Shown: positions 1 through 64,000 of the stretch, piece after piece
How positions within the stretch are numbered: the first letter of the stretch is position 1
How the letters are laid out: each line of letters opens with the position of its first letter
NCBI GenBank assembly: GCA_017795005.1
Contig: CP051242.1
Span: forward strand, 1,698,976-1,762,975
DNA length: 64,000 nucleotides
DNA from: Balneolaceae bacterium
Lineage (GTDB): Bacteria; Bacteroidota; Rhodothermia; Balneolales; Balneolaceae
Direction: 5' to 3'
The notes under the pieces: model-generated
Database searches by the model: none
What the model was told of the DNA's origin: nothing
Seen by the model: only the letters and a program-made list of their open reading frames with translations
Program-made: the position numbers and the translations under genes

Positions 1-1
1 A

Positions 2-700
2 TCGTTGCAATCAGAAATACCACCAATGGCAAGTATTCAGTTTACTTTAAGTCCGGAAATGATGATAAAGTTCAAAGAACGTTGTCAAAACCCTGAGAAG
101 GCAGAATTTGTGGATAAACTGGAAAGAATGTTTGGTCATCATGCATATACTGACATGGTAGATATTGAACTGGAAACCATTCTTCAAAAACTATCAATTT
201 CCAGAAATGCTTTGATAAAAGGTCTGAATGTGTTGATGCAAAACGACCATGTATTAGTATTTACCGTTTACCCTGAAAGAAATCTGATTAAGTTGCTGGA
301 TGCCAGAATGAAAGAAATTCCGGTTTCAAAACCTGAAGTGGAGTCATATAGAAAAAATCTACTTAGGAAACTGGATTTGATGAACGGGTACGCAAAGACA
401 AAGGGATGCAGAGAGGTTTATTTACGTTCATATTTTGGTGATGTGAATGCAAAACCATGTGGACAATGTGATAATTGTGCAAAAGGTTTGAGTGAGACAG
501 AAGAGATCTCTTCTAATGATATTCGAAGAACATATGATCTTCTTATAGAAGAAAAGAAAAGTGTTAATGAGTTAAAGAAAATTACCGGTTGGCCTGATTC
601 AAGACTTATGGGAACCATTCAATATTTAGTTGAAGAAAGAATTATGGCAACAGATCCTTCGAGAGAAGGGTACTACATTCAATTGGATGAAGAAGGTTGA
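2..700 (+). CDS. recQ: ATP-dependent DNA helicase RecQ, C-terminal part (gene begins before the window)
   Basis: The reading frame is open to the left edge, so this is the 3' end of a longer gene. The fragment carries the RecQ zinc-binding signature: a cysteine in KGCREVY followed by C-x2-C-x2-C in KPCGQCDNC. After it comes a short RQC-like winged-helix region (about residues 165-225). RecQ is a 3'-5' superfamily II helicase used in recombination and replication-fork repair. The helicase motor domains lie outside the window. No HRDC domain is visible before the stop. The last 22 bases overlap the convergent lipoprotein gene. Confidence 0.88.
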   Translation, partial: SLQSEIPPMASIQFTLSPEMMIKFKERCQNPEKAEFVDKLERMFGHHAYTDMVDIELETILQKLSISRNALIKGLNVLMQNDHVLVFTVYPERNLIKLLDARMKEIPVSKPEVESYRKNLLRKLDLMNGYAKTKGCREVYLRSYFGDVNAKPCGQCDNCAKGLSETEEISSNDIRRTYDLLIEEKKSVNELKKITGWPDSRLMGTIQYLVEERIMATDPSREGYYIQLDEEG

Positions 701-1023
701 AGTCTCTTTTGTTCTTCTTCAATTAGTTTGAGAGCAGAGTCAATCCTTGCTATGTGCTCATCCGTATTACTTTGGTAATAAGCATTGGAAATATCAAAGA
801 TCTCTTCTGAGGTATTATATTCATTAAATAGAACCCCTTTTAATGAATCGGGGTTTGGGACTTCTTCACTTGTATATATCCATACATCCAGTAATTGGAT
901 TTCTACCATCAACTTAACAAATGTATCTTCATCCAAAAGATTATCGGGTTTAGGAACCAGTTCTTTTTTTTCACAACTGATTATTGAAATAAGTATCAAA
1001 AAAAGGATAAATCCGAATCGCAT
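679..1023 (-). CDS. DUF4296-family small lipoprotein
   Basis: A 114-aa protein with a lipoprotein signal peptide: a hydrophobic stretch and a lipobox ISIIS-C with Cys17. The mature part matches the pattern of DUF4296 proteins of Bacteroidota: a P-x-x-L start, LLDEDTFVKLMVEIQLLDVW, and a helical tail rich in Glu/Lys. The role of the family is unknown; it should be anchored in an envelope membrane. It lies 1 base downstream of the SDR gene on the same strand, so the two are probably co-transcribed. Its 3' end overlaps recQ by 22 bases on the opposite strand. Confidence 0.75.
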   Translation of the reverse strand: MRFGFILFLILISIISCEKKELVPKPDNLLDEDTFVKLMVEIQLLDVWIYTSEEVPNPDSLKGVLFNEYNTSEEIFDISNAYYQSNTDEHIARIDSALKLIEEEQKRLQPSSSN

Positions 1024-1024
1024 A

Positions 1025-1744
1025 TCAATCAGCAGGAGGCTTTGGATTTAGTGGTCTCATTGTTACTTCATTGATGAGAAAATTATCTGGAGTTTCTAAT
1101 ACATATTTGAGGGTTTTTGCGATATCTACTGGCTGCATCATATTGGGGTGAAGTTGTACAGCATCAATAGAATCAAAAAAACTGGTTGCAATAGATCCGG
1201 GGAAGAAACAGGTGACTTTAATTCCATCATACCTTAATTCCTTAAAAAGAGCTTCACTGAAACCTCTTAAACCAAATTTAGTGGCATTATAGCCTGAGAT
1301 TTGCGGATTCCCCATTAAACCAGCTACAGATGCAATATTTACGATATGACAGGCGGCTTCATTTTCTTTCATCAAGGGAGTGATAAGTCGTGTTAAATAA
1401 AAAACCCCTGAAAGATTTACATCAAGCATGGTGTGCCATTGTTCAAGACTCAGTTCATCAACATCGGCGAAGTAGCCTAACCCTGCATTATTTACAAGAA
1501 TCTCAGGTTGGTGTTCGTCATCAAAAGTTTCTTCTACCCATTTTTCTACATCTTCATATTGAGTAACATCCATTTTAACAGGCACAAAAGAAGTTCCAAG
1601 ATGTTCTTTGACAGAGTTTAATTTCTCTTCGCTTCTTGCAAGTCCATAGACTTTAACTCCTGATTCTGTTAATATTTTGCTGAATTCAGCACCAATGCCA
1701 CTACTTGCTCCGGTTACAATGGCAGTTTTTCCTTTTAAATTCAT
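1025..1744 (-). CDS. short-chain dehydrogenase/reductase (SDR)
   Basis: A 239-aa classical SDR. The nucleotide-binding TGASSGIG motif is at residues 12-19, NNAG follows near residue 86, the catalytic serine is in NIASVAG, and the Y-x-x-x-K pair is in YNATKFG. The family oxidises or reduces hydroxyl/keto groups with NAD(P)H; the substrate cannot be read from sequence. The ATG start is followed at once by a normal Rossmann first strand. It is divergent from coaX across about 40 bases and upstream of the DUF4296 lipoprotein gene. Confidence 0.85.
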   Translation of the reverse strand: MNLKGKTAIVTGASSGIGAEFSKILTESGVKVYGLARSEEKLNSVKEHLGTSFVPVKMDVTQYEDVEKWVEETFDDEHQPEILVNNAGLGYFADVDELSLEQWHTMLDVNLSGVFYLTRLITPLMKENEAACHIVNIASVAGLMGNPQISGYNATKFGLRGFSEALFKELRYDGIKVTCFFPGSIATSFFDSIDAVQLHPNMMQPVDIAKTLKYVLETPDNFLINEVTMRPLNPKPPAD

Positions 1745-1783
1745 AAAAAGTACAGTTGGATTTTTATATTCATTCTGTCACTA

Positions 1784-2539
1784 ATGTACTACAAAAACAT
1801 GAGCAATTTCGAGTCGGAAAATCAGGATTCATCAATTTATATCGATGTAGGTAATTCGAGTATAAAAATTGGAGTATTTCAGAATGATAAATGGAAAGTA
1901 AACTCTACGAAAGAAGTAGAGGAAGCTATAGTACTGATTAACAAGTACGAGCAACCTGTTTCTAGGATTTTTCTGTGCAGTGTAAGAAAGGAGCTTAGTG
2001 AAGCTTTTAGTAAACAGGTAGGTGACAGAACTTTGAAACAAGTTATGATTTCTGACATTCCTGCCAGGAATCTAGATTATGATACTCCTGAAACCTTAGG
2101 CATTGACAGATACCTGGCTTGTTCAGGGGCATATTCTATAGCAAATAAAGGGGTTGTTGTAATTGATGCCGGTTCCGCTTGCACCATCGATTATATGGAT
2201 GCGAATGGAGTATTTCAGGGAGGTGTAATCATGCCTGGATTAAAATCTATTTTATCAATCTTTAAAGAAGCAGCCCCTGAGCTACCCGAGATTAAGGTTG
2301 GTATCCCAGCAAATTTCCCTGGTAAGAGTACAAAAGAATCTTTGCAATGGGGGCAGGTTGGGTTCTTTGTAGATGGTATTATTTCTGTAATAAACGCTTA
2401 TGATGAGAAAGTCGAGGATTACAACCTTTACCTGACAGGAGGAGATGCGCCAGTTCTATATGAGTTATTAGGACATATAGGAGAGGTCCATCCAAATTTA
2501 GTTTTAACCGGGCTTCGGGAAATGGAGTATACTAGCTAA
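1784..2539 (+). CDS. coaX: type III pantothenate kinase
   Basis: CoaX phosphorylates pantothenate in the first step of coenzyme A synthesis. Family marks are present: the phosphate-binding DVGNSSIK near the N terminus, TLGIDRYLACSGAY, the second phosphate motif VVVIDAGSACTIDY, GGVIMPGL and a TGGDA near the C terminus. Length (251 aa) is normal for the type III (ASKHA-fold) enzyme, which is insensitive to CoA feedback. A second ATG at 1799 gives a protein nearer the usual N terminus and may be the real start. Its last 8 bases overlap the convergent udk gene. Confidence 0.92.
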   Translation: MYYKNMSNFESENQDSSIYIDVGNSSIKIGVFQNDKWKVNSTKEVEEAIVLINKYEQPVSRIFLCSVRKELSEAFSKQVGDRTLKQVMISDIPARNLDYDTPETLGIDRYLACSGAYSIANKGVVVIDAGSACTIDYMDANGVFQGGVIMPGLKSILSIFKEAAPELPEIKVGIPANFPGKSTKESLQWGQVGFFVDGIISVINAYDEKVEDYNLYLTGGDAPVLYELLGHIGEVHPNLVLTGLREMEYTS

Positions 2540-3146
2540 GCTTTCTCTCAATCAAAGAAATCACCATTTCACGAGCTACTTTATTTTTCCCACCTCTTGG
2601 AATAATGACATCAGCATATCGTTTGCTAGGCTCTACAAATTCCAAATGCATAGGGCGAACAAAAGTTTCGTATTGCTTTAGTACACTTTCAACAGATCTT
2701 CCTCTTTCTGAAATATCCCTTTTCAATCGTCGAAGAAGTCGAATATCATCGTCGGTATCAACGAAGATTTTGACATCCATTAGCTCTAATAAATCAGGTT
2801 CACTAAAAATAAGAATGCCATCAACCAAAATAACCTGAGTTGGTTTCGCTTTAATGGTTTTGTCTTTACGTGTATGAGCTGCAAAATCGTAGACCGGTAC
2901 TTCAACAGGGTAACCTTCTAATAAAGCTTTTAAATGACGTATTAAAAGCTCAGTTTCGAGAGATGAGGGATGGTCAAAATTCATTTTGATACGATCCTCA
3001 AAATCGAGGTGAGCTAAATCACGGTAGTAGGAATCGTGTTCGAGTCGTAGGATATTTTCAGAACCAAAATGATCACAAAGGTAATCGACCACTGTTGTTT
3101 TACCAGATCCACTTCCTCCTGCAACACCTATAATCAGAGGTTTCAT
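2532..3146 (-). CDS. udk: uridine kinase
   Basis: Uridine/cytidine kinase of pyrimidine salvage makes UMP or CMP from the nucleoside. The Walker A loop GVAGGSGSGKTT occupies residues 7-18. Further family marks are LRLEHDSYYRD, FDHPSSLET, PVYDFAAHTR, ILVDGILIF and the lid region RLLRRLKRDISERGRS. At 204 aa it has the usual length. Its ATG overlaps the stop of the upstream amidase gene as ATGA (3143-3146), so the two are probably translationally coupled. Confidence 0.94.
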   Translation of the reverse strand: MKPLIIGVAGGSGSGKTTVVDYLCDHFGSENILRLEHDSYYRDLAHLDFEDRIKMNFDHPSSLETELLIRHLKALLEGYPVEVPVYDFAAHTRKDKTIKAKPTQVILVDGILIFSEPDLLELMDVKIFVDTDDDIRLLRRLKRDISERGRSVESVLKQYETFVRPMHLEFVEPSKRYADVIIPRGGKNKVAREMVISLIERKLS

Positions 3147-4444
3147 TCTTCCTGGTTGCTTATGGGAGAAAAAGTTTCGGTATTCTCATACTCCACTTTA
3201 TAATCTCTGATGGCTCTGAAAATAGCAGAAGCAATGATTGCCTGACCATATTCACTAGTGAGAAAACGTTGATCTGATGGATTGGTTAGAAAACCGGCCT
3301 CAACTAAAATACTAGGCATCGAGGCTTGGTAGAGCACAACCAATCCCATTTGCTTTACCCCTCTTGATTTACGACCGGCGCGATTTCTTAGTTGATCTTC
3401 AACCATATATGCAATTCGTTCACTGGTAGAAATGATACCACTGTGAGCCAATTCATAAATCAATAAATCATCCTCTGAAAAATTTTCAATTACCCCTCCG
3501 TGATTTTTGAAAATCTGATTTTCCTCTTTCATTATTTCAAGTGAACGGTCTGACCGATTTAATCCCAGAAAAAATACGGATGAACCATACACTTTAGAAG
3601 AAGTCCAACCATCGGCATGTATAGATACAAAAAGATCGGCTTCTACTCTGTTAGCTATTCTTCCTCGTTCTTCAAGCTCTACAAACGTATCATCTTCTCT
3701 TGTGTAAATGACCTTTACATCAGGTAAATATTGGTTGACATATCCACCAAGCTTTAGGGCAATATCTAATACAACATCTTTTTCCTGGGCTCTTTTTCCG
3801 TAACCAATGGTTCCTGGATCATGACCTCCATGCCCGGCGTCAATAACAATGGTGTCAAATTTCAACTTATCACGTACCTGATTATAATCCGCATCAGGAT
3901 CAAGCACTGGAGCAGGTACCGATTCAATTTTAAGAGCTTCATCTGGATCAATTCCCAAATACCAGGTTTTAGCTAAGAATTGTTGGGTAAATACATCTAC
4001 TTCGTACGGGTCTGCTTTGGTAAGCGCCAGTAATATATCCACTCCATTTTGGTCTAAATAAGCTTTTGAGGTAACGAAAACATCTGAATCCAAATAAATG
4101 TCAACTCCATAACTGTTCTCAAGATTATACAGTCTTACCTCTTGAATTTTCCCCTGTTGCTCAAATATTTGTATACCTGATGTATCAATGTCTTCAGCAA
4201 ACAATTCCATCTGAATTAAATCTGGAGCAGGTTGAATTACCATAAACGAATCGACACGTTCTGAAAGATGATACCTAATAACATAGCCAAGACCGTCACT
4301 TCGTTCAGCTTTAGAAATTCTTTCTAGATGAGGTTGTGCGAAGGAGGAAGTGGAAATCAATGAGAATACGAACATCAGAACCGCACAAAAGCGGAACAAA
4401 GAATACAGCAGCATTCTTTTTAAAGGAGTTAATTCGTACGTCAT
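3143..4444 (-). CDS. N-acetylmuramoyl-L-alanine amidase (Amidase_3)
   Basis: A 433-aa exported cell-wall hydrolase. A signal peptide ends near the Ala-Gln at residues 36-37. An N-terminal beta-rich region (about residues 40-150) resembles an AMIN-type targeting domain. The catalytic zinc amidase domain spans about residues 200-420: first His in VIDAGHGGHDPG, Glu in AQEKDVVLDIA, second His in VSIHADGW, catalytic Glu in LVEAGFLTN. Such enzymes cleave the lactyl-peptide bond of peptidoglycan during daughter-cell separation. A long insert in the catalytic domain (ENQIFKNHGGVIENF) resembles the autoinhibitory helix of AmiC-type enzymes. Coupled to udk by an ATGA overlap. Confidence 0.9.
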   Translation of the reverse strand: MTYELTPLKRMLLYSLFRFCAVLMFVFSLISTSSFAQPHLERISKAERSDGLGYVIRYHLSERVDSFMVIQPAPDLIQMELFAEDIDTSGIQIFEQQGKIQEVRLYNLENSYGVDIYLDSDVFVTSKAYLDQNGVDILLALTKADPYEVDVFTQQFLAKTWYLGIDPDEALKIESVPAPVLDPDADYNQVRDKLKFDTIVIDAGHGGHDPGTIGYGKRAQEKDVVLDIALKLGGYVNQYLPDVKVIYTREDDTFVELEERGRIANRVEADLFVSIHADGWTSSKVYGSSVFFLGLNRSDRSLEIMKEENQIFKNHGGVIENFSEDDLLIYELAHSGIISTSERIAYMVEDQLRNRAGRKSRGVKQMGLVVLYQASMPSILVEAGFLTNPSDQRFLTSEYGQAIIASAIFRAIRDYKVEYENTETFSPISNQEE

Positions 4445-4604
4445 AGCTTTGTAGATGATTATAAAGATACGTTTTTAGCCTTTCGAATGAAAGAGTGTTT
4501 ACATAGACCGGAATATTTTTAAATTAGGTTGTTTACTTCATTAATGAGATTTTATTGTATCAGTTCCCAATGCATCGACAAATAATTTCAGTGGCTATAA
4601 TTTT

Positions 4605-7571
4605 ATGAAAACGGGGTATTCCGTAGAAAAACTTATTGAAGATTTTAAAAATTCTGTTTTCCCGGTTTTTGAGAAGGCTATTGAGCATATCCCTGAAGCG
4701 CAACGTAAGGATATAAAAGAAAAATTAAGTCAAGCTACTATCGAGGCTGATGGACCATTCCCTGTAGATTCAGTTCATAAATTAGTTTCATTAAAAGAAA
4801 CCAAGCTGGAAAACCTTGATGAAGTTTGGATTGATGCAATTGAAGAGGCAACTGCTAATTTACCCGAGTTGGTTATTCTACTTCAGGATGAATCTCATTT
4901 TATTTCCAGAGAAGGAGATTCTTTTATTATTTCTGTTGGGAAGTTTTTTAAGCGTATTCGAAGATCATCCCGTAAAGGATTTCATGCTATTGAAAATGCC
5001 TTCCGAAGAATGTTTAAGCAACCCGAAACTGAGTTTAAAGTTGCAACCCGTGAAGTTCCTTTTAAAAATATAATTCAAATACTTCTTTTAAAGCTAAAAC
5101 CAGAGATTATACATTGGAAGCAAGCTCAGTACCGGTACATATCAAGAGTCTTTGAGGCAGTACAGTCATGGACATATCCGAATGCAACAGAAGCTGAGAA
5201 TGAACAGGAGGAAGGAGAAAATGCTGAATCCATTACTTTTCTGGAACTGGTCAACAAACTAATCGAGACGTACGATCAGGAGTTTGAAGAAGAGCAAAAA
5301 ACACTTTTTCAAAGTTACAGGTCAATTGAGGACGAATTGAAAAAAGTGTTAAGTTTAATTGGAACCATTGAGCTCTCGTCTTCAAAGTTTGACAACGAAA
5401 TTCTTGAGAATGAAAAATCGGGATTTAAAAAAGAGCTCATGACCAGTAATTCTTTATGGCTGGATCTTAAAGATGCTTTGACTTTACGCCTTGAATTGTT
5501 GGTTAGTCTGAAGGAACTGGAGTATGGGATTAAATCAGAAGAATCTGACTTTAAGGACGATGTAGAACAGTTTTATATCGATAATATAATTTCTGGACAT
5601 AAAGAACTTTCCCAAATTGTTAGGGAAGGAATGAGTGAACTAAATGAATCAGGGTCACCTGCTATTAAAGCGCTGATCAGCCAATGTGAAAATATCTATG
5701 AAAAAGTAGAGGAGGTAGTTAAAAGAACTGTTGTTGATCCATTAAACCTATCTATCGAACAGAAAAAGCTGAGTTCTTTTTTGAATGAGTATGTGGAAAC
5801 TGTAACGGAGTTTTCTTCTGCACAGCCTGAAAAAGGGGCGATTATTGAAAATCTGGATATTGAAGGGGATAAACCCGTATTTAATATTAAGCAGGTAGAA
5901 TGGCGTCGGTTTGTTTTGCGCATGATTAACAAGCACATAGCAACCGAATTGGATGCAGCCCTGATTGAACCTGAATCCTCTCTTTCGATATTTATTGAGC
6001 GTTATCAGGAAGTAGTACAGATTATTGAAACAAATCTGGATGTGATTGATGAAGTCTCTAAAAAAGAAGAGGAAGAGCCCGTTACAATTGCTCTAAAGAG
6101 TTTAGAACGAAGCGTAAATAAAATTGAGGAGGTTGAAGAACTTGTAAAGAAAGAAAGGGCTTCCCTAACACATAGAGTTTCTGACCAAAACAAGCTTCTG
6201 ATCGAAAACCTTGCTGCTTTGCTGATAAAACAGGATGTCAGCGAAATTAAATGGGCTGATACTCAATTAAAAGTGAAGGAATCAGCTGGGGATTTCAGTA
6301 CTAAGGTTACAGTATATTGGGCTAAATTTATAGATCGGGCTGATTTATCAAGAAGGTTCGTTACCAGAAAGTACCGCCAGTATGAAGATGTGGTGAGAGG
6401 ATTTCTGGGACTAAAAAAGCCGGTCTCCCAAATAGTGGAAAACACAAATCTGGCAACCTTTCTTCATGAGACGGATCAAAAATTCGAAAAATTACCGTTC
6501 ATCTACCGTCGATTATTCGATTTCAGAAGAGAAATAGAAGCAAGTTTTTTCATTCAAAATCCACTGTACTTCGATAGTTGCCGAAAAGCTCTTGAATTAT
6601 GGAAAGGAGGGTTCCCGGCAAGTATCAACCTCATCGGTGAAAAGGGAAGCGGGAAAAGTACGTTAACAAGATTTTTATTGGAAGATATCTTCAAAGAAGA
6701 GAAAAGCTATAATCTATCGTTTTCTAAAACATACTGGGATCAGCCATCCATCTTAAAAGAGGTTTCTAATGCATTGAATCTTAAAGAGATACATAGCCCT
6801 GAAGATCTAGTTTTAGAGGCAAAGAAAAAGAGAAAAGGGAGTGTTTTTATTCTTGAAAATCTTCAGAATTGTTATTTAAGAAATATGAATGGGTACGATG
6901 CAATCAAGAGTTTGCTCTACATCATTTCTGAGACAAAAAAAGAAATTCTATGGGTTGTTACTTGTTCGAGATATGCCTGGGATTTTTTGAATGTGGCATT
7001 TAACGTCGGAGATTATTTCTCCCATTCGATAACTACTGATATCCTGAATGCTGATCAGATGAAGCAACTTATTTTAAAGAGACAAAAAGCCAGTGGATAT
7101 CAGCTGGAATACATTCCTGATGCCTCGACCCAAAAGAGCAGGGCGTATAAAAAGCATTTAGATGACAAAGAAGCAGAACAGCAATTTCTAGAAAATAAAT
7201 ACTTCGATAAGCTTACAAATCTTGCTGAGGGGAATGCCACGGTAGGTATGATTCTATGGATAAGGTCTATTAATGAGATTAATGAAGCATATTTTACCAT
7301 CGAATCACTTGAGTTCATGAATACTACAAGTCTGGATGGATTGGATAGAATTTCTCAATTCGCATTATCAGCATTTATCCTTCATGATTCTCTTACTGCA
7401 AAAGAATTATCCAGTCTTTTGAATCAAACGGAATCTGAAGCAGAAATGACGGTATCAAGACTGGCATCCAGAGGATTGTTAGTAGCTACAAAAGAGAATT
7501 ATTATGCGTTGAACGATTTGGTGTACAGGCAAGTAGTTCGGTTGCTTAAAAACAGGAATATTTTACATTGA
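4605..7571 (+). CDS. large helical P-loop NTPase with C-terminal winged helix, function unknown
   Basis: I do not recognise this 988-aa protein as a known family. The first 600 or so residues are acidic and strongly helical with coiled-coil stretches. A basic patch lies near residues 113-140 (KRIRRSSRK). A Walker A loop GEKGSGKST is at residues 678-686, a Walker B-like strand VFILEN at 747-752, and a sensor-like VVTCSRYAW near 784-792. The last 70 residues look like a winged helix (LTAKELSSLLNQTESEAEMTVSRLASRG). The order helical sensor, AAA/STAND-like ATPase, winged helix recalls signal-transducing NTPases. No membrane segment or signal peptide is seen. Its stop codon overlaps the ATG of the MscS-type gene. 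Confidence 0.7.
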   Translation: MKTGYSVEKLIEDFKNSVFPVFEKAIEHIPEAQRKDIKEKLSQATIEADGPFPVDSVHKLVSLKETKLENLDEVWIDAIEEATANLPELVILLQDESHFISREGDSFIISVGKFFKRIRRSSRKGFHAIENAFRRMFKQPETEFKVATREVPFKNIIQILLLKLKPEIIHWKQAQYRYISRVFEAVQSWTYPNATEAENEQEEGENAESITFLELVNKLIETYDQEFEEEQKTLFQSYRSIEDELKKVLSLIGTIELSSSKFDNEILENEKSGFKKELMTSNSLWLDLKDALTLRLELLVSLKELEYGIKSEESDFKDDVEQFYIDNIISGHKELSQIVREGMSELNESGSPAIKALISQCENIYEKVEEVVKRTVVDPLNLSIEQKKLSSFLNEYVETVTEFSSAQPEKGAIIENLDIEGDKPVFNIKQVEWRRFVLRMINKHIATELDAALIEPESSLSIFIERYQEVVQIIETNLDVIDEVSKKEEEEPVTIALKSLERSVNKIEEVEELVKKERASLTHRVSDQNKLLIENLAALLIKQDVSEIKWADTQLKVKESAGDFSTKVTVYWAKFIDRADLSRRFVTRKYRQYEDVVRGFLGLKKPVSQIVENTNLATFLHETDQKFEKLPFIYRRLFDFRREIEASFFIQNPLYFDSCRKALELWKGGFPASINLIGEKGSGKSTLTRFLLEDIFKEEKSYNLSFSKTYWDQPSILKEVSNALNLKEIHSPEDLVLEAKKKRKGSVFILENLQNCYLRNMNGYDAIKSLLYIISETKKEILWVVTCSRYAWDFLNVAFNVGDYFSHSITTDILNADQMKQLILKRQKASGYQLEYIPDASTQKSRAYKKHLDDKEAEQQFLENKYFDKLTNLAEGNATVGMILWIRSINEINEAYFTIESLEFMNTTSLDGLDRISQFALSAFILHDSLTAKELSSLLNQTESEAEMTVSRLASRGLLVATKENYYALNDLVYRQVVRLLKNRNILH

Positions 7572-8512
7572 TGGCTATGAAAAAACATATATCCGTTTTC
7601 AGTTTGATAGCTATTGCTTTTCTATTCTTTTCAGAACCAGTTTTTGCCCAGGATTCACTCGCAACTGCCCAAGCTGATTCAACGACTATTCAAACCACTA
7701 TTGACTCGAATATTAGTGAGTTCAAGGATTTGTTTTCTTTCACTAAGATCTTCTTAAGTCTGGTTGTTCTTTTCGGGACTTATTTCTTCACTCGGGTATT
7801 GTCCTTTTTATTTGATGCACTTGCAGAAAAGAGTACTTCATATCGATTACTTCTGAAAAGGATGGTTCCTTTTTTGAATGTTGTTATTTGGTCAATGGCA
7901 TTATTTACAGTTATTGCCGGGATTATATCTCCTCCTGTTGAAACGGTACTTACGGTTGGAGCATCTATTGGTATAGCTGTGGGTTTTGCTGCACAAGACA
8001 TTCTTAAAAATATCTTTGGTGGGTTTATTATTATTCTGGACCGACCTTTTCAAGTTGGGGATAAAATTGAAGTAGACGGACATTACGGAGAGGTAACGGA
8101 AATTGGGCTGCGTTCAACCCGTATTGTTACTCCCGACGATTCTTTAGTTTCAATCCCAAATGCCGATATTGTGAGTAACTCTGTTTCCAATTCCAATTCC
8201 GGTGCATTAGACTGTCAGGTGGTTTCATCGATTTTCCTTCCAGCTTCTGCAGACGTAGATAAAGTGAAAGAAATTGCTAAAAGGGCTGCAATTTCATCCA
8301 GATATATTTATCTGAAAAAACCTATTGTAATAGTTTCTGAGAATAAAGTTTTTGAACAGAATTATGTAGTTCAGTTAAAAGTAAAAGCGTATGTATTGGA
8401 TATCCGATATGAGTTTTTATTGAAAAGCGAAATTACCGAGTTGATTCTGAAAGAGCTTAATCAACAAAATATGATCCCCGTTAAAATCAACGAATCAATT
8501 CCGGGTTCTTGA
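7571..8512 (+). CDS. MscS-family mechanosensitive ion channel with signal peptide
   Basis: A 313-aa small MscS-type channel. A cleavable-looking signal peptide (KKHISVFSLIAIAF...VFAQ) is followed by a linker, two membrane segments, and the pore helix with the Gly/Ala-rich GASIGIAVGFAAQDILKN. The beta domain VGDKIEVDGHYGEVTEIGLRST follows. MscS channels open under membrane tension and release solutes on hypo-osmotic shock. I chose the ATG at 7571, which shares a base with the upstream stop (TGATG); a TTG at 7568 and an ATG at 7577 are alternatives. The overlap argues that channel and upstream NTPase are made together. Confidence 0.88.
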   Translation: MAMKKHISVFSLIAIAFLFFSEPVFAQDSLATAQADSTTIQTTIDSNISEFKDLFSFTKIFLSLVVLFGTYFFTRVLSFLFDALAEKSTSYRLLLKRMVPFLNVVIWSMALFTVIAGIISPPVETVLTVGASIGIAVGFAAQDILKNIFGGFIIILDRPFQVGDKIEVDGHYGEVTEIGLRSTRIVTPDDSLVSIPNADIVSNSVSNSNSGALDCQVVSSIFLPASADVDKVKEIAKRAAISSRYIYLKKPIVIVSENKVFEQNYVVQLKVKAYVLDIRYEFLLKSEITELILKELNQQNMIPVKINESIPGS

Positions 8513-8622
8513 GAAATTTCTCTGAAAATTCATCTTACATTCACATTCTAATTTGACATTGTTCTAGTCGAAAATTACAATGCGTATGCACATCTAAATA
8601 TTAATACTGTAGGAGGAAATAT

Positions 8623-9003
8623 ATGAATGATGAAATATTTCTTGATGCCGCTGAAAATGGCGACCTCGAGACAGTAAAAGGACTCTTAAATGATGGAGTT
8701 GACGTAAACACAAAAGACGAACATGATCGCACAGCACTTCTGAAAGCATCAAAACACGGACACATTGATATAGTAAGTTTGCTGATCGAAACCGGGGCGG
8801 AGGTAGATCACAGGGATAACCGAGGAACAACGGCCTTATATTGGGCTTCGACGAATGGATATAATGAAATAGTTCAATTATTAATTGAAAATGAAAGCGA
8901 AGTTGATGTTCATGACGATCGCGGATGGTCTGCTTTGGATCAGGCGGTTGCTCAACAACATACTTCAGTAGCAAGCACATTAAGTGCAGCAGGGGCACAC
9001 TAG
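8623..9003 (+). CDS. ankyrin-repeat protein
   Basis: A 126-aa protein built of about three and a half ankyrin repeats. Each carries the DVNTKDEHDRTALLKASKHGH-type pattern (G-x-T/S-A-L, then A, then G-H/N and an LL-I-x-x-G turn). Ankyrin repeats bind partner proteins and have no catalysis; there is no signal peptide, so it is probably cytoplasmic. A strong Shine-Dalgarno AGGAGG sits at 8611-8616, 6 bases before the ATG, which fixes the start. It stands alone and ends at a hairpin terminator. Confidence 0.85.
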   Translation: MNDEIFLDAAENGDLETVKGLLNDGVDVNTKDEHDRTALLKASKHGHIDIVSLLIETGAEVDHRDNRGTTALYWASTNGYNEIVQLLIENESEVDVHDDRGWSALDQAVAQQHTSVASTLSAAGAH

Positions 9004-9028
9004 AAAGCAATCTATAAACTTATTTAGC

Positions 9029-9060
9029 ATCCCGGTTTCTATTAAGAGGCCGGGATTTTT
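9029..9060 (+). terminator. rho-independent terminator after the ankyrin gene
   Basis: A perfect 7-bp stem, ATCCCGG (9029-9035) with CCGGGAT (9050-9056), is followed by a run of T on the + strand. It lies 26 bases after the ankyrin stop and touches the stop of the convergent methylase gene. Confidence 0.8.
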
Positions 9061-9773
9061 TATTTACCGTAAAGAATAAAAATAGTAGGGCGTTTATTTA
9101 GATCCGGTTTCTGAATTTTTTTCCATTCCCCGATTTCCAAAGATCGGATTTCTTCTTCAGGCAGGGTAATATCTGTAGCAACGCAAAACCGTGTGGAAGG
9201 CCCACATGTTTCCATTACCGACTTAAACATTTCATTATTACGGTATGGAGCCTCCATGAAGATTTGAGTCCGGTCATGTCTACGGGATTCACCTTCAAGC
9301 TGAATTAACATTTGCTTTCGTGCTTTAGCATCAATTGGTAAATAACCATGGAAGGAAAACGACTGACCATTGAAGCCGGAAGCCATTAATGCGAGCAGGA
9401 TAGAGGAAGGTCCAACTAAAGGAATAACTTTAATTCCATTCTGATGTGCCATTTTTACCAGTTTTGATCCCGGATCAGCAACTGCCGGAGCTCCCGCTTC
9501 AGACATTAGGCCAACATCTTTACCAGCTTTGAGAGGTTTTAAAAAAGAATAAATTTCCTGATCAGGAGTATTCTTGTTGAGAGGGTAAAAATCGATTTTG
9601 TATTCAGGAATGGTATCACCTACCCATTGCAAAAACTTAACTGAGGTCTGAATATTCTCAACAACGAGCACTTCAAGCTTTCGAATAACAGCGAGTGTAA
9701 ACTCTGGGATAGTATTATTCTCGGGAGTCTTTCCAAGAGTAGTTGGGATCAGATAAAGAGTTCCTTTACTCAT
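9060..9773 (-). CDS. RsmI-like SAM-dependent methyltransferase (tetrapyrrole methylase fold)
   Basis: A 237-aa protein of the RsmI branch of tetrapyrrole-methylase-fold enzymes. RsmI methylates the ribose of C1402 in 16S rRNA. Visible marks are LYLIPTTLG at the start, the diagnostic GLMSEAGAPAVADPG in the middle and VIPLVGPSSILLALMASG. It is shorter than E. coli RsmI (about 286 aa) because the C-terminal extension is missing, as in a paralogous short form in Bacteroidota, so the exact rRNA target is uncertain. The start overlaps the stop of the upstream membrane-protein gene by 4 bases. Confidence 0.82.
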   Translation of the reverse strand: MSKGTLYLIPTTLGKTPENNTIPEFTLAVIRKLEVLVVENIQTSVKFLQWVGDTIPEYKIDFYPLNKNTPDQEIYSFLKPLKAGKDVGLMSEAGAPAVADPGSKLVKMAHQNGIKVIPLVGPSSILLALMASGFNGQSFSFHGYLPIDAKARKQMLIQLEGESRRHDRTQIFMEAPYRNNEMFKSVMETCGPSTRFCVATDITLPEEEIRSLEIGEWKKIQKPDLNKRPTIFILYGK

Positions 9774-10252
9774 ACATCAACCCGTTCAACTACAAATTGT
9801 TCGTCATTCCCGGAAGCTTTCTTTTTTGCAAACCGACTCACAAGTACAGAAACAAATATCAAAGCCAGAAAACCCATAAAGGAAACTCCCATATTGGAAA
9901 GTGAAGTTGTTTTCTGAAGATCGTAGGTGGGTATCATAACAATATCCTGGAAATTTCCCTTTACATATCGAATTGGGATTACAGAAGTATCAATGATACG
10001 CTGCGCCATTTGTATCGATAAAGAAAGCTTTCGTTCTATTTGCTCCCCATCCGGAGCTGTAAAAGATAGTATCACATAGCCGTTACTTTGTGCAGCAATT
10101 TGTTTGATATCGAAATCAAGCACATTTGCTGCAATACTTTCACCATTTTCATACGTATCAATTGTCCCCTGATACACCAAGCCTTGTTGAATGATGATGA
10201 ATAAAAGATAGGCGGGTAATAACCACACCAGATATAAAAATCGGTATTTCAT
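9770..10252 (-). CDS. membrane protein of unknown function, two transmembrane helices
   Basis: A 160-aa protein with one membrane segment at residues 5-25, a beta-rich extracytoplasmic middle (about 30-110, with VILSFTAPDG and IPIRYVKGN), and a second membrane segment near 122-142 followed by a basic, then acidic tail. This layout resembles DUF3592-type proteins, but the match is only in architecture. It overlaps the rsmI-like gene by 4 bases, suggesting co-translation with it. Confidence 0.6.
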   Translation of the reverse strand: MKYRFLYLVWLLPAYLLFIIIQQGLVYQGTIDTYENGESIAANVLDFDIKQIAAQSNGYVILSFTAPDGEQIERKLSLSIQMAQRIIDTSVIPIRYVKGNFQDIVMIPTYDLQKTTSLSNMGVSFMGFLALIFVSVLVSRFAKKKASGNDEQFVVERVDV

Positions 10253-10267
10253 TTAAACCTAATAATA

Positions 10268-10400
10268 GTCATTGCGAGAAGTGATACCGGTAAATCGGTA
10301 GAACGCCGAAGCAATCCCCTGGATATTGCCACTGTCAAAGAGATTGCTTCGTCGATTAAATTTAAAGTCGCTAATATCAAGAGTTGCTCCTCGCAAAGAC
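10268..10400. repeat. nested inverted repeat in an intergenic region
   Basis: Two nested inverted repeats fill this gap. Outer arms GTCATTGCGAG (10268-10278) and CTCGCAAAGAC (10390-10400) pair with one mismatch. Inner arms CGAAGCAATC (10307-10316) and GATTGCTTCG (10342-10351) pair perfectly. The sequence resembles a short non-autonomous palindromic element found dispersed in many bacterial genomes, here somewhat decayed. Confidence 0.65.
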
Positions 10401-10402
10401 GG

Positions 10403-11665
10403 TTAATTGTTTATTTCCTTAATAGTCGTTTCGTATAGTGCCGGATCCCAAATTAGTCGTTGTTGATAATCTTCCTGCATGTGATTAGCGGATAAGTGAA
10501 GCCAGAATGCAACCGGAAGTTTATCAAAGAACACAGCTTGAGCGGAAGTCTGACCATCATATACACGTGTGCCAAAATCTATTCCACTCAACATTCCCAT
10601 ACGGTTATCATAAATGGCACCATATTCACTGAAACTTCGCTTTATCGCTTCGCCTTCGAATACCCATCCGAGTTTCTGCTTTACTTTTTGAGAAATTTCA
10701 GGAGAAAGTAGTTCGTCTTTGTAAAGTTTAGCCATCAATCCAGCCATTTCTCTGGCAGTTGTATGAGGGAAGTGTTCCAGTGCGTCTCTTTCCTGAATAA
10801 AGCTGAGGTTTAACCGGTTTTTTTCAAAACTGGATTTAGCTCTATTCACAAACTCGTCATCTTCATACATTTTCTCCGCTAATGCAATTGCATCGGATGC
10901 AGAGTAAGCTGCTGTTGTATCTGAAAATGTTGGGTTGATAGAAAGATAGAGTCCGCTGAAAGGTAGGGGGGCATCAGTAGCAGAAAGATTAAGGGTATCC
11001 ATCAAAGTGTTAATATTCTGTCCGCCAAGCTTAAACCATAGATAATCAGAAATTGCAAGATCATTAGTTTCTGCCATGGTAGCTACAAGCATATCCAGTG
11101 TAATCGTATTGTCATCTTCAATGCCAAGCATTTCAACAGACTTTTTATGGGATTCTTCACTGATATCAGGTAGGGAAAAACGTTCTATTTTATTGAAATC
11201 AGTAATAACCTCTTCTGAATTTATGATTCCTGATTCAACCTGTCTTTCATATTCCAGAATTAAAAAGAAGTTGGATAAAGTGCCCAGGGTTCGTGGAATA
11301 TCCGGCTGATAGAAAATTCCTGAGTCCGGATCATTAATATTAAATGATACTACGGAAAAATATTCAGGATAATCACCTAAGAATTCAGTTAATGCCTTCA
11401 ATGAATAAGTACTTTCTACATACTCATACCCATCCCGCATACCATCGTTGTTGGCATATAGTGTTTTAAAAGCAGAATAATTAGGGATTATGACTAGTGC
11501 GTACGTTGCTGAAGCAATAACTACAAATACAGCAAGAAATAAGAGTGCTCTATTCAAGAGGTTGTATTGGATTCGTTCAAAATTCAGGTCGTTCAAAGAT
11601 ACAAAGAACAAACAACCATTATCAGGATTTGGTTCAGGAGATTTTATGATAGTAGAGAATTTCAA
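10403..11665 (-). CDS. serine beta-lactamase-fold protein, probably catalytically inactive
   Basis: A long protein with an N-terminal membrane anchor (LLNRALLFLAVFVVIASATYALVII) and a domain arranged like class A beta-lactamase/serine hydrolases. Where the family has S-x-x-K in a helix (typically ASTIKIPIL) this protein has TLSNFFLIL, so Ser and Lys appear to be Thr and Asn. The S-D-N motif appears as ETND, and no K-T/S-G is seen near GMLSGIDFGT. I infer a non-catalytic homologue, perhaps peptidoglycan-binding. The frame has no early ATG: the longest start is a TTG at 11665, beside a hairpin, and TTG at 11596 is an alternative, so the N terminus is uncertain. Confidence 0.62.
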   Translation of the reverse strand: MKFSTIIKSPEPNPDNGCLFFVSLNDLNFERIQYNLLNRALLFLAVFVVIASATYALVIIPNYSAFKTLYANNDGMRDGYEYVESTYSLKALTEFLGDYPEYFSVVSFNINDPDSGIFYQPDIPRTLGTLSNFFLILEYERQVESGIINSEEVITDFNKIERFSLPDISEESHKKSVEMLGIEDDNTITLDMLVATMAETNDLAISDYLWFKLGGQNINTLMDTLNLSATDAPLPFSGLYLSINPTFSDTTAAYSASDAIALAEKMYEDDEFVNRAKSSFEKNRLNLSFIQERDALEHFPHTTAREMAGLMAKLYKDELLSPEISQKVKQKLGWVFEGEAIKRSFSEYGAIYDNRMGMLSGIDFGTRVYDGQTSAQAVFFDKLPVAFWLHLSANHMQEDYQQRLIWDPALYETTIKEINN

Positions 11666-11666
11666 T

Positions 11667-11690
11667 AGCCCCGGGATTTATCCCGGGGCT
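11667..11690. terminator. very stable hairpin downstream of the DUF819 gene
   Basis: Arms AGCCCCGGGAT and ATCCCGGGGCT are perfectly complementary around a 2-base loop. It lies 7 bases after the DUF819 stop on the minus strand, where a terminator is expected, but no T-run follows on either strand. It also abuts the longest possible start of the serine-hydrolase-like gene. Confidence 0.55.
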
Positions 11691-11697
11691 ATAAGAT

Positions 11698-13011
11698 TCA
11701 ATACAACAACCGCATGATCTCTGCACAGGCCCAAGCACCATAAGTTCCAAGTGCGTAGCCCAAAACTGCTAATAGTACGCCAACAGGAGCTAGCGAAGGA
11801 TGGAATGCAGAAGCAACAATTGGAGCAGAAGCAGCGCCACCCACGTTGGCTTGACTCCCTACAGCTACAAAGAAAAACGGCGCTTTAATAAGTTTGCCAA
11901 CTCCAAGTAGTACAATCACGTGGATGATGATCCATACAAAACCGATTGCAAAATATCCTGGTACTTCCAGAAAAGCTCCCAGATCCATCTTCATACCAAT
12001 CGTCATTACTAACACATAAAGGAAAAGGCTTCCTACCTTCGATGCACCAGCACCTTCCAGGTATCGTATTTTCGTAAAAGAGGCAAGTAGTCCACCGGTA
12101 GTTGCAACTACCACAATCCAGAAGAAGGAAGAGTTAAGACTGAATTCGGCAAGTTTAGGAGCATTTTCATTAATCCATGGACCAATAAATCCACCTACTG
12201 CATGCCCAAGAGAAGTTATTACAAAAGCTACAGCTACAATTTTAGTCAGGTCAACAAGTGTTGGAATCTTAGCGATACTTGCCTGATAGTCTTCAATATT
12301 CTTTCGTACCTGTACTATAGAAGAGGCATCAGCTTTAAACCATTTATCTACTTTTTCAGAAATTCCTGCACCATAAAGAATAAAACCCATCCAGATATTG
12401 GCTACGATAATATCTACAGTTACCATCGCACTAAAGAGTTGCGAGCTAGGATTGTATAATTCAAGCATTGCGGTTTGATTAGCTCCACCTCCAATCCAAC
12501 TCCCAGCAACAGTAGCCAAGCCTCTCCATGTCTCACCAGATTCAATTTCCTTAAGAATGTCTTCTGGTAATGTCTCAGGTGATGTAAAGTAGGAAGTAAG
12601 CTCAGAAGGAGAAAACTCCCCAGCTGGAATCAAGATGTCTGGATTTATTGATCCTATAATGATCATTGCTAAAGGTCCACCAATCATAATCCCAACCGTT
12701 CCAGCTAGAAACATTGCAACAGCTTTCCAGCCAAGACTCATGATTCCTTTTATATCAATACTAAGTGTGAGTAAGACTAAACTTGCTGGTAATAGATAAC
12801 GTGAAGCAACATAATACAAGTTGGATTGCTCTGGATCTATGATTCCAAAGGTGCTGTACAAAGAAGGCACGAAATAACACAGAAGGAGGGAAGGAACAAA
12901 CTTATAAAACTTCTTCCAGCCGGGTTTATCACTATGTGAGGTGGTGAAAATAACAGCTAGAGTAGCCATGAGAAGTCCAAAGACTACGGCATCGTTAGTT
13001 ATCAAAGGCAT
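11698..13011 (-). CDS. DUF819 family integral membrane protein
   Basis: A 437-aa polytopic membrane protein with about ten to twelve hydrophobic helices. The start (PLITNDAVVFGLLMATLAVIF) and internal features such as YLLPASLVLLTLSIDIKGI, GSWIGGGANQTAM and GSQANVGGAASAPIVASAFHPSLAPVGVLLAVLGY fit DUF819 (YjcL-like), thought to be transporters. The two glycine-rich loops sit in inverted-repeat halves, as in many secondary carriers. Substrate unknown. It is preceded by an inverted repeat and followed by a strong hairpin, so it is probably monocistronic. Confidence 0.82.
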   Translation of the reverse strand: MPLITNDAVVFGLLMATLAVIFTTSHSDKPGWKKFYKFVPSLLLCYFVPSLYSTFGIIDPEQSNLYYVASRYLLPASLVLLTLSIDIKGIMSLGWKAVAMFLAGTVGIMIGGPLAMIIIGSINPDILIPAGEFSPSELTSYFTSPETLPEDILKEIESGETWRGLATVAGSWIGGGANQTAMLELYNPSSQLFSAMVTVDIIVANIWMGFILYGAGISEKVDKWFKADASSIVQVRKNIEDYQASIAKIPTLVDLTKIVAVAFVITSLGHAVGGFIGPWINENAPKLAEFSLNSSFFWIVVVATTGGLLASFTKIRYLEGAGASKVGSLFLYVLVMTIGMKMDLGAFLEVPGYFAIGFVWIIIHVIVLLGVGKLIKAPFFFVAVGSQANVGGAASAPIVASAFHPSLAPVGVLLAVLGYALGTYGAWACAEIMRLLY

Positions 13012-13085
13012 TGGTCAGGTATTCATTAAGAATTGACCGCAAGAATAATGAATGAAGCCTTAAAAAGCGAAAGGTTTGGTTAATC

Positions 13086-13127
13086 GTTATTCGTTAATTG
13101 GAACTTCATTTTCAATTAACGAATAAC
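13086..13127. repeat. perfect 15-bp inverted repeat between two minus-strand genes
   Basis: GTTATTCGTTAATTG (13086-13100) and CAATTAACGAATAAC (13113-13127) are exact complements with a 12-base spacer. It sits 13 bases after the esterase gene and may end its transcript. It shares the TAACGAATAAC core with the heptamer repeat before the aldehyde dehydrogenase gene near 34.5 kb. Confidence 0.6.
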
Positions 13128-13140
13128 CAATAACGAAAAA

Positions 13141-14355
13141 CTAATTCCCATAAAAGTACAACAGAATATCATCCATTTGAGCTGCCCATGCTCCCCAGGA
13201 GTGTCCTTCGTTTACTTCCAGATATTCAAAACTGTAGTTCTTTTCTTCAAATATTTTTTTCATCAATCTGGTTTCTTCCGTGTTATCCCCAATGGTACCG
13301 GTAGTCATAAACAATTTTGGTTGTTCACCTTCAAAGTTTCTTACAAGCTCATAGATTTCTTCCCGAAACCAATAAGCCGGCGCCTGAATGGCTGCAGCTC
13401 CGAATACATCCGGTTTGGTGAATGCAAAATAAGTCGCATTCAATCCACCTAATGAGGTCCCCAAAATAGCTCTGTTTTGAGCATTGGAAATTACTTTATA
13501 ATTATTCTCGATTTTCGGGATAAGTTCATCAGTATAAAAAGAAAGATAGTCTTCGTTATTTCCGAATTCGTCCATTCTCCGGTTCTCATCGGTATTTTCT
13601 GGATTCAAAGGATCAACAAATACGGTAATAACAGGTTCAATTTTTTGCTGATGGATCAGATTATCGAGAACGATAGTTGTTGCTCCAAGTTGTTCATCAG
13701 AATATTCCTGACCATCGGTAACATAAAGAACGGTCATATTTTCAAATTTATCATATCCCGCAGGGGTATATACCCGATACTGGACTTCATACCCAAGGTT
13801 TGAACTGGTTATGAGTTTATGGGAAGAAAGGCTTCCTTTTTTGCCTTCAGGAATAGGATTAGTGAGAGGTTCCTCTTTCCAGTATGGCATCCTTAACTCT
13901 GAATTTGGCCCAAATCCGCTCCATTGCTGATAGGGATTGGCAGGATCCAGAATCCAACTCTCTTCATCAATAGTAATTTTGTAATCCAGTCGGGCATCTG
14001 AAGGAAAAGTCATTTTCAAAAACCAGATATCAGTACCCACTATTTGACTTCCTCTGGTGTCAAGTCTCTTATCCCCACTCCAACTGTTGAAATCTCCATT
14101 CCAACTAACAGAATTTGCTTCTCCCCGGTATAAAAACAAGGCGGTGGTATCTTGGGTGATTGGGATTTCCTTATTAATAGTTAACGAATCCCAGATCGCA
14201 TTAAATTTTGAGTCCCGTATTGATTGATCCTGAATGGTAGCCGTTCGCTGAAGTTGTGAAATAAGAGATTCGATTTCAGATTTTGTATTAAGCTCTTTAT
14301 CCGATGAACAGGAAGTAATTAAAGCTAATAATGTAATTGCAATAAGTATTCTCAT
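13141..14355 (-). CDS. esterase-family (enterochelin esterase/PF00756-like) lipoprotein
   Basis: A 404-aa protein with a lipobox (ALITS-C, Cys16). An N-terminal immunoglobulin-like early-set region (about residues 65-140, with FLYRGEANSVSWNGDFNSW) precedes an alpha/beta-hydrolase domain. The nucleophile elbow is GTSLGGLNA and the catalytic His is in NEGHSWGAW. The pair is typical of Fes-type and related esterases, which hydrolyse ester bonds of siderophores, feruloyl sugars or other acylated compounds. No siderophore genes are adjacent, so the substrate is open. It should be anchored in the outer or inner membrane. Confidence 0.8.
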   Translation of the reverse strand: MRILIAITLLALITSCSSDKELNTKSEIESLISQLQRTATIQDQSIRDSKFNAIWDSLTINKEIPITQDTTALFLYRGEANSVSWNGDFNSWSGDKRLDTRGSQIVGTDIWFLKMTFPSDARLDYKITIDEESWILDPANPYQQWSGFGPNSELRMPYWKEEPLTNPIPEGKKGSLSSHKLITSSNLGYEVQYRVYTPAGYDKFENMTVLYVTDGQEYSDEQLGATTIVLDNLIHQQKIEPVITVFVDPLNPENTDENRRMDEFGNNEDYLSFYTDELIPKIENNYKVISNAQNRAILGTSLGGLNATYFAFTKPDVFGAAAIQAPAYWFREEIYELVRNFEGEQPKLFMTTGTIGDNTEETRLMKKIFEEKNYSFEYLEVNEGHSWGAWAAQMDDILLYFYGN

Positions 14356-14432
14356 AAAATGGGGTGAATTAAATACAACGATTTTACCAAGCGAAGTTGA
14401 TATAGTTTCAAAGATATAATACTTAAATGTTG

Positions 14433-14452
14433 CGAAGGCCTGAAGACCTTCG
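14433..14452. repeat. short palindromic (REP-like) hairpin upstream of lysC
   Basis: CGAAGG (14433-14438) and CCTTCG (14447-14452) form a 6-bp stem with an 8-base loop in the 179-bp gap between divergent genes. It resembles REP-type palindromes of Bacteroidota. No other clear feature was seen in this gap. Confidence 0.45.
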
Positions 14453-14534
14453 AGTTAAAAAGGTAAACTATTTCTTCATGTTTTTAATTGGGGAGTCACT
14501 ATTTTAAAGCCTCACTCACTATTCAATTAAAATT

Positions 14535-15860
14535 ATGATCGTATCAAAATTCGGGGGTACCAGTGTTGGAACGTTCGAAGCCATGCAACATAGCGCATCT
14601 ATAGTTGCTGAAAATCCGGATAGAAAATTAGTTGTTATCAGCGCTACAGCTGGAACAACAAATGATCTTGTTAGCCTGGAGAATCCTAATCTGGACTCCA
14701 CTTCCCGTGAAGCTATTTTACTGGAGATCGAAAACCGGCATCTTGGAATAATCAATCAGTGTGAAGATAAACAGGAGCTGGAGAAAACCTTCAGAGTTCA
14801 ACTCTCACAACTTCGAAACCATTTAGAACTTCCTGATCGGGATAAGAAATGGAAAGACACTTTGTATGCCTTCGGCGAACTGATGTCTACCAAAATATTT
14901 ACTGAAGTATTAAGAGAAAACGGGGTAGATGCTGAATGGCTGGATGCCAGAACTATTTTAAGAACAGATTCAGGATTTGGTAATGCCATTCCCGATATCA
15001 ACGCCACTAAAGTTCAGGCTAAGAAATTAATTTCCACAAAAAAGAGATATCTGACTCAGGGATTCATCGGAAGTGATGAGTTTGGAAGTACTACAACACT
15101 GGGTCGTGGCGGTAGTGATTATTCTGCTGCTTTATTCGCTGAAGCGACAAACGTGAGTATACTTGAAATCTGGACTGATGTAGCAGGGGTATATTCAACA
15201 GATCCCAGAATTGTATTGGAAGCTAAACCAATTTCAGAAATCACTTTTGATGAAGCGGCCGAGCTTTCAGTATTTGGAGGAAAAGTATTACATCCGGCAA
15301 CTTTGAAACCTGCAATTCGGGGGAAAGTGAAAGTAAGGGTAGCATCCAGTAAAAAACCCGAATTACCGGGAACCTTGATTGTACATCAAGCCAAAGACGA
15401 ACCTATTGTAAGAGCCATCTCTTTACGTAAAGATCAGACCCTGCTAACGGTGAGAAGTCTGGAGATGCTTCATCAACATGGTTTTCTGGCAAAATTATTC
15501 AGTGTTTTGGCAGACCATAAAATTTCCGTTGATCTGGTAACAACCAGTGAAGTTAGTGTATCATTAACGTTAGATACTGCGCATAAAGCTTCTAATAAAG
15601 TAGAACTAACAGATGATATTTTGAACGAACTCAGAGAATTTTGTGAAGTAGAAGTAGAAAAAGATTTGTCTCTGGTCGCTTTAATTGGAAATAAAATGGA
15701 CGCTACTTCAGGAATTAGCGGAACTCTGTTTGGTCTTTTGGAGAATCATAATATCCGGTTGGTGTGTCATGGAGCTTCTCCAAATAATGTATGCTTTCTG
15801 GTTAAAGAAGGAACCGGAGAAGAAATTGTACAATTGATACATAAGAAGTTTATTGGCTAG
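14535..15860 (+). CDS. lysC: aspartate kinase (monofunctional)
   Basis: Aspartokinase phosphorylates aspartate at the head of the lysine, threonine and methionine pathways. The N-terminal kinase domain starts with VSKFGGTSVG; GRGGSDYSAALFA and EIWTDVAGVYSTDPR are active-site segments. C-terminal ACT domains (about residues 300-440; FLAKLFSVLADHKISVDLVTTSEVSVSLT) normally bind lysine or threonine as feedback inhibitors. There is no homoserine dehydrogenase domain, and 441 aa is the usual monofunctional length. It is followed after 35 bases by dapB, dapA and dapD on the same strand, which suggests a dedicated lysine operon. Confidence 0.94.
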   Translation: MIVSKFGGTSVGTFEAMQHSASIVAENPDRKLVVISATAGTTNDLVSLENPNLDSTSREAILLEIENRHLGIINQCEDKQELEKTFRVQLSQLRNHLELPDRDKKWKDTLYAFGELMSTKIFTEVLRENGVDAEWLDARTILRTDSGFGNAIPDINATKVQAKKLISTKKRYLTQGFIGSDEFGSTTTLGRGGSDYSAALFAEATNVSILEIWTDVAGVYSTDPRIVLEAKPISEITFDEAAELSVFGGKVLHPATLKPAIRGKVKVRVASSKKPELPGTLIVHQAKDEPIVRAISLRKDQTLLTVRSLEMLHQHGFLAKLFSVLADHKISVDLVTTSEVSVSLTLDTAHKASNKVELTDDILNELREFCEVEVEKDLSLVALIGNKMDATSGISGTLFGLLENHNIRLVCHGASPNNVCFLVKEGTGEEIVQLIHKKFIG

Positions 15861-15895
15861 GAAGAAATTCAGGCTTTAAAATTCAAAATTATAAA

Positions 15896-16573
15896 ATGAG
15901 AATTTCAGTAATAGGAACGGGAAAAACAGGAAGTAAAGTAGTTGAATTACTAGGAGACAAACTGCTTCACTCTTTTGATGAAAATAACCCTGCTACCATA
16001 GAAAAATTAAAAGAATCAGATGCGATAATTATTTTTGTACCGGGAGACGCAGTGTCAGAAATTCTGGAAACAGTGCTGGAATCAGGAACTCCTTCAGCCT
16101 GGGGAAGTACCGGATTCCAATGGCCGGAAGATTTAGATGATAGAGTTAAATTTGCTAACACAAAATGGATTCTGGCTCATAATTTTAGTCTCGGAATGAA
16201 CATTATCCGTCATACCATCAAAAAAATCTCGGAAGGATCAACCATACTGGATAATCCTGAATTTAATATTCATGAAGTTCATCATATTCATAAGAAAGAT
16301 GCACCAAGTGGAACAGCCATCTCATGGAAAAAATGGCTTGGTAAGGAAGTTGAAATTACCTCGACAAGAGAAGGGGATGTAAATGGTATTCATGAATTAA
16401 CGCTTTCAACTGAACGGGAAAAAATTTCATTAAAACACGAAGCTCTGGATCGCTCTATCTTTGCAGAAGGAGCTATTTGGTGTGCAGAACAGTTAGTTAA
16501 TAATCTGATTTTAACGAACGGAGTTCATACTTTCGGAGAGTTGTTTGATCAAGTAATGAACGAAGACAAATAA
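15896..16573 (+). CDS. dapB: 4-hydroxy-tetrahydrodipicolinate reductase
   Basis: DapB reduces the DapA product with NAD(P)H in lysine and meso-diaminopimelate synthesis. The nucleotide-binding GTGKTGSKVVELL is at the start and the catalytic HEVHHIHKKDAPSGTA is at about residues 125-140. At 225 aa it is shorter than the E. coli enzyme (273 aa), with a trimmed N-terminal domain, but the catalytic loop is intact. The dapA ATG follows directly after its stop. Confidence 0.92.
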   Translation: MRISVIGTGKTGSKVVELLGDKLLHSFDENNPATIEKLKESDAIIIFVPGDAVSEILETVLESGTPSAWGSTGFQWPEDLDDRVKFANTKWILAHNFSLGMNIIRHTIKKISEGSTILDNPEFNIHEVHHIHKKDAPSGTAISWKKWLGKEVEITSTREGDVNGIHELTLSTEREKISLKHEALDRSIFAEGAIWCAEQLVNNLILTNGVHTFGELFDQVMNEDK

Positions 16574-17476
16574 ATGGAAAAGTACCCACTCTGGACTGCA
16601 ATAGTGACCCCTTTAAATAAAGAAGGGGGAATCGATTATAATAGCTTCGAATTTATTCTCAGAAAGCAGGAGGAAGCCGGGAATGGTGTATTAGTATTAG
16701 GAAGTACTGGTGAAGGGCTCAATCTTCTACCGGAAGAAAAGAGAGAAATCGTGAAGTTTGTTAAACTTCTGAAACTCAAAGTGCCAATCATGGCAGGACT
16801 TGGAGGATATCACATCAATGCCCAAATTGATTTTATCAATTACTGCGATGAAGCAGGAGTGGATGCCTTTCTGTTGGTTAATCCTATTTATGCGAAGCCC
16901 GGAAAAGAAGGTCAACTTGCCTGGTTTAGCGCATTAATGAAAGAAACTAAAACTCCTTGCATGATTTACAATGTGCCTTCCAGAACAGGGATACATATGC
17001 ATCCGGAAGTTCCTGCAACGCTTTCAAAAACATTCCCAAATTATATGGGGTTAAAAGAAGCGAGTGGAAGTATTGAGAAACTAAAAGAATTCATCAAAGC
17101 AGCTCCCAAAGCTCCTGTTTATTGCGGTGATGACAATTTGATTAATGAATTTATGGAAGAAGGAGCCATAGGTTTAGTCTCTGTTGCGTCTAATGCATGG
17201 CCAAAAAAGACACGAAAACAACTCGATTTATTTCTGGAAAGGAAAGCAGATCAAACTTTTAAGGAATGGGTTGAATGTGCAGATTTACTTTTTGATGCAC
17301 CCAGTCCAATTCCGGTAAAAACTTTGTTACAGCATAAAGGTTGGATTTCCTATGATCAGGTACGATTACCTCTTTCAGGGGACGATTTGAAACCTGAAAC
17401 AGAGGAAGCACTTCTGGAAGCAGATAGGAAAATTAATGCCTGGTACAAAGAAGTTACAAAGGCACAAAGGGACTAA
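16574..17476 (+). CDS. dapA: 4-hydroxy-tetrahydrodipicolinate synthase
   Basis: DapA condenses pyruvate with aspartate semialdehyde. This 300-aa TIM-barrel protein shows the LGSTGEGLNL substrate loop (residues 41-50), the catalytic tyrosine in MIYNVPSRTG, and the Schiff-base lysine in MGLKEASGS. Its start abuts the dapB stop. The last codons (about K-A-Q-R-D) and the stop codon lie inside an intergenic inverted repeat (17458-17526), so the C terminus of this protein has been rewritten by the repeat. Confidence 0.93.
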   Translation: MEKYPLWTAIVTPLNKEGGIDYNSFEFILRKQEEAGNGVLVLGSTGEGLNLLPEEKREIVKFVKLLKLKVPIMAGLGGYHINAQIDFINYCDEAGVDAFLLVNPIYAKPGKEGQLAWFSALMKETKTPCMIYNVPSRTGIHMHPEVPATLSKTFPNYMGLKEASGSIEKLKEFIKAAPKAPVYCGDDNLINEFMEEGAIGLVSVASNAWPKKTRKQLDLFLERKADQTFKEWVECADLLFDAPSPIPVKTLLQHKGWISYDQVRLPLSGDDLKPETEEALLEADRKINAWYKEVTKAQRD

Positions 17477-17526
17477 GGCACAAAGTATATTTATCAACCG
17501 GGCTCTGTGCCTCTGTGCCTTTGCCC
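17458..17526. repeat. inverted repeat of degenerate octamers at the dapA/dapD junction
   Basis: The left arm is made of GGCACAAA-like octamers (17458-17485); the right arm (17503-17526) has complementary CTCTGTGC-like octamers, so the RNA would fold into a long hairpin. The dapA stop lies in the left arm and the dapD ATG (17529) lies just past the right arm. A related octamer repeat is found at 26935-27009. Confidence 0.7.
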
Positions 17527-17528
17527 CT

Positions 17529-18290
17529 ATGAAACTCAACATGACACACGAAGAAATTTTAGATCAACTCGAAAATGGTGAGCTAAGAGCTGCTAATCTT
17601 ACCGAAGATGGAAACTGGGAAGCTAATGTAGAAGTGAAGAAAGCTATTCTGGAAGCGTTTAAAAATGGAACAAATGCTTCCTATGAAGGAGTGTATGATG
17701 GTTTTGTAGATAAGCATAATCTTCCGCCAAGATATTTTGAGCCTGAAGACGGAGTTCGTTTAGTACCCGGAGGATCTTCAGTTCGAAGAGGAGCATATGT
17801 GGCATCAGGGGTTATAATCATGCCTCCGGCATATATAAATATCGGTGCTTATGTTGATTCCGGTTCAATGGTTGATAGTCATGCACTGGTTGGTTCATGT
17901 GCTCAAATCGGAAAAAATGTTCATCTTTCCGCTGGAGTACAAATCGGTGGAGTGTTGGAACCAGTAGGTATGAGTCCTGTAATCATTGAAGATGATTGCT
18001 TTATTGGTGCCGGCGCTGTGATTGTAGAAGGAATACTTATTCGTAAAAGAGCCGTAATTGCACCTGGAGTTACTTTGTCCAAATCAATTCCTGTATTTGA
18101 TGCAGTTAATGAAGAAATTCGGGAACGAGGCTCAGAAATTCCGGAAGGTGCAGTTGTAATTCCCGGTACTCGTCCCATGAAAAGTGAATGGGCACAAAAA
18201 GAAGGGCTCAGTATGGCATGTCCAATTATTGTTAAATACAGAGATGCTAATTCAGACGCTTCTCTGGAATTGGAAGACGCACTGCGATGA
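17529..18290 (+). CDS. dapD: 2,3,4,5-tetrahydropyridine-2,6-dicarboxylate N-succinyltransferase
   Basis: DapD transfers succinyl from succinyl-CoA to tetrahydrodipicolinate, which places this organism's lysine route in the succinylase branch. The protein is a left-handed beta helix with hexapeptide repeats (GAYVASGVIIMPPAYINIGAY, GKNVHLSAGVQIGG, VIIEDDCFIGAGAVIVEG). I chose the ATG at 17529; the frame stays open upstream to 17436, but that part (cysteine-rich LCLCAFAP) is translated repeat DNA. ATG at 17541 is another option. The end overlaps the next gene by 4 bases (ATGA). Confidence 0.92.
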   Translation: MKLNMTHEEILDQLENGELRAANLTEDGNWEANVEVKKAILEAFKNGTNASYEGVYDGFVDKHNLPPRYFEPEDGVRLVPGGSSVRRGAYVASGVIIMPPAYINIGAYVDSGSMVDSHALVGSCAQIGKNVHLSAGVQIGGVLEPVGMSPVIIEDDCFIGAGAVIVEGILIRKRAVIAPGVTLSKSIPVFDAVNEEIRERGSEIPEGAVVIPGTRPMKSEWAQKEGLSMACPIIVKYRDANSDASLELEDALR

Positions 18291-19615
18291 GTAAATCCCC
18301 TCAAAACAAGTTTCTGTTTGTTACATATAGCGGGCTTATCACCGATACTGCCTGGCGTATCAAAATGGAGGGAAACGAAGTTAAGTATTACATCAGAGAT
18401 GATTCTGAGAAGGAAATCGGAGACGGGTTTGTTGAAAAGATAGACGACTGGAAAGAGCACGTTGACTGGGCAGATGTAATTGTATTCGATGACGTACTAG
18501 GAATGGGAACCTGGGCAGCTGAACTTCGGGAAAAAGGCAAAGCAGTTATAGGTGGAACTCCTTATACAGATATGCTGGAAGATGACCGGCAATTTGGTCA
18601 GGATGAATTAAAGAAATACGGTATCAATATAATACCAAACCAAAATTTCACTTCATTCAGAGATGCCATTAACTATGTAAAAGAACATCCCGGTAGATAT
18701 GTAATAAAACCGAGTGGGGAAGCACAGAATCTTAAAGGACTTCTTTTCATCGGTGAAGAAGAAGACGGAAAGGATGTCATTCAGGTATTGGGAGAGTATG
18801 AGAAAGCCTTATCAGATGTAATTCCGATCTTTCAACTGCAGAAAAGAGTAACTGGTGTGGAAATGGCTGTTGGAGCCTTTTTCAATGGTAAGAAATTCAT
18901 TGAGCCTGTCAATATTAATTTCGAGCATAAGAAGCTTTTTCCTGGGAACCTCGGGCCTTCTACGGGGGAAATGGGGACCGCTATGTTCTGGTCTGATTCG
19001 AATCGCATTTTTAATAAAACTCTGAAGAAGTTTGAAGCTAAACTCCGAGAAGAACAATATGTAGGGTATATAGATCTGAATTGTATTGTAAATGGGAACG
19101 GGATTTATCCCTTAGAGTTCACCGCCCGGTTTGGATACCCAACCATATTTATTCAGTCTGAAGGTATTTCAATGCCAATGGGACAATTTTTTGCACAGTT
19201 GGCCAGAGGAGAGGACTTCAGAATTAAGACCAAAACAGGCTTCCAATTAGGAGTACGTGTAGTAGTTCCTCCATTTCCATATTCAGATCCAGAAACGTTT
19301 AAAGTTCGTTCAAAAGATTCCGTTATTTATTTTAAGAACAAACAGAAATTGGGAGATTCCAATATGCGTTTGTTCGAAGGAATACATTTTGAAGATGTAA
19401 AACAGGTAAATGGTGAATGGCTGGTTACAGGGAAAAGTGGAGTTGTTCTTACGGTGAGTGGCTCAGGTCAAACGCTGAAACAGGCACAACAACAGGCCTA
19501 CACTCGAGTGAAATCCATCAATATTCCTCATATGTATTACCGTACAGATATTGGAAATCGCTGGTTTGAAGATAGCGACAAACTACACAGCTGGGGTTAT
19601 TTAAGAGAGGTTTAA
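18287..19615 (+). CDS. PurD-like ATP-grasp ligase at the end of the lysine block
   Basis: A 442-aa protein of the phosphoribosylamine-glycine ligase (GARS) type ATP-grasp family. The ATP-grasp core has YVIKPSGEAQNLKGLLFIG, the VTGVEMAVGAFFNG strand and the metal-binding end YIDLNCIVNGNGIYPLEFTARFGYPT. The N terminus (FLFVTYSGLITDTAWRIKMEGNEV) differs from true PurD, which begins with a GGREHA motif. ATP-grasp enzymes join a carboxylate to an amine via acyl phosphate. Its ATGA overlap with dapD suggests a substrate tied to lysine or diaminopimelate, but this is inference; a divergent purD role remains possible. Confidence 0.7.
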   Translation: MSKSPQNKFLFVTYSGLITDTAWRIKMEGNEVKYYIRDDSEKEIGDGFVEKIDDWKEHVDWADVIVFDDVLGMGTWAAELREKGKAVIGGTPYTDMLEDDRQFGQDELKKYGINIIPNQNFTSFRDAINYVKEHPGRYVIKPSGEAQNLKGLLFIGEEEDGKDVIQVLGEYEKALSDVIPIFQLQKRVTGVEMAVGAFFNGKKFIEPVNINFEHKKLFPGNLGPSTGEMGTAMFWSDSNRIFNKTLKKFEAKLREEQYVGYIDLNCIVNGNGIYPLEFTARFGYPTIFIQSEGISMPMGQFFAQLARGEDFRIKTKTGFQLGVRVVVPPFPYSDPETFKVRSKDSVIYFKNKQKLGDSNMRLFEGIHFEDVKQVNGEWLVTGKSGVVLTVSGSGQTLKQAQQQAYTRVKSINIPHMYYRTDIGNRWFEDSDKLHSWGYLREV

Positions 19616-19995
19616 TTTCTCTTTAATTTTCTGTGATGGAGAATGGTTATAACAGCCAAAGCTACAAATGGTATTGCCGAGCTAATGATTTTAAGATTCA
19701 AGGAAAGTATTCCCACAAACAGCACCATCAATAGGAGTAGCCCAATACAAGCTATTCCCAGATAAGTAAGCTTTGAACTAACTTCTTTCCCAAACAAAGT
19801 TATCAGTAAGATCAGCTGCCCAAGCAGGGGGATTATAGTAAATGGATGAAGTGCAGAAAGGGGATCAGAAATAAGCTTAGAAAGTAATTCCAACTCCATG
19901 ACAATTAAAAAATTACTTTGTTGAGCTCCCCATTCTAAATAACCCAAAAATGAACTTAAGATAAGCACAGCATTAAGAAGTTTGGGCTTGTTCAT
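19612..19995 (-). CDS. small membrane protein, four predicted helices, unknown function
   Basis: A 127-aa, very hydrophobic protein with about four membrane helices (LNAVLILSSFLGYLEWG; PFTIIPLLGQLILLITLFG; LGIACIGLLLLMVLFVGIL; IISSAIPFVALAVITIL). Clusters of basic residues follow the last helix. I recognise no family. It is convergent with the ATP-grasp gene, overlapping by 4 bases, and lies upstream of the GH16 gene on the minus strand. Confidence 0.6.
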   Translation of the reverse strand: MNKPKLLNAVLILSSFLGYLEWGAQQSNFLIVMELELLSKLISDPLSALHPFTIIPLLGQLILLITLFGKEVSSKLTYLGIACIGLLLLMVLFVGILSLNLKIISSAIPFVALAVITILHHRKLKRN

Positions 19996-20023
19996 TTTTG
20001 TATAAGTTAATTCACATAATTAA

Positions 20024-20860
20024 TCAGGAATCCTTTTGATACACTCTTATCCAATCTACATACATGTATTGTGGGAAGGGGGTTGAAGCATCCGGTCTTC
20101 CTGCATATGTACCACCAACTGCAATATTCAGCAGGATAAAAAACTCTTTACGAAACTCGGAGAGTTCAGGTGAAGTGATATCAAACCTGGTAAACTCATT
20201 ACCATCCACAAACCAGATCATTTCTTCTTTATTCCATTCCAATTCGAACAAATGAAAGTCATCAGCAAATATCCCTTCATCCAGTTTATAATCTACTGCT
20301 CCCATCATTTCATGTTCTCCATCTGCATTTGCGAAGTGAACATTGGATTCTATTACAGCATCATCTTTGGTTCCATATAGCTCAAGAATATCAATTTCGC
20401 CTGATTGAGGCCATGGCGTATCTCCTCCGGTTTCATCGATATTTGCTCCCAGCAACCAAAATGCAGGCCAGATTCCTTTTCCATAAGGGAGTTTAATGCT
20501 GGCGGCAATCTTTCCATATTTCCATGAGAATTTATTGGCGGTATTCATTCGAGCAGAGGTGTACTTATTCAGCCCATGCGTAGTTCCTTCATGAATTGCT
20601 TTTATCACCAGCTGTTCATTTTCGATGTAGGCATTTTCAGAGCTATCGGTATAGCGTTGCCACTCTTCATTAAAATTTCCGGCCGGTAAAACCTGAAAGT
20701 TCCATTTAGAAGTATCGATGGTTTCTGAGTTGAATTCGTCCGACCAGATTAACGACCATTCCGATCCAGGGGTATATGTATTGTCTGCCATCACTTGTGA
20801 TTTGTTACTATCCTTTCCATTTCCACAAGCTGCAAGAACCAGTGAAATAACTATAAACAA
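20024..20860 (-). CDS. glycoside hydrolase family 16 lipoprotein (laminarinase-like)
   Basis: A GH16 endo-beta-glucanase. The substrate-cleft start LIWSDEFNSETIDTSKWN and the catalytic E-x-D-x-x-E in GEIDILELYG are intact; the jelly-roll C terminus PQYMYVDWIRVYQ is typical. Laminarin, porphyran or similar marine polysaccharides are family substrates; laminarin is my guess. A lipobox LVLAA-C marks it as surface-anchored. The only standard start in frame is a TTG at 20860. Nine codons further upstream an ATA-AAG-CAT triplet would give a much better signal peptide, as if the original ATG had become ATA. Confidence 0.82.
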   Translation of the reverse strand: MFIVISLVLAACGNGKDSNKSQVMADNTYTPGSEWSLIWSDEFNSETIDTSKWNFQVLPAGNFNEEWQRYTDSSENAYIENEQLVIKAIHEGTTHGLNKYTSARMNTANKFSWKYGKIAASIKLPYGKGIWPAFWLLGANIDETGGDTPWPQSGEIDILELYGTKDDAVIESNVHFANADGEHEMMGAVDYKLDEGIFADDFHLFELEWNKEEMIWFVDGNEFTRFDITSPELSEFRKEFFILLNIAVGGTYAGRPDASTPFPQYMYVDWIRVYQKDS

Positions 20861-20919
20861 AAAAGAGATTGAAAATAAATGCTTTATGATTTCAATTTTA
20901 GCAAACGGTACCTATTTTT

Positions 20920-22056
20920 TTAATCAATTTCCTCCCACCATGCTGAAAAATCTACAGAGGTGTCACTCAAAATGGTCTTTGTTCCTAATACGGGAGTAAA
21001 CAGTGGAATCGGGTTATCACTCTCTTGATTCAATCTGGATACTTTATTTAGAGGTTCGTCCCACGGATGCATGGCTAAAACAAATTTTGAAGAATGAACC
21101 GGGAATAACTGCTTTGCATTTAAGTCGTGTGCTGCTTGTAACACTTGTTCAGGATGAAGGTGGATTTCTTTCCAGGCATCATTATATTGACCGTTGTCCA
21201 GGATTGCCAGATCAATCTCTCCAAATCGATCCCCGATTTTTTTGAAAAACTCACCGTACCCACTATCTCCACCTACGTATATTTTCATGGTTGGTGATTC
21301 TATCAAATAAGATGCCCATAAGGTATTTTTTCTGGCAAATCCACGACCGGAAAAGTGTCGGGCAGGAAGGGTATGAATTTTAAAAATGGAGTCTACCTCT
21401 ATGCTTCGATTCCAATCCTGTTCAGAAATTTTATCCTCCGGATACCCCCAGTGTTTGAAATGTGATCCGACACCTAATCCACAAATAACCTGATTGATTT
21501 TACCTTTTAACGCAGTAATTGTTTTATGATCGAGGTGATCATAGTGATCATGACTGATAAGCAGATAATCTACTTCAGGAATATCATCAGGCATATAGAG
21601 ATCTGTTCCCGGAAAAGATTTTACGGTGCCCGGAATAGGGGAGGCATTCCCGCTAAACACGGGATCGACTAATATTTTTACACCATCAAGTTGGATGTAA
21701 TAAGATGAATGACCAAACCATATCAACACATTTTCATCCTCAGGAATAGAAAACAGATCGGTTTTCTGTGAAGGAATTGGTTCGGCTGGTTTTGTACGTG
21801 GATGATTACCAAAAAACTGGTCTTTCAAAATACTCCAGTAGGTATGGCCTTCCGTCATATCCGGAGTGAAAGTCAGGTTTTTGAAATAACCGTCTTCATA
21901 ATGTTCTGATTGAGAAATTTGCTCCAGATGTTCTCCTGAAGGAGCTTTCCCAAATTGAGCCTGACGCATGTATAAAACAGTTGCGATGGCTAATACAGCA
22001 ATTAGTGCAATTATAGAACCCATAGTTATTGATAAAATTTTAATGAGACATTTCAT
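20920..22056 (-). CDS. membrane-anchored metallo-beta-lactamase-fold hydrolase (UlaG/NAPE-PLD-like)
   Basis: A 378-aa protein with one N-terminal membrane helix (about residues 8-30) and a metallo-hydrolase domain. Metal ligands are in HSSYYIQLDGVKILVDPVF, LLISHDHYDHLDH (the H-x-H-x-D-H signature), LPARHFSGRG, VGGDSGYGEF and FPVHSSKF. This branch includes UlaG lactonase and N-acylphosphatidylethanolamine phospholipase D. The substrate is unknown. The ATG overlaps the stop of the upstream SDR gene by 4 bases, so both may be in one unit with the TetR-type regulator. Confidence 0.85.
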   Translation of the reverse strand: MKCLIKILSITMGSIIALIAVLAIATVLYMRQAQFGKAPSGEHLEQISQSEHYEDGYFKNLTFTPDMTEGHTYWSILKDQFFGNHPRTKPAEPIPSQKTDLFSIPEDENVLIWFGHSSYYIQLDGVKILVDPVFSGNASPIPGTVKSFPGTDLYMPDDIPEVDYLLISHDHYDHLDHKTITALKGKINQVICGLGVGSHFKHWGYPEDKISEQDWNRSIEVDSIFKIHTLPARHFSGRGFARKNTLWASYLIESPTMKIYVGGDSGYGEFFKKIGDRFGEIDLAILDNGQYNDAWKEIHLHPEQVLQAAHDLNAKQLFPVHSSKFVLAMHPWDEPLNKVSRLNQESDNPIPLFTPVLGTKTILSDTSVDFSAWWEEID

Positions 22057-22832
22057 GAGGTTTTCTGCAATTCAAATATTTGTTTGAGAACCATTTTTTT
22101 TGGAGTAAAAGGCAAAAACTTAAACAGGATGCGTTGACTTGTTTTAACACCAGCGATCACATCCATTTTACCGTTTAACATTCCGTTATACCCGGCTTTA
22201 GCTACCTCATAAGCAGAGAAGGCATCTTTAAATAAATCCGTTTTGTCCATACCAGATACTTTTCCAAAATCCGTTTCAGTTGCTCCCGGCATAAGAGCAG
22301 TAACGGTAATATTGGTATCAGCCAGCTCCTGAGCGATTGCATTACTGAAGGAAGTGACGAAGGCTTTAGTTGCATAATAGACTGCCTGAAGCGGACCAGG
22401 TAATAATGCTGCAGTTGATGAAACATTTAGAATCCTTCCTGAATTTCTCTTTACCATATCAGGAAGAAAATATCTTGTGAGCGCTGTAAGGGCAGTCACA
22501 TTCAGATTAATCATTGCCAAATCTTCTTCCCAGATACGTTCGTGGAAATATCCAACACCACCAAAGCCGGCATTATTAATTAGGTAATCAACTTGAATTC
22601 CCGCCTCAAAGACTTCTTTATGAATTTCCTGAGCGGAAGAAAGATTAGTTAAATCTTTAACGATAATGTGAACCTTCACTTGGAACTCAGATTCGAGCTG
22701 AGTTGCCAACTCTTTTAGTTTATTTTCTGATCGTGCAATAATTACAAGATCAACTCCCGATGAGGCGTGTATCTGTGCTAATTCTTTTCCAATCCCGGAA
22801 GAAGCTCCGGTTATTAAAGCAGTTTTTTTCAT
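22053..22832 (-). CDS. short-chain dehydrogenase/reductase
   Basis: A 259-aa classical SDR: TGASSGIG at residues 8-15, NNAGFGG, catalytic serine in NVSSTAALLPG and Y-x-x-x-K in VYYATKAF. The C-terminal extension (RILFKFLPFTPKKMVLK) resembles DltE/YqjQ-type reductases acting on lipophilic substrates. A near-palindrome lies 13-30 bases before its ATG and is repeated before the neighbouring TetR gene, so it is probably controlled by that repressor. Confidence 0.87.
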   Translation of the reverse strand: MKKTALITGASSGIGKELAQIHASSGVDLVIIARSENKLKELATQLESEFQVKVHIIVKDLTNLSSAQEIHKEVFEAGIQVDYLINNAGFGGVGYFHERIWEEDLAMINLNVTALTALTRYFLPDMVKRNSGRILNVSSTAALLPGPLQAVYYATKAFVTSFSNAIAQELADTNITVTALMPGATETDFGKVSGMDKTDLFKDAFSAYEVAKAGYNGMLNGKMDVIAGVKTSQRILFKFLPFTPKKMVLKQIFELQKTS

Positions 22833-22844
22833 AATAGCATTTTA

Positions 22845-22862
22845 AGTGAGTAATCACTCATT
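22845..22862. promoter_or_regulatory. candidate TetR operator upstream of the SDR/MBL pair
   Basis: AGTGAGTAATCACTCATT is nearly palindromic (core TGAGTAATCACTCA, 12 of 14 positions symmetric). It shares the block AGTAATCACTCA with the site before the TetR gene at 23404-23421. It lies just upstream of the SDR start and downstream of the TetR stop. Confidence 0.72.
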
Positions 22863-22878
22863 ATTAATTTAAATTTTT

Positions 22879-23400
22879 TTAGAGCTCGTACTTTTTAAGG
22901 AGGAGCTTCATTAAGTTTTCAGGATCACTTACTTCGTGTTTAATAATTGCAGTACTTAGTCCATCCAGAGTTTGAAGTAATAATTCAGCTTCCAGAGAAG
23001 GAGCAGGGTAACTAAGCTCATCAAAGGCTTTTGTTATTGATTCAACCAATGGTTTCATTTTTTCAGTGGAATCATAGCCAAGTTCCCACTTAAGCTTAAA
23101 CTGAAGTTTCCAGAACTCATATTCTTCTTCAGCTATCTGAAAAGGGAGAAGAATAATTTTTCTCAATCGTTCTCTGGGATCATTTTCCATCACTACATCG
23201 GCATAGAAAAGCTTGAATTTCTTTTCCCCTTCTTTAAGAATAGCTTCAAGAAGTCCGGCTTTGTTATTGAAATGCTTGAATACCAATCCTTCAGAAACTC
23301 CTGCTTCTTTAGCTACCTTGCTGGTAGAAGTAGCATTAAATCCTTCTTTGGCGAAAAGCTCCAGTGCTGTTTGTAATATGGTTTCTTTTTTTTCAGTCAT
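22879..23400 (-). CDS. TetR/AcrR-family transcriptional regulator
   Basis: A 173-aa repressor. The N-terminal helix-turn-helix (residues 5-50) reads ILQTALELFAKEGFNATSTSKVAKEAGVSEGLVFKHF, a standard TetR DNA-binding domain. The C-terminal ligand-binding domain (about 60-170) is helical and not family-specific. It precedes the SDR and metallo-hydrolase genes on the same strand, with near-palindromes upstream of both itself and the SDR gene, consistent with autoregulation and control of the pair. The inducer is unknown, perhaps a lipophilic compound. Confidence 0.88.
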   Translation of the reverse strand: MTEKKETILQTALELFAKEGFNATSTSKVAKEAGVSEGLVFKHFNNKAGLLEAILKEGEKKFKLFYADVVMENDPRERLRKIILLPFQIAEEEYEFWKLQFKLKWELGYDSTEKMKPLVESITKAFDELSYPAPSLEAELLLQTLDGLSTAIIKHEVSDPENLMKLLLKKYEL

Positions 23401-23403
23401 AAA

Positions 23404-23421
23404 AGTAAGTAATCACTCACT
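23404..23421. promoter_or_regulatory. candidate TetR operator upstream of its own gene
   Basis: AGTAAGTAATCACTCACT begins 4 bases before the ATG of the TetR gene (minus strand) and shows the spacing AGT-n-AGT-n-AT-n-ACT-n-ACT. It matches the site at 22845-22862 over AGTAATCACTCA. Confidence 0.72.
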
Positions 23422-23526
23422 AAAATAAGAGTTTATATTATAGTATCAAAACCATTTTTTAAATCGAGTCTTTTAACAATGAATAACAGCTAATTCTGTT
23501 TGACTTATTATCTAACATAAAGAATA

Positions 23527-24207
23527 CTATAGCATATTCAGTTTGCTAAGTGAGGCATCAATGACACTTTTTTTGATTTCATCACCAAAAGAATTGAAAT
23601 CCTGTTTTGAGATATTTTTGGATATAGTGTTATCAGAAATATGTACAATCTCATCACAGCATTCAGTAAGTATTGAGAAAATATGAGAGGTTATAATTAC
23701 GGTTTTACCTTGTTTTTTGAGACGCTGTATAATTTCTGAGATTAACATATTACTCTGAATATCTACTCCATTGAAGGGTTCATCAAGAATGAAGATTTCA
23801 TTTTTCTGAAGCAGGGTTGCCATAAAAGCCAGTTTTTTTCTCATCCCAGTAGAATAATTTTCTACATACTCATTAAGGGGTAAATCAAAAATATTTTGCT
23901 CCTCAAATTTTTCATCTTTAATGCCTCTTGCATCACAGAGTAGTTTCAAATATTCCCAACCGGTAATTTTTGTTATTACTGATGGATTTGTTTCAAGAAA
24001 ACCTATGTGATTTTTACTAGAAGGCTTGTCAAATTCTATTTTCCCTGAAAAATTTTCAAAACCAGCTAAACAACGCAAAAAAGTTGTTTTACCTGCACCG
24101 TTATCTCCAACAAAACCATATACAATACCTGATTGGAGTTTTAAACTAATGTCTTTAAGGATAGTTTTTTTACCATAAGACTTCTCTAAAATGTTAATGG
24201 TAGTCAT
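23527..24207 (-). CDS. ABC transporter ATP-binding protein
   Basis: An ABC ATPase of 226 aa. Walker A is GDNGAGKTT, the signature is YSTGMRKKLA (the S-T-G variant common in multidrug/bacitracin-type exporters), Walker B is IFILDEPF and the H-loop is VIITSHIFS. I take the ATG at 24207, which overlaps the permease stop as ATGA; the frame extends to 24297 but only as translated permease sequence. It would energise the permease encoded just before it. The exported or imported substrate is unknown. Confidence 0.87.
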   Translation of the reverse strand: MTTINILEKSYGKKTILKDISLKLQSGIVYGFVGDNGAGKTTFLRCLAGFENFSGKIEFDKPSSKNHIGFLETNPSVITKITGWEYLKLLCDARGIKDEKFEEQNIFDLPLNEYVENYSTGMRKKLAFMATLLQKNEIFILDEPFNGVDIQSNMLISEIIQRLKKQGKTVIITSHIFSILTECCDEIVHISDNTISKNISKQDFNSFGDEIKKSVIDASLSKLNML

Positions 24208-25136
24208 TGTAGCAGCTGGCTTAATTGTTTTTTCGACTTTCTGTAGAAAACGGGAATAATGACTACTAAGAAGAATGGAAACCAAGTGCTGAGCCAAAAA
24301 AGAATTGCCTGTGGAACACTCATTTTAGAAGGAAAAGCTGAATACTTTGCAAAAATACTTGTGCTCAGGTAAAGAAGTCCAAGAAGAAATACGAAAGAAA
24401 TAATAATCGCTTTATCAAAGAAAAAAAACATCAACAATGTTATAACCGGAGCTAAAAGTATTGAAGAACACAGAATTCCGTTTAGATTTTTAGTTATAAA
24501 GAAGCCCGATACGTTTTTGGAATAAATCCACACAAAATACTCGTTCTCAGGTAGCATATACATGCATATACAAGTGAGGTGCATCAATGCCAAAGAAAAA
24601 ATACCCAGATTAAAATTGTCCGAAATAATTGAAATCAAACATAATGTAATCGAGGAAATAACCAGAAACAGGAAGCGACGAAAGCCTGAAGTAAATTCAA
24701 AAGGCTGATTTTTAAATGGTGTAGGAATACTCCTTATGGGTTTAACTTTGTATGGAATGAAAACAGGAAAGGGGAACAGAAAAAGTAAAATCAAAGCAGA
24801 CAAATATTCTTTTTGAATAAACAGAACCAAAAGGAAAGGAAGCGAGACCAATAAATTTTCAACCGCACGAATTAGGAGAGATGCCTTTTTTGGGTAAATA
24901 TAGGTTAATATAGCATTGGATTTATTCAGACCGAGAACAAGAATAAACCAGATTCCAGTGTATATAAAAGGCGCATACAGGAAATTTTCAAATAGCTTCG
25001 ATGAGAACAGAGTAAATATTAAAAGTGTAAAAATATAACCTGGAAGAATGGGTATTCCGGCTTCGCTGAAAGTGCGGTTTATTCTTTTAAATTGAAGTTG
25101 GAAGTAATACAAATGCGTTAAATATCTTTTCCTCAA
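24204..25136 (-). CDS. ABC transporter membrane subunit
   Basis: A 310-aa polytopic protein with about eight hydrophobic segments (for example GYIFTLLIFTLFSSKLF, FIYTGIWFILVLGL, LALMHLTCICMYMLP). Sequence gives no family by eye; the role is inferred from the coupled ATPase. The 5' end is unclear: the longest frame starts at a TTG (25136), 5 bases after the threonine synthase stop, and a second TTG lies at 25112. It is downstream of threonine synthase on the same strand, so read-through is likely. Confidence 0.68.
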   Translation of the reverse strand: MRKRYLTHLYYFQLQFKRINRTFSEAGIPILPGYIFTLLIFTLFSSKLFENFLYAPFIYTGIWFILVLGLNKSNAILTYIYPKKASLLIRAVENLLVSLPFLLVLFIQKEYLSALILLFLFPFPVFIPYKVKPIRSIPTPFKNQPFEFTSGFRRFLFLVISSITLCLISIISDNFNLGIFSLALMHLTCICMYMLPENEYFVWIYSKNVSGFFITKNLNGILCSSILLAPVITLLMFFFFDKAIIISFVFLLGLLYLSTSIFAKYSAFPSKMSVPQAILFWLSTWFPFFLVVIIPVFYRKSKKQLSQLLQ

Positions 25137-25141
25137 AGATA

Positions 25142-26848
25142 TTAATGTACAAGCGCTTTATTCGCAACCGCCAATCCTTTTACGAAAGCCTGGATAAGTG
25201 CTTCTAAGGTATCCGGAGAAGCTGCTTTGGTTGTAAAAGAATAATCCTCTTTTTCCAAAGTTAGGGTAACAATTACCAATGAATCGGTATCCGGACTTAG
25301 AATTTCCACTTCATGGTTTTTTACCTCCAACGGAATAAACGCATCTGTTTCAGCTTTAATGGCTGTTAATACGGCATCCATCGGCCCAACTCCCTGATCC
25401 AGCGAAATCACTTCTTCACCATTTGGGAGTTTCAATTTAACAGCAGCACTAACAAGCCCATGCATTCGCATGGTAAGTTTGTAATCCAGTACTTCAACGG
25501 GATGAGTCAGATCAAGGTCTTCGTTATAAACCAGAGATTTTAGTGCTTTAATTTCTTCTTCCCTGAGTGTTTTACCTTTTCTGTTGATGCCACTAACATA
25601 TTCATCATATAAACGGGTGTGTTCCTCATCCATGGAAACATTTCCCATCATCATTTCTCTGGATTGCCCCCAGCTTTTTTTCTGTAAATCGGGGAACCCG
25701 GATTCAATGTATTGTTGCACTCGTTCCAGCTTTGGGGAAAGAACAGGAGAGGAGAGAGAGTATTTGGAAACAATTTGAGAGCTTTTTAATCCTGTTCCGG
25801 TTAACACAAACAGACATTTCTTTCCTTTAAACTGATCCTCATTATTTTTGAAACAGGCTAAAGGAATGGCACAGGAAGGCTCTGTAAATAATCCTTCTTC
25901 TACGGTCATCTCTTTCATTGACTCGAGTAACTCATTCTCAGTTGCAGTGAATGCAAGTCCATCGGTTTCCTGAATTCCTTCCATCACTTTGTAGAAATCA
26001 AACGGGTCTCCTACAGCTACGGCGTCTGCCATGGTATGTACCTGATCGGCGATCACTTTTTCTTTTTTGAAGATGCCTTCGACAACCGGAGAGCTTTGTT
26101 CGGGTTGAACTGCTACAAAAGCCGGAATCTTTTCAATTTGTCCGGCCGCCTTTAATTCTTTCAATCCTTTAAAAATAGCAGCGAAGTTAGTACCGGCTCC
26201 AACAGGTACAAATATGTAATCATAATCCATTGGGCCTTGTTCAAATAACTCATAGGAAAATGATTTCTGTCCTTCCTGACGGAATACATAGTCGCCGGCT
26301 AAATAGTAGTTCCCTGATTTCGCAAACTGTCTGCATAATATTTCACATTGTTTGAAATCGCCTTTTATTTTGATGATAGTCGCGTCATAAATAGTAGACT
26401 GAGCAAGTTTTACTTCAGGAGTTTTTTCCGGGACAAATACAAAACACGGAATTTTGAAATAGCAGGCATAGGCCGCTACTGATGCTGCCATGTTACCGGT
26501 AGACGCCAGACAAATAGCGTCTGCACCGAGTTCAATTGCTTTTAGTACTTCGATATAACTGCCCCTGTCTTTGAAACATCCGGTTGGGTTTTCAAACTCG
26601 AGTTTAGCGTATAAATCGGCACCATATTTTTCAGACAACCGTGTAAGTGAACGTAGAGCGGTATAATGATTCTTTAATGGATCAGGCTGAATGTCTTTCA
26701 GTGGATACTGAATCTCCGGTCGGATTTCCTTGTACTCTACAGTAAGCACACTTCCACAACTTGTGCAATAGGTGGAAGTTTCGCGTTCATCATTAATGTG
26801 ATTACAGGTAATACAACGTACCTTGTAGCCGGAATTGGAGCTTTTCAT
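25142..26848 (-). CDS. threonine synthase-like PLP enzyme fused to a LeuA-type allosteric domain
   Basis: The protein has three parts. A zinc ribbon (Cys12, 15, 28, 31) precedes a fold-type II PLP enzyme (about residues 55-385) with the Schiff-base lysine K93 in ENPTGCFKDRGS, LASTGNMAASVAAYA for phosphate and PVGAGTNFAA. Threonine synthase converts O-phosphohomoserine to threonine. The last 170 residues (about 400-568) look like the 2-isopropylmalate synthase regulatory domain: KTLREEEIKALKSLV, then VSAAVKLKLPNGEE, GVGPMDAVLTAIKAE and a final DTLEALIQAFVKGLAVANKA. In LeuA this domain binds leucine. A feedback-controlled threonine synthase is my inference. Confidence 0.82.
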   Translation of the reverse strand: MKSSNSGYKVRCITCNHINDERETSTYCTSCGSVLTVEYKEIRPEIQYPLKDIQPDPLKNHYTALRSLTRLSEKYGADLYAKLEFENPTGCFKDRGSYIEVLKAIELGADAICLASTGNMAASVAAYACYFKIPCFVFVPEKTPEVKLAQSTIYDATIIKIKGDFKQCEILCRQFAKSGNYYLAGDYVFRQEGQKSFSYELFEQGPMDYDYIFVPVGAGTNFAAIFKGLKELKAAGQIEKIPAFVAVQPEQSSPVVEGIFKKEKVIADQVHTMADAVAVGDPFDFYKVMEGIQETDGLAFTATENELLESMKEMTVEEGLFTEPSCAIPLACFKNNEDQFKGKKCLFVLTGTGLKSSQIVSKYSLSSPVLSPKLERVQQYIESGFPDLQKKSWGQSREMMMGNVSMDEEHTRLYDEYVSGINRKGKTLREEEIKALKSLVYNEDLDLTHPVEVLDYKLTMRMHGLVSAAVKLKLPNGEEVISLDQGVGPMDAVLTAIKAETDAFIPLEVKNHEVEILSPDTDSLVIVTLTLEKEDYSFTTKAASPDTLEALIQAFVKGLAVANKALVH

Positions 26849-26934
26849 AGAGAATCTTAGGAATTAAATACACTCAAAAATACGAAGCTTAAAACTATAA
26901 AAAAGCGCTTTTTTTAGGAAGAAGGATCAGAGAC

Positions 26935-27009
26935 GCAAAGGCACAAAGTTTTGTTTAAAAAAAGAGAAGAGATATCTCCCTTTGTCCCTTTGTCCCTTTG
27001 TCCCTTTGT
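26935..27009. repeat. octamer tandem repeat with inverted partner
   Basis: Four perfect copies of CCCTTTGT run from 26978 to 27009, followed by a partial copy. A left arm GCAAAGGCACAAAG (26935-26948) is partly complementary, so a hairpin can form. It sits between the small acidic-protein gene and the threonine synthase start. It belongs to the same octamer family as the repeat at the dapA/dapD junction. Confidence 0.75.
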
Positions 27010-27016
27010 CCCTTCT

Positions 27017-27262
27017 TCAAAACGGCAAAAAGATAATCTCCTCGAAATCCATATCTAATTCTTCCAGAATAGGACCGGCTATTTCCACAATTTCATCCTG
27101 AGAGTAATCATCGAGTCCTTCCAGTTTGATGTACAGAGTATCGTTGTGATCGTCGATGTGGAATTCAGCTTCGGTTGATTCAAAGCTGTCTTTAAGAGTT
27201 TGGATGAGAACTTTGAGATCTTCCTCAAAGGATTCGTATTCGATTTCTTCAGGAGCGCTCAT
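27017..27262 (-). CDS. small acidic protein of unknown function
   Basis: An 81-aa, strongly acidic protein (SAPEEIEYESFEEDLKVLI...). Alternating strands and helices (AEFHIDDHNDTLYIKLEGL; DEIVEIAGPILEELDMDFEEIIFLPF) suggest a compact alpha/beta fold. I recognise no family. I chose the ATG at 27262; a frame to 27385 exists but runs into anmK on the other strand. It is divergent from anmK with 44 bases between starts. Confidence 0.6.
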   Translation of the reverse strand: MSAPEEIEYESFEEDLKVLIQTLKDSFESTEAEFHIDDHNDTLYIKLEGLDDYSQDEIVEIAGPILEELDMDFEEIIFLPF

Positions 27263-27306
27263 AATATCGGGTTTGATTGCTTGCCAAAATACTCCGAGTT
27301 TCAACC

Positions 27307-28455
27307 ATGAACAAGCAGCTAGTAAAACTTTCCGAAATAGCACAGAAATCCAGTCGGATGATCGTTGGATTAATGTCGGGTACATCGCTCGATGGACTCG
27401 ATATTGCGCTGTGCGAGTGTGGAAATGATTCCATCAAGGTGAAGGAATTCAAAACGATTGAGTACGACCCGAAACTCCGAGCTCGGATTGCTTCAATTCA
27501 GTCTAAGGAAATTGTAAGTCTGAGAGAAGTGACCGTATTGAATACAGAGCTTGCGCATTTGTATGGGGATTGGGTTTTGGAAGCTTTGAAAGAGTGGGGA
27601 GTGAATAGGGAAGAGGTGGATTTGATAGCAAGTCACGGTCAGACCATTTACCACCATCCAACCGAAAAACAAACCAGTACGCTCCAGATTGTGGACGGAG
27701 ATCATATTGCACTTAAAACCGGCATCATTACCATTTCCGATTTCAGGCAAAAGCATACCGCTGCAGGCGGACAGGGAGCTCCACTTGCAGCACTCATGGA
27801 CGAACGCTTATTCCGACACAAAACCAAAAACCGGGTGCTTTTGAATCTGGGTGGTATAGCCAATTTTACCTGGTTGCCTTCTAAAGAAATTTGTGGAGCG
27901 GTAATCACTTCTGATACAGGTCCGGCTAACACGCTTATTAACGAAGTCATGCAGAAACATTTTGGTAAGTCATATGACGAAGGCGGAAAGGTAGCGGCTT
28001 CCGGAACCGTGCATTCAGAATTGTTGAAATATCTATTGCTGGAACCCTGGTTCCGGAAAGCATTTCCAAAGACGACCGGACAGGAGGACTTCAATCTGGA
28101 ACTGGTGGAAAACCTGATGGAAGGCTACCAAATAGAACTTAGTCCGGAAAATTTGATTGCCACTCTCACCAAACTTACTACCAAAAGTATAGAACGAGCT
28201 TTTGATAAGGTCATCGGTAATGAAGCCTGCGAACTCTATGTAAGTGGAGGAGGCGTTCACAACCAAACCCTGATGAAAGGCTTAGAAGAAAATCTCCCAA
28301 ATGCAGAGCTCAAAGATTTTGAAGAACTGGGTATATCCGCCGACAGTAAAGAAGCGGCGTTAATGACATTCCTGGGGAATGCGTTGGTTATTGGCGAACC
28401 TTTTTTGGTGAATGGGGAAGAGGTGTGTTTGGGGAAGTTGAGTGTACCTTACTAG
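27307..28455 (+). CDS. anmK: anhydro-N-acetylmuramic acid kinase
   Basis: AnmK opens and phosphorylates 1,6-anhydroMurNAc released by cell-wall turnover, giving MurNAc-6-phosphate for peptidoglycan recycling. The start of the kinase domain has GLMSGTSLDGLDIALCE; other marks are SHGQTIYHHP, DFRQKHTAAGGQGAPL, NLGGIANFTWLP, SDTGPANTLIN and YVSGGGVHN. At 382 aa the length is normal. I chose the ATG at 27307 rather than a TTG at 27277. No other recycling gene adjoins, although an N-acetylmuramoyl-L-alanine amidase is in this window. Confidence 0.93.
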   Translation: MNKQLVKLSEIAQKSSRMIVGLMSGTSLDGLDIALCECGNDSIKVKEFKTIEYDPKLRARIASIQSKEIVSLREVTVLNTELAHLYGDWVLEALKEWGVNREEVDLIASHGQTIYHHPTEKQTSTLQIVDGDHIALKTGIITISDFRQKHTAAGGQGAPLAALMDERLFRHKTKNRVLLNLGGIANFTWLPSKEICGAVITSDTGPANTLINEVMQKHFGKSYDEGGKVAASGTVHSELLKYLLLEPWFRKAFPKTTGQEDFNLELVENLMEGYQIELSPENLIATLTKLTTKSIERAFDKVIGNEACELYVSGGGVHNQTLMKGLEENLPNAELKDFEELGISADSKEAALMTFLGNALVIGEPFLVNGEEVCLGKLSVPY

Positions 28456-28458
28456 TAT

Positions 28459-29358
28459 CTAATTCTTATAAGATATAACTAACTTATTCGAATAAGACCA
28501 AAATTCATCTGGATCAATCACTGTTAGTGTTGAATTTTTACCATTTGAGTTTAATTGAAATGAACTTGTTGGGTGTCCCGTAATTATTCTAATATTCTTA
28601 TTAGAAGGAATATTAAATTCTAATTTTTTACGTATATCAATTGTAGTAAAAAATTGAGTTCTCAAATTTTTTGAAAGATAAAATTTTGAGGATTTTAAAA
28701 AATCTTTTTCTCTTATAATGATATTTCTATCTAATAAGTAATCTTCTTCTTTAATTATTGAGTATGCTTGATTTATTTTATCAGAAATTTCTGCTTTTTG
28801 ATCTGTAATACGCTCAATTTCCAATTTTTTTTCCATTATTAAAGTCTCATTTTCTCTCTGAATAGTTAATAAAGAATCAATATTGTTTTCTAGTGATATT
28901 ATTCTGCTGTTTAGCTGTATTATTCGATCTTCTCTTGCTCTAATTAAATTTCTTAATTCAGTTAGCCTCATTTCTCTATTAGACATCTCTAAATTTGATT
29001 GTACCATTCTTATTTCTAAATCATCAATTTGTTTACTTCGTTGGTCAATTTCTATTTTTAGTTGCCTCATTTTTCTTTCAACTTCATCTGAAAAAACTCT
29101 ATAGTAATCAGTACTATATCTTGCTCCAGATTCAATTTCCATAAGTTCTGTTTCAACTTCTATTAATTGAGATAAATCACTATTGAGTGAAATTACTAGA
29201 CTGTGGTAACTATCTGTAATTAACTCAAGATTTCTATTCTTTGTTTTTTCGGATTCCAAATCTTGAATAATAGAAGCATTATTATTTGTGTTGGATTTAT
29301 CTGAACATGAAGCATTAACGATAATTACAGATATAACTACTAAAATATTTTTAAACAT
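28459..29358 (-). CDS. coiled-coil lipoprotein of unknown function (AT-rich)
   Basis: A 299-aa protein with a lipoprotein signal (IVNAS-C, Cys19) and a long heptad-rich coiled coil from about residue 60 to 200 (EMSNREMRLTELRNLIRAREDRIIQLNSRIISLE). A compact C-terminal region (FNIPSNKNIRIITGHPTSSFQLN) may be a small beta domain. I recognise no specific family. Codon use is markedly more AT-rich than in neighbours. It shares that bias with the next gene upstream, separated by 11 bases, so the two look like one imported pair. It ends 3 bases from the anmK stop, convergently. Confidence 0.65.
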   Translation of the reverse strand: MFKNILVVISVIIVNASCSDKSNTNNNASIIQDLESEKTKNRNLELITDSYHSLVISLNSDLSQLIEVETELMEIESGARYSTDYYRVFSDEVERKMRQLKIEIDQRSKQIDDLEIRMVQSNLEMSNREMRLTELRNLIRAREDRIIQLNSRIISLENNIDSLLTIQRENETLIMEKKLEIERITDQKAEISDKINQAYSIIKEEDYLLDRNIIIREKDFLKSSKFYLSKNLRTQFFTTIDIRKKLEFNIPSNKNIRIITGHPTSSFQLNSNGKNSTLTVIDPDEFWSYSNKLVISYKN

Positions 29359-29369
29359 AAACTTATTAA

Positions 29370-29939
29370 TTACTTTTTAATAGAAATATAATTTAGCCCC
29401 TTACTACTACTTGTTAGTGATACTCTATTTACATCATGAACTTTGTAAGTTAAGAAGCCAAATTGATCTAAATAGATTTGGGTTTTATTGAAATGGATCT
29501 TACCTAATCCAAAGTAGTTTCTTATTTCTCCTGAATAGTACACATCATAGTTGTAGTCAAAATGAAATTCATTATTAATCTCAAATACGGAATCAATTCT
29601 AAATAGGATAAAATTATTTCCAATTTCATTAATTAAATCTCCTTGATAAGTACCTGGAAGTTCTTGAACTATTCTTTCATTTCTAATTCTCTGTAAATCA
29701 TTATCAATCGGTATGAATAACATTCGGTTAATAAAAACATACCCTATGAGAATAATACTAGAAATACTTATAAATGTGTAAATCCCAATTCGAATGTTTT
29801 TCCAAAACTCATTCGGTTCATCTTTAATTTCTTTTCGTGCATCTCTTATAAATCCAATTATTGCAAAAAGACACCCTACTATTCCTAAAATGACTAAATA
29901 GAAATCTGGAAATTCAACGAAAGTAGATTCCGAAAGCAA
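29370..29939 (-). CDS. AT-rich membrane protein of unknown function
   Basis: A 189-aa protein with two membrane segments (about residues 10-27, DFYLVILGIVGCLFAIIGF; and 50-72, IGIYTFISISSIILIGYVF) and a beta-rich external domain (about 95-185, with LPGTYQGDLI and FHFDYNYDVYYSG) that is lipocalin-like in flavour. It has no family match I can name. It precedes the coiled-coil lipoprotein on the same strand and has the same unusual base composition. Confidence 0.6.
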   Translation of the reverse strand: MLSESTFVEFPDFYLVILGIVGCLFAIIGFIRDARKEIKDEPNEFWKNIRIGIYTFISISSIILIGYVFINRMLFIPIDNDLQRIRNERIVQELPGTYQGDLINEIGNNFILFRIDSVFEINNEFHFDYNYDVYYSGEIRNYFGLGKIHFNKTQIYLDQFGFLTYKVHDVNRVSLTSSSKGLNYISIKK

Positions 29940-30025
29940 TTTACCCCTTTGCTTATTTAATTATTGATATATAGATAACTTAATGAAGAGATAAATTCAA
30001 GTAAAAATTACTCTTATGTATATGA

Positions 30026-30958
30026 TTAGAGTTGATTTAATTTGAGTGCTAACTTATTTATAATTTTTATTACTAAATCATTTAAATTCATAATCTCCCC
30101 AATCAACTCCTCCCTAACCGGCTTCCCTTTTTCAAAAATAGCTTCCTGATGTTGTAGATATTCGAGTCGGCCTTCTTCGGTTTCAATTTTAATGGGTTCC
30201 AGTCCGTGTTCCTGTAAATCGTAAGGACTTGCCATCATATCTATAGTGCGAGCTTCACAAGCGAGTTCAAAAGCCTCCAGAATCAGATCACTGCCAATCC
30301 AAGGGTATAGCTTATGCGCCCATTTGTATAAGTCCATATTGGAATGAATACAGCCCGGCTGCTCGGTATTCGCAAAATCTTGTCTGGAAAGCTCAAACTT
30401 ATTCATAGGAACAGCCTCGGGAGTAAAGAAACGGTAGGCATCAAAATGAGTACACACCAGTGGGCGACTTTCCACAAACTCCGCCAGCTCTTCGGGCTCC
30501 ATACGTAAGGGAACCTGGTCATGACGAGGTTTCTCCGCTTTATACACCATCGCCCATTCGTGCATCCCAAAGCATCCGAACATGGGTTTTTTGTCCCTCG
30601 TGTTTTGCAACATTTCCAATATCCACCGGGTGGATTTAATCCTTTTTTCAGGAAAAAGTGTGGGGTCCAGAAAGGCGATACTATCCTCAATCACCAACTC
30701 GCTTAGCTCTGGAAGTTCAGAAGGTTCAGAAACTTCCAGTCCGATTCCTATTCCGGGCGACCATCTTCTGAGAGCTGAAGGTCGGAAGGCGTAATATTCA
30801 AACAGAAAATCCATGACTGGCTGCTTTTTATGCGCAGACCGGGCTTTCAGATAATCGCCAATCAACTCATCCACACGGTGCTCGTGGGCTTTTTTCCGGG
30901 CAATCCATTCTTCTTCGGAGAGAACTTTTGTCAGCGATATTTGGGATGGGGTTATCAT
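30026..30958 (-). CDS. conserved protein of the family annotated as 3-methyladenine DNA glycosylase
   Basis: A 310-aa soluble protein with the signature of a family found in Actinobacteria and others and often labelled 3-methyladenine DNA glycosylase: an N-terminal EWIARKKAHEHRVDELIGDYLKAR, PVMDFLFEYYAFRPSALRRWSPG, FGCFGMHEWAMVY, LVCTHFDAYRFFTPEA and QPGCIHSNMDLYKWAHKLYPW. Conserved His and Cys residues are plentiful. I know of no experimental proof of glycosylase activity, so treat the name as tentative. The gene's 3' end lies near the AT-rich pair, and its 5' flank holds REP-like hairpins. Confidence 0.65.
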   Translation of the reverse strand: MITPSQISLTKVLSEEEWIARKKAHEHRVDELIGDYLKARSAHKKQPVMDFLFEYYAFRPSALRRWSPGIGIGLEVSEPSELPELSELVIEDSIAFLDPTLFPEKRIKSTRWILEMLQNTRDKKPMFGCFGMHEWAMVYKAEKPRHDQVPLRMEPEELAEFVESRPLVCTHFDAYRFFTPEAVPMNKFELSRQDFANTEQPGCIHSNMDLYKWAHKLYPWIGSDLILEAFELACEARTIDMMASPYDLQEHGLEPIKIETEEGRLEYLQHQEAIFEKGKPVREELIGEIMNLNDLVIKIINKLALKLNQL

Positions 30959-30996
30959 CGGCGCTAAAGGTACGGATTTTTGGTCTCCTTTTGTTA

Positions 30997-31168
30997 AACC
31001 CTTTCAGGGTTCGGTTGACTGCTTTCAGACACATCGAATTTCTTCCAATGTTATTCATATTCAATCCCGTTGGGATTGTAAGTTATAGAATTTTATTTGC
31101 TAAATAAGTCCGAAGGACTTAAATATGAATAGCATAAGATTAGATAAAACAATAACCCTGAAGGGGTT
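30997..31168. repeat. cluster of four REP-like hairpins upstream of the transposase
   Basis: Four short palindromes occur with 35-60 base spacing: AACCC/GGGTT (30997-31011), CAATCCC/GGGATTG (31062-31078), AAGTCC/GGACTT (31106-31120) and AACCC/GGGTT again (31154-31168). Each has a 3-5 base loop. Stem and loop size fit repetitive extragenic palindromes that IS200-like (RAYT) transposases recognise. Confidence 0.65.
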
Positions 31169-31181
31169 GAATGAAGTCAGG

Positions 31182-31628
31182 ATGAGTACCTATACCCAAT
31201 TATTATATCAGATTGTATTCAGTACGAAACGCAGAAAACCTTGCATGCTTAAGCACAACCGGGATGAATTATATAAATACATCTGGGGAATCTTGAAAAA
31301 CAAAAAATGTCATCTTTATAGAATTAATGGGGTAGAAGACCATCTTCATATTTTAACCCATGTTCCGCCTTCCATTTCAATTTCTTCATTGGTCAAAGAT
31401 GTGAAAGTATCCTCTTCAATATTTATCAAAGAACAAAAACTATTCCTTGGATTTGAAGGATGGCAACAAGGTTACGGAGCTTTTACCTATTCATTTAAAG
31501 AAAAAGACCGACTGATTGAGTACATCAAAAATCAGGAAGAGCACCACAGGAAAATCACTTTTAAAGAAGAGTACAGAAATTTATTAGAAGAGCATGGAAT
31601 AAAATATGAAGAAAAGTATCTTCAGTAA
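31182..31628 (+). mobile_element. IS200-like / REP-associated Y1 transposase
   Basis: A 148-aa single-domain Y1 HUH transposase. The HUH histidines are in GVEDHLHILTH and the catalytic tyrosine is in LIEYIKNQEEHH; the start TYTQLLYQIVFSTKRRKP is typical of the Bacteroidota IS200-type group. Such enzymes cut and rejoin single strands at hairpin ends or, as RAYTs, spread REP sequences. I chose the ATG at 31182; a frame to 31125 is just translated repeat DNA. The four hairpins upstream fit a RAYT. Its stop overlaps the ATG of the UbiA gene (TAATG). The gene looks intact. Confidence 0.85.
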
Positions 31629-32509
31629 TGCAATCATCTACAACTTTAGGAACCCAAATCTGGCATTTCATTGTACATCTTCGGCTGCATTACCAGTTTT
31701 TTATTCTTTCCGGAGGATATCTGCTGTCAGCTCTGTTTCTGCAGGAAGTAAACTGGACCGATTACTGGATTCAGTTTTTGAATGTTCACATTCTTCTTTT
31801 TGGAGGAGCAACAGCTTACAACTCCTATTGGGATAAAGATGAAGGTCCTATTGGCGGACTGAAAAAACCTCCTGAAATGACTCGTTGGATGTGGGTGGTT
31901 TCAATGAGTATGCAATGGATTGGACTAATGTGGGCATATACCATCGGTCTAAGTTACATGATCATCTATTTTACGAGTATGGTTTTGTTCTGGCTGTATT
32001 CAACACCCTTGGCACGGTGGAAAGGAAAACCAATCTTAAGCATATTGGCGATTGGACTAAGTACCGGAACCAATTCTTTTTTACTGGGATATTTGGCCGG
32101 GGGAGCTGAATCACTTTCGGTAAATGAAGGAGTGATTGCGTTAGGAGTAGCCTGTATTTTGTTGAGTTTATATCCCGTTTCTCAGGTTTTTCAGATGGAA
32201 GAGGATAAAGAACGGGGAGATCAGACTTTTGCGATGAAATTCGGGTTGAAAAGAGTGAGACAATTCTTTGCAGTCATGTACCTGGCCGGACTTCAAATCA
32301 TTACCTATCAACTTATTATGGTTGAAACTTCCCTTGGAATAATATTCGGGATTTTAGGTGTGATTGCTTTTTCAGGGATTGTGGTTTTTCTATTTCGGTT
32401 AAAGGGAGAACAGGAAGAATATGGTCTCGTGATGAGGTTAAAACTGTTGGCTTCCTTAAGTTTTGTAGCATTTATACTATCATCATTATTGATCAAATCA
32501 ATCATTTAG
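31628..32509 (+). CDS. UbiA-family prenyltransferase
   Basis: A 293-aa polytopic membrane protein with about eight to nine helices. The two Asp-rich motifs of UbiA enzymes are visible in variant form: NSYWDKDEGPIGG (about residues 66-78) and YPVSQVFQMEEDKERGDQTFAMKFG (about 182-206). The family attaches isoprenoid chains to aromatic or lipid acceptors. Ubiquinone, menaquinone, haem O and carotenoid-linked roles all exist, and the acceptor cannot be read here. The ATG overlaps the transposase stop, so insertion of the element may have replaced its native promoter. Confidence 0.8.
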   Translation: MQSSTTLGTQIWHFIVHLRLHYQFFILSGGYLLSALFLQEVNWTDYWIQFLNVHILLFGGATAYNSYWDKDEGPIGGLKKPPEMTRWMWVVSMSMQWIGLMWAYTIGLSYMIIYFTSMVLFWLYSTPLARWKGKPILSILAIGLSTGTNSFLLGYLAGGAESLSVNEGVIALGVACILLSLYPVSQVFQMEEDKERGDQTFAMKFGLKRVRQFFAVMYLAGLQIITYQLIMVETSLGIIFGILGVIAFSGIVVFLFRLKGEQEEYGLVMRLKLLASLSFVAFILSSLLIKSII

Positions 32510-32562
32510 CACACGTACAGTTCGTATATTTTAACGCTTATTTAAAATTATTATGAACTGTT

Positions 32563-33174
32563 ATGAGCACTACAATTATTTCTCCGATCACCCAAAATGT
32601 TATTGACGAGGCTTACTCCTATTCCACCTTTAATTCTATTGTGGAAAAATTATTCGAAAGGGAGGAAGTTACCGATCAGAATAACACCGAAAGTAATTTG
32701 AATTATACTAAACTTAATCTGCAGCGTACATCACGTTGGGATAAGAGAGGTAAAATTCTTCCTGAAGTGGAAGCAATTGTTCAGGGTATTGAACGACCTC
32801 AAAACTGGTTAGTGATTACCGAAGGTTGGTGTGGGGATTCAGCTCAAATACTACCATTTATCAACAAAATGGCGGAATTAAACCCATTAGTTGAATTAAA
32901 AGTCATTCTTCGAAATGAATATCCTGAAATCATGGATGCATTTCTAACCGATGGTATCAGCCGATCTATCCCAAAAGTAATTGTGTTGGATACCGAAACT
33001 CTGGAAGTTCTGGGAGACTGGGGACCAAGACCCGAAGAAACTCAGAAAACTTATTTGGCAGAAAAAGTGAATCCGGAAATCGGCGGGAAAGAAGCAGCTA
33101 AAAATCTTCATATCTGGTATGCAAAGGATAAAGGCATTACTTCTCAATTAGAGTTTGCAGAGATCCTCAAGTAA
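32563..33174 (+). CDS. thioredoxin-fold protein with single active-site cysteine
   Basis: A 203-aa thioredoxin-fold (Thioredoxin_9-type) protein. The usual WC-x-x-C site reads EGWCGDSAQ (about residues 88-96), so only the first cysteine is kept. The thioredoxin cis-proline region is SRSIPKVIVLD. There is no signal peptide, so it is cytoplasmic. A monothiol site suggests a glutathione/bacillithiol-type reductase, thiol storage or non-redox role. It is followed by the aminotransferase gene after 65 bases, on the same strand. Confidence 0.8.
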   Translation: MSTTIISPITQNVIDEAYSYSTFNSIVEKLFEREEVTDQNNTESNLNYTKLNLQRTSRWDKRGKILPEVEAIVQGIERPQNWLVITEGWCGDSAQILPFINKMAELNPLVELKVILRNEYPEIMDAFLTDGISRSIPKVIVLDTETLEVLGDWGPRPEETQKTYLAEKVNPEIGGKEAAKNLHIWYAKDKGITSQLEFAEILK

Positions 33175-33239
33175 ATCATGAGATTTAATTAGTTGTTAAC
33201 GTTGTTTATTTTACATTAAGAGCAACGTTGGTATCAGTT

Positions 33240-34424
33240 ATGGGTAATCTCGACAAATTCAAAGAACATGTAGCTCAGACTAGTGTTAATCCGATTGGAT
33301 TAGAAATTAGTCATGCCGAAGGTCCGTTTTTATACACCACAGATGGAAAAAGGTATGTCGACTTTATTTCAGGAATTGCGGTTAGCAGTTTGGGGCACCG
33401 GCATCCTAAAGTAATTGAAGCCATTAAAGAGCAGGTAGATAAACATCTGCATGTGATGGTATATGGAGAGTTTATTCAGAAACCTCAGCTGGAATTTGCA
33501 GAACTATTAACCAGTATTTTACCGGATGGGCTCGATCAGGTGTATTTTGTAAATAGCGGAACTGAAGCCAATGAAGGAGCACTTAAACTAGCCAAAAAGC
33601 ATACCGGAAGATCCAAATTGGTAGCTTTTAAGAATAGTTATCATGGAGATACACACGGTTCATTAAGTGTCACCGGTCGGGATGTTTACCGCAATCCATA
33701 TTTACCGTTATTGCCCGATATTCATTTTCTGGATTTTAATTCCGATGAAGGCCTGGATGTAATTGATGATACAACTGCTGCCGTAATACTGGAGCCTGTT
33801 CAGGGAGAAGGAGGGATTATTCCTTCTGATAAAAAATGGCTCAAAGAGATAAGAAAGAGATGTACCGAATCCGGCGCTCTTTTAATTTATGACGAAATCC
33901 AATCAGGTTTTGGGCGTACCGGGAAGATGTTTGCTTTTGAACATTATGGTATAGCTCCGGATATTTTATGTTTAGCTAAAGCTATGTCAGGCGGGATGCC
34001 TATGGGAGCTTTTGTTGCTTCCAAAGAAATATTTGAAGCATTTATGTTTAATCCACCCCTCAATCATGTGACAACCTTCGGCGGACATCCGGTTAGTTGT
34101 GCTGCTGCTCTTGCTAATTTACAGGAATTACTTTCCGGAGATTATTTAGAGAAGGCGAAACTCATCGAGAAAAAAACCAAAGAGAAATTGAAAGGAAAAG
34201 GAATTATTGAGGTTCGGGGAATGGGAGCGATGCTTGGTCTTCAACTTGAGAGTAAAGAGCTTACACAGAAAGTAGTGGAAGAATGCTTTTCACTGGGGAT
34301 TTTGCTTGGCTGGACATTACATTCAGATACCTTAATACGGTTAGCCCCTCCACTTATCATTACAGAAGACCAGCTTAACGACGTGCTTACCGTTATTCTG
34401 ATGAGCATCGAAATGAATAGCTGA
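33240..34424 (+). CDS. class III aminotransferase (acetylornithine/GABA aminotransferase type)
   Basis: A 394-aa PLP enzyme of the ArgD/GabT/RocD subgroup. Visible marks are FISGIAVSSLGHRHP, NSGTEANEGALKLAKKHTGRS, YHGDTHGSLSVTG, EPVQGEGGI, the PLP-binding YDEIQSGFGRTG and the Schiff-base lysine in CLAKAMSGGMPMGAF. The family moves an omega-amino group to 2-oxoglutarate. The next gene is a succinate-semialdehyde dehydrogenase, so a GABA/omega-amino acid breakdown pair is plausible (inference). I chose the ATG at 33240; a TTG at 33228 also opens the frame. Confidence 0.87.
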   Translation: MGNLDKFKEHVAQTSVNPIGLEISHAEGPFLYTTDGKRYVDFISGIAVSSLGHRHPKVIEAIKEQVDKHLHVMVYGEFIQKPQLEFAELLTSILPDGLDQVYFVNSGTEANEGALKLAKKHTGRSKLVAFKNSYHGDTHGSLSVTGRDVYRNPYLPLLPDIHFLDFNSDEGLDVIDDTTAAVILEPVQGEGGIIPSDKKWLKEIRKRCTESGALLIYDEIQSGFGRTGKMFAFEHYGIAPDILCLAKAMSGGMPMGAFVASKEIFEAFMFNPPLNHVTTFGGHPVSCAAALANLQELLSGDYLEKAKLIEKKTKEKLKGKGIIEVRGMGAMLGLQLESKELTQKVVEECFSLGILLGWTLHSDTLIRLAPPLIITEDQLNDVLTVILMSIEMNS

Positions 34425-34513
34425 TCATAATTAATCAGCGTTAAGTATTGGGATATGGAACCAATGCTCTTCATAATCCTTTCTTATAATAAGAAGTTAG
34501 ATTCTTCTTAATT

Positions 34514-34534
34514 AATAACGAATAACGAATAACG
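34514..34534. repeat. three tandem AATAACG heptamers before the aldehyde dehydrogenase start
   Basis: AATAACG is repeated three times without change at 34514-34534, ending 5 bases before the ATG. It occupies the ribosome-binding-site zone of the following gene. Related TAACGAATAAC sequence is found in the inverted repeat at 13086-13127. Confidence 0.75.
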
Positions 34535-34539
34535 AATTC

Positions 34540-35901
34540 ATGAAGACCATTAATCCCGCTACAGGTGAATCCCTCAAAGAATATGCCAATACGAGTTTCG
34601 AAGAATTTGAAGGGATTGTTTTCAAGGCAAATGAAGCTCAGAAACATTGGGCGAAGAAAGATTTTGCAATAAGAGCTCCTTATCTGAAAAAGATTGCAGA
34701 ATTATTGAAAGAGCAGAAGAATGAGTTAGCAGCACTTATGGCAAAAGAAATGGGAAAGCCATTAGCACAGGGAGTAGGAGAGATTGAGAAGTGTGCATGG
34801 GTGTGTGAATACTATGCGAACAAAGCGAGTAAATTTCTGGATCGGAAATTCATCAAAACAGAAGCGAATCGAAGTTATGTTACTTTCGAGCCACTTGGAA
34901 CGGTTCTATCAATTATGCCCTGGAATTTCCCATTCTGGCAATTATTCCGGTTTGGTGCACCGGCGCTGATGGCTGGGAATGCAGTCATCTTAAAACACGC
35001 CGAAGTAACTACTGGTTGTGCGCTAAAGATTGAAGAAATTGTTCATGAATCCGGAATTCCATCTGATTTATTTCGAACTATACTGGTAGAAAATGATGAT
35101 ATGAAGCCCATCATTCAACATGAGGGGATTGCGGCTGTCACATTAACCGGAAGTACAAGAGCAGGGAAAATAGTTGCGAGTCAGGCGGGAGAAGCATTAA
35201 AGAAAACGGTGCTTGAATTGGGAGGAAGTGATCCCTATTTGATTTTAGATGACGCTGATATCCGGAAAGCAGCAGAAACTTGTGCAATAAGTAGATTAAT
35301 TAACTCAGGACAGAGTTGTATTGCTGCAAAGCGGTTCATTGTTACCGAAAAAGTATATGATGAATTTTTAGATGCATTTAAGTTTGAGTTGGAGAAGCGA
35401 AATGTTGGTGATCCATTTGAAGAAGAAACAGATGTTGGACCGATGGCAAGAACGGACTTAAGAGATACTCTGCACGAACAGGTTTCGAAAAGCATAGAGA
35501 TGGGAGCCGAAGTTGTATTGGGTTGCGATAAGCCGGAATGGAAAGGAGCCTGGTATCCGGTAAGTTTACTTACTAATGTTTCGAAAGGAATGCCTGCGTA
35601 TGAAGAAGAATTATTTGGTCCGGTTGCATCGATTATTAAAGTGAAGGATACCAACGAAGCAATCGAGGTAGCTAATGATACTAACTATGGATTAGGTGCG
35701 GCAGTATTTTCATCACACAGAGAAAAAGCCGAACAAATTGCAGGAAGTCAGCTTAATGCAGGTTGTGTATTCGTAAACGCATTTGTGAAGTCAGATCCCC
35801 GCCTTCCATTTGGAGGAATTAAAAATTCAGGATATGGACGAGAGCTTGGTCGTTACGGTATCCGTGAGTTTGTGAATATAAAAACAGTATGGGTGGAGTG
35901 A
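34540..35901 (+). CDS. NAD(P)-dependent succinate-semialdehyde dehydrogenase
   Basis: A 453-aa aldehyde dehydrogenase. The N terminus INPATGESLKEY is typical of GabD-like enzymes. Catalytic glutamate is in LELGGSDPYLIL and the cysteine nucleophile in NSGQSCIAAKR; MPWNFPFWQ and the C-terminal PFGGIKNSGYGRELGRYGIREF fit the family. It oxidises succinate semialdehyde to succinate, which enters the TCA cycle. With the aminotransferase before it, a GABA-shunt role is likely. The start is fixed by a short N terminus and the tandem heptamers just upstream. Confidence 0.88.
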   Translation: MKTINPATGESLKEYANTSFEEFEGIVFKANEAQKHWAKKDFAIRAPYLKKIAELLKEQKNELAALMAKEMGKPLAQGVGEIEKCAWVCEYYANKASKFLDRKFIKTEANRSYVTFEPLGTVLSIMPWNFPFWQLFRFGAPALMAGNAVILKHAEVTTGCALKIEEIVHESGIPSDLFRTILVENDDMKPIIQHEGIAAVTLTGSTRAGKIVASQAGEALKKTVLELGGSDPYLILDDADIRKAAETCAISRLINSGQSCIAAKRFIVTEKVYDEFLDAFKFELEKRNVGDPFEEETDVGPMARTDLRDTLHEQVSKSIEMGAEVVLGCDKPEWKGAWYPVSLLTNVSKGMPAYEEELFGPVASIIKVKDTNEAIEVANDTNYGLGAAVFSSHREKAEQIAGSQLNAGCVFVNAFVKSDPRLPFGGIKNSGYGRELGRYGIREFVNIKTVWVE

Positions 35902-35902
35902 G

Positions 35903-36502
35903 CTAGTTAAATCCAATATCTGAGCGTTTTGGACTATCTGATTTTTTTAATTCATCGTACTTCTCATCAAATTCATTATTTGTGTAGACTCCGATAGAGT
36001 TTAGCCATCTTAAATTTGCCAATTGACTATCGTAATTTAATTTTGGATCAATTTGACCATACTTCTTACTCAAATATTCATTTCGGGTATGGATTAAAAG
36101 ATCTATGAAATCATTTGTTTCTTTTTCGGAAGGAACATATTGAAAAAGAACAATATGAGAGTTATTTGATAGCAAAATCTTTTTAATCTTTTCAACAGAC
36201 ATCCAATAGAAAAGAAATAAAATTGATGAAAGTACAATCCAAAATAATAGTGTGAACTTGTATGCCTCTGAGTCATTTATAAATTTAAATAGAGTAGCAA
36301 GAGTAAGTAAAAAAGTAGTTGAACTAATAACTAATAGTATATTATTTGCCGAACTGGATTCGAGTACTTCACCTTCAATATTTTCATAAGGGATTGAAAC
36401 TTCAGAAGACTTCCCATAAGAAGAAACCTTATAGCGTATTTTAGTTTCTTTTATAACTACTTCTCGGGATTTCAAAAATCGTTTTTGAATGAAATGATTC
36501 AT
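35903..36502 (-). CDS. membrane protein of unknown function with two helices
   Basis: A 199-aa protein with an N-terminal PH-like strand region (RYKVSSYGKSSEVSIPYENIEGEV), two membrane helices (about residues 53-72 and 83-102), then a cytoplasmic tail with a short DUF-like motif LRWLNSIGVYTNNEFDEKYDELKK that resembles a SHOCT-type C terminus. I cannot name a family. It is AT-rich, as are the next two genes on the minus strand, and converges with the dehydrogenase gene leaving 1 base. Confidence 0.6.
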   Translation of the reverse strand: MNHFIQKRFLKSREVVIKETKIRYKVSSYGKSSEVSIPYENIEGEVLESSSANNILLVISSTTFLLTLATLFKFINDSEAYKFTLLFWIVLSSILFLFYWMSVEKIKKILLSNNSHIVLFQYVPSEKETNDFIDLLIHTRNEYLSKKYGQIDPKLNYDSQLANLRWLNSIGVYTNNEFDEKYDELKKSDSPKRSDIGFN

Positions 36503-36569
36503 TATCTATCTGTTTTAACTATGCTTTTGGTTAATAAGATGTATGAAAGAACAATCGAATTATAATAAT

Positions 36570-37439
36570 CTATTCATGTTTAATTTTAGAACTTATTTCA
36601 TATTTGAACCGAACAACCGGTTTATTCCAGAGAGTAAGATTTTGTTCTGCTTCTAATTTTCCATTTCTGCTACTTACTAACAACTCATCTCTGAATGAGG
36701 GAATATATTTAGCCCAAAAACTTCCTTCAGAATCTTTTAGTAAAAAATAGAATCCGGGATCGCCGAATTTTTTTCCGGCTGAAATAAGATGGAGTTTCCC
36801 ATCAGCTGTAACCGTCGGAGTCATTATTACGGTAGCATTTCCGTTTGGTAGCGGGAAAATTGCTTTAATGCAAGTTATTCCAGATGGAAGAGTACAACTA
36901 GTATATATACCTGAATAAATTACTTGTCCGCTTGACTTTGCTGCTCTGTGCCAGAATGTATACTTAACAGAATTGGAATTTGGGTCGGATAAAGTAATTA
37001 TCTCACTTTCAATTTCATTAGAGTATTTGGTGCTCTTGCTTGGGATATTTAACTGTTCAATCCTACTACTAAATAAAATGTTTACAAGAATCCCGGGAAG
37101 CTTAAACAAAGGGTTCCACTTTACAGAGAATGCTAAATTGTAATTGGAAGTTCTTTCATAGAATTCAATGATCTCTTTTGGCAGCCTGGATAATTCATTT
37201 TCAGAGAGTTTAAGTTTATCAATTGAAGATAGCAGACCTTTAGATTTTGAATTTCTTTCAATTACTAAGTTTTCTCTTTCTGCTAGTTGATTAATAAACA
37301 AATCAGATGTTGATTCAACTTTCCCAAAGGGACCCATTAACCAGGGTACAGTTTTTGGGTCAATTTGTTTACCCCATAAAATCACCCATTGTTGTGTAAC
37401 CCAATCCTGAAATTTCTGTTTAGGATAAGCTAATTTCAT
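36570..37439 (-). CDS. conserved protein of unknown function upstream-coupled to a CrtA-like gene
   Basis: A 289-aa protein without signal peptide or clear membrane segment. It starts LAYPKQKFQDWVTQQWVILWGKQ; the C-terminal half (about residues 165-285) is beta-rich, with YTFWHRAAKSSGQVIYSGIY and ATVIMTPTVTADGKLHLISAG. I do not recognise it. The ATG overlaps the stop of the upstream CrtA-like gene by 4 bases, so the two products may act together. Confidence 0.6.
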   Translation of the reverse strand: MKLAYPKQKFQDWVTQQWVILWGKQIDPKTVPWLMGPFGKVESTSDLFINQLAERENLVIERNSKSKGLLSSIDKLKLSENELSRLPKEIIEFYERTSNYNLAFSVKWNPLFKLPGILVNILFSSRIEQLNIPSKSTKYSNEIESEIITLSDPNSNSVKYTFWHRAAKSSGQVIYSGIYTSCTLPSGITCIKAIFPLPNGNATVIMTPTVTADGKLHLISAGKKFGDPGFYFLLKDSEGSFWAKYIPSFRDELLVSSRNGKLEAEQNLTLWNKPVVRFKYEISSKIKHE

Positions 37440-38152
37440 TTTGGTTCAATCACTCTGAATGGGATAATATTAGTCCGACTTTCCCATTCTCCAAACTCGG
37501 CTATTGGTTTAAAGCGAAGTGTAGTAAACTGAAAATGGAAATTTTTTCTTTCTCTTTCTTTCATTGCATCTGAATGGCGTTCGGGTTTTGGAATAGAACT
37601 GTGTCCATGAACCATATCAAGCATTTCTTGTTGAGACTTCCAAACAGAAAAAGTTGAAACCGTATTCGGTAATCTAATAGCAGCCGAAGAAAAAGAAGTA
37701 CCCGGATGGTCCCTAACAAGCCTTTCGACGGGTCTTCCCCAATGTAAAAACCTGGGTATTTGTAGTGGTTTCATTCGTGCAATAGTAAATGCAACCACAG
37801 GATCATTTGAAGTATCAATTTCAGTACCTATTTCCGGGATTTTAAATCCATCAATGTATCCCCATTGTCGTAAAAATATCAGCTTTGTATACCACCCTTT
37901 AGCTAATATTTTTCCAAGCTTAATATTCTTCAGGAAATTATTGAAGGCTGCTTCGTTTTCCCATTGAGCAAAGAAAACAACTTTCCCAATCTGCATCCTT
38001 TGTGGAGAAAATATTGGAGAACCTAATGTCATGAATGCCAAATATTCCGAATGAATTAAACCAGAAATGTTTGTCGGTTTGGGAGGGAGAAAAAAACCTT
38101 TAAGTGCGGAGAGAAAAGAGGTTTCTACCAGATGGAAAGTAAACAGACTCAT
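37436..38152 (-). CDS. spheroidene monooxygenase (CrtA)-like protein
   Basis: A 238-aa protein resembling CrtA, the haem-dependent oxygenase that makes keto-carotenoids such as spheroidenone. Similar points are VVFFAQWENEAAFNNF, FTIARMKPLQIPRFLHWGRPVERLVRDHPG, TVSTFSVWKSQQEMLDMVHG followed by HSDAMKERERKNFHFQFTTLRF. Such dimeric ferredoxin-like/haem proteins also occur in non-phototrophs, where the substrate is unknown. A phytoene desaturase-like gene lies at the window end, so pigment chemistry is possible. Its stop overlaps the start of the next gene. Confidence 0.68.
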   Translation of the reverse strand: MSLFTFHLVETSFLSALKGFFLPPKPTNISGLIHSEYLAFMTLGSPIFSPQRMQIGKVVFFAQWENEAAFNNFLKNIKLGKILAKGWYTKLIFLRQWGYIDGFKIPEIGTEIDTSNDPVVAFTIARMKPLQIPRFLHWGRPVERLVRDHPGTSFSSAAIRLPNTVSTFSVWKSQQEMLDMVHGHSSIPKPERHSDAMKERERKNFHFQFTTLRFKPIAEFGEWESRTNIIPFRVIEPK

Positions 38153-38157
38153 ATTTT

Positions 38158-38541
38158 CTACCCAAAGTACTTCTTCATAGGCTCGAAATAATGTTCAATC
38201 CAGCCTTGCTCGTAATTGGGTTGACCGTCCGGGATATTGGTGTGAATCAGGGTTAATTCACATCCATCATCAATATCTTTGAACTGTAATGTAAGCAGTG
38301 AATCAGTATCCGCATCTTCAAAATCAGCTGTTCTCCAGCTTTGGATAATTTCTTTTCCTTCAATCAGCTTTTTATTGGTACCAGTGATATATCCATCCCA
38401 TGCAGAAAACCCCTCACCTTCTTTGTTGCTGCAAGCTGCTTCTCCTCCTGTCATTACAGAATGAAGCTCAGTATCCAACCAGGCGTTATAAAGCTCTTTG
38501 GAGGACCTTGAGAAGGTTTTTGAGAGTTTGAATGAACCCAT
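38158..38541 (-). CDS. AHSA1/SRPBCC-domain protein
   Basis: A 127-aa START-like (SRPBCC) protein of the AHSA1 type: FKLSKTFSRSSKELYNAWLD at the start, then FSAWDGYITGTNKKLIEGKEIIQSWRTADFED and the terminal helix QGWIEHYFEPMKKYFG. These helix-grip folds bind hydrophobic ligands or Hsp90-like partners; the ligand is unknown. It is 5 bases upstream of the CrtA-like gene on the same strand. Confidence 0.82.
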   Translation of the reverse strand: MGSFKLSKTFSRSSKELYNAWLDTELHSVMTGGEAACSNKEGEGFSAWDGYITGTNKKLIEGKEIIQSWRTADFEDADTDSLLTLQFKDIDDGCELTLIHTNIPDGQPNYEQGWIEHYFEPMKKYFG

Positions 38542-38575
38542 ATTCGGAGATTAATTTAATCGTGACATAATCTAA

Positions 38576-39207
38576 TTAAAATTTGAATCCGAAATGAAGT
38601 CCAGGTTCAAACAAAAAGTAGTTTGGCCAGTTACTTTCGACCTGCTCAAATGAATCAGGCAAGTTTGTGTTTACGGGCCAGTAGTTAATGACTACCGATG
38701 GTTCAATGAACCAGCGATTGTTGAACAACTCAAATCGATAGCCTGTCCTAAGTTGAGACCATAACATAAAACCGGATTGAATTTTTTTGTCGGAGTCATC
38801 ATAATAGTTTTGAAGGAAGGGGTAAACTGGATGGTTGAAAACAAACCTTTCCAATGAAAGTGTTGATATCCGATACCCACACCAAATGATCTAATTTTGC
38901 CGGGATATTCGTCATCAGAGCTATCCCAGTATTTTATCCCGAGTGGGTGGTAGTAAGCCCATGTGATTGCTTCTGCTATTATTACATTCTTTGGGTTAAG
39001 ATAGTAGCTATAGTTAAGCTGGAAATATAATGGAGGTTCCTTGGTATCTAAGTTTCCAAACAGAAATAAAGAGCTTCCTATGGAGTGTTTGAACTCACTG
39101 GAATGTTGTTCATTTCTTGACGAATCTGTATTTATTTGTTGGGCCAATAACTGACCGGAAGTCATGAGAACTAAGACTACTATGAGAGTACATATTTTGT
39201 TTTGCAT
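38576..39207 (-). pseudogene. outer-membrane beta-barrel protein gene broken by a frameshift
   Basis: Two adjoining frames make one barrel protein. The first (from ATG 39207) has a signal peptide (MQNKICTLIVVLVLMTSGQLLAQQ) and beta strands to GYQHFHWKGLFSTIQFTPSF. The natural continuation, LQNYYDDSDKKIQSGFMLW ... ending FLFEPGLHFGFKF with a terminal Phe, is in another frame. The switch falls near 38812-38822 in a purine-rich GAAGGAAGGGG run; a seven-T run at 38782 is another possible site. A C-terminal Phe and amphipathic strands mark an outer-membrane barrel. It may be a true decay or a single-base sequence error. Confidence 0.72.
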
Positions 39208-39292
39208 ATCTTTTTTTAAGTGAATTTGATGATGCAAAATTAGGAAGGAGTCGTAGTTAAATACGTTCACTTAAGTTAATAAAAGATGGAGT

Positions 39293-39871
39293 TCAGCTAT
39301 TTTTATTCATTATTCTCGCTCGCATCCTACTAAGGGATTGAGGAGTTATTCCCAGAAAACTGGCCAACTGATGTTGCGGGACTCTTTGGATCAGATCCGG
39401 TCTTTTATTTAGCAGATTCAGATATCTTTGTTCAGGAGAGGAAGTTTTAAATGCATCAAAATCTATCTGTTGCTTTGACAGAAGTTCTTCCGAAAGTACC
39501 ATGCACATTTTTTCAAATTTTGGGAATTTAGTAAAAATCTCAACTTCCATATCCGGACTAGCAACAGTTAGAATACAGTCTTCCACACAAGCAACATTAT
39601 ATTCAGAGGGTTCTTTTGTAAGAACACAATTGGGTGTAATTCCTTCGATTTCGGTATAAAAAGCCGTTGTTTTCTCTTCTCCTTCGATTATATAATAGGT
39701 CCTCAGACATCCTTTTAGAACAAAATATCCATTCGATGATTTCTGTCCTTGTTCAAGAAGAATAGTTCCTTTTTTATATGATTTAAAGATATCCAGCTCA
39801 ACAAGAGCATTTTTTTCTTCATGGTTTAGATCCACGTAGCGGGATATAAAATCAAATAAGATATTTTCCAT
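39293..39871 (-). CDS. Crp/Fnr-family transcriptional regulator
   Basis: A 192-aa regulator with an N-terminal cyclic-nucleotide-binding-type beta barrel (about residues 20-125: YKKGTILLEQGQKSSNGYFVLKGCLRTYYI) and a C-terminal helix-turn-helix (VPQHQLASFLGITPQSLSRMRARI). The cNMP phosphate cassette is not conserved, so the effector is unclear, as is usual in Bacteroidota. I took the ATG at 39871, directly after the SDR stop; the frame extends to 39898. It is the last gene of a pair with the SDR and precedes the broken barrel gene. Confidence 0.87.
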   Translation of the reverse strand: MENILFDFISRYVDLNHEEKNALVELDIFKSYKKGTILLEQGQKSSNGYFVLKGCLRTYYIIEGEEKTTAFYTEIEGITPNCVLTKEPSEYNVACVEDCILTVASPDMEVEIFTKFPKFEKMCMVLSEELLSKQQIDFDAFKTSSPEQRYLNLLNKRPDLIQRVPQHQLASFLGITPQSLSRMRARIMNKNS

Positions 39872-39872
39872 C

Positions 39873-40634
39873 TCAGATCCCCTTAATCCAGCCACCATCT
39901 ACTGGCAATGAAACCCCAGTGATATAGCTGGCTTTTTCGCTGCACAGGAAAGTAACAGCTGCTGCAAACTCTTCTGGTTGAGCGACTCTGCCTAAGGGTA
40001 CGTTTGCTGTAAATGCATCCCAGTTTGAAGCATCACCTCGAAGTTCAATAAGACGTTCGGTTTCGGTATATCCGGGCAGTACATTGTTTACTGTGATATT
40101 GTATTTGCCTATTTCATTAGATAAGGTTTTTACTAATCCAAGTAGCGAAGCGCGAACAGAATTCGAAAGAACTAAGCCTTGTACAGGTTGTTTAATTGCT
40201 TGTGAAGTAATGGTCACAATTCTTCCCCATTTTTGGGCTTTCATTCCCGGAAGCACTCCCCGAATAATTTGAACCGTACTTTCTAATAAAAGTTTATAAG
40301 CATATTCCCATGCTTCTATCGAATGATCTTCAAACTGTCCAGCTGGAGGACCGCCGGAATTGGTAACCAGAATATCGACAGTCCCAAAAGCTTTCATGGC
40401 TGCATTAATAATGTTTTGTCTACCGGAAGACTCAGAAACATCACCAATTACAGTATGGACAATACCACCGGTTTTCTTTTCAATTTCAGTTTTAGCAGAT
40501 TGGATATGCTGTTCATTTCTGCTACAAATCATCACTTCACATCCTTCCTGCGAAAGTTCCGTTGCAACGGCTTTTCCAAGTCCTTTGCTGGAGGCCAGAA
40601 CAAGTGCTTTTTTCCCTTTGATACCTAAATCCAT
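39873..40634 (-). CDS. SDR-family oxidoreductase with non-standard active site
   Basis: A 253-aa FabG-like SDR. The nucleotide-binding ASSKGLGKA is at residues 14-22 and the catalytic serine region is TITSQAIKQP. The usual Y-x-x-x-K is replaced: the helix reads LSNSVRASLLG, so Tyr and Lys appear as Ser and Arg. The end YITGVSLPVDGGW is normal. This replacement occurs in a known SDR subgroup, so a special substrate or binding role is more likely than decay. It is followed by the Crp-like gene. Confidence 0.84.
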   Translation of the reverse strand: MDLGIKGKKALVLASSKGLGKAVATELSQEGCEVMICSRNEQHIQSAKTEIEKKTGGIVHTVIGDVSESSGRQNIINAAMKAFGTVDILVTNSGGPPAGQFEDHSIEAWEYAYKLLLESTVQIIRGVLPGMKAQKWGRIVTITSQAIKQPVQGLVLSNSVRASLLGLVKTLSNEIGKYNITVNNVLPGYTETERLIELRGDASNWDAFTANVPLGRVAQPEEFAAAVTFLCSEKASYITGVSLPVDGGWIKGI

Positions 40635-41184
40635 TTTTAAATATAAATTTATCTAAAAAATAAAATGTCCAACACTACTTAACTATAGCAATTTGTACAG
40701 AATGTTTCCATCCTTAGAATGGTGAGCGGAGTAGTGAATAGAATGCTTTCACGTCCCGAAGGGAGAATAAATCCACTCTGGATGGAAGTGTTTTTAGCTT
40801 TCTCATCAAGTACATAGACCTTTGGATTTATTCAGTGAAAGCGTTTATGAACCCGCGAAGTATTCGCAGATGGGAGTTTTTGTTACTTTTGTCGGTACAA
40901 AAGTAAATAAGAGCTTTTAAAAGCATTGTCCTTTTGGCTTGATCCAAAAGAATGAAAAGATCAAGACGCTGAAATCCTGGCGCATTCCCCTTGCATTCGC
41001 TAAATAATTCCAAAGGTCCATGTTCATACTGTGACAGTTTATAAGCCCGAGCCGGTGTGGAATTATTTGTCTTTCAGACACGCTTATTTCAGGATCACTT
41101 ATTTCGCCAGTATTTCACAGGTCACTCTTGTCAAGTGAATAACTCTCTTTGTTAATTATTTAATATATAATGATTAACTAGTGC
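40635..41184. other. non-coding stretch of 550 bases with strong hairpins
   Basis: No convincing gene lies here; the longest frame (61 codons at 40828-41013) has no recognisable fold and runs through the hairpins. Two hairpins stand out: TTACTTTTGT/ACAAAAGTAA (40883-40906) with loop CGGT, and CTTTTGG/CCAAAAG (40931-40950) with loop CTTGAT. This hairpin pair resembles dispersed non-coding repeats common in Bacteroidota genomes. It could also hold a structured RNA. Confidence 0.5.
40883..40906. repeat. perfect 10-bp hairpin in the non-coding stretch
   Basis: TTACTTTTGT (40883-40892) pairs exactly with ACAAAAGTAA (40897-40906) around the tetraloop CGGT. Confidence 0.75.
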
Positions 41185-41547
41185 CTACTCCTTCAAATAA
41201 TCATCGGTTCCGTAAATCCAGTCTGTACGAGGAGGAGCCCAGGTATCGGTTTCTTCCACCTCACCTATCATAAGTGCTTTATGAGGGAGATTTCCGGGTA
41301 TTACTATCGAATCACCTGCATGAAGATCAATAGGCTCAGAATCCTCACTTTCAAACCAAAACCGAATGGTGCCTTTTTGAACTTGTGTAATTTGCTCATT
41401 TTCGTGAGTATGCATGGGCACCACAAACCCATCTTCGAATTTCATTTTAGCTATCATAATTTTTTCTCCCCAAATCATTTTCCGCTTCATTTTTGGATTT
41501 ACTTGCTCTTCAGGGACTTCTTTCCAGTTTATTTTTTTTATCATCAA
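41185..41547 (-). CDS. cupin-domain protein
   Basis: A 120-aa single-cupin protein. Motif 1 is FVVPMHTHENEQITQVQKGTIRFWF (metal-binding His, His, Gln), and motif 2 is LHAGDSIVIPGNLPHKALM (His). Small cupins act as sugar isomerases, dioxygenases or sensing domains; the sequence does not decide. The start may be at the second Met. No operon partner is evident, as about 60 bases separate it from the YdeI-like gene upstream. Confidence 0.86.
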   Translation of the reverse strand: MMIKKINWKEVPEEQVNPKMKRKMIWGEKIMIAKMKFEDGFVVPMHTHENEQITQVQKGTIRFWFESEDSEPIDLHAGDSIVIPGNLPHKALMIGEVEETDTWAPPRTDWIYGTDDYLKE

Positions 41548-41607
41548 TTATTAGCTATTGGTTAGTTTTTGGATGGTGAAGGAAATCAAGCCAAAGTACA
41601 AATCTAT

Positions 41608-42195
41608 TTATTGTCGGTAATGATTGGCTCGGATATTCTGTGCTGCTTTCTCCACCGTTTCAGCTATTCGTTTAGCTCGTGTTTCGTCTCGTTTTGCGCT
41701 CTTAATCCAGTAAAGAATAATTTTTTTTGAAGAAGGAGGGAAGGCCTTCCAGTTACTATAAGCTGTTTGATTGGCATCGAATTCTGTTTTTAAATCAGAA
41801 GGGACAATAAGGTTATCGACTTCATTAAGTGTGTCCCAAGACCCGTTTTCTTTAGCAATTCGAATCATCTCAAGCCCTGCCGGGGTCATCTTCCCAGCGT
41901 TGGTAAGCTTTTCAATTTTTTCTTTGTTGATTTTACTCCAGATACTTTTCGGATTACGCTGGGAGAAATAACGAAAATAGCTTTCGTCATCCCTTTTGTT
42001 TGGCTTACTATCAATCCAGCCAAAACACAGAGCTTCGTCAACCGCTTCAGACCATGAAATAGAAGGTTTTTTACTTCCTTTCTTATAGAATATCACCCAA
42101 ACTGATTGTTCAGTTTGGTGATTCTTTTCAAGCCAATCTCTCCACGCTTTTTTCGATTTTGGGTAGAAAGTTTTAACTCCGTCCTTTATTTCCAT
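41608..42195 (-). CDS. YdeI/OmpD-associated family protein
   Basis: A 195-aa protein of the YdeI/OmdA type: KTFYPKSKKAWRDWLEKNH, VIFYKKGSKKPSISWSEAVDEALCFGWIDSKPNKRDDESYF, QRNPKSIWSKINKEKIEKLT and a C-terminal KKIILYWIKSAKRDETRAKRIAETV. The family is linked in E. coli to outer-membrane and peptide-resistance phenotypes, but its molecular role is not settled. It is soluble with no signal peptide. It follows the NCS1 transporter gene by 15 bases on the same strand. Confidence 0.85.
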   Translation of the reverse strand: MEIKDGVKTFYPKSKKAWRDWLEKNHQTEQSVWVIFYKKGSKKPSISWSEAVDEALCFGWIDSKPNKRDDESYFRYFSQRNPKSIWSKINKEKIEKLTNAGKMTPAGLEMIRIAKENGSWDTLNEVDNLIVPSDLKTEFDANQTAYSNWKAFPPSSKKIILYWIKSAKRDETRAKRIAETVEKAAQNIRANHYRQ

Positions 42196-42210
42196 TAAGT
42201 AATTTAATTC

Positions 42211-43653
42211 TTAGTCTTTTGAATAGATCCAATAAATCAGAAATCCAAGCCCAAAGGTAATAAACCAGGCATAGGAATACAGATCATTCCAAAAAGCTCC
42301 AATGGTATTGACATTTAAAAGCCCGGTTTGAATCAGGAAACCGGGAATAACTGGTATAAGACTGAGTGAGAAGGAAATCCAGGCTTTATGATTCCAGGAA
42401 GGAGTTGCAGAATCTTCTAAAAATAAATCGACAGGGTTGAGTGTTCTTTTCCTGATGATGTAGTAATCACAAATCATAATGCCAGCGATTGCACCAAGTA
42501 AAGCAGAATAAGCGATTAACCATAAGAAAATGTATCCGTTAGGGTCAGCGATTAATTTCCAGGGGAAGATTAGAATTCCAATAATTCCCGTTATATAACC
42601 ACCCATTTTAAAGCTAATCTTTTTTGGAGCAATGTTGGCGATGTCATTTGCCGATGCTACTACATTTGCCGCAATATTTGTTGAAAGAGTGGCTACAGTG
42701 AGTAATATCATCGAAAGAATAATTACAATCGGTGAGCTGAATGTGCTAAGCAACTGAATTGGATCCCAAATTGCTTCCCCGAATATGACCACAGTTGCGC
42801 TGGTTACGAAAATCCCAATGAAGGAAAAAAGAGTCATGGTTGTGGGTAGACCTATTGCCTGACCTACATAATGTGCTTTTTGGTTTACTGCATATCGCGT
42901 AAAATCGGGAATGTTCAAAGACAGGGTAGCCCAAAACCCTACGATGGCAGTTAGACTTGGCCAGAAAATACTGCTAAAAGATGCATTGGTGTTGGAATGG
43001 AAAGTGGAAGATGCAGACAGTATCTCTTCAAAAGAGCCAGCTGAAGTAATAGCCCAGATCATTAACGCAATACCTGAAAGTAGCAGAACAGGAGCTGACC
43101 AGCTTTCCAATATCTTTACCGTTTCAATTCCTTTATAAATAACCCAAATGTTCATTCCCCAAAAAATAAAAAAACAAATTAGCTGTGCCACGTTAAGTCC
43201 GATAAAATCCCCCAGGTACAGACTTTCAGCCAACCCCGGAGAAACTACCAATGAAAGTTGATAAATAGCACTGCCGCCAATCCAACTTTGGATACCAAAC
43301 CACCCGCATCCAACCAGTCCTCGTAGTAATCCTGCCAGCACCGAGCCCCTTATTCCAAAACTGGATCGGATTAAAACGGGAAAAGGAATGCCGTATTTGG
43401 CACCGGGATGTCCGTTCAAAATCAAAGGTATCAATACTATAAGATTGCCCAGTAACACAGTAAGCATAGCCTGCCACCAGCTCATTCCTTCTTCAATCAT
43501 GCTGCTTGCAAGCATATAGGTGGGAACGCAAACAGCCATTCCTATCCAAATAGAAGCATAGTTCCATGTTGTCCACGAGCGATTTGCTTCAGTAACCGGC
43601 GCAAAATCGGTGTTGTAGAAAGGAGAGTTTTTAACCTGTTCTGGTAAATCCAT
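42211..43653 (-). CDS. NCS1-family nucleobase/cation symporter
   Basis: A 480-aa transporter with about twelve membrane helices. NCS1 marks are WTTWNYASIWIGMAVCVPTYMLASSMIEEGMSWWQA near the start, GIPFPVLIRSSFGIRGSVLAGLLRGLVGCGWFGIQSWIGG, SLNIPDFTRYAV, and AANVVASANDIANIAPKKISFKMG. The family takes up uracil, cytosine, allantoin, hydantoins or thiamin precursors with Na+ or H+. The exact substrate cannot be read. The start shares a base with the stop of the upstream methyltransferase, so the two are coupled. Confidence 0.88.
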   Translation of the reverse strand: MDLPEQVKNSPFYNTDFAPVTEANRSWTTWNYASIWIGMAVCVPTYMLASSMIEEGMSWWQAMLTVLLGNLIVLIPLILNGHPGAKYGIPFPVLIRSSFGIRGSVLAGLLRGLVGCGWFGIQSWIGGSAIYQLSLVVSPGLAESLYLGDFIGLNVAQLICFFIFWGMNIWVIYKGIETVKILESWSAPVLLLSGIALMIWAITSAGSFEEILSASSTFHSNTNASFSSIFWPSLTAIVGFWATLSLNIPDFTRYAVNQKAHYVGQAIGLPTTMTLFSFIGIFVTSATVVIFGEAIWDPIQLLSTFSSPIVIILSMILLTVATLSTNIAANVVASANDIANIAPKKISFKMGGYITGIIGILIFPWKLIADPNGYIFLWLIAYSALLGAIAGIMICDYYIIRKRTLNPVDLFLEDSATPSWNHKAWISFSLSLIPVIPGFLIQTGLLNVNTIGAFWNDLYSYAWFITFGLGFLIYWIYSKD

Positions 43654-44399
43654 TACATCAGTTTTGTAGCTTTAAACCCAATGATAGGGGAATAAATTAT
43701 GAAGTCGTTCCAGAACGCATTTTCTTTTTGATCGGGATGAAGATAGGGGCCTTCCCAGCTGAAAGTTGAGAATCCAGCCTGCTTAAAAGCCCATTCATAA
43801 GTTGATGGCTTCAGGAAATAGTTATCGAAAGTAAATTCCGTTCCATCTTCGTTAGTAATAGTGTATTTAACCGGATCACCTTCTTTCTGGGGAGTAGTTG
43901 ACTGTTTTGTAAATCCATACTTTTTAAAAGAGGGAGTAACCGAAGGGTCTGAAGCCACATTATCATTAACTCCTATGAATACCCCACCGGGGCGAAGTGC
44001 ATTAAAAGCTACTTTGCAAAAAAGAAGCAGACTTTCTTTACTTTTAGCATAATTCAAAAGGTACATCGCAGTTACGGAATCAAACTGATTTTTGATCTCA
44101 ATTTTACTCACATCTTCAATTAGATATGAACAGCCGATTGGAAATTCCTTCTCTTGTTCTTTTGCCAAACGAATCATTTCTGTTGAGATATCAATACCCA
44201 GCGCAATTTTTGCTCCTGCTCGTTTAATTTTGCGGGTATAGAACCCTTCCCCACACGCCAGATCAAGAACCTCAGAATTGTAAAATGAACCTGCTATTTT
44301 AAACAATGTGTATTCTTCGATATACTTTCTGAAGGAAAGTGTTTTTGAGCTTTTGTAAGCATCAGCTATTTCATCATAAACTTTTCTTTCTTGTGACAT
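43653..44399 (-). CDS. class I SAM-dependent methyltransferase
   Basis: A 248-aa Rossmann-fold methyltransferase. The SAM-binding motif I is EVLDLACGEGFYTRKI (about residues 40-54), followed by the acidic end of strand 2 in ALGIDISTEM, and YLIEDVSKI. A C-terminal insert (FKKYGFTKQSTTPQKEGDPVKYTIT) is family-like. Substrate is unknown. It overlaps the start of the NCS1 transporter gene by one base, and a transported small molecule is one candidate. Confidence 0.86.
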   Translation of the reverse strand: MSQERKVYDEIADAYKSSKTLSFRKYIEEYTLFKIAGSFYNSEVLDLACGEGFYTRKIKRAGAKIALGIDISTEMIRLAKEQEKEFPIGCSYLIEDVSKIEIKNQFDSVTAMYLLNYAKSKESLLLFCKVAFNALRPGGVFIGVNDNVASDPSVTPSFKKYGFTKQSTTPQKEGDPVKYTITNEDGTEFTFDNYFLKPSTYEWAFKQAGFSTFSWEGPYLHPDQKENAFWNDFIIYSPIIGFKATKLM

Positions 44400-44585
44400 G
44401 GTGTTTTTTGGGTATGGGCGAAGTGATTATTTAATAATGTTAAAAGTATGCCTCAATAAAACAATGAATGTAGATGTTATGTAGGGGGGGTATAAAAATC
44501 AGAAATTTTATTTAATGTCTTTTAGCTATGAAACTCTGAATTCAATATTTTGTATCAGTTCGGAGAGATAAACAATAGAAAAAAT

Positions 44586-45614
44586 ATGAGATTGTATACT
44601 TCATCCTTAGGAAAAACATTACTTGTAAGCCTCATTGTAGTTGTCACCCTTATTTCGTGTGGTAAAGACAATGGGAGTAAACGCTTTGATGTCGAACTCA
44701 TAGAAACCAAAGCAGAGGCGCCCTCTAAAGTGAGGCTTTTTTTTAAAGTTGATTTAGGCGATGATCATCTATTTACATCACTACAACCACAGGATTTTGA
44801 GATTTACGAAGATGGCTCATTAATTTCCCGTTTAGAGTCTCAGGCACAAATTCAAAGAGAAGAAGGTGAGTTTCTCTTTGCTTCTGTTCTACTATTGGAT
44901 TTAAGTGGTAGTGTGCTTCAGGATAGTGAGCTCCCAAGTGTAAAAAATGCGGCTACTTCTTTTATTAATTCTGTGATGCCATTAGAGTCAAATGAATTAT
45001 TCGGATCAAAAGAGATGGCGGTTTACTGGTTCGATGGAGAAGAAGAAATTCATTTACTGGTTCCTTTTACTTCTGACATTGAATCGCTTACTTCAGGAAT
45101 AGAGTCAATCAATGAAAATATCAGTAATGATATATCTACCAATCTTAATGGGGCAGTGGTTCAGGGCTTATCAATTATGAACTCCAGGCTTACAGAAGCA
45201 AGAGAAAACCCGAATATTTCCGCAGCCGGATCACTAGTCATATTTACTGATGGAACAGATCAGGCCAGTCGGGTTTCAACAAGAGAAGCTCAGAATGCTG
45301 TAAAAAATGCCGGACAGGATAATGCTGTGTTTACTATTGGTCTTGGAGATGAAATTGACGAAAGCATTCTAAAAACCTTTGGAAGAAATGGTTTCGAGTT
45401 AGCGGAAAATTCTTTTGATCTGAATTCAGTTTTCATAAATACCGGAAGAAAAGTAGAAAGCGAATCCAAATCATTTTATGTTTTGGAGTACTGTTCTCCA
45501 AAAAGATCGGGAGAACATACTATTGAACTCCGGGCTAATTATGAGAATAGCTTTGGTAGCTTTAAGACCAAATTTTCTGCCGAAGGTTTCACGGGTGGTT
45601 GTACGATAGAGTAA
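44586..45614 (+). CDS. von Willebrand factor A-domain lipoprotein
   Basis: A 342-aa lipoprotein (lipobox VTLIS-C). The VWA domain (about residues 80-300) holds the MIDAS metal-binding D-x-S-x-S in LLDLSGSVLQD, and IFTDGTDQ supplies a third metal ligand. VWA domains bind protein partners through a bound divalent ion; here the domain should face the periplasm or cell surface. I chose the ATG at 44586, since the preceding codons to 44550 (a TTG) spoil the signal peptide. It converges with the endonuclease gene, 1 base away. Confidence 0.83.
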   Translation: MRLYTSSLGKTLLVSLIVVVTLISCGKDNGSKRFDVELIETKAEAPSKVRLFFKVDLGDDHLFTSLQPQDFEIYEDGSLISRLESQAQIQREEGEFLFASVLLLDLSGSVLQDSELPSVKNAATSFINSVMPLESNELFGSKEMAVYWFDGEEEIHLLVPFTSDIESLTSGIESINENISNDISTNLNGAVVQGLSIMNSRLTEARENPNISAAGSLVIFTDGTDQASRVSTREAQNAVKNAGQDNAVFTIGLGDEIDESILKTFGRNGFELAENSFDLNSVFINTGRKVESESKSFYVLEYCSPKRSGEHTIELRANYENSFGSFKTKFSAEGFTGGCTIE

Positions 45615-45615
45615 T

Positions 45616-48381
45616 CTATTTTGCGAGTATCATCCGCTTGGATAATGTGCCAAATTCAGAGCTGATTGTGTAGAAATAAATTCCACTGGCTAAGCCATCA
45701 GCATTGAAAGTATAGAAGTGACTCCCAGAGTTTAACCGTTCGTTTACCAGTGTCTGAATTAAACTACCTTTAGCATCAAAAACCTTTACTTCCACTGAAG
45801 AAGCTTTTGGTAGCTCAAAACTAATTTGTGTGCTTGGATTAAAAGGATTGGGATAGTTTTGATGAAGGATAAAATCTGAGGGTTTATTTTCATCAGATTC
45901 CGTATCTGTAGATAAATTTTTTGGGATAATAGTAAGGCTGAAGCGGTTTAATCCGGAAGCAGTTTGTGATAAAGAACCGTCACTTGCAGAATGATTAGTA
46001 TTCAACTTATTCTTTTGAACTGAAACTTGAATAAAATCTAACTTCCCCTCCGAACTTAACGGTATTTCAATATTTGATTCAGAATCAAATAGAAGCAAAG
46101 TATAGTTCTCGAATACAGATTCAGATATGTTCCATGTTAATTCGAGACTATCGCTTACGTTTACTGATTCAATAACAAAATCAATAGTAGTTGTTTCTTG
46201 TATATCGTAAGGAAGAGATTCAACTGATTTTAAATTTGAGTCTGATTCACAACTTAGAATCCCATAATCACTTCTTGCGGGTTTAAGTTTAGTGGCATCA
46301 AATCTATCCCATCCGGGATCTGCAGCCGGATTCAAATCGATTCGACATCCCTTGTCAAAGGTTTTATCAGATTGTAATCCAAATTCTAAAGTCAGAAATT
46401 TGGAAGATTCTTTGGAGAAGTAACTTTGAGTAGCTGCTGAATTTGTCTTTCCGGAAACAGGAAAAGTGATGGTAGTTGCTGCAGAAGAAGTCCCGGATTC
46501 CACCCAAAAACCTTGCCATGGCAAGAGAATGGAATTGCTGACTGATTCTGCCTGGTAGAGACCATTTTCAAGAAAGTGAATATTTGCCTGTATAGGATTA
46601 TCCGAACTGAGCTCATCAGCGTCAAAATTAGTCTGAAAAGGGTTGCCAACAAGAGTAAAATACGAGCCAGATTCTTCTGTAGTTGTGTTAAGATTTACAC
46701 TCACATCTGTGGAGGGAGGATCACTATTCACATCAAGTACAAGTGGAAGTTCTGAACTGCCGTTTTCGGTATTATCATAAAAAAAGACGGCAAGACCTTC
46801 ACCCTCATTAAGCACTGTAGATGAAGTCGCAGGTGCACTATATGTACCTGATTGATTAAAAGTGAAAACATTTGGCGAGGATTCATCATCTATACCTTGT
46901 ATTGCCGTATCGTCACTAATCTGGCTAATTGTGGGGTCTTCAACAGGGATAGAAATCAATCGCCATTGGGCAGAACCGGTTATAGCGGTTTCAGCTTTTT
47001 TGGAAGACTCTATGCCCTTACTGTAACCCGGGGATCCAACAAATTTAGCATTAGAATTGTTGGATGAAATATCAAAAACCACCCAGTTTCCCGAAGTAAC
47101 TGTGTCTCCGTTATTCGAAGTTGAGGTTTGTCCAAAACTACCATCGTTCGGTAGTTCGCTAAAAATACGGTAAGCAACCTGATTTGCAGCAAATGTAGAA
47201 CTGTTACCAATATTATCTTTGGCAAATGAATCAACGGTATCAGGAGTTGCGGAAGCATTTTTGACTAATACATAGCTGTCGTTTCCATTATGGTTAATTG
47301 CACTAGAGTTAAGATCGACAAAACCCTCTCCAAAAATAGTTTGAATACCCGAGCTGGAATTGTCATCACCAACAACAAAAAAAGACTCGGCGTTGATACT
47401 ACCAGATAAAGAAATAGAAGAAGGTGAAGTGCTCGAGTTGGAATATCGAAGAATTGCCCAATCCCCAGAAGATAAATTTATCGTTGAATCAGTACGATTA
47501 AAAAGTTCAATATATTTAACGGTTCCTCCATTAGCTTCATAAACCTCTGAAATAATAATCTCCGAATTGGAAGTCTCATCAGATTCTGTTTCTTTATAAA
47601 AGAATGCCCGACGAACAAGAGTAGTATCATGTATAAATGGATTTCGGTTTCCCTGAACACTTTCTATTTCCAGGCTTCGAGATACTTCATTCGCGTCAAC
47701 AGGATCTTGTTTGTGCCATTCATATAACACATCTTTCATACTGTTGAAATAAGCTTCATTATCAAACTCATCGTTTATTATGTCAGAATTTGTTTGATAG
47801 ATTGCCCAGAAATAAAACATTGCACGGGCAGCATTGCCTTTATGATCTTCTCTTGGTTCGAAGGTATCACTGTAATATTCACTGTAAGAATCTATGTCAG
47901 ATGAAGGAATAGAAGAGACACTGCTTCCGTTTTCCCAATACCACCACGATGTTGTAAGATTATCATCTATTTCTGCAAAAGGATGATTCCCACGTGATTG
48001 ATTTGGTGAACTCCATGTTGGAAACAAGTGATGAATATCTCCACGCATCGGCTCATTGTTATTGTAAAAGCTTTGTGGCCATGAATGTTCAGTATTAAAT
48101 TCGAGTCCGCCATTTTCGGGAGTTCTTGTACCATCAGCTTTAGCACGAAGACCTGAATACACACAAGTCAGACTATCTGTTTCGTCAACATCTATCGAAG
48201 TGTACATTGAATCTCTCGCTTCATCATAATCTTTTGGAGAGCTTGCAGTGTAATTATTCCGAAGATGTACGATTAGCAGAGAATCATTTAATTCCGGAGC
48301 GATTGAATCCGTCTGTGCCCAAGTTTGTAGTGACCAACTAAAACAGAAGAAAAGGGCTATGCCTATCCTTCTAATATACAT
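45616..48381 (-). CDS. secreted endonuclease I (NucM/EndA family) with lamin-tail and C-terminal sorting domains
   Basis: A 921-aa secreted nuclease. A signal peptide ends at TWAQ (residues 20-23). The endonuclease I domain (about 30-260) has the catalytic EHSWPQSFYNN near residue 97, GDIHHLFPTWSSPN and KGNAARAMFYFWAIYQ. A lamin-tail-type domain follows (about 275-400; IIISEVYEANGGTVKYIELFN). A central beta region leads to a C-terminal sorting module (about 838-921) with NYPNPFNPSTQISFELPKASS, used by type IX secretion in Bacteroidota relatives. It probably degrades extracellular DNA for nutrients or biofilm release. Confidence 0.88.
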   Translation of the reverse strand: MYIRRIGIALFFCFSWSLQTWAQTDSIAPELNDSLLIVHLRNNYTASSPKDYDEARDSMYTSIDVDETDSLTCVYSGLRAKADGTRTPENGGLEFNTEHSWPQSFYNNNEPMRGDIHHLFPTWSSPNQSRGNHPFAEIDDNLTTSWWYWENGSSVSSIPSSDIDSYSEYYSDTFEPREDHKGNAARAMFYFWAIYQTNSDIINDEFDNEAYFNSMKDVLYEWHKQDPVDANEVSRSLEIESVQGNRNPFIHDTTLVRRAFFYKETESDETSNSEIIISEVYEANGGTVKYIELFNRTDSTINLSSGDWAILRYSNSSTSPSSISLSGSINAESFFVVGDDNSSSGIQTIFGEGFVDLNSSAINHNGNDSYVLVKNASATPDTVDSFAKDNIGNSSTFAANQVAYRIFSELPNDGSFGQTSTSNNGDTVTSGNWVVFDISSNNSNAKFVGSPGYSKGIESSKKAETAITGSAQWRLISIPVEDPTISQISDDTAIQGIDDESSPNVFTFNQSGTYSAPATSSTVLNEGEGLAVFFYDNTENGSSELPLVLDVNSDPPSTDVSVNLNTTTEESGSYFTLVGNPFQTNFDADELSSDNPIQANIHFLENGLYQAESVSNSILLPWQGFWVESGTSSAATTITFPVSGKTNSAATQSYFSKESSKFLTLEFGLQSDKTFDKGCRIDLNPAADPGWDRFDATKLKPARSDYGILSCESDSNLKSVESLPYDIQETTTIDFVIESVNVSDSLELTWNISESVFENYTLLLFDSESNIEIPLSSEGKLDFIQVSVQKNKLNTNHSASDGSLSQTASGLNRFSLTIIPKNLSTDTESDENKPSDFILHQNYPNPFNPSTQISFELPKASSVEVKVFDAKGSLIQTLVNERLNSGSHFYTFNADGLASGIYFYTISSEFGTLSKRMILAK

Positions 48382-48569
48382 ATGTCATTGCCTGTATTTT
48401 ACCTTCTATAAAGAGAGTAAAATTACATTCTAATCAGGTATCAAAGTGCATTAAAATGTGGACTTTGAGTATAAAAAGAGAAAATTTAGAGGTTCTTTTC
48501 TTTCATTATTTAAGATTATCACAATGATATAGAATTAACTATTCGGAATTAATAATTAATAAATCAGTT

Positions 48570-48598
48570 AAAGGTATATTCATTAAGAAAATACCTTT
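48570..48598. terminator. weak hairpin downstream of the c-heme protein gene
   Basis: AAAGGTAT (48570-48577) and ATACCTTT (48591-48598) pair over 8 bp with a 13-base loop. It is in the 259-base gap between two minus-strand secreted-protein genes. There is no strong T-run. Confidence 0.4.
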
Positions 48599-48640
48599 AG
48601 AGCTGAGAGTTTTAGTAACGAAAAAAATAGTTTAGTGATA

Positions 48641-51214
48641 CTACTTTGCAAGCATCATTCGCTTTGATAATGTGCCAAATTCAGAGTTGATTGTGTAGAA
48701 ATATATCCCACTCGCCAGACCTTCAGCATTGAAAGAATAGGTGTGACTTCCAGAGTTTAGCCGTTCGTTAACAAGCGTCTGAATTAAACTACCCTTAGCA
48801 TCAAAAACCTTTACTTCCACAGAAGCAGCTTTTGGCAGCTCAAAACTAATTTGAGTCGTTGGATTAAAAGGATTGGGATAGTTTTGGTATAAAGCAAAAT
48901 CCTTTGGAGAGCTATTATCGCTTTCTGAATCTGTGGTACTTCCTCCCATTTCTTTCCAAATCTCAAGAAGATCCACCAGAGCTTGAGGCTTATTCTGAGG
49001 GGCCATATTTCCAGCCTGACTCAAATTATTTATTCCATGACATCCTTCACAGGTTCTGATTTCGCCCGGAGCAAAAGTAACCCACTGACGTTCCCGTACG
49101 ATGCCTTCTCCTTCAGGAGATAGCGTTTGCCATGTCAATGCTCGGGTTGCAGGAACAAAGGCCGCAATAGAACCATCTTCACGAATAGGTATTGAAGCAG
49201 GAGCTGCATCTTCATCAAACATATTTACTTCTTCTAAATCCGGATGATGTTCACCATTTCTGAGGGGAGTAGCCAGAACTCTTCGTCCAATATGATGTTT
49301 TGATCCATAGGATCGGGTGAGTTCTGCTCCGAAAATCTGGAAGTGTGAAATATTATACACTTTACCGTCTTTAGGAATAGTGGAAGTACCTCCAGGAACT
49401 TGAAGATTGAAAGGTTGTTGACTTTCACCGGCATCACGTTCGGTAGCATTTCTGATCACTATCATAGCCAGGTTTCGTTCTATCATCCATTCTCTGAGTT
49501 CATTTGCATCAACTCCTTCTTCTTCAATGATATCCTCTTCCACTAAAGCGATTTCATATTCCGGTCTTGCAGCTGGTCTTGGTCGTTCTGCAATTTCTAC
49601 AATATCTACTTCATGTAGCATCACAGTATCTCTCAGAGGCTCAACGAAATCACCAAACCAAACAATTTCTTTCTCAAAACCTGCACCTGTAATAGCCGCT
49701 CCTGAACGGTGTTCCGTACCTGATTCACTTCCTTCAACAGGTATCAGTTTTTTAATTTGAAAATGATACGGGTTATCACGATTAAACAGTCCGGTTTGAT
49801 CGGTATGAGAAACAATCATGGTTCCATCGTTAGACATTACAGGATTACGGTAATGGCCGTGGTCATTTTCCTGTCCACTATCAATAATAGGATTGGTCCA
49901 ATCAGTAATTTCCATTTCCTGAGGATTAGCACCGATAGGAAGTGAAAATTCAAAAATCCGTCCTGATGCAAAACGACTAAATTCCCGTGCCCAGGTTCCA
50001 TAGAACGTTCCTTCTTTACCCGGACGAGGATCTTCTTTTATCTGAAAAATACCTGCATCAGAGCCTACTGTGTTTCGATATTGATTCGCTGATAAGTCTC
50101 CCAGGTTATAAACCAGGTTTGGATCATCCAGCTTTGAGGGGTTTTGATATACACCTCCGAACTCATGTCGGCCAATATGATTCATAGTCTGATGTCGTTC
50201 ACCATTTTCAGTGATTTCCCATACCAGAAATTCATTGAAGTCATGCAATGGTTCATTAGGGTCACGGGTTGGATCATTTTCTACTCTTGCTTCAGGAAAT
50301 ACTTCCCAGGGCACGCCATTTTCATCGGCATAGGGTCTTCCATCAACCATTTGAGGCCCTATAATTGCTTCAGCGTCTTCACTTTCATTTTCATATTGAA
50401 CAGGTTGATAATCAAAAATTCCTGCACGCGTAGCATCAGTTTGTTGATCTCTTTTTAAATGTTCCCACCGGGTAGAAATTACTCTTCCATCCTTAGCAAG
50501 AAAAAGATCAAAATCCCCACTTGGAGAATGAGTAAGGTGAACCACATCTCCCGTACCCGGATTTAATTTCCAGATTCCAGAATTAATAGGAGTTGATTCA
50601 TATTCATCAAGTTGTGGATAGGTATGCTCCATCCCAAAAAGAGGAGCATCAGAGGTATAAATGATTTGATCATCTGAACCGTAAATAGGAGATATATTAT
50701 TGTAGTCCGGTTGAAACGGGACTTTTACAATAATAGCTGTATCACCTTCGATTACTTTATCCAGATTTGTGATTTCATATATCTGCCATTTATTGTTTTG
50801 ATAGCTTTGATCATACGCCTTAATTGGCCCTCCGATTAACATCGAAAATAGTGCTTTAGTACCGTCCCAATGTATCATTGGTTGCCTTACTGCAATACCA
50901 TTTTCAGTTTGGACTTCACCTGATGCTATTCCAAATCCTGCTTCTTTAGTTAAAAGGCGTACATTTCCATAAATGTCCATCAAAGCGAGGTCGCCACCTC
51001 TAGGTGCAGCTCGCATGGAAGTAATATGGTTTCCAAATGTTTCCAGTTGATGGGCATAAGAACCATAGGATAAAACAGGTGGAGGTACTAAGGCGAAAAG
51101 GAGAGGGTTTTCCAAAATTTGCTCTTCCTGAGCTTGTAGATTGCTCGATCCGAAAAAGCTAAGCGTACATATGCCGATCAGGGCAACACTTAAAAACGGT
51201 AATTTTTTATTCAT
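48641..51214 (-). CDS. secreted HzsA-like protein with one c-type heme motif and C-terminal sorting domain
   Basis: An 857-aa secreted protein. After the signal peptide (SNLQAQEE), an N-terminal part has WD/PD40-like propeller strands (ITSMRAAPRGGDLALMDIYGNVRLL). A middle segment with SQQPFNLQVPGGTSTI (about residue 595) recalls the hydrazine synthase alpha-subunit middle domain. A single C-x-x-C-H heme site follows (Cys722, Cys725, His726; TCEGCHG). The end has NYPNPFNPTTQISFEL sorting sequence. An electron-transfer or sensing role on the cell surface is inferred. Its C-terminal module is nearly the same DNA as that of the endonuclease gene downstream. Confidence 0.7.
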   Translation of the reverse strand: MNKKLPFLSVALIGICTLSFFGSSNLQAQEEQILENPLLFALVPPPVLSYGSYAHQLETFGNHITSMRAAPRGGDLALMDIYGNVRLLTKEAGFGIASGEVQTENGIAVRQPMIHWDGTKALFSMLIGGPIKAYDQSYQNNKWQIYEITNLDKVIEGDTAIIVKVPFQPDYNNISPIYGSDDQIIYTSDAPLFGMEHTYPQLDEYESTPINSGIWKLNPGTGDVVHLTHSPSGDFDLFLAKDGRVISTRWEHLKRDQQTDATRAGIFDYQPVQYENESEDAEAIIGPQMVDGRPYADENGVPWEVFPEARVENDPTRDPNEPLHDFNEFLVWEITENGERHQTMNHIGRHEFGGVYQNPSKLDDPNLVYNLGDLSANQYRNTVGSDAGIFQIKEDPRPGKEGTFYGTWAREFSRFASGRIFEFSLPIGANPQEMEITDWTNPIIDSGQENDHGHYRNPVMSNDGTMIVSHTDQTGLFNRDNPYHFQIKKLIPVEGSESGTEHRSGAAITGAGFEKEIVWFGDFVEPLRDTVMLHEVDIVEIAERPRPAARPEYEIALVEEDIIEEEGVDANELREWMIERNLAMIVIRNATERDAGESQQPFNLQVPGGTSTIPKDGKVYNISHFQIFGAELTRSYGSKHHIGRRVLATPLRNGEHHPDLEEVNMFDEDAAPASIPIREDGSIAAFVPATRALTWQTLSPEGEGIVRERQWVTFAPGEIRTCEGCHGINNLSQAGNMAPQNKPQALVDLLEIWKEMGGSTTDSESDNSSPKDFALYQNYPNPFNPTTQISFELPKAASVEVKVFDAKGSLIQTLVNERLNSGSHTYSFNAEGLASGIYFYTINSEFGTLSKRMMLAK

Positions 51215-51395
51215 TCTCTTGTGGTTAGGATTCGTATTTCGTTAGTAAGATACCTTACATGCGAAATCCTTACGGAGAAGTTTACCGTTTGTCTATGTTT
51301 TATTCACCATGTTCACCTTTTGTTCACCATATTATTAGTGATAGGTTCATCAGTATATCATAAAAAATAACATCATAACTATTTCTGAAGGAAGG

Positions 51396-51983
51396 TTACT
51401 TATTAATTTCTGCTATCACTTCCTGGATTTGAAATGTATGTCTGAGCACATGTCCGGAGGTTAATAATAATAATTGATACGCATCTGCTTCTCCAAAAGG
51501 AGAGGGACCAAAATGAGTTCGGTAAGGAGCAGTTTTATTATTAACCATTTGTATAAATTGCGTATCGAGTTTATTGAATTGTTCTAAAAGATCTTTTTTT
51601 GAAATGTTACCTTCTCTTGGAGGGATGGGAGTTGGAAAAGAAGTTCCTCTGTTTGTCATTTTAGAAAGTAAGTAACCATCCAAATGCCTCAGGTCTTTTT
51701 CGGTTTGTGCATCATGGTTAAGTGATTGTTGAACTCCACCCATTTGAGCCGGCATTGCTAATACAATATGTTCAAAACATTCTGCAGCAGACCATCCACC
51801 ATCAGCGGGGCGTTTCATCCATTGCTCATCTTGGACTTTTTCTATCGTGGATAGCAATTCTGATTTAGTGACTTCCCAGTTATTTAACAGAAAAATTCTT
51901 TCCTGTTCATTAATAGTGGGTTGTTGTGCATTTACAAAGTTTGAGCACAGGAATATGGCTGGAATGAGAATAATTTTATCCAT
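51396..51983 (-). CDS. secreted DinB-like protein
   Basis: A 195-aa protein with a signal peptide (NFVNAQQ, about residues 16-22) and a DinB/YfiT-type four-helix bundle: WEVTKSELLSTIEKVQDEQWMKRPADGGWSAAECFEHIVLA, then SGHVLRHTFQIQEV. The three metal-binding histidines of the family are kept in FEHIV and GHVLRH. DinB proteins are often thiol-dependent transferases or hydrolases; an exported form is less common. No operon partner is evident. Confidence 0.82.
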   Translation of the reverse strand: MDKIILIPAIFLCSNFVNAQQPTINEQERIFLLNNWEVTKSELLSTIEKVQDEQWMKRPADGGWSAAECFEHIVLAMPAQMGGVQQSLNHDAQTEKDLRHLDGYLLSKMTNRGTSFPTPIPPREGNISKKDLLEQFNKLDTQFIQMVNNKTAPYRTHFGPSPFGEADAYQLLLLTSGHVLRHTFQIQEVIAEINK

Positions 51984-52136
51984 TACGATCTTATTTTGTG
52001 ATTAATAGTATTGATTCTGATTTAAAACACTGCTAACTGTAGAGAGGTAAGTTTTTATGAGATCAAACACAGTTCGATTTAGATGGATGGTTTGAATAAA
52101 TGCCTGAATGGTACTGGTTAATTAAAAGATGAGCTT

Positions 52137-53006
52137 ATGAATACACTAAGTCATGGTGCGACTTCAAATACTAAACAACCTCAGAAAAGTCGGGTTATTG
52201 ATTTAAGCATTTTCAACTATTCATTGAAAACGGCTGCATTCAGGTACGGTGTTATATCCTTAATGGCATTAATTAATGCCCATATCCGGATTGGCTTGCT
52301 TCCATTTCAGGAAAACTATGCCTTCCCGGCTCAATCAATTCTGTTCGGATTAATATTCGGATTAACGGTCTGTACCAGCTCCTGGATTTTTTCCAATTAT
52401 TTCAAAGAAAAACTATTCAGGGATTCAATCATTGATTTCAGAAGTATCGTAGTTTTTCTTTTCCACAATAGTTTGGTAGGTATAGCAGTCTTTACGGTAC
52501 TTACTATTATAATTGCAGGATTTCCAATACCTGTTCTGTTTTATATCATTTATTCGTTTATCACACTGTCAATCATCATAATAGAAAATCTGCTTTTCCT
52601 TGTTTATGGAATGGTAATTAGTAATTCGGAGCTTAGTAAAGAAGTAAGCCGAATAGATAGAAAAGCAATTCTTATTCCAACGGGTTCAAAAACACATAAA
52701 GTTGAAATAGACGAAATAGCTTTTATCGAACTAAGGAATGGAATCGTAGTTTTTAACTTGAATAATCAAAGGGTAATTAATAGTCAGTTCGATTCGTTAG
52801 AGGAATTAGAAAAAGAACTCCCACGTAAGTTGTTTTACAGGGCAAACAGGCAGTTTATTGTTCATCGTGATGCCATTCAGAATATCAAAAAAGATATTAA
52901 CAGGAAATTAAAGGTCTTGGTAAGCTCTGAAAATCAGGACAAAGAAATCACAGTTAGCAGATATAAAAGTAGAGAACTGCAAAATTGGTTAAACGGAATC
53001 TTTTAA
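52137..53006 (+). CDS. membrane LytTR-type transcriptional regulator
   Basis: A 289-aa regulator with four membrane helices (about residues 30-175) and a C-terminal LytTR DNA-binding domain (about 185-285: ILIPTGSKTHKVEIDEIAFIELRNGIVVFNLNNQ, then FYRANRQFIVHRDAIQNIK and KEITVSRYKSRELQNWL). Such proteins sense in the membrane and act as one-component regulators of exported or surface functions. It may control the small secreted protein encoded 137 bases downstream. No paired response-regulator domain is present. Confidence 0.87.
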   Translation: MNTLSHGATSNTKQPQKSRVIDLSIFNYSLKTAAFRYGVISLMALINAHIRIGLLPFQENYAFPAQSILFGLIFGLTVCTSSWIFSNYFKEKLFRDSIIDFRSIVVFLFHNSLVGIAVFTVLTIIIAGFPIPVLFYIIYSFITLSIIIIENLLFLVYGMVISNSELSKEVSRIDRKAILIPTGSKTHKVEIDEIAFIELRNGIVVFNLNNQRVINSQFDSLEELEKELPRKLFYRANRQFIVHRDAIQNIKKDINRKLKVLVSSENQDKEITVSRYKSRELQNWLNGIF

Positions 53007-53142
53007 GGTTCCTATTTTTGTTCCATTCAACATCCAATATGTACCATTCAGCTTAGTTCACGTTTTAAAACACAAAAAAGTAGCTATTGTGATCAAAACG
53101 CCCGACACGTCGCACGGTAAATCATCACTAATATCTACTACA

Positions 53143-53868
53143 ATGAAACATTATTCCTTACTAAGCATTTTTCTTGTTGTCCTTTTTCTGACCTCAAAAT
53201 CAGCAACTGGAAATGAAATAACATTGCCTGAATACCTCCCCCAAGACCTTGAAATAGAATTGGCATTAAGTGCAGGACCAATGGAGATTCGCAAGGAAGC
53301 TTCTGTTATGATCTTAACCGAAGAGGGGTACAAAACAGTGAAAGAAGGAAGTAATGGATTCCTGTGTCTTGTGGTTCGGGGCAATTCCCGTTTCCCTGAT
53401 ATCCTTGCTCCGATATGTTACGATAAACAGGGAGCAGAAACGATAGGGAAAGTTCATATCGAATCTCAAAACCTCAGGAAGCAAGGCCTTGATGAAGCAG
53501 AAGTTCAGCAGCGCATTGCTAATGGATTCAGACAAGGTTTATTTCCGACTCCCCTACAATCAGGAATAATTTATATGCTTTCTCCGGTAGTATTTGTGCC
53601 CGATACGGAAGAGAGAGGAAAGATGATGACGTACATCCCACATTTCATGATGTATGCCCCATATATGTCTCCCGAGGATATTGGATTTGAAGCTTCAGTG
53701 ACAAGAACAAAAAAGCATATGTTTAGCGGGATGCCTTTTATGAATGGAAATGGTCCTCATAATTTACTGGTAATTCCGCTTGGAGAGAAAGAACGAATGG
53801 AAATAGCAAAAGAACACAAAGAACTCATCAAAAAGATGAAAGAATATCTACCACTTGAGATCAGATGA
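53143..53868 (+). CDS. secreted protein of unknown function
   Basis: A 241-aa protein with a signal peptide (KHYSLLSIFLVVLFLTSKSATG). The mature part has a helical region (MEIRKEASVMILTEEGYKTVKEG), conserved Cys pairs (GFLCLVVRG and PICYDKQG) and His-rich C-terminal stretches (PHFMMYAPYMSP; MFSGMPFMNGNGPHNLLVIPLG). I recognise no named family. I took the ATG at 53143; a GTG at 53089 also opens the frame. It lies after the LytTR regulator gene and ends at a clear terminator. Confidence 0.65.
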   Translation: MKHYSLLSIFLVVLFLTSKSATGNEITLPEYLPQDLEIELALSAGPMEIRKEASVMILTEEGYKTVKEGSNGFLCLVVRGNSRFPDILAPICYDKQGAETIGKVHIESQNLRKQGLDEAEVQQRIANGFRQGLFPTPLQSGIIYMLSPVVFVPDTEERGKMMTYIPHFMMYAPYMSPEDIGFEASVTRTKKHMFSGMPFMNGNGPHNLLVIPLGEKERMEIAKEHKELIKKMKEYLPLEIR

Positions 53869-53901
53869 TCTCAAAATGCGAAAAGTGATGTAAAAATCAG
53901 G

Positions 53902-53937
53902 AATAAGGCTCCCTGAAAAGAGCCTTATTTATTTTTA
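53902..53937 (+). terminator. rho-independent terminator after the secreted-protein gene
   Basis: AATAAGGCTC (53902-53911) pairs with GAGCCTTATT (53920-53929) over 10 bp; an 8-base loop separates them and TATTTTTA follows. It also touches the 3' end of the convergent hmuV gene. Confidence 0.85.
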
Positions 53938-54732
53938 GTTGATTGGTCCAGCGGCTATAATTAATGGACACTGCATCCCTGGGTGCGGAATAACATTTAC
54001 CGGATAGTCAAAAGATTTACTGATTATTTCTTCTGTAAAAACTTCTCCCGGGGTTCCAAAATGAGTTACCTGCCCATCCTTCATGATTAATACTCTGTCC
54101 GAGTATTGCGCAGCAATATTGAGGTCATGAATTACAATAAGCACCCCCACGTTTTGAATACATAGTTTCTTAAGGATCAACATTATTTCATGTTGGTGTG
54201 CTACATCCAAACTTGCAAGGGGTTCATCTAATAATAAATAACAAGGCTTTTTTTCTTCAACAGAATCCCATATTTGAGAAAGAGCTCTGGCAAATTGAAC
54301 ACGTTGCTGTTCACCACCAGAAAGGGTAGTATAGTCCTGATCAATAAGATGATAAGCATCTACTTTTTCCAAGCATGCTTTGACAATTTTATCATCATTT
54401 TCGGTATTAAATACTCCTGAAAATGGAGCTCTTCCAAGGCTTACTACTTCCTGGACTGTAAATGAAAAATCAAGTGCAGCTTTTTGTTTTACAATAGCCC
54501 TTTTAGTTGCTAATGTTTTAATATCGACTTCATTAAGGGGTTTATCTTCAAATAGAATTGAGCCGTTGCCAATCGGAACATCCCCACATAATGCTTTTAA
54601 TGCAGTAGATTTTCCTGCCCCATTCTTTCCTATGATAGCTGTTAGCCTACCTGGTTTGATACTAAAGGTTACATCATCAAGAATCTTCCTGTCATCAGGA
54701 AGTAAAAAGGATATTTTTTTAGCCTGAATCAA
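53935..54732 (-). CDS. hmuV: hemin import ATP-binding protein
   Basis: The ATPase of the haem ABC importer, 265 aa. Walker A is GKNGAGKST (residues 36-44), the Q-loop is in VKQKAALDFSFTVQEVV, the signature LSGGEQQRVQFARAL and Walker B LLLDEPLASLD. HmuV-type subunits have this short C-terminal tail. It follows hmuU with a 4-base overlap in the hmuS-T-U-V operon and powers passage of haem across the inner membrane. Confidence 0.92.
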   Translation of the reverse strand: MIQAKKISFLLPDDRKILDDVTFSIKPGRLTAIIGKNGAGKSTALKALCGDVPIGNGSILFEDKPLNEVDIKTLATKRAIVKQKAALDFSFTVQEVVSLGRAPFSGVFNTENDDKIVKACLEKVDAYHLIDQDYTTLSGGEQQRVQFARALSQIWDSVEEKKPCYLLLDEPLASLDVAHQHEIMLILKKLCIQNVGVLIVIHDLNIAAQYSDRVLIMKDGQVTHFGTPGEVFTEEIISKSFDYPVNVIPHPGMQCPLIIAAGPIN

Positions 54733-55859
54733 AGTTGGATACCCAAATTACGTTTCTTGATCAAAAGCCATAAAAAGAACGGTGCGCCAATAGTGGAAGT
54801 CACAATTCCAATTGGGAGTTCAGCAGGTATTACTATCATTCGCGCAAACAAATCAGAAGCCAGCAATAAAAGCGCTCCAAGTAATACAGAGGCGGGCATA
54901 AGAAATCTATGATCCGGACCGATAATCAAACGGATGACATGTGGCACGACCAAACCAACAAAACCGATTACTCCGCTAACCGCGACTGCAGATCCTATTC
55001 CAAGTGCAGACAAACTGATAATTAGTTTTTTTATGCGCTCAGTATTTACTCCAAGATGCCTGGCTTCCTGTTCTCCCAAAAGTAGTATGTTCATTTGTTT
55101 AGATAAAAATTGAAGTCCTACAATGGTGAAAATCAGAAAAGGGGAAGTCCTGAATACTGTATCCCAAACTGATCCCCCAATACTACCAAGTGTCCAGAAA
55201 GTCAGATCGCGAATTTGATTATCGTCGGCTGTAAAAATAAGGTAACCAATTCCTGCGGCTGCTAATGCATTAATGGCAATTCCTGCAAGTAGCATAGTTC
55301 CCACACTGGTAGAACCATTTTTTGAAGAAATAATATATACCAGCCAGGTGGCTCCCAGTCCACCTAAAAACGCTGCAATTGGTAAAAGACTAGCTGCAAC
55401 AAAACCGGGTAGAATAACAGCAAATTGTGCTCCAAAAATAATAACAAAAGCCGCTGCAAATGCGGCTCCGCTAGAAACCCCGATAAGAGTAGGGTCGGCT
55501 AGTGGATTTCTGAATAACCCTTGTAAAGAGGCACCACATACTGCCAATGTTGCACCAATTAAAATAGCCATAATAACCCTTGGTAAGCGTATGCTGTTTA
55601 TAATAGCCGAGAATTGGGTAAGGTTTTCATCCAAAGCGGATAATCCGATTTTGTTCAAAATAACCTGAATAACATCAGAAGGGGGGATGGATACAGGTCC
55701 TAAACCAATTGAAATGATCGTAAAGGAAATAAGACCCAGAAATAGTATAAAAATAAAGAGTACTGGAATCTTGTAACGTTTTAAAAACGGAAATATCACA
55801 ATTTCAGAATCAGATTTCGATCTGTGGGTGTAAAAATTGAATGAGATCGAGAATTGCAT
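54729..55859 (-). CDS. hmuU: hemin ABC transporter permease (FecCD family)
   Basis: A polytopic FecCD-type permease with about ten helices: IRLPRVIMAILIGATLAVCGASLQGLFRNPLADPTLIGVSSGA is the hallmark, followed by LLLGEQEARHLGV (the ATPase contact loop) and GVIGFVGLVVPHVIRLIIGPDHRFLMP. It carries haem from HmuT. The start is uncertain: frames run to 55898 and overlap the hmuT 3' end; I give the ATG at 55859, and a GTG at 55799 would avoid overlap. Order in the operon supports the assignment. Confidence 0.88.
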   Translation of the reverse strand: MQFSISFNFYTHRSKSDSEIVIFPFLKRYKIPVLFIFILFLGLISFTIISIGLGPVSIPPSDVIQVILNKIGLSALDENLTQFSAIINSIRLPRVIMAILIGATLAVCGASLQGLFRNPLADPTLIGVSSGAAFAAAFVIIFGAQFAVILPGFVAASLLPIAAFLGGLGATWLVYIISSKNGSTSVGTMLLAGIAINALAAAGIGYLIFTADDNQIRDLTFWTLGSIGGSVWDTVFRTSPFLIFTIVGLQFLSKQMNILLLGEQEARHLGVNTERIKKLIISLSALGIGSAVAVSGVIGFVGLVVPHVIRLIIGPDHRFLMPASVLLGALLLLASDLFARMIVIPAELPIGIVTSTIGAPFFLWLLIKKRNLGIQL

Positions 55860-56700
55860 TACCAAATCGCGGGCCAAAGCCCAGCAAGTAATTCCCATCC
55901 ATAGAAATAATCTTATTGTTTTCTACAGCATTAATGGAGTTGATTCCGGGTGTAGTATTTAGCCCGTTGGTAATTTCACTTGAGCGTGTTTCCATAACCA
56001 GGATATAATCCGGGTTTTCAGCCATAATAGATTCGTTAGAAACATTTTTATAACCCTCAAATGATTTGAAAGCATTAATGCCACCTGCAAGTTCGATCAT
56101 TTTTTGAGCCCCTGTATTATCACCAGCTACCATGAAAGAACTGGTTCCCCGAACTGCAAGAATAAATAGAACCTTAGGTTTTTCGTTTAGATGTTGTACT
56201 AAACTATCAGCTCTATTGTAATAAGCTTTGTTATCTTGAATTATGTTCTCTGCCCGATTTTCTGCACCTAATGCTTTAGCTATTTTTTCGATTTTATCAA
56301 TTACCCCTTGAAGACTTTCCTTATCCTCAACCAAGAGTACAGGGGTGCCTGCATCTCTGATTTGCTCAATTGCAGATTTTGGATTTGCTTCATCACTTGA
56401 AAAAATCAACGTAGACCCTAGAGATAAAATACCTTCTGAGGATAGGTTTCTAACGTAAGGTACTCTTGGTAAAGAAAATACGCGTGGTGGAAAGGTACTT
56501 GATTGGTCGGTTGCAATTACATTATCTCCGAAACCTAAAGCATATACTGTTTCAGTAATAGATCCGCCGATAGTGATGATTTTTTCGGTGCTCCGTATTT
56601 CTACCGTTATTCCGTCTGCACTTTCTACCAACGTCTGCGAAAGAAGAGCATTAAAATTACATAGATTCAGAACCGAAATAAGAAAAATTAGCTTTTTCAT
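55810..56700 (-). CDS. hmuT: hemin-binding periplasmic protein
   Basis: A 296-aa periplasmic binding protein with a signal peptide (LLSQ near residue 22). The helical-backbone fold is seen in KIITIGGSITETVYALGFGDNVIATDQSSTFP at the N-lobe and ENKIISMDGNYLLGFGPRFGNAILDLIQFL at the C-lobe. HmuT presents haem to HmuU. The ATG shares bases with the hmuS stop (4-base overlap), so hmuS and hmuT are coupled. Confidence 0.9.
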   Translation of the reverse strand: MKKLIFLISVLNLCNFNALLSQTLVESADGITVEIRSTEKIITIGGSITETVYALGFGDNVIATDQSSTFPPRVFSLPRVPYVRNLSSEGILSLGSTLIFSSDEANPKSAIEQIRDAGTPVLLVEDKESLQGVIDKIEKIAKALGAENRAENIIQDNKAYYNRADSLVQHLNEKPKVLFILAVRGTSSFMVAGDNTGAQKMIELAGGINAFKSFEGYKNVSNESIMAENPDYILVMETRSSEITNGLNTTPGINSINAVENNKIISMDGNYLLGFGPRFGNAILDLIQFLHPQIEI

Positions 56701-57740
56701 GCCGGTACATTTTCTGTTCTAAGCTTAGAGATGAGTTCTCTCCAACTTTCAAGTTCAGGTTTGCCCGGTTTGCGAGCACCAAAAAAAGTGGCAATATTGT
56801 TGTTTTCAGAATCAAAAATTTCAAGTGAAGTAACAATTCCATCCTCTGTCGGTTTCTCAACAATCCAACTTTTGGCAATCTTATCTTCTCTAAGATGCAG
56901 GTTAAACTCGGGATCTAACACATTCAACCAGTTATCCATTCTTTTGATGTTTTTAACTTCTCCGGTATGTATCTGGATAACAGCTCCACTACTTACAAAC
57001 ACCATAATTGGAACTTCAGATTCTGAAGCCAGAGTAAGCATTCGCTCAGTGGCTGCATTTTCAACACGTTGAGTAAATTTTCCTTCTGCGATCTCAAGTG
57101 CATGTGTTCTTTCTGCTTTGTGCTTTTTCAAAAGAGGGAAGAAATCATGAGTATCCTTTAATTCACTCCAGTCCTGTAATAATGCTTCGATGTCGATTTC
57201 ATCAGTAGTCTCGAAGGAAGCAGGGGCTGAACCCTTTTTAACACTAATTTCTTCAGATTGATTTTCAAGTTTGAATTGTTCAACTAATTCGTTGTATGCG
57301 TCTACCTTTTCATTATTCATTAAATAAATCTTATGTGCTGCAACACCATACTGATCAAAAAACTGAATACTGTACATGGTGCCTCTGGCATTTTGAACAG
57401 GAACAGCAAATGCATACCCGATTCGCCCCGGGAAAATTCTCAAATCAATGTCAGGATCGAGGACAAGACCAACATGCTTGTTAAAACTAATGTTATGATA
57501 TTCACCTTTTCTTTCATGAACTACAGCGTCATTTCTGGTAAGTGCCATTACATAACCCAGGTTTTCAATAGCAGCAAATAAACCAGGCCAATCACTATTT
57601 AATCTTGTGACTGAATCCTGAGTTACTAACAATTCAAGTTCACTTACTCCAAGTTGCTCTGCGGCATTTTTTATTCTTAGTCTTGGATTTTCTTCTTTAA
57701 GCTTTTGCCAGGATTCTTTCAGTGATTGAGATGTGCTCAT
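56697..57740 (-). CDS. hmuS: hemin-degrading factor / haem chaperone
   Basis: A 347-aa HmuS/ChuS-type protein with two repeated halves: VALTRNDAVVHERKGEYHNISFNKHVGLVLDPDIDLRIFPGRIG in the first and VFVSSGAVIQIHTGEVKNIKRMDNWLNVLDPEFNLHLREDKIAKSWIVEKP in the second. Family members bind haem and some open the porphyrin to release iron. It is the first gene of the haem operon; a near-palindrome lies 22-38 bases before its ATG. Confidence 0.9.
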   Translation of the reverse strand: MSTSQSLKESWQKLKEENPRLRIKNAAEQLGVSELELLVTQDSVTRLNSDWPGLFAAIENLGYVMALTRNDAVVHERKGEYHNISFNKHVGLVLDPDIDLRIFPGRIGYAFAVPVQNARGTMYSIQFFDQYGVAAHKIYLMNNEKVDAYNELVEQFKLENQSEEISVKKGSAPASFETTDEIDIEALLQDWSELKDTHDFFPLLKKHKAERTHALEIAEGKFTQRVENAATERMLTLASESEVPIMVFVSSGAVIQIHTGEVKNIKRMDNWLNVLDPEFNLHLREDKIAKSWIVEKPTEDGIVTSLEIFDSENNNIATFFGARKPGKPELESWRELISKLRTENVPA

Positions 57741-57761
57741 AAATTTATTATGCTATTTTAA

Positions 57762-57778
57762 TTTAGACTGTTTCTAAA
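57762..57778. promoter_or_regulatory. candidate iron-regulator operator upstream of hmuS
   Basis: TTTAGA (57762-57767) and TCTAAA (57773-57778) form a perfect inverted repeat with a 5-base spacer, 22 bases before the hmuS ATG. Haem-uptake operons are commonly under Fur or a related metal-sensing repressor. The site does not match the E. coli Fur box well, so the regulator is open. Confidence 0.5.
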
Positions 57779-57831
57779 CTAAGAATAAAATCTTTTTGAT
57801 AACACTCTTAAATCAACTTTTTTGAAAATAA

Positions 57832-57862
57832 AAAAGCCCGGATGTTAACCAACCGGGCTTTT
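57832..57862 (-). terminator. rho-independent terminator after the 2-oxoglutarate dehydrogenase gene
   Basis: AAAAGCCCGG (57832-57841) pairs with CCGGGCTTTT (57853-57862), a 10-bp stem. On the minus strand the hairpin is followed by a T-rich run. It is 20 bases after the end of the large dehydrogenase gene. Confidence 0.85.
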
Positions 57863-57881
57863 AAAATTGTTGATATTGAAA

Positions 57882-60800
57882 TTAGCCTTTCATGGCCTCT
57901 TCAACCAGTCGTTCCTGTTCAACATCATGCATTTTTTTCTGACCTGCAGCGGGAGAAGCAGAAGCTTGTCGACCCGCATAACTTAGTTTTTGACCTTTGT
58001 CGAGAAGTTCACTGAATCGAGCAGCAACAAAGAACCAGGCTCCCATATTCTTAGGTTCTTCCTGGCACCAGACAACTTCCTTGACATCCTTAAGGGATTT
58101 CAGATATTCTTTTATATCATTATCCGGGAAAGGATAGAACTGTTCTAAACGTGCGATGCCTACATCTTTAAGATCATTATCATCACGATACTTGAGCAGA
58201 TCATAATAAACCTTACCGGAGCAAATGACCAAGCGTTTAGCATTTGTGCCAACTTCGTCATCACCGATAAATGGCATGAACTTTCCTTTCGCAAGCTCGT
58301 CGGTACTGGATGTGGCCATAGGATGTCGAAGTAAACTTTTGGGGCTCATCAACACGACCGGCTTTTTTGCTTCCTGAAGGGTTTGTTTTCTCAACATGTG
58401 AAAATACTGGGCAGGGGTGGAAAGGTTCATTACCTGCATATTGTCTTCAGCACAAAGCTGTAAGAAACGTTCAAGACGTGCGGAGGAATGTTCTGGTCCT
58501 TGTCCTTCATAACCATGTGGAAGATTCATTACAAGAGAAGTGGTCTGACCCCATTTTGCTTCACTTGAAGAAATAAACTGGTCGATAATAATCTGAGCTC
58601 CATTTGCGAAATCACCGAACTGGGCTTCCCAAATTACAAGGGCATCTGGTTTTTTGGCGCTGTAGCCAAATTCATATCCCAGAGCAGCATATTCACTCAG
58701 TAAACTGTTATGTACATGGAACATCGCCTGATCTTCCTGAAGGTTATTCAGTGGCGTAAATGTCTGATTGGTTTGTGTACCGTGAAGTACTGCATGTCTG
58801 TGAGAGAACGTACCGCGTTCTACATCCTGTCCGGTTATACGAACCGTTCTGCCTTCTTTTAATAAAGAGCCAAATGCGAGTGCTTCAGCAAATCCCCAAT
58901 CAATCTTCTTCTTGTTGTTTTTTACTGTTTCAGCTCGTTTAGCAAGCTGACGAAGAAGCTTTGGATTGGCATCAAAATCCTTTGGAACGGTATTAATTTT
59001 AACTGCGATATCATTTAGTTCTTCAGCAGGGTAGGTAGTATCAGGGAACTCGTTTCTTTTCCTCTGTTCGGTCTCAGTACGATCAATAAGGTCTTTAGTA
59101 ACCTCGAGATTTGGAGATTTTTTTGCGTCTTCAAAAGCAGCTTGAAGCAATTCTTCAAACTCATCAAAAATAGCCTGAGTTTCTTCTTCAGTTAATTCCT
59201 GATTTTTTACCAATGAATTTGTGTATAAATCCCGAACCGTTTTGTGATCGTTAATTTCTTTATACATACCCGGTTGGGTGAATGCCGGTTCGTCACCTTC
59301 ATTATGACCATGTTTGCGATACCCAATCAAATCGATAATTACATCCTTACCGAACTCCTGCCTGTATTCGAGAGCCATTTTAATGGCATGGACAGCTGCT
59401 TCAGGACGGTCTCCATTCACATGGAAAATCGGAGCCAGAATCAATTTAGCTAAATCAGATGCATATTCGGTAGAACGCCCATCTTTTGGTAGAGTAGTGA
59501 AACCAATTTGATTGTTTATGATAATATGAATGGTACCACCAGTTTTATAGCCTTCAAGCTGAGACATATTTAACGTCTCTGCAACAACGCCTTGTCCGGC
59601 AAATGCAGCATCACCATGCATTAGCACTGGAAGAATCTTTTTGCCAGCTTCATCTGATTCGTGGTGATCCTGAATAGCTCGCGCTGCACCTTCTACAACA
59701 GGACTAACAGCTTCCAAATGGCTAGGGTTTGGCATCAATTCGATTTCAACTTCGGCACCGCTTTCAGTTTCATGTTTACCCTTCGCGCCAAGATGGTATT
59801 TCACATCTCCTGAACCCTGAATAGAATCTGGGTCTACATTTCCTTCAAATTCTGCAAATACTCGATGGTATGGCTTATTCATAATATTCACCAGCATATT
59901 CAGTCTTCCGCGGTGAGCCATACCCATGAATATCTTTTCGATATTTGCTTTTCCTGCATCTTCAAGCAGGAAGTGAATCATAGGAATGAGAGTGTCATTT
60001 CCTTCAAGAGAAAAACGCTTATGCCCGATATACTTTTTGTGGAGGAACTCCTCAAAAGCCATAGCCTGATTCAACTTATGCAATATTTGCTTTTTGTCAT
60101 CTTTGGTAAGATCAGGCTCATTTCCGGTTGATTCCATTCGTTCCCGCAACCAACGGCGCTCTTCCAAATCTAGGAGGTGCATATAATCGGCACCAATATG
60201 TTCGCAGTAGGTATCCCGAAGAAGCTTAATAATCTCTCTGAGAGTAGCTTTCTCCTTTCCTCCAAGACCACCACAGTAAAATTCCCTGTCTAAATCCCAT
60301 AATGAAAGACCGTAATAATCAAGATCCAGCTCGGGATTGTGTCCGGGCTCTTTTTCGAGTGGATCAAGATTAGCCAAGACATGTCCACGCATGCGGTACA
60401 TGTTGATTAATCTCCAGACACCAATAGCGCGTCGGTCTTGAGCAAGGGTATTACCAGCACCTGCGAACAAAGCTGAATAATTGTCTTCTCCGTATGGAAT
60501 TGGATCGTATGGGATTTCAAGGTCAGAAAAGATTTCATGATAGAAATCAGTTTCACCGCTTAGAAAAGTGCTTACTTTTTGAAGGAAAGATCCTGATTCT
60601 GCTCCCTGAATAATGCGGTGATCATAAGTACAGGTCATCGTCATTACTTTACTGATTCCTAATTGGTTAAGAACCTGACGAGACATATTTTGATATTCAG
60701 CAGGGTAATCAATTGCACCTGTAGCAATAATTGCACCTTGTCCCTGCATTAATCTTGGGACAGAAGAAACAGTGCCAATAGTACCGGGATTTGTAATACT

Positions 60801-61523
60801 AATGGTTGTACCCTGAAAATCATCGATTTGAAGTTTGCCATTTCTGGCACGATCTACTAAGTCGGCAAAAGCATACAAGAACTCTTTAAAGTTCATTTTG
60901 TCTACGCCTTTGATATTAGGAACGACCAGATTTCTTGATCCATCTTTATTTGGAAGGTCAACTGCAACACCCAGATTTACTTGTTCTGGAACTACTCTGA
61001 AATGGTCCTTCCCATCAAAATGATAAGTATGGTTAATCGTAGGGAATTCCTTAATTGCCTGAATTACTGCCCAACAAATAAAATGAGTGAAAGAAGCTTT
61101 TGGCTCATTTCGTTTAATTAAATGACGGTTGATAATAGTTCGATCTTCTACCATCATTTTTACTGGAAGAACACGGAGGGAAGTAGCAGTAGGTACTTCA
61201 AGACTTTGATCCATGTTCTCAACAATTTTTGTAGCTACCCCTTTTATTTTTTGAAGTTCAGCATTCTTAGGTGCTTCAGATTGTTTCTTCTCTGTCTTAG
61301 TTTCAGCTTTTGTAGTTTCAGAAACAGCTGCACCATTTGTTGGAGCAGGTGAACTTTCTGGAGTAACTTTTTGTGGAGAAGCTTTTTCCGGTTCAATGCC
61401 ATTAAGCTCATCGAAATATTTTTTCCAGTGATCGGGGACTGATCCAGGATTATTTTTATACTGTTCGTAAAGTTCTTCTACTAATGCTGAATTCGGCCCA
61501 AAAACGGCTTCAAGTGATTTCAA
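57882..61523 (-). CDS. 2-oxoglutarate dehydrogenase/decarboxylase with fused E2 catalytic domain (Kgd type)
   Basis: A 1213-aa fusion. The N terminus (LEAVFGPNSALVEELYEQYKNN, about residues 2-45) is the E1-type docking region. After an Ala/Glu/Pro/Lys-rich linker comes an E2 acyltransferase domain (about 95-330) with the catalytic CTYDHRIIQGAESG. The thiamine-diphosphate E1 part follows, with MAHRGRLNMLVNIMNKP, GDAAFAGQGVVAETLNM and INNQIGFTT. No lipoyl domain is present, so a separate lipoyl carrier is needed. It supplies succinyl-CoA in the TCA cycle. Same order as mycobacterial Kgd. A terminator lies downstream. Confidence 0.93.
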   Translation of the reverse strand: MKSLEAVFGPNSALVEELYEQYKNNPGSVPDHWKKYFDELNGIEPEKASPQKVTPESSPAPTNGAAVSETTKAETKTEKKQSEAPKNAELQKIKGVATKIVENMDQSLEVPTATSLRVLPVKMMVEDRTIINRHLIKRNEPKASFTHFICWAVIQAIKEFPTINHTYHFDGKDHFRVVPEQVNLGVAVDLPNKDGSRNLVVPNIKGVDKMNFKEFLYAFADLVDRARNGKLQIDDFQGTTISITNPGTIGTVSSVPRLMQGQGAIIATGAIDYPAEYQNMSRQVLNQLGISKVMTMTCTYDHRIIQGAESGSFLQKVSTFLSGETDFYHEIFSDLEIPYDPIPYGEDNYSALFAGAGNTLAQDRRAIGVWRLINMYRMRGHVLANLDPLEKEPGHNPELDLDYYGLSLWDLDREFYCGGLGGKEKATLREIIKLLRDTYCEHIGADYMHLLDLEERRWLRERMESTGNEPDLTKDDKKQILHKLNQAMAFEEFLHKKYIGHKRFSLEGNDTLIPMIHFLLEDAGKANIEKIFMGMAHRGRLNMLVNIMNKPYHRVFAEFEGNVDPDSIQGSGDVKYHLGAKGKHETESGAEVEIELMPNPSHLEAVSPVVEGAARAIQDHHESDEAGKKILPVLMHGDAAFAGQGVVAETLNMSQLEGYKTGGTIHIIINNQIGFTTLPKDGRSTEYASDLAKLILAPIFHVNGDRPEAAVHAIKMALEYRQEFGKDVIIDLIGYRKHGHNEGDEPAFTQPGMYKEINDHKTVRDLYTNSLVKNQELTEEETQAIFDEFEELLQAAFEDAKKSPNLEVTKDLIDRTETEQRKRNEFPDTTYPAEELNDIAVKINTVPKDFDANPKLLRQLAKRAETVKNNKKKIDWGFAEALAFGSLLKEGRTVRITGQDVERGTFSHRHAVLHGTQTNQTFTPLNNLQEDQAMFHVHNSLLSEYAALGYEFGYSAKKPDALVIWEAQFGDFANGAQIIIDQFISSSEAKWGQTTSLVMNLPHGYEGQGPEHSSARLERFLQLCAEDNMQVMNLSTPAQYFHMLRKQTLQEAKKPVVLMSPKSLLRHPMATSSTDELAKGKFMPFIGDDEVGTNAKRLVICSGKVYYDLLKYRDDNDLKDVGIARLEQFYPFPDNDIKEYLKSLKDVKEVVWCQEEPKNMGAWFFVAARFSELLDKGQKLSYAGRQASASPAAGQKKMHDVEQERLVEEAMKG

Positions 61524-61679
61524 GGGAAATTTCCTCGTACGGATTTTTTATGTCTTTGAAAGGTGTAATGCTTTTTACTGAAAAATGGTTCGATTAACTG
61601 ACTAATCATGTTATTAAAAGCGGTTTCAAAGGTACGGAGATGTGGATAAAAAAACGAGAAAGTTTAAATTAATCGATGC

Positions 61680-63242
61680 TTACTTTAATAACGTGAACTT
61701 ACGTGTTTCGAAGTAGTTCGCAGTAGAAATCTGATAAAAATAAACTCCGCTTGAAAGACCCGTGGCATCAAATTTAAACGAATGGGTACCTGCAGTCAGA
61801 TTGGTTTCTATAATTGTTGTTATATGCCTACCAGTTAAATCATACACCGAAAGATTGACAAAGCTACTTGCGGGAATAGAAATTGAAATGGTAGTACTTG
61901 GGTTGAATGGATTTGGATAAGCATTCAAATTGAAAGAAGTTGGATGTTCAAAGTTTTCATTTGAAGTAGACATAGCAGTTTCGACAAAAACAGGGCTTTG
62001 GTTAAGCTGAATATTTGAGACCTCCATTTGTGTCTCATTCCCTTGATAATCAGTTACTGTTACAGACCCTTGAATTTCATTAGGAACCATTCCATTTCCC
62101 CAAAGAACATATACTGATTGATCCCCAATTGTAAATTTAACCTGTGTTTCGCTTATAGCTTCTACGGTATCGAAGTAATCAACTTTTGAAATTAAAGTTC
62201 TAAGTGCATAGTAAGCTTCCCTTTTTTCTTCCTGCCAGTTTTCATAATCCAAAACCTCAATAAGGGCGGCTTCAAGAAAGTCCGGAGAGTCAGCATCCGC
62301 ATAAATATGAGCATAGAAAATTTTATCGGCCCCGGCTTCAAATGCTTTAACATATTGTTTAATGATTTGTTCAGCAACTTCTCTCTGAGAGTAAGACTGT
62401 TCTCCATTTTGAGCAATTTCAACCTCAGTAACCCAGAAATTTTCTATTCCAAAAGTTGAAATTAAATTAGCCCACTGATTCGCTCTTAAATCAGTTACCT
62501 GAGGAGGAGGAGTAATTGCATGTGTATTTGAAATATGAAAATACTCTGTTCCACCTAAGTTAAATACCTGTTCCCAGTATGTATCACCTACTCCAGTTGA
62601 TCCTCCGTGTAAAATAATGGCATTTTCATCAGCAGCAATAATTGCTTCGTAGGTCCACCGAAGTACATCAAAATAATCAGACTCATTTCCTTTAAAAAAA
62701 TTAAGTCCTTCCCAATCTGCAGATTCAGGTTCATTTATTGTTTCCCAGTATTTAATAGGGAGTGTAAGTCCGGGCATGTCATCTGTTCCGTCTCCATCGT
62801 ACCTTTCAACCATAGCAATTACCCAGCTTTTATAAGCGGTAGAGTCGTTAGGTTTATATCTGCTTTCGGGCAGGTCTTTTTCAAATCCTCCGGAAGCCTC
62901 CCAGTTAGCTTGTTCTCTCCAGAATACCTGATCCCATTCAGCATAAGGCCAAATAGTTACTAACATATGAACATTAGCTTCCTGCGCTGAACGGACTAAA
63001 GAGTCTGTTTTATTCCAATTATAGGAGCCTTGATCGGGTTCCACAATTTCCCAAACAAAAGGTCCCGGATGGGGGCGGTCAAGTAAAACTCCTAGGTTTG
63101 TATACTCTGTAAAGTAGTTTGGATTATAGGAAGGGTCTCCAGGGCCCAAAAAGCCAAAATGAGTATCTGTTACATTTTGAGCAAATAATGGCTGAATGGT
63201 TAATGTGAGAAATAATGATGAAAGTACCCCTAAATTTTTCAT
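61680..63242 (-). CDS. secreted glycoside hydrolase-like protein (clan GH-A fold) with C-terminal sorting domain
   Basis: A 520-aa secreted protein. A signal peptide precedes a TIM-barrel domain (about 30-350): VDRPHPGP-type strands, HMLVTIWPYAEWDQ, the putative acid/base Glu in KYWETINEPES and the nucleophile Glu in FWVTEVEIAQ. This pair is typical of clan GH-A families such as GH5/GH39/GH42, with family undecided. The C-terminal module has LNAYPNPFNPSTTISISIP and ends GLSSGVYFYQISTANYFETRKFTLLK, used for sorting. I chose the ATG at 63242 over a TTG at 63272. It is divergent from the flavoprotein gene. Confidence 0.8.
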   Translation of the reverse strand: MKNLGVLSSLFLTLTIQPLFAQNVTDTHFGFLGPGDPSYNPNYFTEYTNLGVLLDRPHPGPFVWEIVEPDQGSYNWNKTDSLVRSAQEANVHMLVTIWPYAEWDQVFWREQANWEASGGFEKDLPESRYKPNDSTAYKSWVIAMVERYDGDGTDDMPGLTLPIKYWETINEPESADWEGLNFFKGNESDYFDVLRWTYEAIIAADENAIILHGGSTGVGDTYWEQVFNLGGTEYFHISNTHAITPPPQVTDLRANQWANLISTFGIENFWVTEVEIAQNGEQSYSQREVAEQIIKQYVKAFEAGADKIFYAHIYADADSPDFLEAALIEVLDYENWQEEKREAYYALRTLISKVDYFDTVEAISETQVKFTIGDQSVYVLWGNGMVPNEIQGSVTVTDYQGNETQMEVSNIQLNQSPVFVETAMSTSNENFEHPTSFNLNAYPNPFNPSTTISISIPASSFVNLSVYDLTGRHITTIIETNLTAGTHSFKFDATGLSSGVYFYQISTANYFETRKFTLLK

Positions 63243-63368
63243 AGCTAACACATTGGTTAATAAAGATTTCAAATATGGGTATTACTTATTAAAAGTAAAG
63301 TGAGAATTTTTTAAGTAATAATTATTACTTGTTAGGAATGCCTCATAATAGCTTGATGTTAAGTAAGC

Positions 63369-64000
63369 ATGACTATACATCAGGATTACGACGCTATTAT
63401 TATTGGTTCAGGAATGGGGGGCATGAGTGCCGCCGCTATGCTTGCAAAAGATGGTTTTAAAGTACTTATTCTTGAAGCAGCTTTACATCCTGGAGGTTGT
63501 AGTTCTTCCTATCCCAGAAAAGGGTATGTGTTTGAATCCGGTGCCACCACGTTAATAGGTTTTGATGAAAATCAGCCATTACGAAAATTAGAGGAAGAGA
63601 CAGGTATTAACATTCCAAGAGTAGAATTAAACCCATCGATGAAAGTCAGATTAGGAGATGAAGTGATAACCCGATATAAAGATCGGTTTGAATGGATTGA
63701 GGAAGCAGTACGGGTTTTTGGAAACCGAAAAGGACAAAAGAAATTCTGGAATCTGGCTTTTGATTTGTCTGATATAGTTTGGAAGGTGTCTTTAAAGAAT
63801 CCTGCTTTTCCACCTTTGAATATTCAGGATTGGCTGAAACTTGCAACCTCAAATGCTCCAAAAGATGTATGGGTATTAAAATATGCATTTAAATCAGTGC
63901 TGGATATAGCAAAGAAGTGTGGTTTGAATTCAGAAAAATTTCTTCGTTTTCTGGACGAACAGTTAATGATAACAGCTCAGGCAAAATCCGGAGAAACACC
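63369..64000 (+). CDS. phytoene desaturase/carotenoid isomerase-like FAD protein (3' end outside window)
   Basis: The frame starts at ATG 63369 and stays open to the window edge. It has an N-terminal FAD-binding Rossmann motif (DAIIIGSGMGGMSAAAMLAKDG), the following acidic LEAALHPGGCSSSY and GYVFESGATTLIGF, the pattern of CrtI/CRTISO-type amine-oxidase-fold enzymes. These desaturate or isomerise carotenoids, or act on retinoids. The start follows a normal ATG with no better alternative. It is divergent from the secreted hydrolase gene with 126 bases between starts. Confidence 0.8.
   Translation, partial: MTIHQDYDAIIIGSGMGGMSAAAMLAKDGFKVLILEAALHPGGCSSSYPRKGYVFESGATTLIGFDENQPLRKLEEETGINIPRVELNPSMKVRLGDEVITRYKDRFEWIEEAVRVFGNRKGQKKFWNLAFDLSDIVWKVSLKNPAFPPLNIQDWLKLATSNAPKDVWVLKYAFKSVLDIAKKCGLNSEKFLRFLDEQLMITAQAKSGET

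What the first reader, a model, noticed from the sequence alone, without database searches (positions are those of the whole stretch)
4605..8512. Orphan large NTPase coupled to an MscS channel: candidate sensor-effector module
Directly seen: a 988-aa protein with a mostly helical N-terminal 600 residues, a P-loop at 678-686, and a C-terminal winged helix, whose stop codon overlaps the ATG of an MscS channel with a signal peptide (TGATG). A large sensing NTPase coupled to a membrane-perforating or ion-leaking effector is the logic of several bacterial stress and abortive-defence modules (inference). The protein fits no family I can name. A plain osmotic-stress pair is the simpler alternative.
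Basis: partly seen in the sequence, partly recalled or inferred. Interest (0 to 1): 0.65.

Follow-up and report, generated by a model that had tools for sequence, protein, structure and literature searches.

The report
ATPase-like protein paired with MscS channel
A large, undescribed ATP-binding protein is almost always encoded beside the same kind of pressure-relief ion channel in many bacterial phyla, is lost together with it, and in some lineages is fused to other salt transporters, so it is probably a dedicated cytoplasmic controller of osmotic ion flow.

Summary
In detail: a 988-aa soluble NTPase (4605-7571) overlaps by one base an MscS-family channel gene (7571-8512). The pair is real. 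Among Balneolales homologues MscS is the next gene in all 28 assessable loci, and it is adjacent in 68 of 69 assessable loci from a scan of GTDB genomes (Bacteroidota, Gemmatimonadota, KSB1, Nitrospirota, Proteobacteria and others). In 67 family-level genomes the two genes are present or absent together (41 both, 25 neither, 1 MscS-only at a contig edge). In 394 phylum genomes this MscS subfamily (63 genomes) never occurs without the NTPase. Gene order flips yet the pair persists. The helical-plus-NTPase protein is also fused to Na+/H+ exchangers (PF00999) and SLC12-type cotransporters (PF00324+PF03522), most again beside an MscS. The C-terminal half folds as an ORC/Cdc6-type AAA+ with winged helix; Walker A is intact, the usual Walker B catalytic Glu is missing, and some relatives have lost the Walker A Lys. 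Best reading: a dedicated, nucleotide-dependent cytoplasmic regulator of osmotic or ionic transport. The defence reading is disfavoured. No biochemical function was tested. I found no published description.

The parts
4605..7571 (+). AAA+ (ORC/Cdc6-like) NTPase, 988 aa, soluble, no predicted transmembrane helix
   Evidence: (max KD19 1.07)
4605..6422 (+). N-terminal helical region (residues 1-606), fast-evolving (63% vs 82% identity for the AAA+ half against the nearest relative); missing in Balneola-type short forms
4923..5012 (+). basic amphipathic helix (residues 107-136), highest hydrophobic moment in the protein; K113 and K116 invariant in A1; candidate membrane or channel contact (inference)
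6636..6662 (+). Walker A / P-loop GEKGSGKST (residues 678-686)
6840..6869 (+). Walker B-like strand ending ENLQN (residues 746-755); single acidic residue, catalytic Glu position not acidic; proteobacterial relatives mostly keep DEAQN
7347..7553 (+). C-terminal winged-helix domain (residues 915-983), weak MarR/TrmB profile hits in relatives
7524..7568 (+). conserved C-terminal tail YRQVVRLLKNRNILH
7569..7573 (+). stop/start overlap TGATG joining the two genes
7571..8512 (+). MscS-family channel, 313 aa, with signal peptide; member of an NTPase-associated MscS subfamily
7997..8197 (+). MscS beta domain (PF00924)

Best explanation
The two genes encode one functional unit: an MscS-type channel and its own cytoplasmic regulator, a AAA+ NTPase of the ORC/Cdc6-like clade with a long helical arm. 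Most likely the NTPase docks on the channel's cytoplasmic cage or the adjacent membrane. There its nucleotide-bound state, tuned by a cytoplasmic signal (ionic strength, crowding, ATP/ADP or stretch), sets how readily the channel opens, so that solute loss is matched to the cell's osmotic and energy state. In other lineages the same protein is built into Na+/H+ exchangers or cation-chloride cotransporters and would control those in the same way. Shown here: the obligate pairing, joint presence and absence, the predicted fold, the P-loop, and the fusions. Inferred: physical contact, nucleotide-dependent control, the signal sensed, and the osmotic role.
For: Adjacency: MscS is next to the NTPase in 28/28 assessable Balneolales loci, gap about -7 to +49 nt, and in 68/69 assessable loci across phyla. 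RefSeq annotation shows the same pair in Novosphingobium and Caulobacter. Joint presence/absence: 41 both, 25 neither, 1 MscS-only at a contig end, polymorphic inside three genera; absence of both genes at the syntenic site. Phylum sample: all 63 genomes with this MscS subfamily have the NTPase, adjacent in 61 and split over contigs in 2. Order independence: MscS upstream in a whole clade plus L113, divergent in L283. Fusions: the full helical+AAA+ protein follows a Na+/H+ exchanger in L170-L172 and L286 and an SLC12-type transporter in L184, L185, L282-L284, all of these with MscS next door. Proteobacterial forms are predicted membrane-anchored. The MscS subfamily has about 30 near-invariant residues rare in paralogues, many in the cytoplasmic domain. 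Fold: ORC/Cdc6 AAA+ Z 15.7.
Against: No direct evidence of contact, ATP binding or channel modulation. The Walker B catalytic Glu is missing here and some relatives lost the Walker A Lys, so hydrolysis cannot be essential throughout the family. Balneola-type forms lack the helical region altogether, so it cannot be the only sensor. Repeated joint absence shows the pair is dispensable. The N-terminal fold has no convincing match. Genomes are not phylogenetically independent, so Fisher p-values overstate significance, although within-genus polymorphism limits this.
Confidence: 0.6

Rival explanations
1. Assembly or quality-control factor: the AAA+ protein helps insert, fold, oligomerise or turn over its dedicated channel (and the fused transporters) rather than gating them.
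For: AAA+ fold; obligate one-to-one partner; nearest solved folds include AAA+ machines that remodel proteins.
Against: Catalytic Walker residues are missing or lost in several clades while the pairing persists, unusual for an unfolding or assembly motor; permanent fusion to a transporter suits a standing regulator better than a transient chaperone.
Confidence: 0.17
2. Co-inherited but functionally independent stress genes kept together as an operon (plain osmotic-stress pair without direct regulation).
For: Both would serve osmotic stress; operon conservation alone can come from co-expression.
Against: Order reversal, phylum-wide exclusivity and protein fusions of the NTPase to other ion transporters go beyond co-expression.
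Confidence: 0.1
3. Anti-phage or abortive-defence module: the NTPase senses infection and opens the channel to leak ions and stop the cell.
For: STAND-like layout (AAA+ then winged helix) and weak sub-threshold nSTAND profile hits in some relatives; fast-evolving N-terminal region; joint presence and absence.
Against: One conserved chromosomal site beside core genes in most Balneolaceae; no relevant PADLOC match for the pair or neighbours; none in phages and few in plasmids; a Na+/H+ exchanger or SLC12 cotransporter makes poor sense as a lethal effector.
Confidence: 0.08
4. DNA-binding transcriptional regulator of its own operon through the winged helix.
For: C-terminal winged helix, weak MarR/TrmB profile hits; ORC/Cdc6 and TnsC, its nearest solved folds, bind DNA (general knowledge).
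Against: The same protein is fused behind polytopic transporters or membrane-anchored in other lineages; linkage to one particular MscS subfamily is not needed for a transcription factor.
Confidence: 0.05

Closest known systems
ORC/Cdc6-type AAA+ ATPases (also STAND NTPases, TnsC)
   Same: AAA+ core followed by winged helix; best fold matches (1w5t_C Z 15.7, rmsd 6.0, 326 aligned; 7jgr_G Foldseek E 4.7e-7)
   Different: 11-16% identity; helical N-terminal arm; usual Walker B Glu missing; partnered with ion transporters, not DNA replication
MscS small-conductance mechanosensitive channels
   Same: PF00924 at 6.8e-23; TM3-like GIAVGFAAQDILKN segment and beta domain
   Different: distinct subfamily with about 30 near-invariant positions rare in paralogues; obligate NTPase partner; NCBIfam MscS/MscK/MscM equivalog cut-offs not reached
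RCK/KTN-regulated K+ channels and antiporters (KtrA/TrkA/KefC; from general knowledge)
   Same: works like: a cytoplasmic nucleotide-binding regulator, separate or fused, serving several kinds of ion transporters
   Different: different fold and family: AAA+ instead of a Rossmann-fold RCK domain; MscS, Na+/H+ exchanger and SLC12 partners
bCNG channels (MscS fused to a cyclic-nucleotide-binding domain; from general knowledge)
   Same: MscS-type pore joined to a cytoplasmic ligand-binding module
   Different: separate gene, AAA+ NTPase instead of a cyclic-nucleotide-binding domain
nSTAND/STAND conflict systems (PMC7159879)
   Same: P-loop NTPase with winged helix and large extra region
   Different: no nSTAND profile above cut-off; that paper does not mention mechanosensitive or ion channels or antiporters; context not a defence island

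Membership tests
MscS channel family | MS_channel beta domain above Pfam gathering score | tested here: met
   PF00924 81.0 bits, cut-off 20.2
MscS channel family | tension-gated conductance | not testable with these tools
   needs electrophysiology
E. coli-type MscS/MscK/MscM equivalogs | NCBIfam equivalog cut-off | tested here: not met
   best 68.4 bits against cut-off 500
AAA+ ATPases, ORC/Cdc6-like | AAA+ fold with C-terminal winged helix | tested here: met
   AF2 model pLDDT 85; VIA Z 15.7, rmsd 6.0, 326 residues to 1w5t_C; Foldseek 7jgr_G E 4.7e-7
AAA+ ATPases, ORC/Cdc6-like | Walker A lysine | tested here: met
   GEKGSGKST in the window protein; lost in clade B and some flavobacterial-type relatives
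AAA+ ATPases, ORC/Cdc6-like | Walker B hhhhDE with catalytic Glu | tested here: not met
   window has FILENLQN; most proteobacterial relatives keep DEAQN
AAA+ ATPases, ORC/Cdc6-like | Pfam AAA family above gathering score | tested here: not met
   window best AAA_16 17.9 bits, cut-off 32.6; proteobacterial relatives pass AAA_22
STAND/nSTAND NTPases | STAND/nSTAND profile above cut-off | tested here: not met
   best 26.7 against 27.1 for nSTAND1 in L124; none for the window protein
STAND/nSTAND NTPases | C-terminal repeat sensor after the NTPase and winged helix | tested here: not met
   protein ends with the winged helix; no repeat region
Anti-phage defence system | match to a known defence protein model | tested here: not met
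   PADLOC best E 0.017 for the NTPase and none for MscS
Anti-phage defence system | defence-island or mobile context | tested here: not met
   conserved site among Ami, udk, PanK, SDR, rsmI; neighbours give only generic ankyrin-repeat hits and one weak kinase hit; no phage hits
Anti-phage defence system | protection against phage | not testable with these tools
   needs experiment

The most novel reading that the evidence does not exclude
A previously undescribed class of AAA+ NTPases acts as a general cytoplasmic controller of cell-volume ion transport in bacteria: it serves a dedicated MscS channel as a separate subunit and is fused to Na+/H+ exchangers and SLC12-type cation-chloride cotransporters, so one NTPase family governs the transporter types that animal cells also use for volume regulation.
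Probability: 0.4. Interest if true: 0.87.

Novelty: new variant of a known kind. Interest (0 to 1): 0.72.

Why it matters
Mechanosensitive channels are treated mainly as tension-driven safety valves. A dedicated NTPase partner conserved over many phyla would mean that many of them are under active cytoplasmic control, and fusions of the same NTPase to exchangers and cotransporters point to a shared control layer for bacterial ion and volume homeostasis. It also gives a function hypothesis to a large unnamed protein family and a directly testable two-gene system.

Tried and rejected
Direct family assignment by Pfam, NCBIfam, PADLOC and PDB sequence search gave nothing above cut-off for the window NTPase. 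Structure search with the N-terminal half gave only helical bundles: Foldseek best E 0.026, VIA best Z 14.0 to a designed bundle, within the range expected for helical models, so no fold is assigned; a dynamin-like stalk (5oxf_C Z 9.8) was considered and not accepted. Stem-loop at the gene junction: ordinary (z -0.42). Defence island: no support. Phage or plasmid carriage: none in phages, three plasmids (two Novosphingobium, one Caulobacter); the two that carry gene annotation show MscS next door. Alcanivorax-type forms proved rare in Gammaproteobacteria (3 of 229 genomes). Literature searches found no description of the pair; the library is open-access only. L285 (825 aa) was judged an uncertain relative and left out.
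Full report
WHAT IS THERE. The window holds a 988-aa ORF at 4605-7571 (+) and, sharing one base with its stop (TGATG, 7569-7573), a 313-aa MscS-family gene at 7571-8512. The first protein has no predicted transmembrane helix. A confident AlphaFold2 model (mean pLDDT 85; N-terminal part alone 87.5) shows long helices over most of residues 1-601, then an AAA+ domain and a winged helix. Foldseek and VIA-align place residues about 629-986 with ORC/Cdc6-type AAA+ proteins (7jgr_G E 4.7e-7; 1w5t_C Z 15.7, rmsd 6.0, 326 residues). No sequence family reaches its cut-off on the window protein; proteobacterial relatives pass AAA_22, which fits the same clade.

THE PAIR IS OBLIGATE. In the Balneolales set, 28 of 28 loci with sequence beyond the gene have MscS directly downstream on the same strand, gap about -7 to +49 nt, even where all other neighbours differ (L052-L059). 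A scan of GTDB species genomes returned 73 loci; of the 69 in which the flank is long enough, 68 have MscS adjacent (67 downstream, L113 upstream), in organisms titled Balneola, Gracilimonas, Aliifodinibius/Fodinibius, Aquimarina, Polaribacter, Alcanivorax, Gallionella, Gemmatimonadetes, KSB1, Calditrichaeota, Neomarinimicrobiota, Nitrospirota, Desulfatitalea, Bacteriovoracia and others. RefSeq annotation independently shows 'AAA family ATPase' followed by 'mechanosensitive ion channel family protein' in Novosphingobium pentaromativorans (2 bases apart) and the same kind of pair, overlapping, in a Caulobacter.

JOINT PRESENCE AND ABSENCE. Over 67 genomes of the family, searched separately with profiles of the NTPase and of its MscS, 41 have both, 25 neither, none the NTPase alone, and 1 the MscS alone, whose gene starts at base 3 of its contig (Fisher p 1.6e-17, not corrected for kinship). 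Presence varies inside genera g6, g17 and g19. In ten genomes without the pair I read the region upstream of the conserved amidase gene; in five (L228, L229, L231, L234, L237) rsmI or the ankyrin gene directly neighbours the amidase with the two genes missing between them; in others unrelated genes stand there. In 394 genomes over the phylum, all 63 with the MscS subfamily (weakest 7.9e-86, cut 1e-50) have the NTPase; it is adjacent in 61 and on another contig in 2. The 9 NTPase-only genomes are transporter-fusion genomes described below plus one doubtful relative (G127).

ARCHITECTURES. (A) soluble about 1000-aa NTPase then MscS, as in the window. (B) MscS first, then NTPase: one starred clade plus L113, so at least two changes of order. 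(C) about 1500 aa: a Na+/H+ exchanger (PF00999, 8.7e-19 in L170; also L171, L172, L286; L174, L176, L287 and L124 have a similar polytopic N-terminus without a Pfam hit) followed by the whole helical+AAA+ protein (profile 12-1004 on residues 509-1509 of L170), MscS next door except L124, whose neighbour is gyrase A. (D) about 1700 aa: an SLC12-like transporter (PF00324 at 6e-44 to 1e-49, with PF03522 above or near its cut-off) fused to the same module, with a short MscS adjacent, divergent in L283; L184 has PF00324 without PF03522. (E) proteobacterial forms with an N-terminal hydrophobic segment or several transmembrane segments before the AAA+ domain, MscS downstream. (F) Balneola-type short forms of about 430-466 aa without the helical arm, still with MscS. 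One Gemmatimonadetes assembly (G355) carries A, C and D.

ACTIVE SITE. The window protein keeps GEKGSGKST. Its Walker B-like strand reads FILENLQN: the usual catalytic Glu is not there. Most proteobacterial relatives keep a DEAQN-type motif. Clade B and several other relatives (L167-L169) have lost the Walker A Lys as well. The pairing outlives catalysis, which favours a nucleotide switch or scaffold over a motor. The AAA+ half is conserved better than the arm (82% against 63% identity to the nearest relative). Residues 107-136 form a basic amphipathic helix with the highest hydrophobic moment in the protein, a candidate membrane or channel contact (inference).

THE CHANNEL. The partner MscS is better conserved than the NTPase (45-78% identity to the window copy over Balneolales) and forms a subfamily with about 30 near-invariant positions that are rare in paralogues, many in the cytoplasmic part (18 paralogues, a small control). 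The host genome has six other MscS-domain genes, so this one is not the only such channel.

INTERPRETATION. A protein that is an obligate neighbour of one MscS subfamily, and elsewhere the cytoplasmic half of a Na+/H+ exchanger or a cation-chloride-cotransporter-like protein, is most simply a regulator of ion transport for osmotic or ionic balance. That step rests on gene association and fusion logic. Contact, nucleotide control and the sensed signal are inferred. Defence is unlikely: conserved core-gene site, no relevant PADLOC match, no phage carriage. A chaperone role for the AAA+ protein remains the main rival.

NOVELTY. Nine literature searches of an open-access library found no description of the pair or the fusions; the main STAND conflict-system paper does not mention such channels. 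'Works like' RCK-regulated channels is an analogy from general knowledge, not membership. I rate it a new variant of a known kind (nucleotide-linked regulation of ion transport) with a regulator class that, as far as I could find, has not been reported in that role.

Noticed in passing
L082, L087, L088, L089, L097 (Balneola short forms), ORF starts near 5908-5959: The short NTPase ORFs are conserved at protein level from near their first residues but hold no ATG, GTG or TTG before residue 53-151; a non-canonical start or a frameshift from an upstream ATG seems needed. Unexplained.
   Followed up: partly
L124/L289 (Gemmatimonadetes J002, G355:C169): Antiporter-like NTPase fusion without MscS beside it; the next gene is DNA gyrase subunit A. 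The same assembly has an MscS-paired copy and an SLC12-fused copy on other contigs.
   Followed up: yes
L056 10460-11499 and G014 MscS (L040): MscS partner split between two frames in L056, and an in-frame TAA reported in the profile match of G014: possible decay or assembly errors in two genomes.
   Followed up: no
L302 (Caulobacter sp. NIBR2454 plasmid) 4226-6069: The NTPase is followed by two MscS genes in tandem; L119, L121, L126 and L167 also have extra MscS genes nearby.
   Followed up: no
window 8623-9003 (+): A 126-aa ankyrin-repeat protein, strongly conserved (up to 93% identity), follows the pair at many Balneolaceae sites and often stays when the pair is absent; not part of the module.
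   Followed up: partly
window 10403-11665 (-): Beta-lactamase-fold protein (PF13354, 3.9e-7) in a conserved block with rsmI and a DUF819 gene.
   Followed up: no

Follow-up and report, generated by a model that had tools for sequence, protein, structure and literature searches.

A threonine-synthase-like PLP enzyme joined to a LeuA/CimA-type domain in the order Balneolales

A conserved domain fusion

Why should a PLP enzyme that resembles threonine synthase carry the amino acid sensor domain that usually sits on a different synthase? The question is raised by a gene at positions 25142 to 26848 of the window (the whole stretch of 64,000 nucleotides analyzed here, from a Balneolaceae bacterium). 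It is a single uninterrupted ORF on the minus strand that codes for 568 amino acids from an ATG, and the MKSSNSGY start is common to close relatives. The sequence-only reading had described one gene joining a PLP enzyme to a LeuA-type domain, which our analysis bears out, adding the strand that had been left unstated. From the N terminus, the protein comprises a zinc-ribbon-like segment (residues 8 to 39; 26732 to 26827, minus strand; Zn_Ribbon_TF below its cut-off), a PALP (fold-type II PLP) catalytic domain with the PLP lysine at K93 (residues 62 to 351; 25796 to 26665, minus strand; E 6.9e-62), a linker predicted to be helical (residues 384 to 434; 25547 to 25699, minus strand) and a LeuA_dimer (LeuA/CimA regulatory) domain (PF08502; residues 435 to 559; 25172 to 25546, minus strand). 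Its sequence score of 57 bits (E 2.5e-15), with the Pfam gathering cut-off at 24.9, puts this last match well outside what chance would give. Residues 403 to 561, which include part of the linker (403 to 434), also resemble the C-terminal part of 2-isopropylmalate synthase at a sub-threshold NCBIfam score. In the Pfam searches, neither the HMGL-like catalytic domain (PF00682, at E ≤ 1) nor an ACT domain was found in the protein. Both PALP and LeuA_dimer were present in all 24 relatives scanned (alignment A1, from which L050 was omitted as a repeat of L003; E ≤ 0.001), and the joining of the two domains is real and conserved. Residue conservation is given below for 29 fusion rows, which include two repeated genes (L003/L050 and L004/L120) and thus represent 27 different genes.

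The fusion is confined to Balneolales at both scales that were screened. With the A1 profile (E ≤ 1e-80), it was found in 53 of the 244 genomes of the class, all of them among the 128 genomes of this order, with three copies cut by contig ends (G037, G077 and G122). In a 394-genome sample of the phylum, full-length matches again occurred only in Balneolales, and eight other genomes matched the PALP part only. The named relatives are Balneolaceae/Aliifodinibius MAGs. Among 72,556 plasmid records, 461 matched and none covered 80% of the query, and a literature search for a fusion of PALP and LeuA_dimer found nothing on such a protein. Two genomes (G105 and G106) have C-terminal fragments of a weaker LeuA_dimer kind, which are outside the 53 and were counted as fusion negative in the pathway tests described below. 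In one fusion copy (G012:C1:1782669-1784360), the match is listed as containing one TAG. Between the copies of genomes G019 and G020, dN/dS was 0.011 overall, 0.015 for the PALP part and 0.007 for the C-terminal part, at a dS of 1.35 that is near saturation. Homoserine kinase, KARI and an HMGL-like synthase all go undetected in these two genomes, and the fusion is there under strong purifying selection.

Amino acid pathways in the host genome and across the order

The genome that contains the window is a single contig of 3.75 Mb, 99.5% complete, and the fusion is its only LeuA_dimer protein. It has seven PALP genes, including a thrC located beside thrA and thrB and an ilvA whose product is of the THD1 type, with an ACT-type C-terminal domain. 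The genes ilvBN, ilvC, ilvD, leuCDB and a leuA of 387 amino acids are also present. With thrABC, ilvA and the ilv/leu set all in place, the fusion is an additional enzyme and not the sole candidate for the threonine supply step. The LeuA gene of this genome (L098:7489-8652, C1, about 11 kb before the start of the window) is followed immediately by leuC. Its product stops at the point where a regulatory domain would start and matches only positions 1 to 381 of the 494 of TIGR00973, so leucine feedback on it must be absent or different.

Three pathway markers were scored across the genomes, i.e., KARI, an HMGL-like (LeuA/CimA-type) synthase and the homoserine kinase thrB, the latter with the GHMP-type model only. 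All three occur together in 33 of the 53 fusion genomes, and none could be detected in 13, eight of which are at least 95% complete. Of the remainder, five have only thrB, one lacks only thrB and one lacks only the HMGL-like synthase. Counted by pathway, KARI and the HMGL-like synthase are both missing from 18 of the 53, and homoserine kinase is undetected by its GHMP-type model in 14 (it is present in the host genome). On the other side, 41 genomes without the fusion have all three markers. Over the 128 genomes, the fusion was associated neither with KARI (Fisher p 0.85) nor with thrB (p 1.0), in a test that ignores genome relatedness, and the KARI value led us to discard a link between the occurrence of the fusion and the making of branched-chain amino acids. 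Homoserine dehydrogenase is kept in all the fusion genomes but G089 and G090 (both small, 89 to 90% complete), and this enzyme could serve methionine. A literature search on auxotrophy in Balneolaceae matched only work on a haloarchaeon.

Other proteins of these families were seen along the way. Four of the thrB-less genomes (G008, G031, G035 and G038) hold another ThrC-like gene of ca. 400 amino acids. In the first three, the products (L110, L111 and L112) are threonine-synthase-like proteins of 395 to 401 amino acids, L110, the one scanned, being of the PRK08197 type (510 bits), and their threonine synthase label looks doubtful too. Related genomes also have a set of strong LeuA_dimer proteins (L013 to L042) that includes citramalate synthase, an identity taken from the one protein scanned (L013; TIGR00977, 787 bits); its presence suggests that those genera make isoleucine by way of pyruvate.

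A catalytic domain altered on its substrate side

The N-terminal two thirds had been described from the sequence as a standard PLP threonine synthase, and part of that description stands. K93, within GCFKDRGS, is kept in 29/29 fusion rows, as are N119 and T350, so that the PLP lysine and the Asn and Thr that contact the ring are all there. “Standard,” however, is not borne out. Against the thrC model TIGR00260 the protein scores 163.5, just under the NCBIfam cut-off of 167.1 (some relatives are above it), all its NCBIfam threonine synthase matches are sub-threshold, and its best sequence matches among solved structures, while being threonine synthases, span residues 58 to 381 only. The zinc ribbon is partly variable. 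Only C12, C28 and C31 are invariant, and position 15 varies (16 rows with C, 12 with N and 1 with H, out of 29); the fourth ligand would be C15 or possibly H17.

Further differences are found on the substrate side. We compared the fusion rows with four solved type I threonine synthases (ThrS), namely 6cgq (B. subtilis), 1uim (Thermus), 2d1f (M. tuberculosis) and 2zsj (Aquifex). Shared by all are the PALP fold, the PLP lysine in FKDRG and the equivalents of N87, T317 and R160 (Thermus numbering throughout), the last being R190 of the fusion, kept in 29/29 rows. In contrast, every fusion row differs at positions that are constant in the four solved ThrS: it has C for S59, S for M65, M for T88 and A or C for N188, and the pair N154-S155 gives way to G-D, close to a deletion of one residue. 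These positions presumably have a substrate-binding role, T88 and the N154-S155 pair being, we assume, contacts of the substrate phosphate. The fusion differs further in its extra C-terminal domain and in its placement in a tree of 32 rows, where ten fusion representatives form a clade of their own and the four solved ThrS another (100/100 each). The tree groups them with threonine-synthase-type proteins and not with the IlvA of the same genome, and leaves the branch order among groups unsettled. An unfused paralogue of 401 to 410 amino acids, found in two f5 genomes (L113 and L114, in G116 and G117), has the unusual TGNM and FKDRGS motifs of the fusion, with M120 and S97 as in the latter; it was considered as close kin and rejected, as it falls outside the fusion group in the tree.

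Could the fusion still be a working threonine synthase isozyme, with a LeuA-type domain through which the supply of threonine is inhibited by isoleucine or leucine? The nearest sequences are indeed type I threonine synthases, the four residues K93, N119, T350 and R190 are kept, and homoserine kinase, KARI and HMGL-like synthase occur together in 33 of the 53 fusion genomes. Nevertheless, we consider it unlikely, given that a separate canonical thrC already sits in the thrABC operon, that thrB is undetected in more than a quarter of the fusion genomes (and homoserine dehydrogenase, too, in the two small ones), that the NS pair and T88 are replaced in every row and that the link to KARI is absent. 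The sequence-only reading had gone in this direction, proposing that a branched-chain amino acid feeds back on the supply of threonine, from which isoleucine is made. Our comparison gives this proposal no support: the host genome has its own thrA-thrB-thrC operon and an ACT-type IlvA, neither association test gave a signal, the fusion persists where homoserine kinase or the branched-chain markers go undetected, and its substrate pocket differs from that of the solved ThrS. Both the threonine synthase label and the logic of isoleucine feedback are thus doubtful for this protein.

Equally improbable in our estimate is an enzyme resembling threonine/serine dehydratase, with the LeuA-type domain taking the place of the ACT-like domain of IlvA and putting 2-oxobutyrate under branched-chain control. 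The likeness is one of principle, since IlvA also joins a PALP enzyme to a C-terminal amino acid sensor; the sensor fold of the fusion is LeuA-type and its catalytic domain ThrS-type. A PALP pocket stripped of the substrate-side residues of ThrS and attached to a branched-chain sensor domain would suit a dehydratase. On the other hand, the IlvA model NF006390 gives 102 against a cut-off of 421, all the dehydratase cut-offs are far above the scores of the fusion, the host genome already has an IlvA with its C-terminal domain, and the tree puts the fusion elsewhere, as described above. It would be, in any case, a special case of the explanation that we prefer, an enzyme of threonine-synthase descent gated by a branched-chain amino acid.

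The C-terminal domain

That the last ca. 170 residues correspond to the LeuA/CimA regulatory domain had been read from the sequence and is now upheld by several comparisons besides the PF08502 match. Aligned by hhalign, 20 fusion C termini (A3) matched ten citramalate synthase-like C termini of the same order (A4) with a probability of 96.1 (E 3.2e-9, 110 columns). The A3 profile also retrieved 3f6g first from the PDB (E 0.0049), a single-sequence phmmer search of the fusion C terminus against the PDB giving no match. For the last 199 residues, AlphaFold2 gave a model of modest confidence (mean pLDDT 59.8, higher toward the C-terminal third); one of the whole protein, built with five sequences, was discarded (mean pLDDT 38.9). 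The sequence-only reading would have been refuted by the lack of a significant structural match of residues 400 to 568 to the LeuA regulatory fold, and it was not: with the C-terminal model as query, Foldseek placed first the regulatory domain of Leptospira citramalate synthase (LiCMS; 3f6h/3f6g) in its isoleucine-bound form, with a probability of 1.00 and E values of 3.1e-3 to 3e-2, followed by M. tuberculosis LeuA. By VIA-align 2, the LiCMS domain reached Z 9.0 over 95 residues at 24% identity, but unrelated ribosome hibernation factors scored above it (Z 10.1) and double-stranded RNA binding domains came close behind, so the fold alone is not specific and the case rests on sequence and Foldseek. 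For this domain, the closest known systems are the regulatory domains of LiCMS, the best match in both, and of M. tuberculosis LeuA (1sr9 and 3fig). In these the domain sits on an HMGL-type synthase, whereas here it sits on a PLP enzyme.

The isoleucine contacts of LiCMS, which we take to be Y430, L451, Y454, I458, V468, P493 and Q495, map in order to M490, V509, H512, I516, V525, P545 and T547 of the fusion in the 3f6g alignment. The side chains at the mapped positions are mostly hydrophobic, with H512 and T547 differing from the presumed Y454 and Q495. A branched-chain effector appears plausible, to judge from this mapping and from the isoleucine-bound state of the nearest structure. GVGP (486 to 489), H512, LSP (517 to 519), S544 and D546 are invariant in 29/29 rows, and none of 20,000 random sets of positions drawn from the domain is as conserved as the 16 positions of pocket plus loop; for the seven mapped pocket positions alone, conservation is not significantly above random (p 0.11). 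Literature searches on LeuA/CimA pockets and threonine synthase active sites found no residue lists, and the portions of PMC11057210 and PMC10464499 reached by a term search gave no pocket residues.

A less probable alternative than either of those above is that the domain is a dimerization module only and binds no effector. PF08502 is named as an allosteric (dimerization) domain, and the LiCMS pocket is only partly matched, with H512 and T547 where we assume Y454 and Q495. Such a module would hardly call for the invariant loop residues and H512, or for mostly hydrophobic side chains at the mapped positions. Finally, the domain might act in trans on the host LeuA, which is short of a regulatory domain in a genome where the fusion has the only LeuA_dimer, but this is very improbable, with 18 of the 53 fusion genomes having neither KARI nor an HMGL-like synthase and 41 fusion-less genomes having these and thrB.

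An enzyme gated by branched-chain amino acids?

The explanation that we favor, with a probability of roughly 45%, is that the fusion is a PLP enzyme of threonine-synthase descent, forming its own clade, that acts on an unphosphorylated amino acid and is gated by a branched-chain amino acid through the LeuA/CimA-type domain. A fold-type II PLP enzyme of the threonine synthase family would have been joined to the effector-binding and dimerization domain of LeuA/CimA. O-phosphohomoserine would no longer be its substrate, an unphosphorylated amino acid being used instead, and the reaction would most likely be of the deaminase/lyase type. The activity may be switched by a branched-chain amino acid (isoleucine or leucine) that binds at the interface of the C-terminal dimer. 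That amino acid would report the cellular or imported supply of amino acids and would not stand at the end of the enzyme's own pathway. The PLP contacts kept next to replaced substrate-side residues, the thrABC, ilvA and ilv-leu genes of the host and the persistence in marker-less genomes all speak for this explanation, as does a genus in which some genomes have thrABC tail-to-tail with the fusion and their sisters have the fusion in position but no thrABC. Against it, the closest characterized enzymes are threonine synthases, some relatives score above the TIGR00260 cut-off, R160 is kept as R190 and the seven pocket positions taken alone show no significant conservation.

More tentatively, and with less confidence than in the gating itself, we suggest a previously undescribed enzyme of Balneolales, neofunctionalized from threonine synthase, whose captured LeuA-type domain reads the availability of branched-chain amino acids as a nutrient signal, including in lineages unable to make them. 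The sensor domain, placed on a PLP enzyme instead of the usual synthase, is subject to strong selection even in bacteria seemingly devoid of both pathways it would be expected to serve. If gating by branched-chain amino acids is true, this would be a simple case of their use as a supply signal at the protein level. In any event, caution is needed before annotating this group of fusions as threonine synthase.

Gene neighborhood

In the window, a lysC-dapB-dapA-dapD operon (14535 to 18290, plus strand) is convergent with the fusion and about 7 kb away. In 13 of the 25 loci examined (one pair being the same gene twice), dapD and/or dapA are near and convergent. Six genomes of genus g3 (G009, G012, G014, G015, G017 and G018) have a thrC match tail-to-tail with the fusion, within ca. 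210 bases of it, and in G009 the order after thrABC goes on to dapD and dapA. Three other g3 genomes, G013, G019 and G020, lack thrB, and in them dapD comes after the fusion with no thrABC in between. Within g3, thrABC may have been lost from these three or gained by the others. The frequent proximity to thrABC or lysC-dapBAD could mean an aspartate-family substrate, which counts against the gated enzyme that we favor. Operon logic gave no substrate, the neighbors being mostly unrelated genes or these convergent clusters. Among the neighbors, a protein of 310 amino acids with no Pfam or NCBIfam match (30029 to 30958 of the window, minus strand) is found near the fusion in 16 of the 25 loci.
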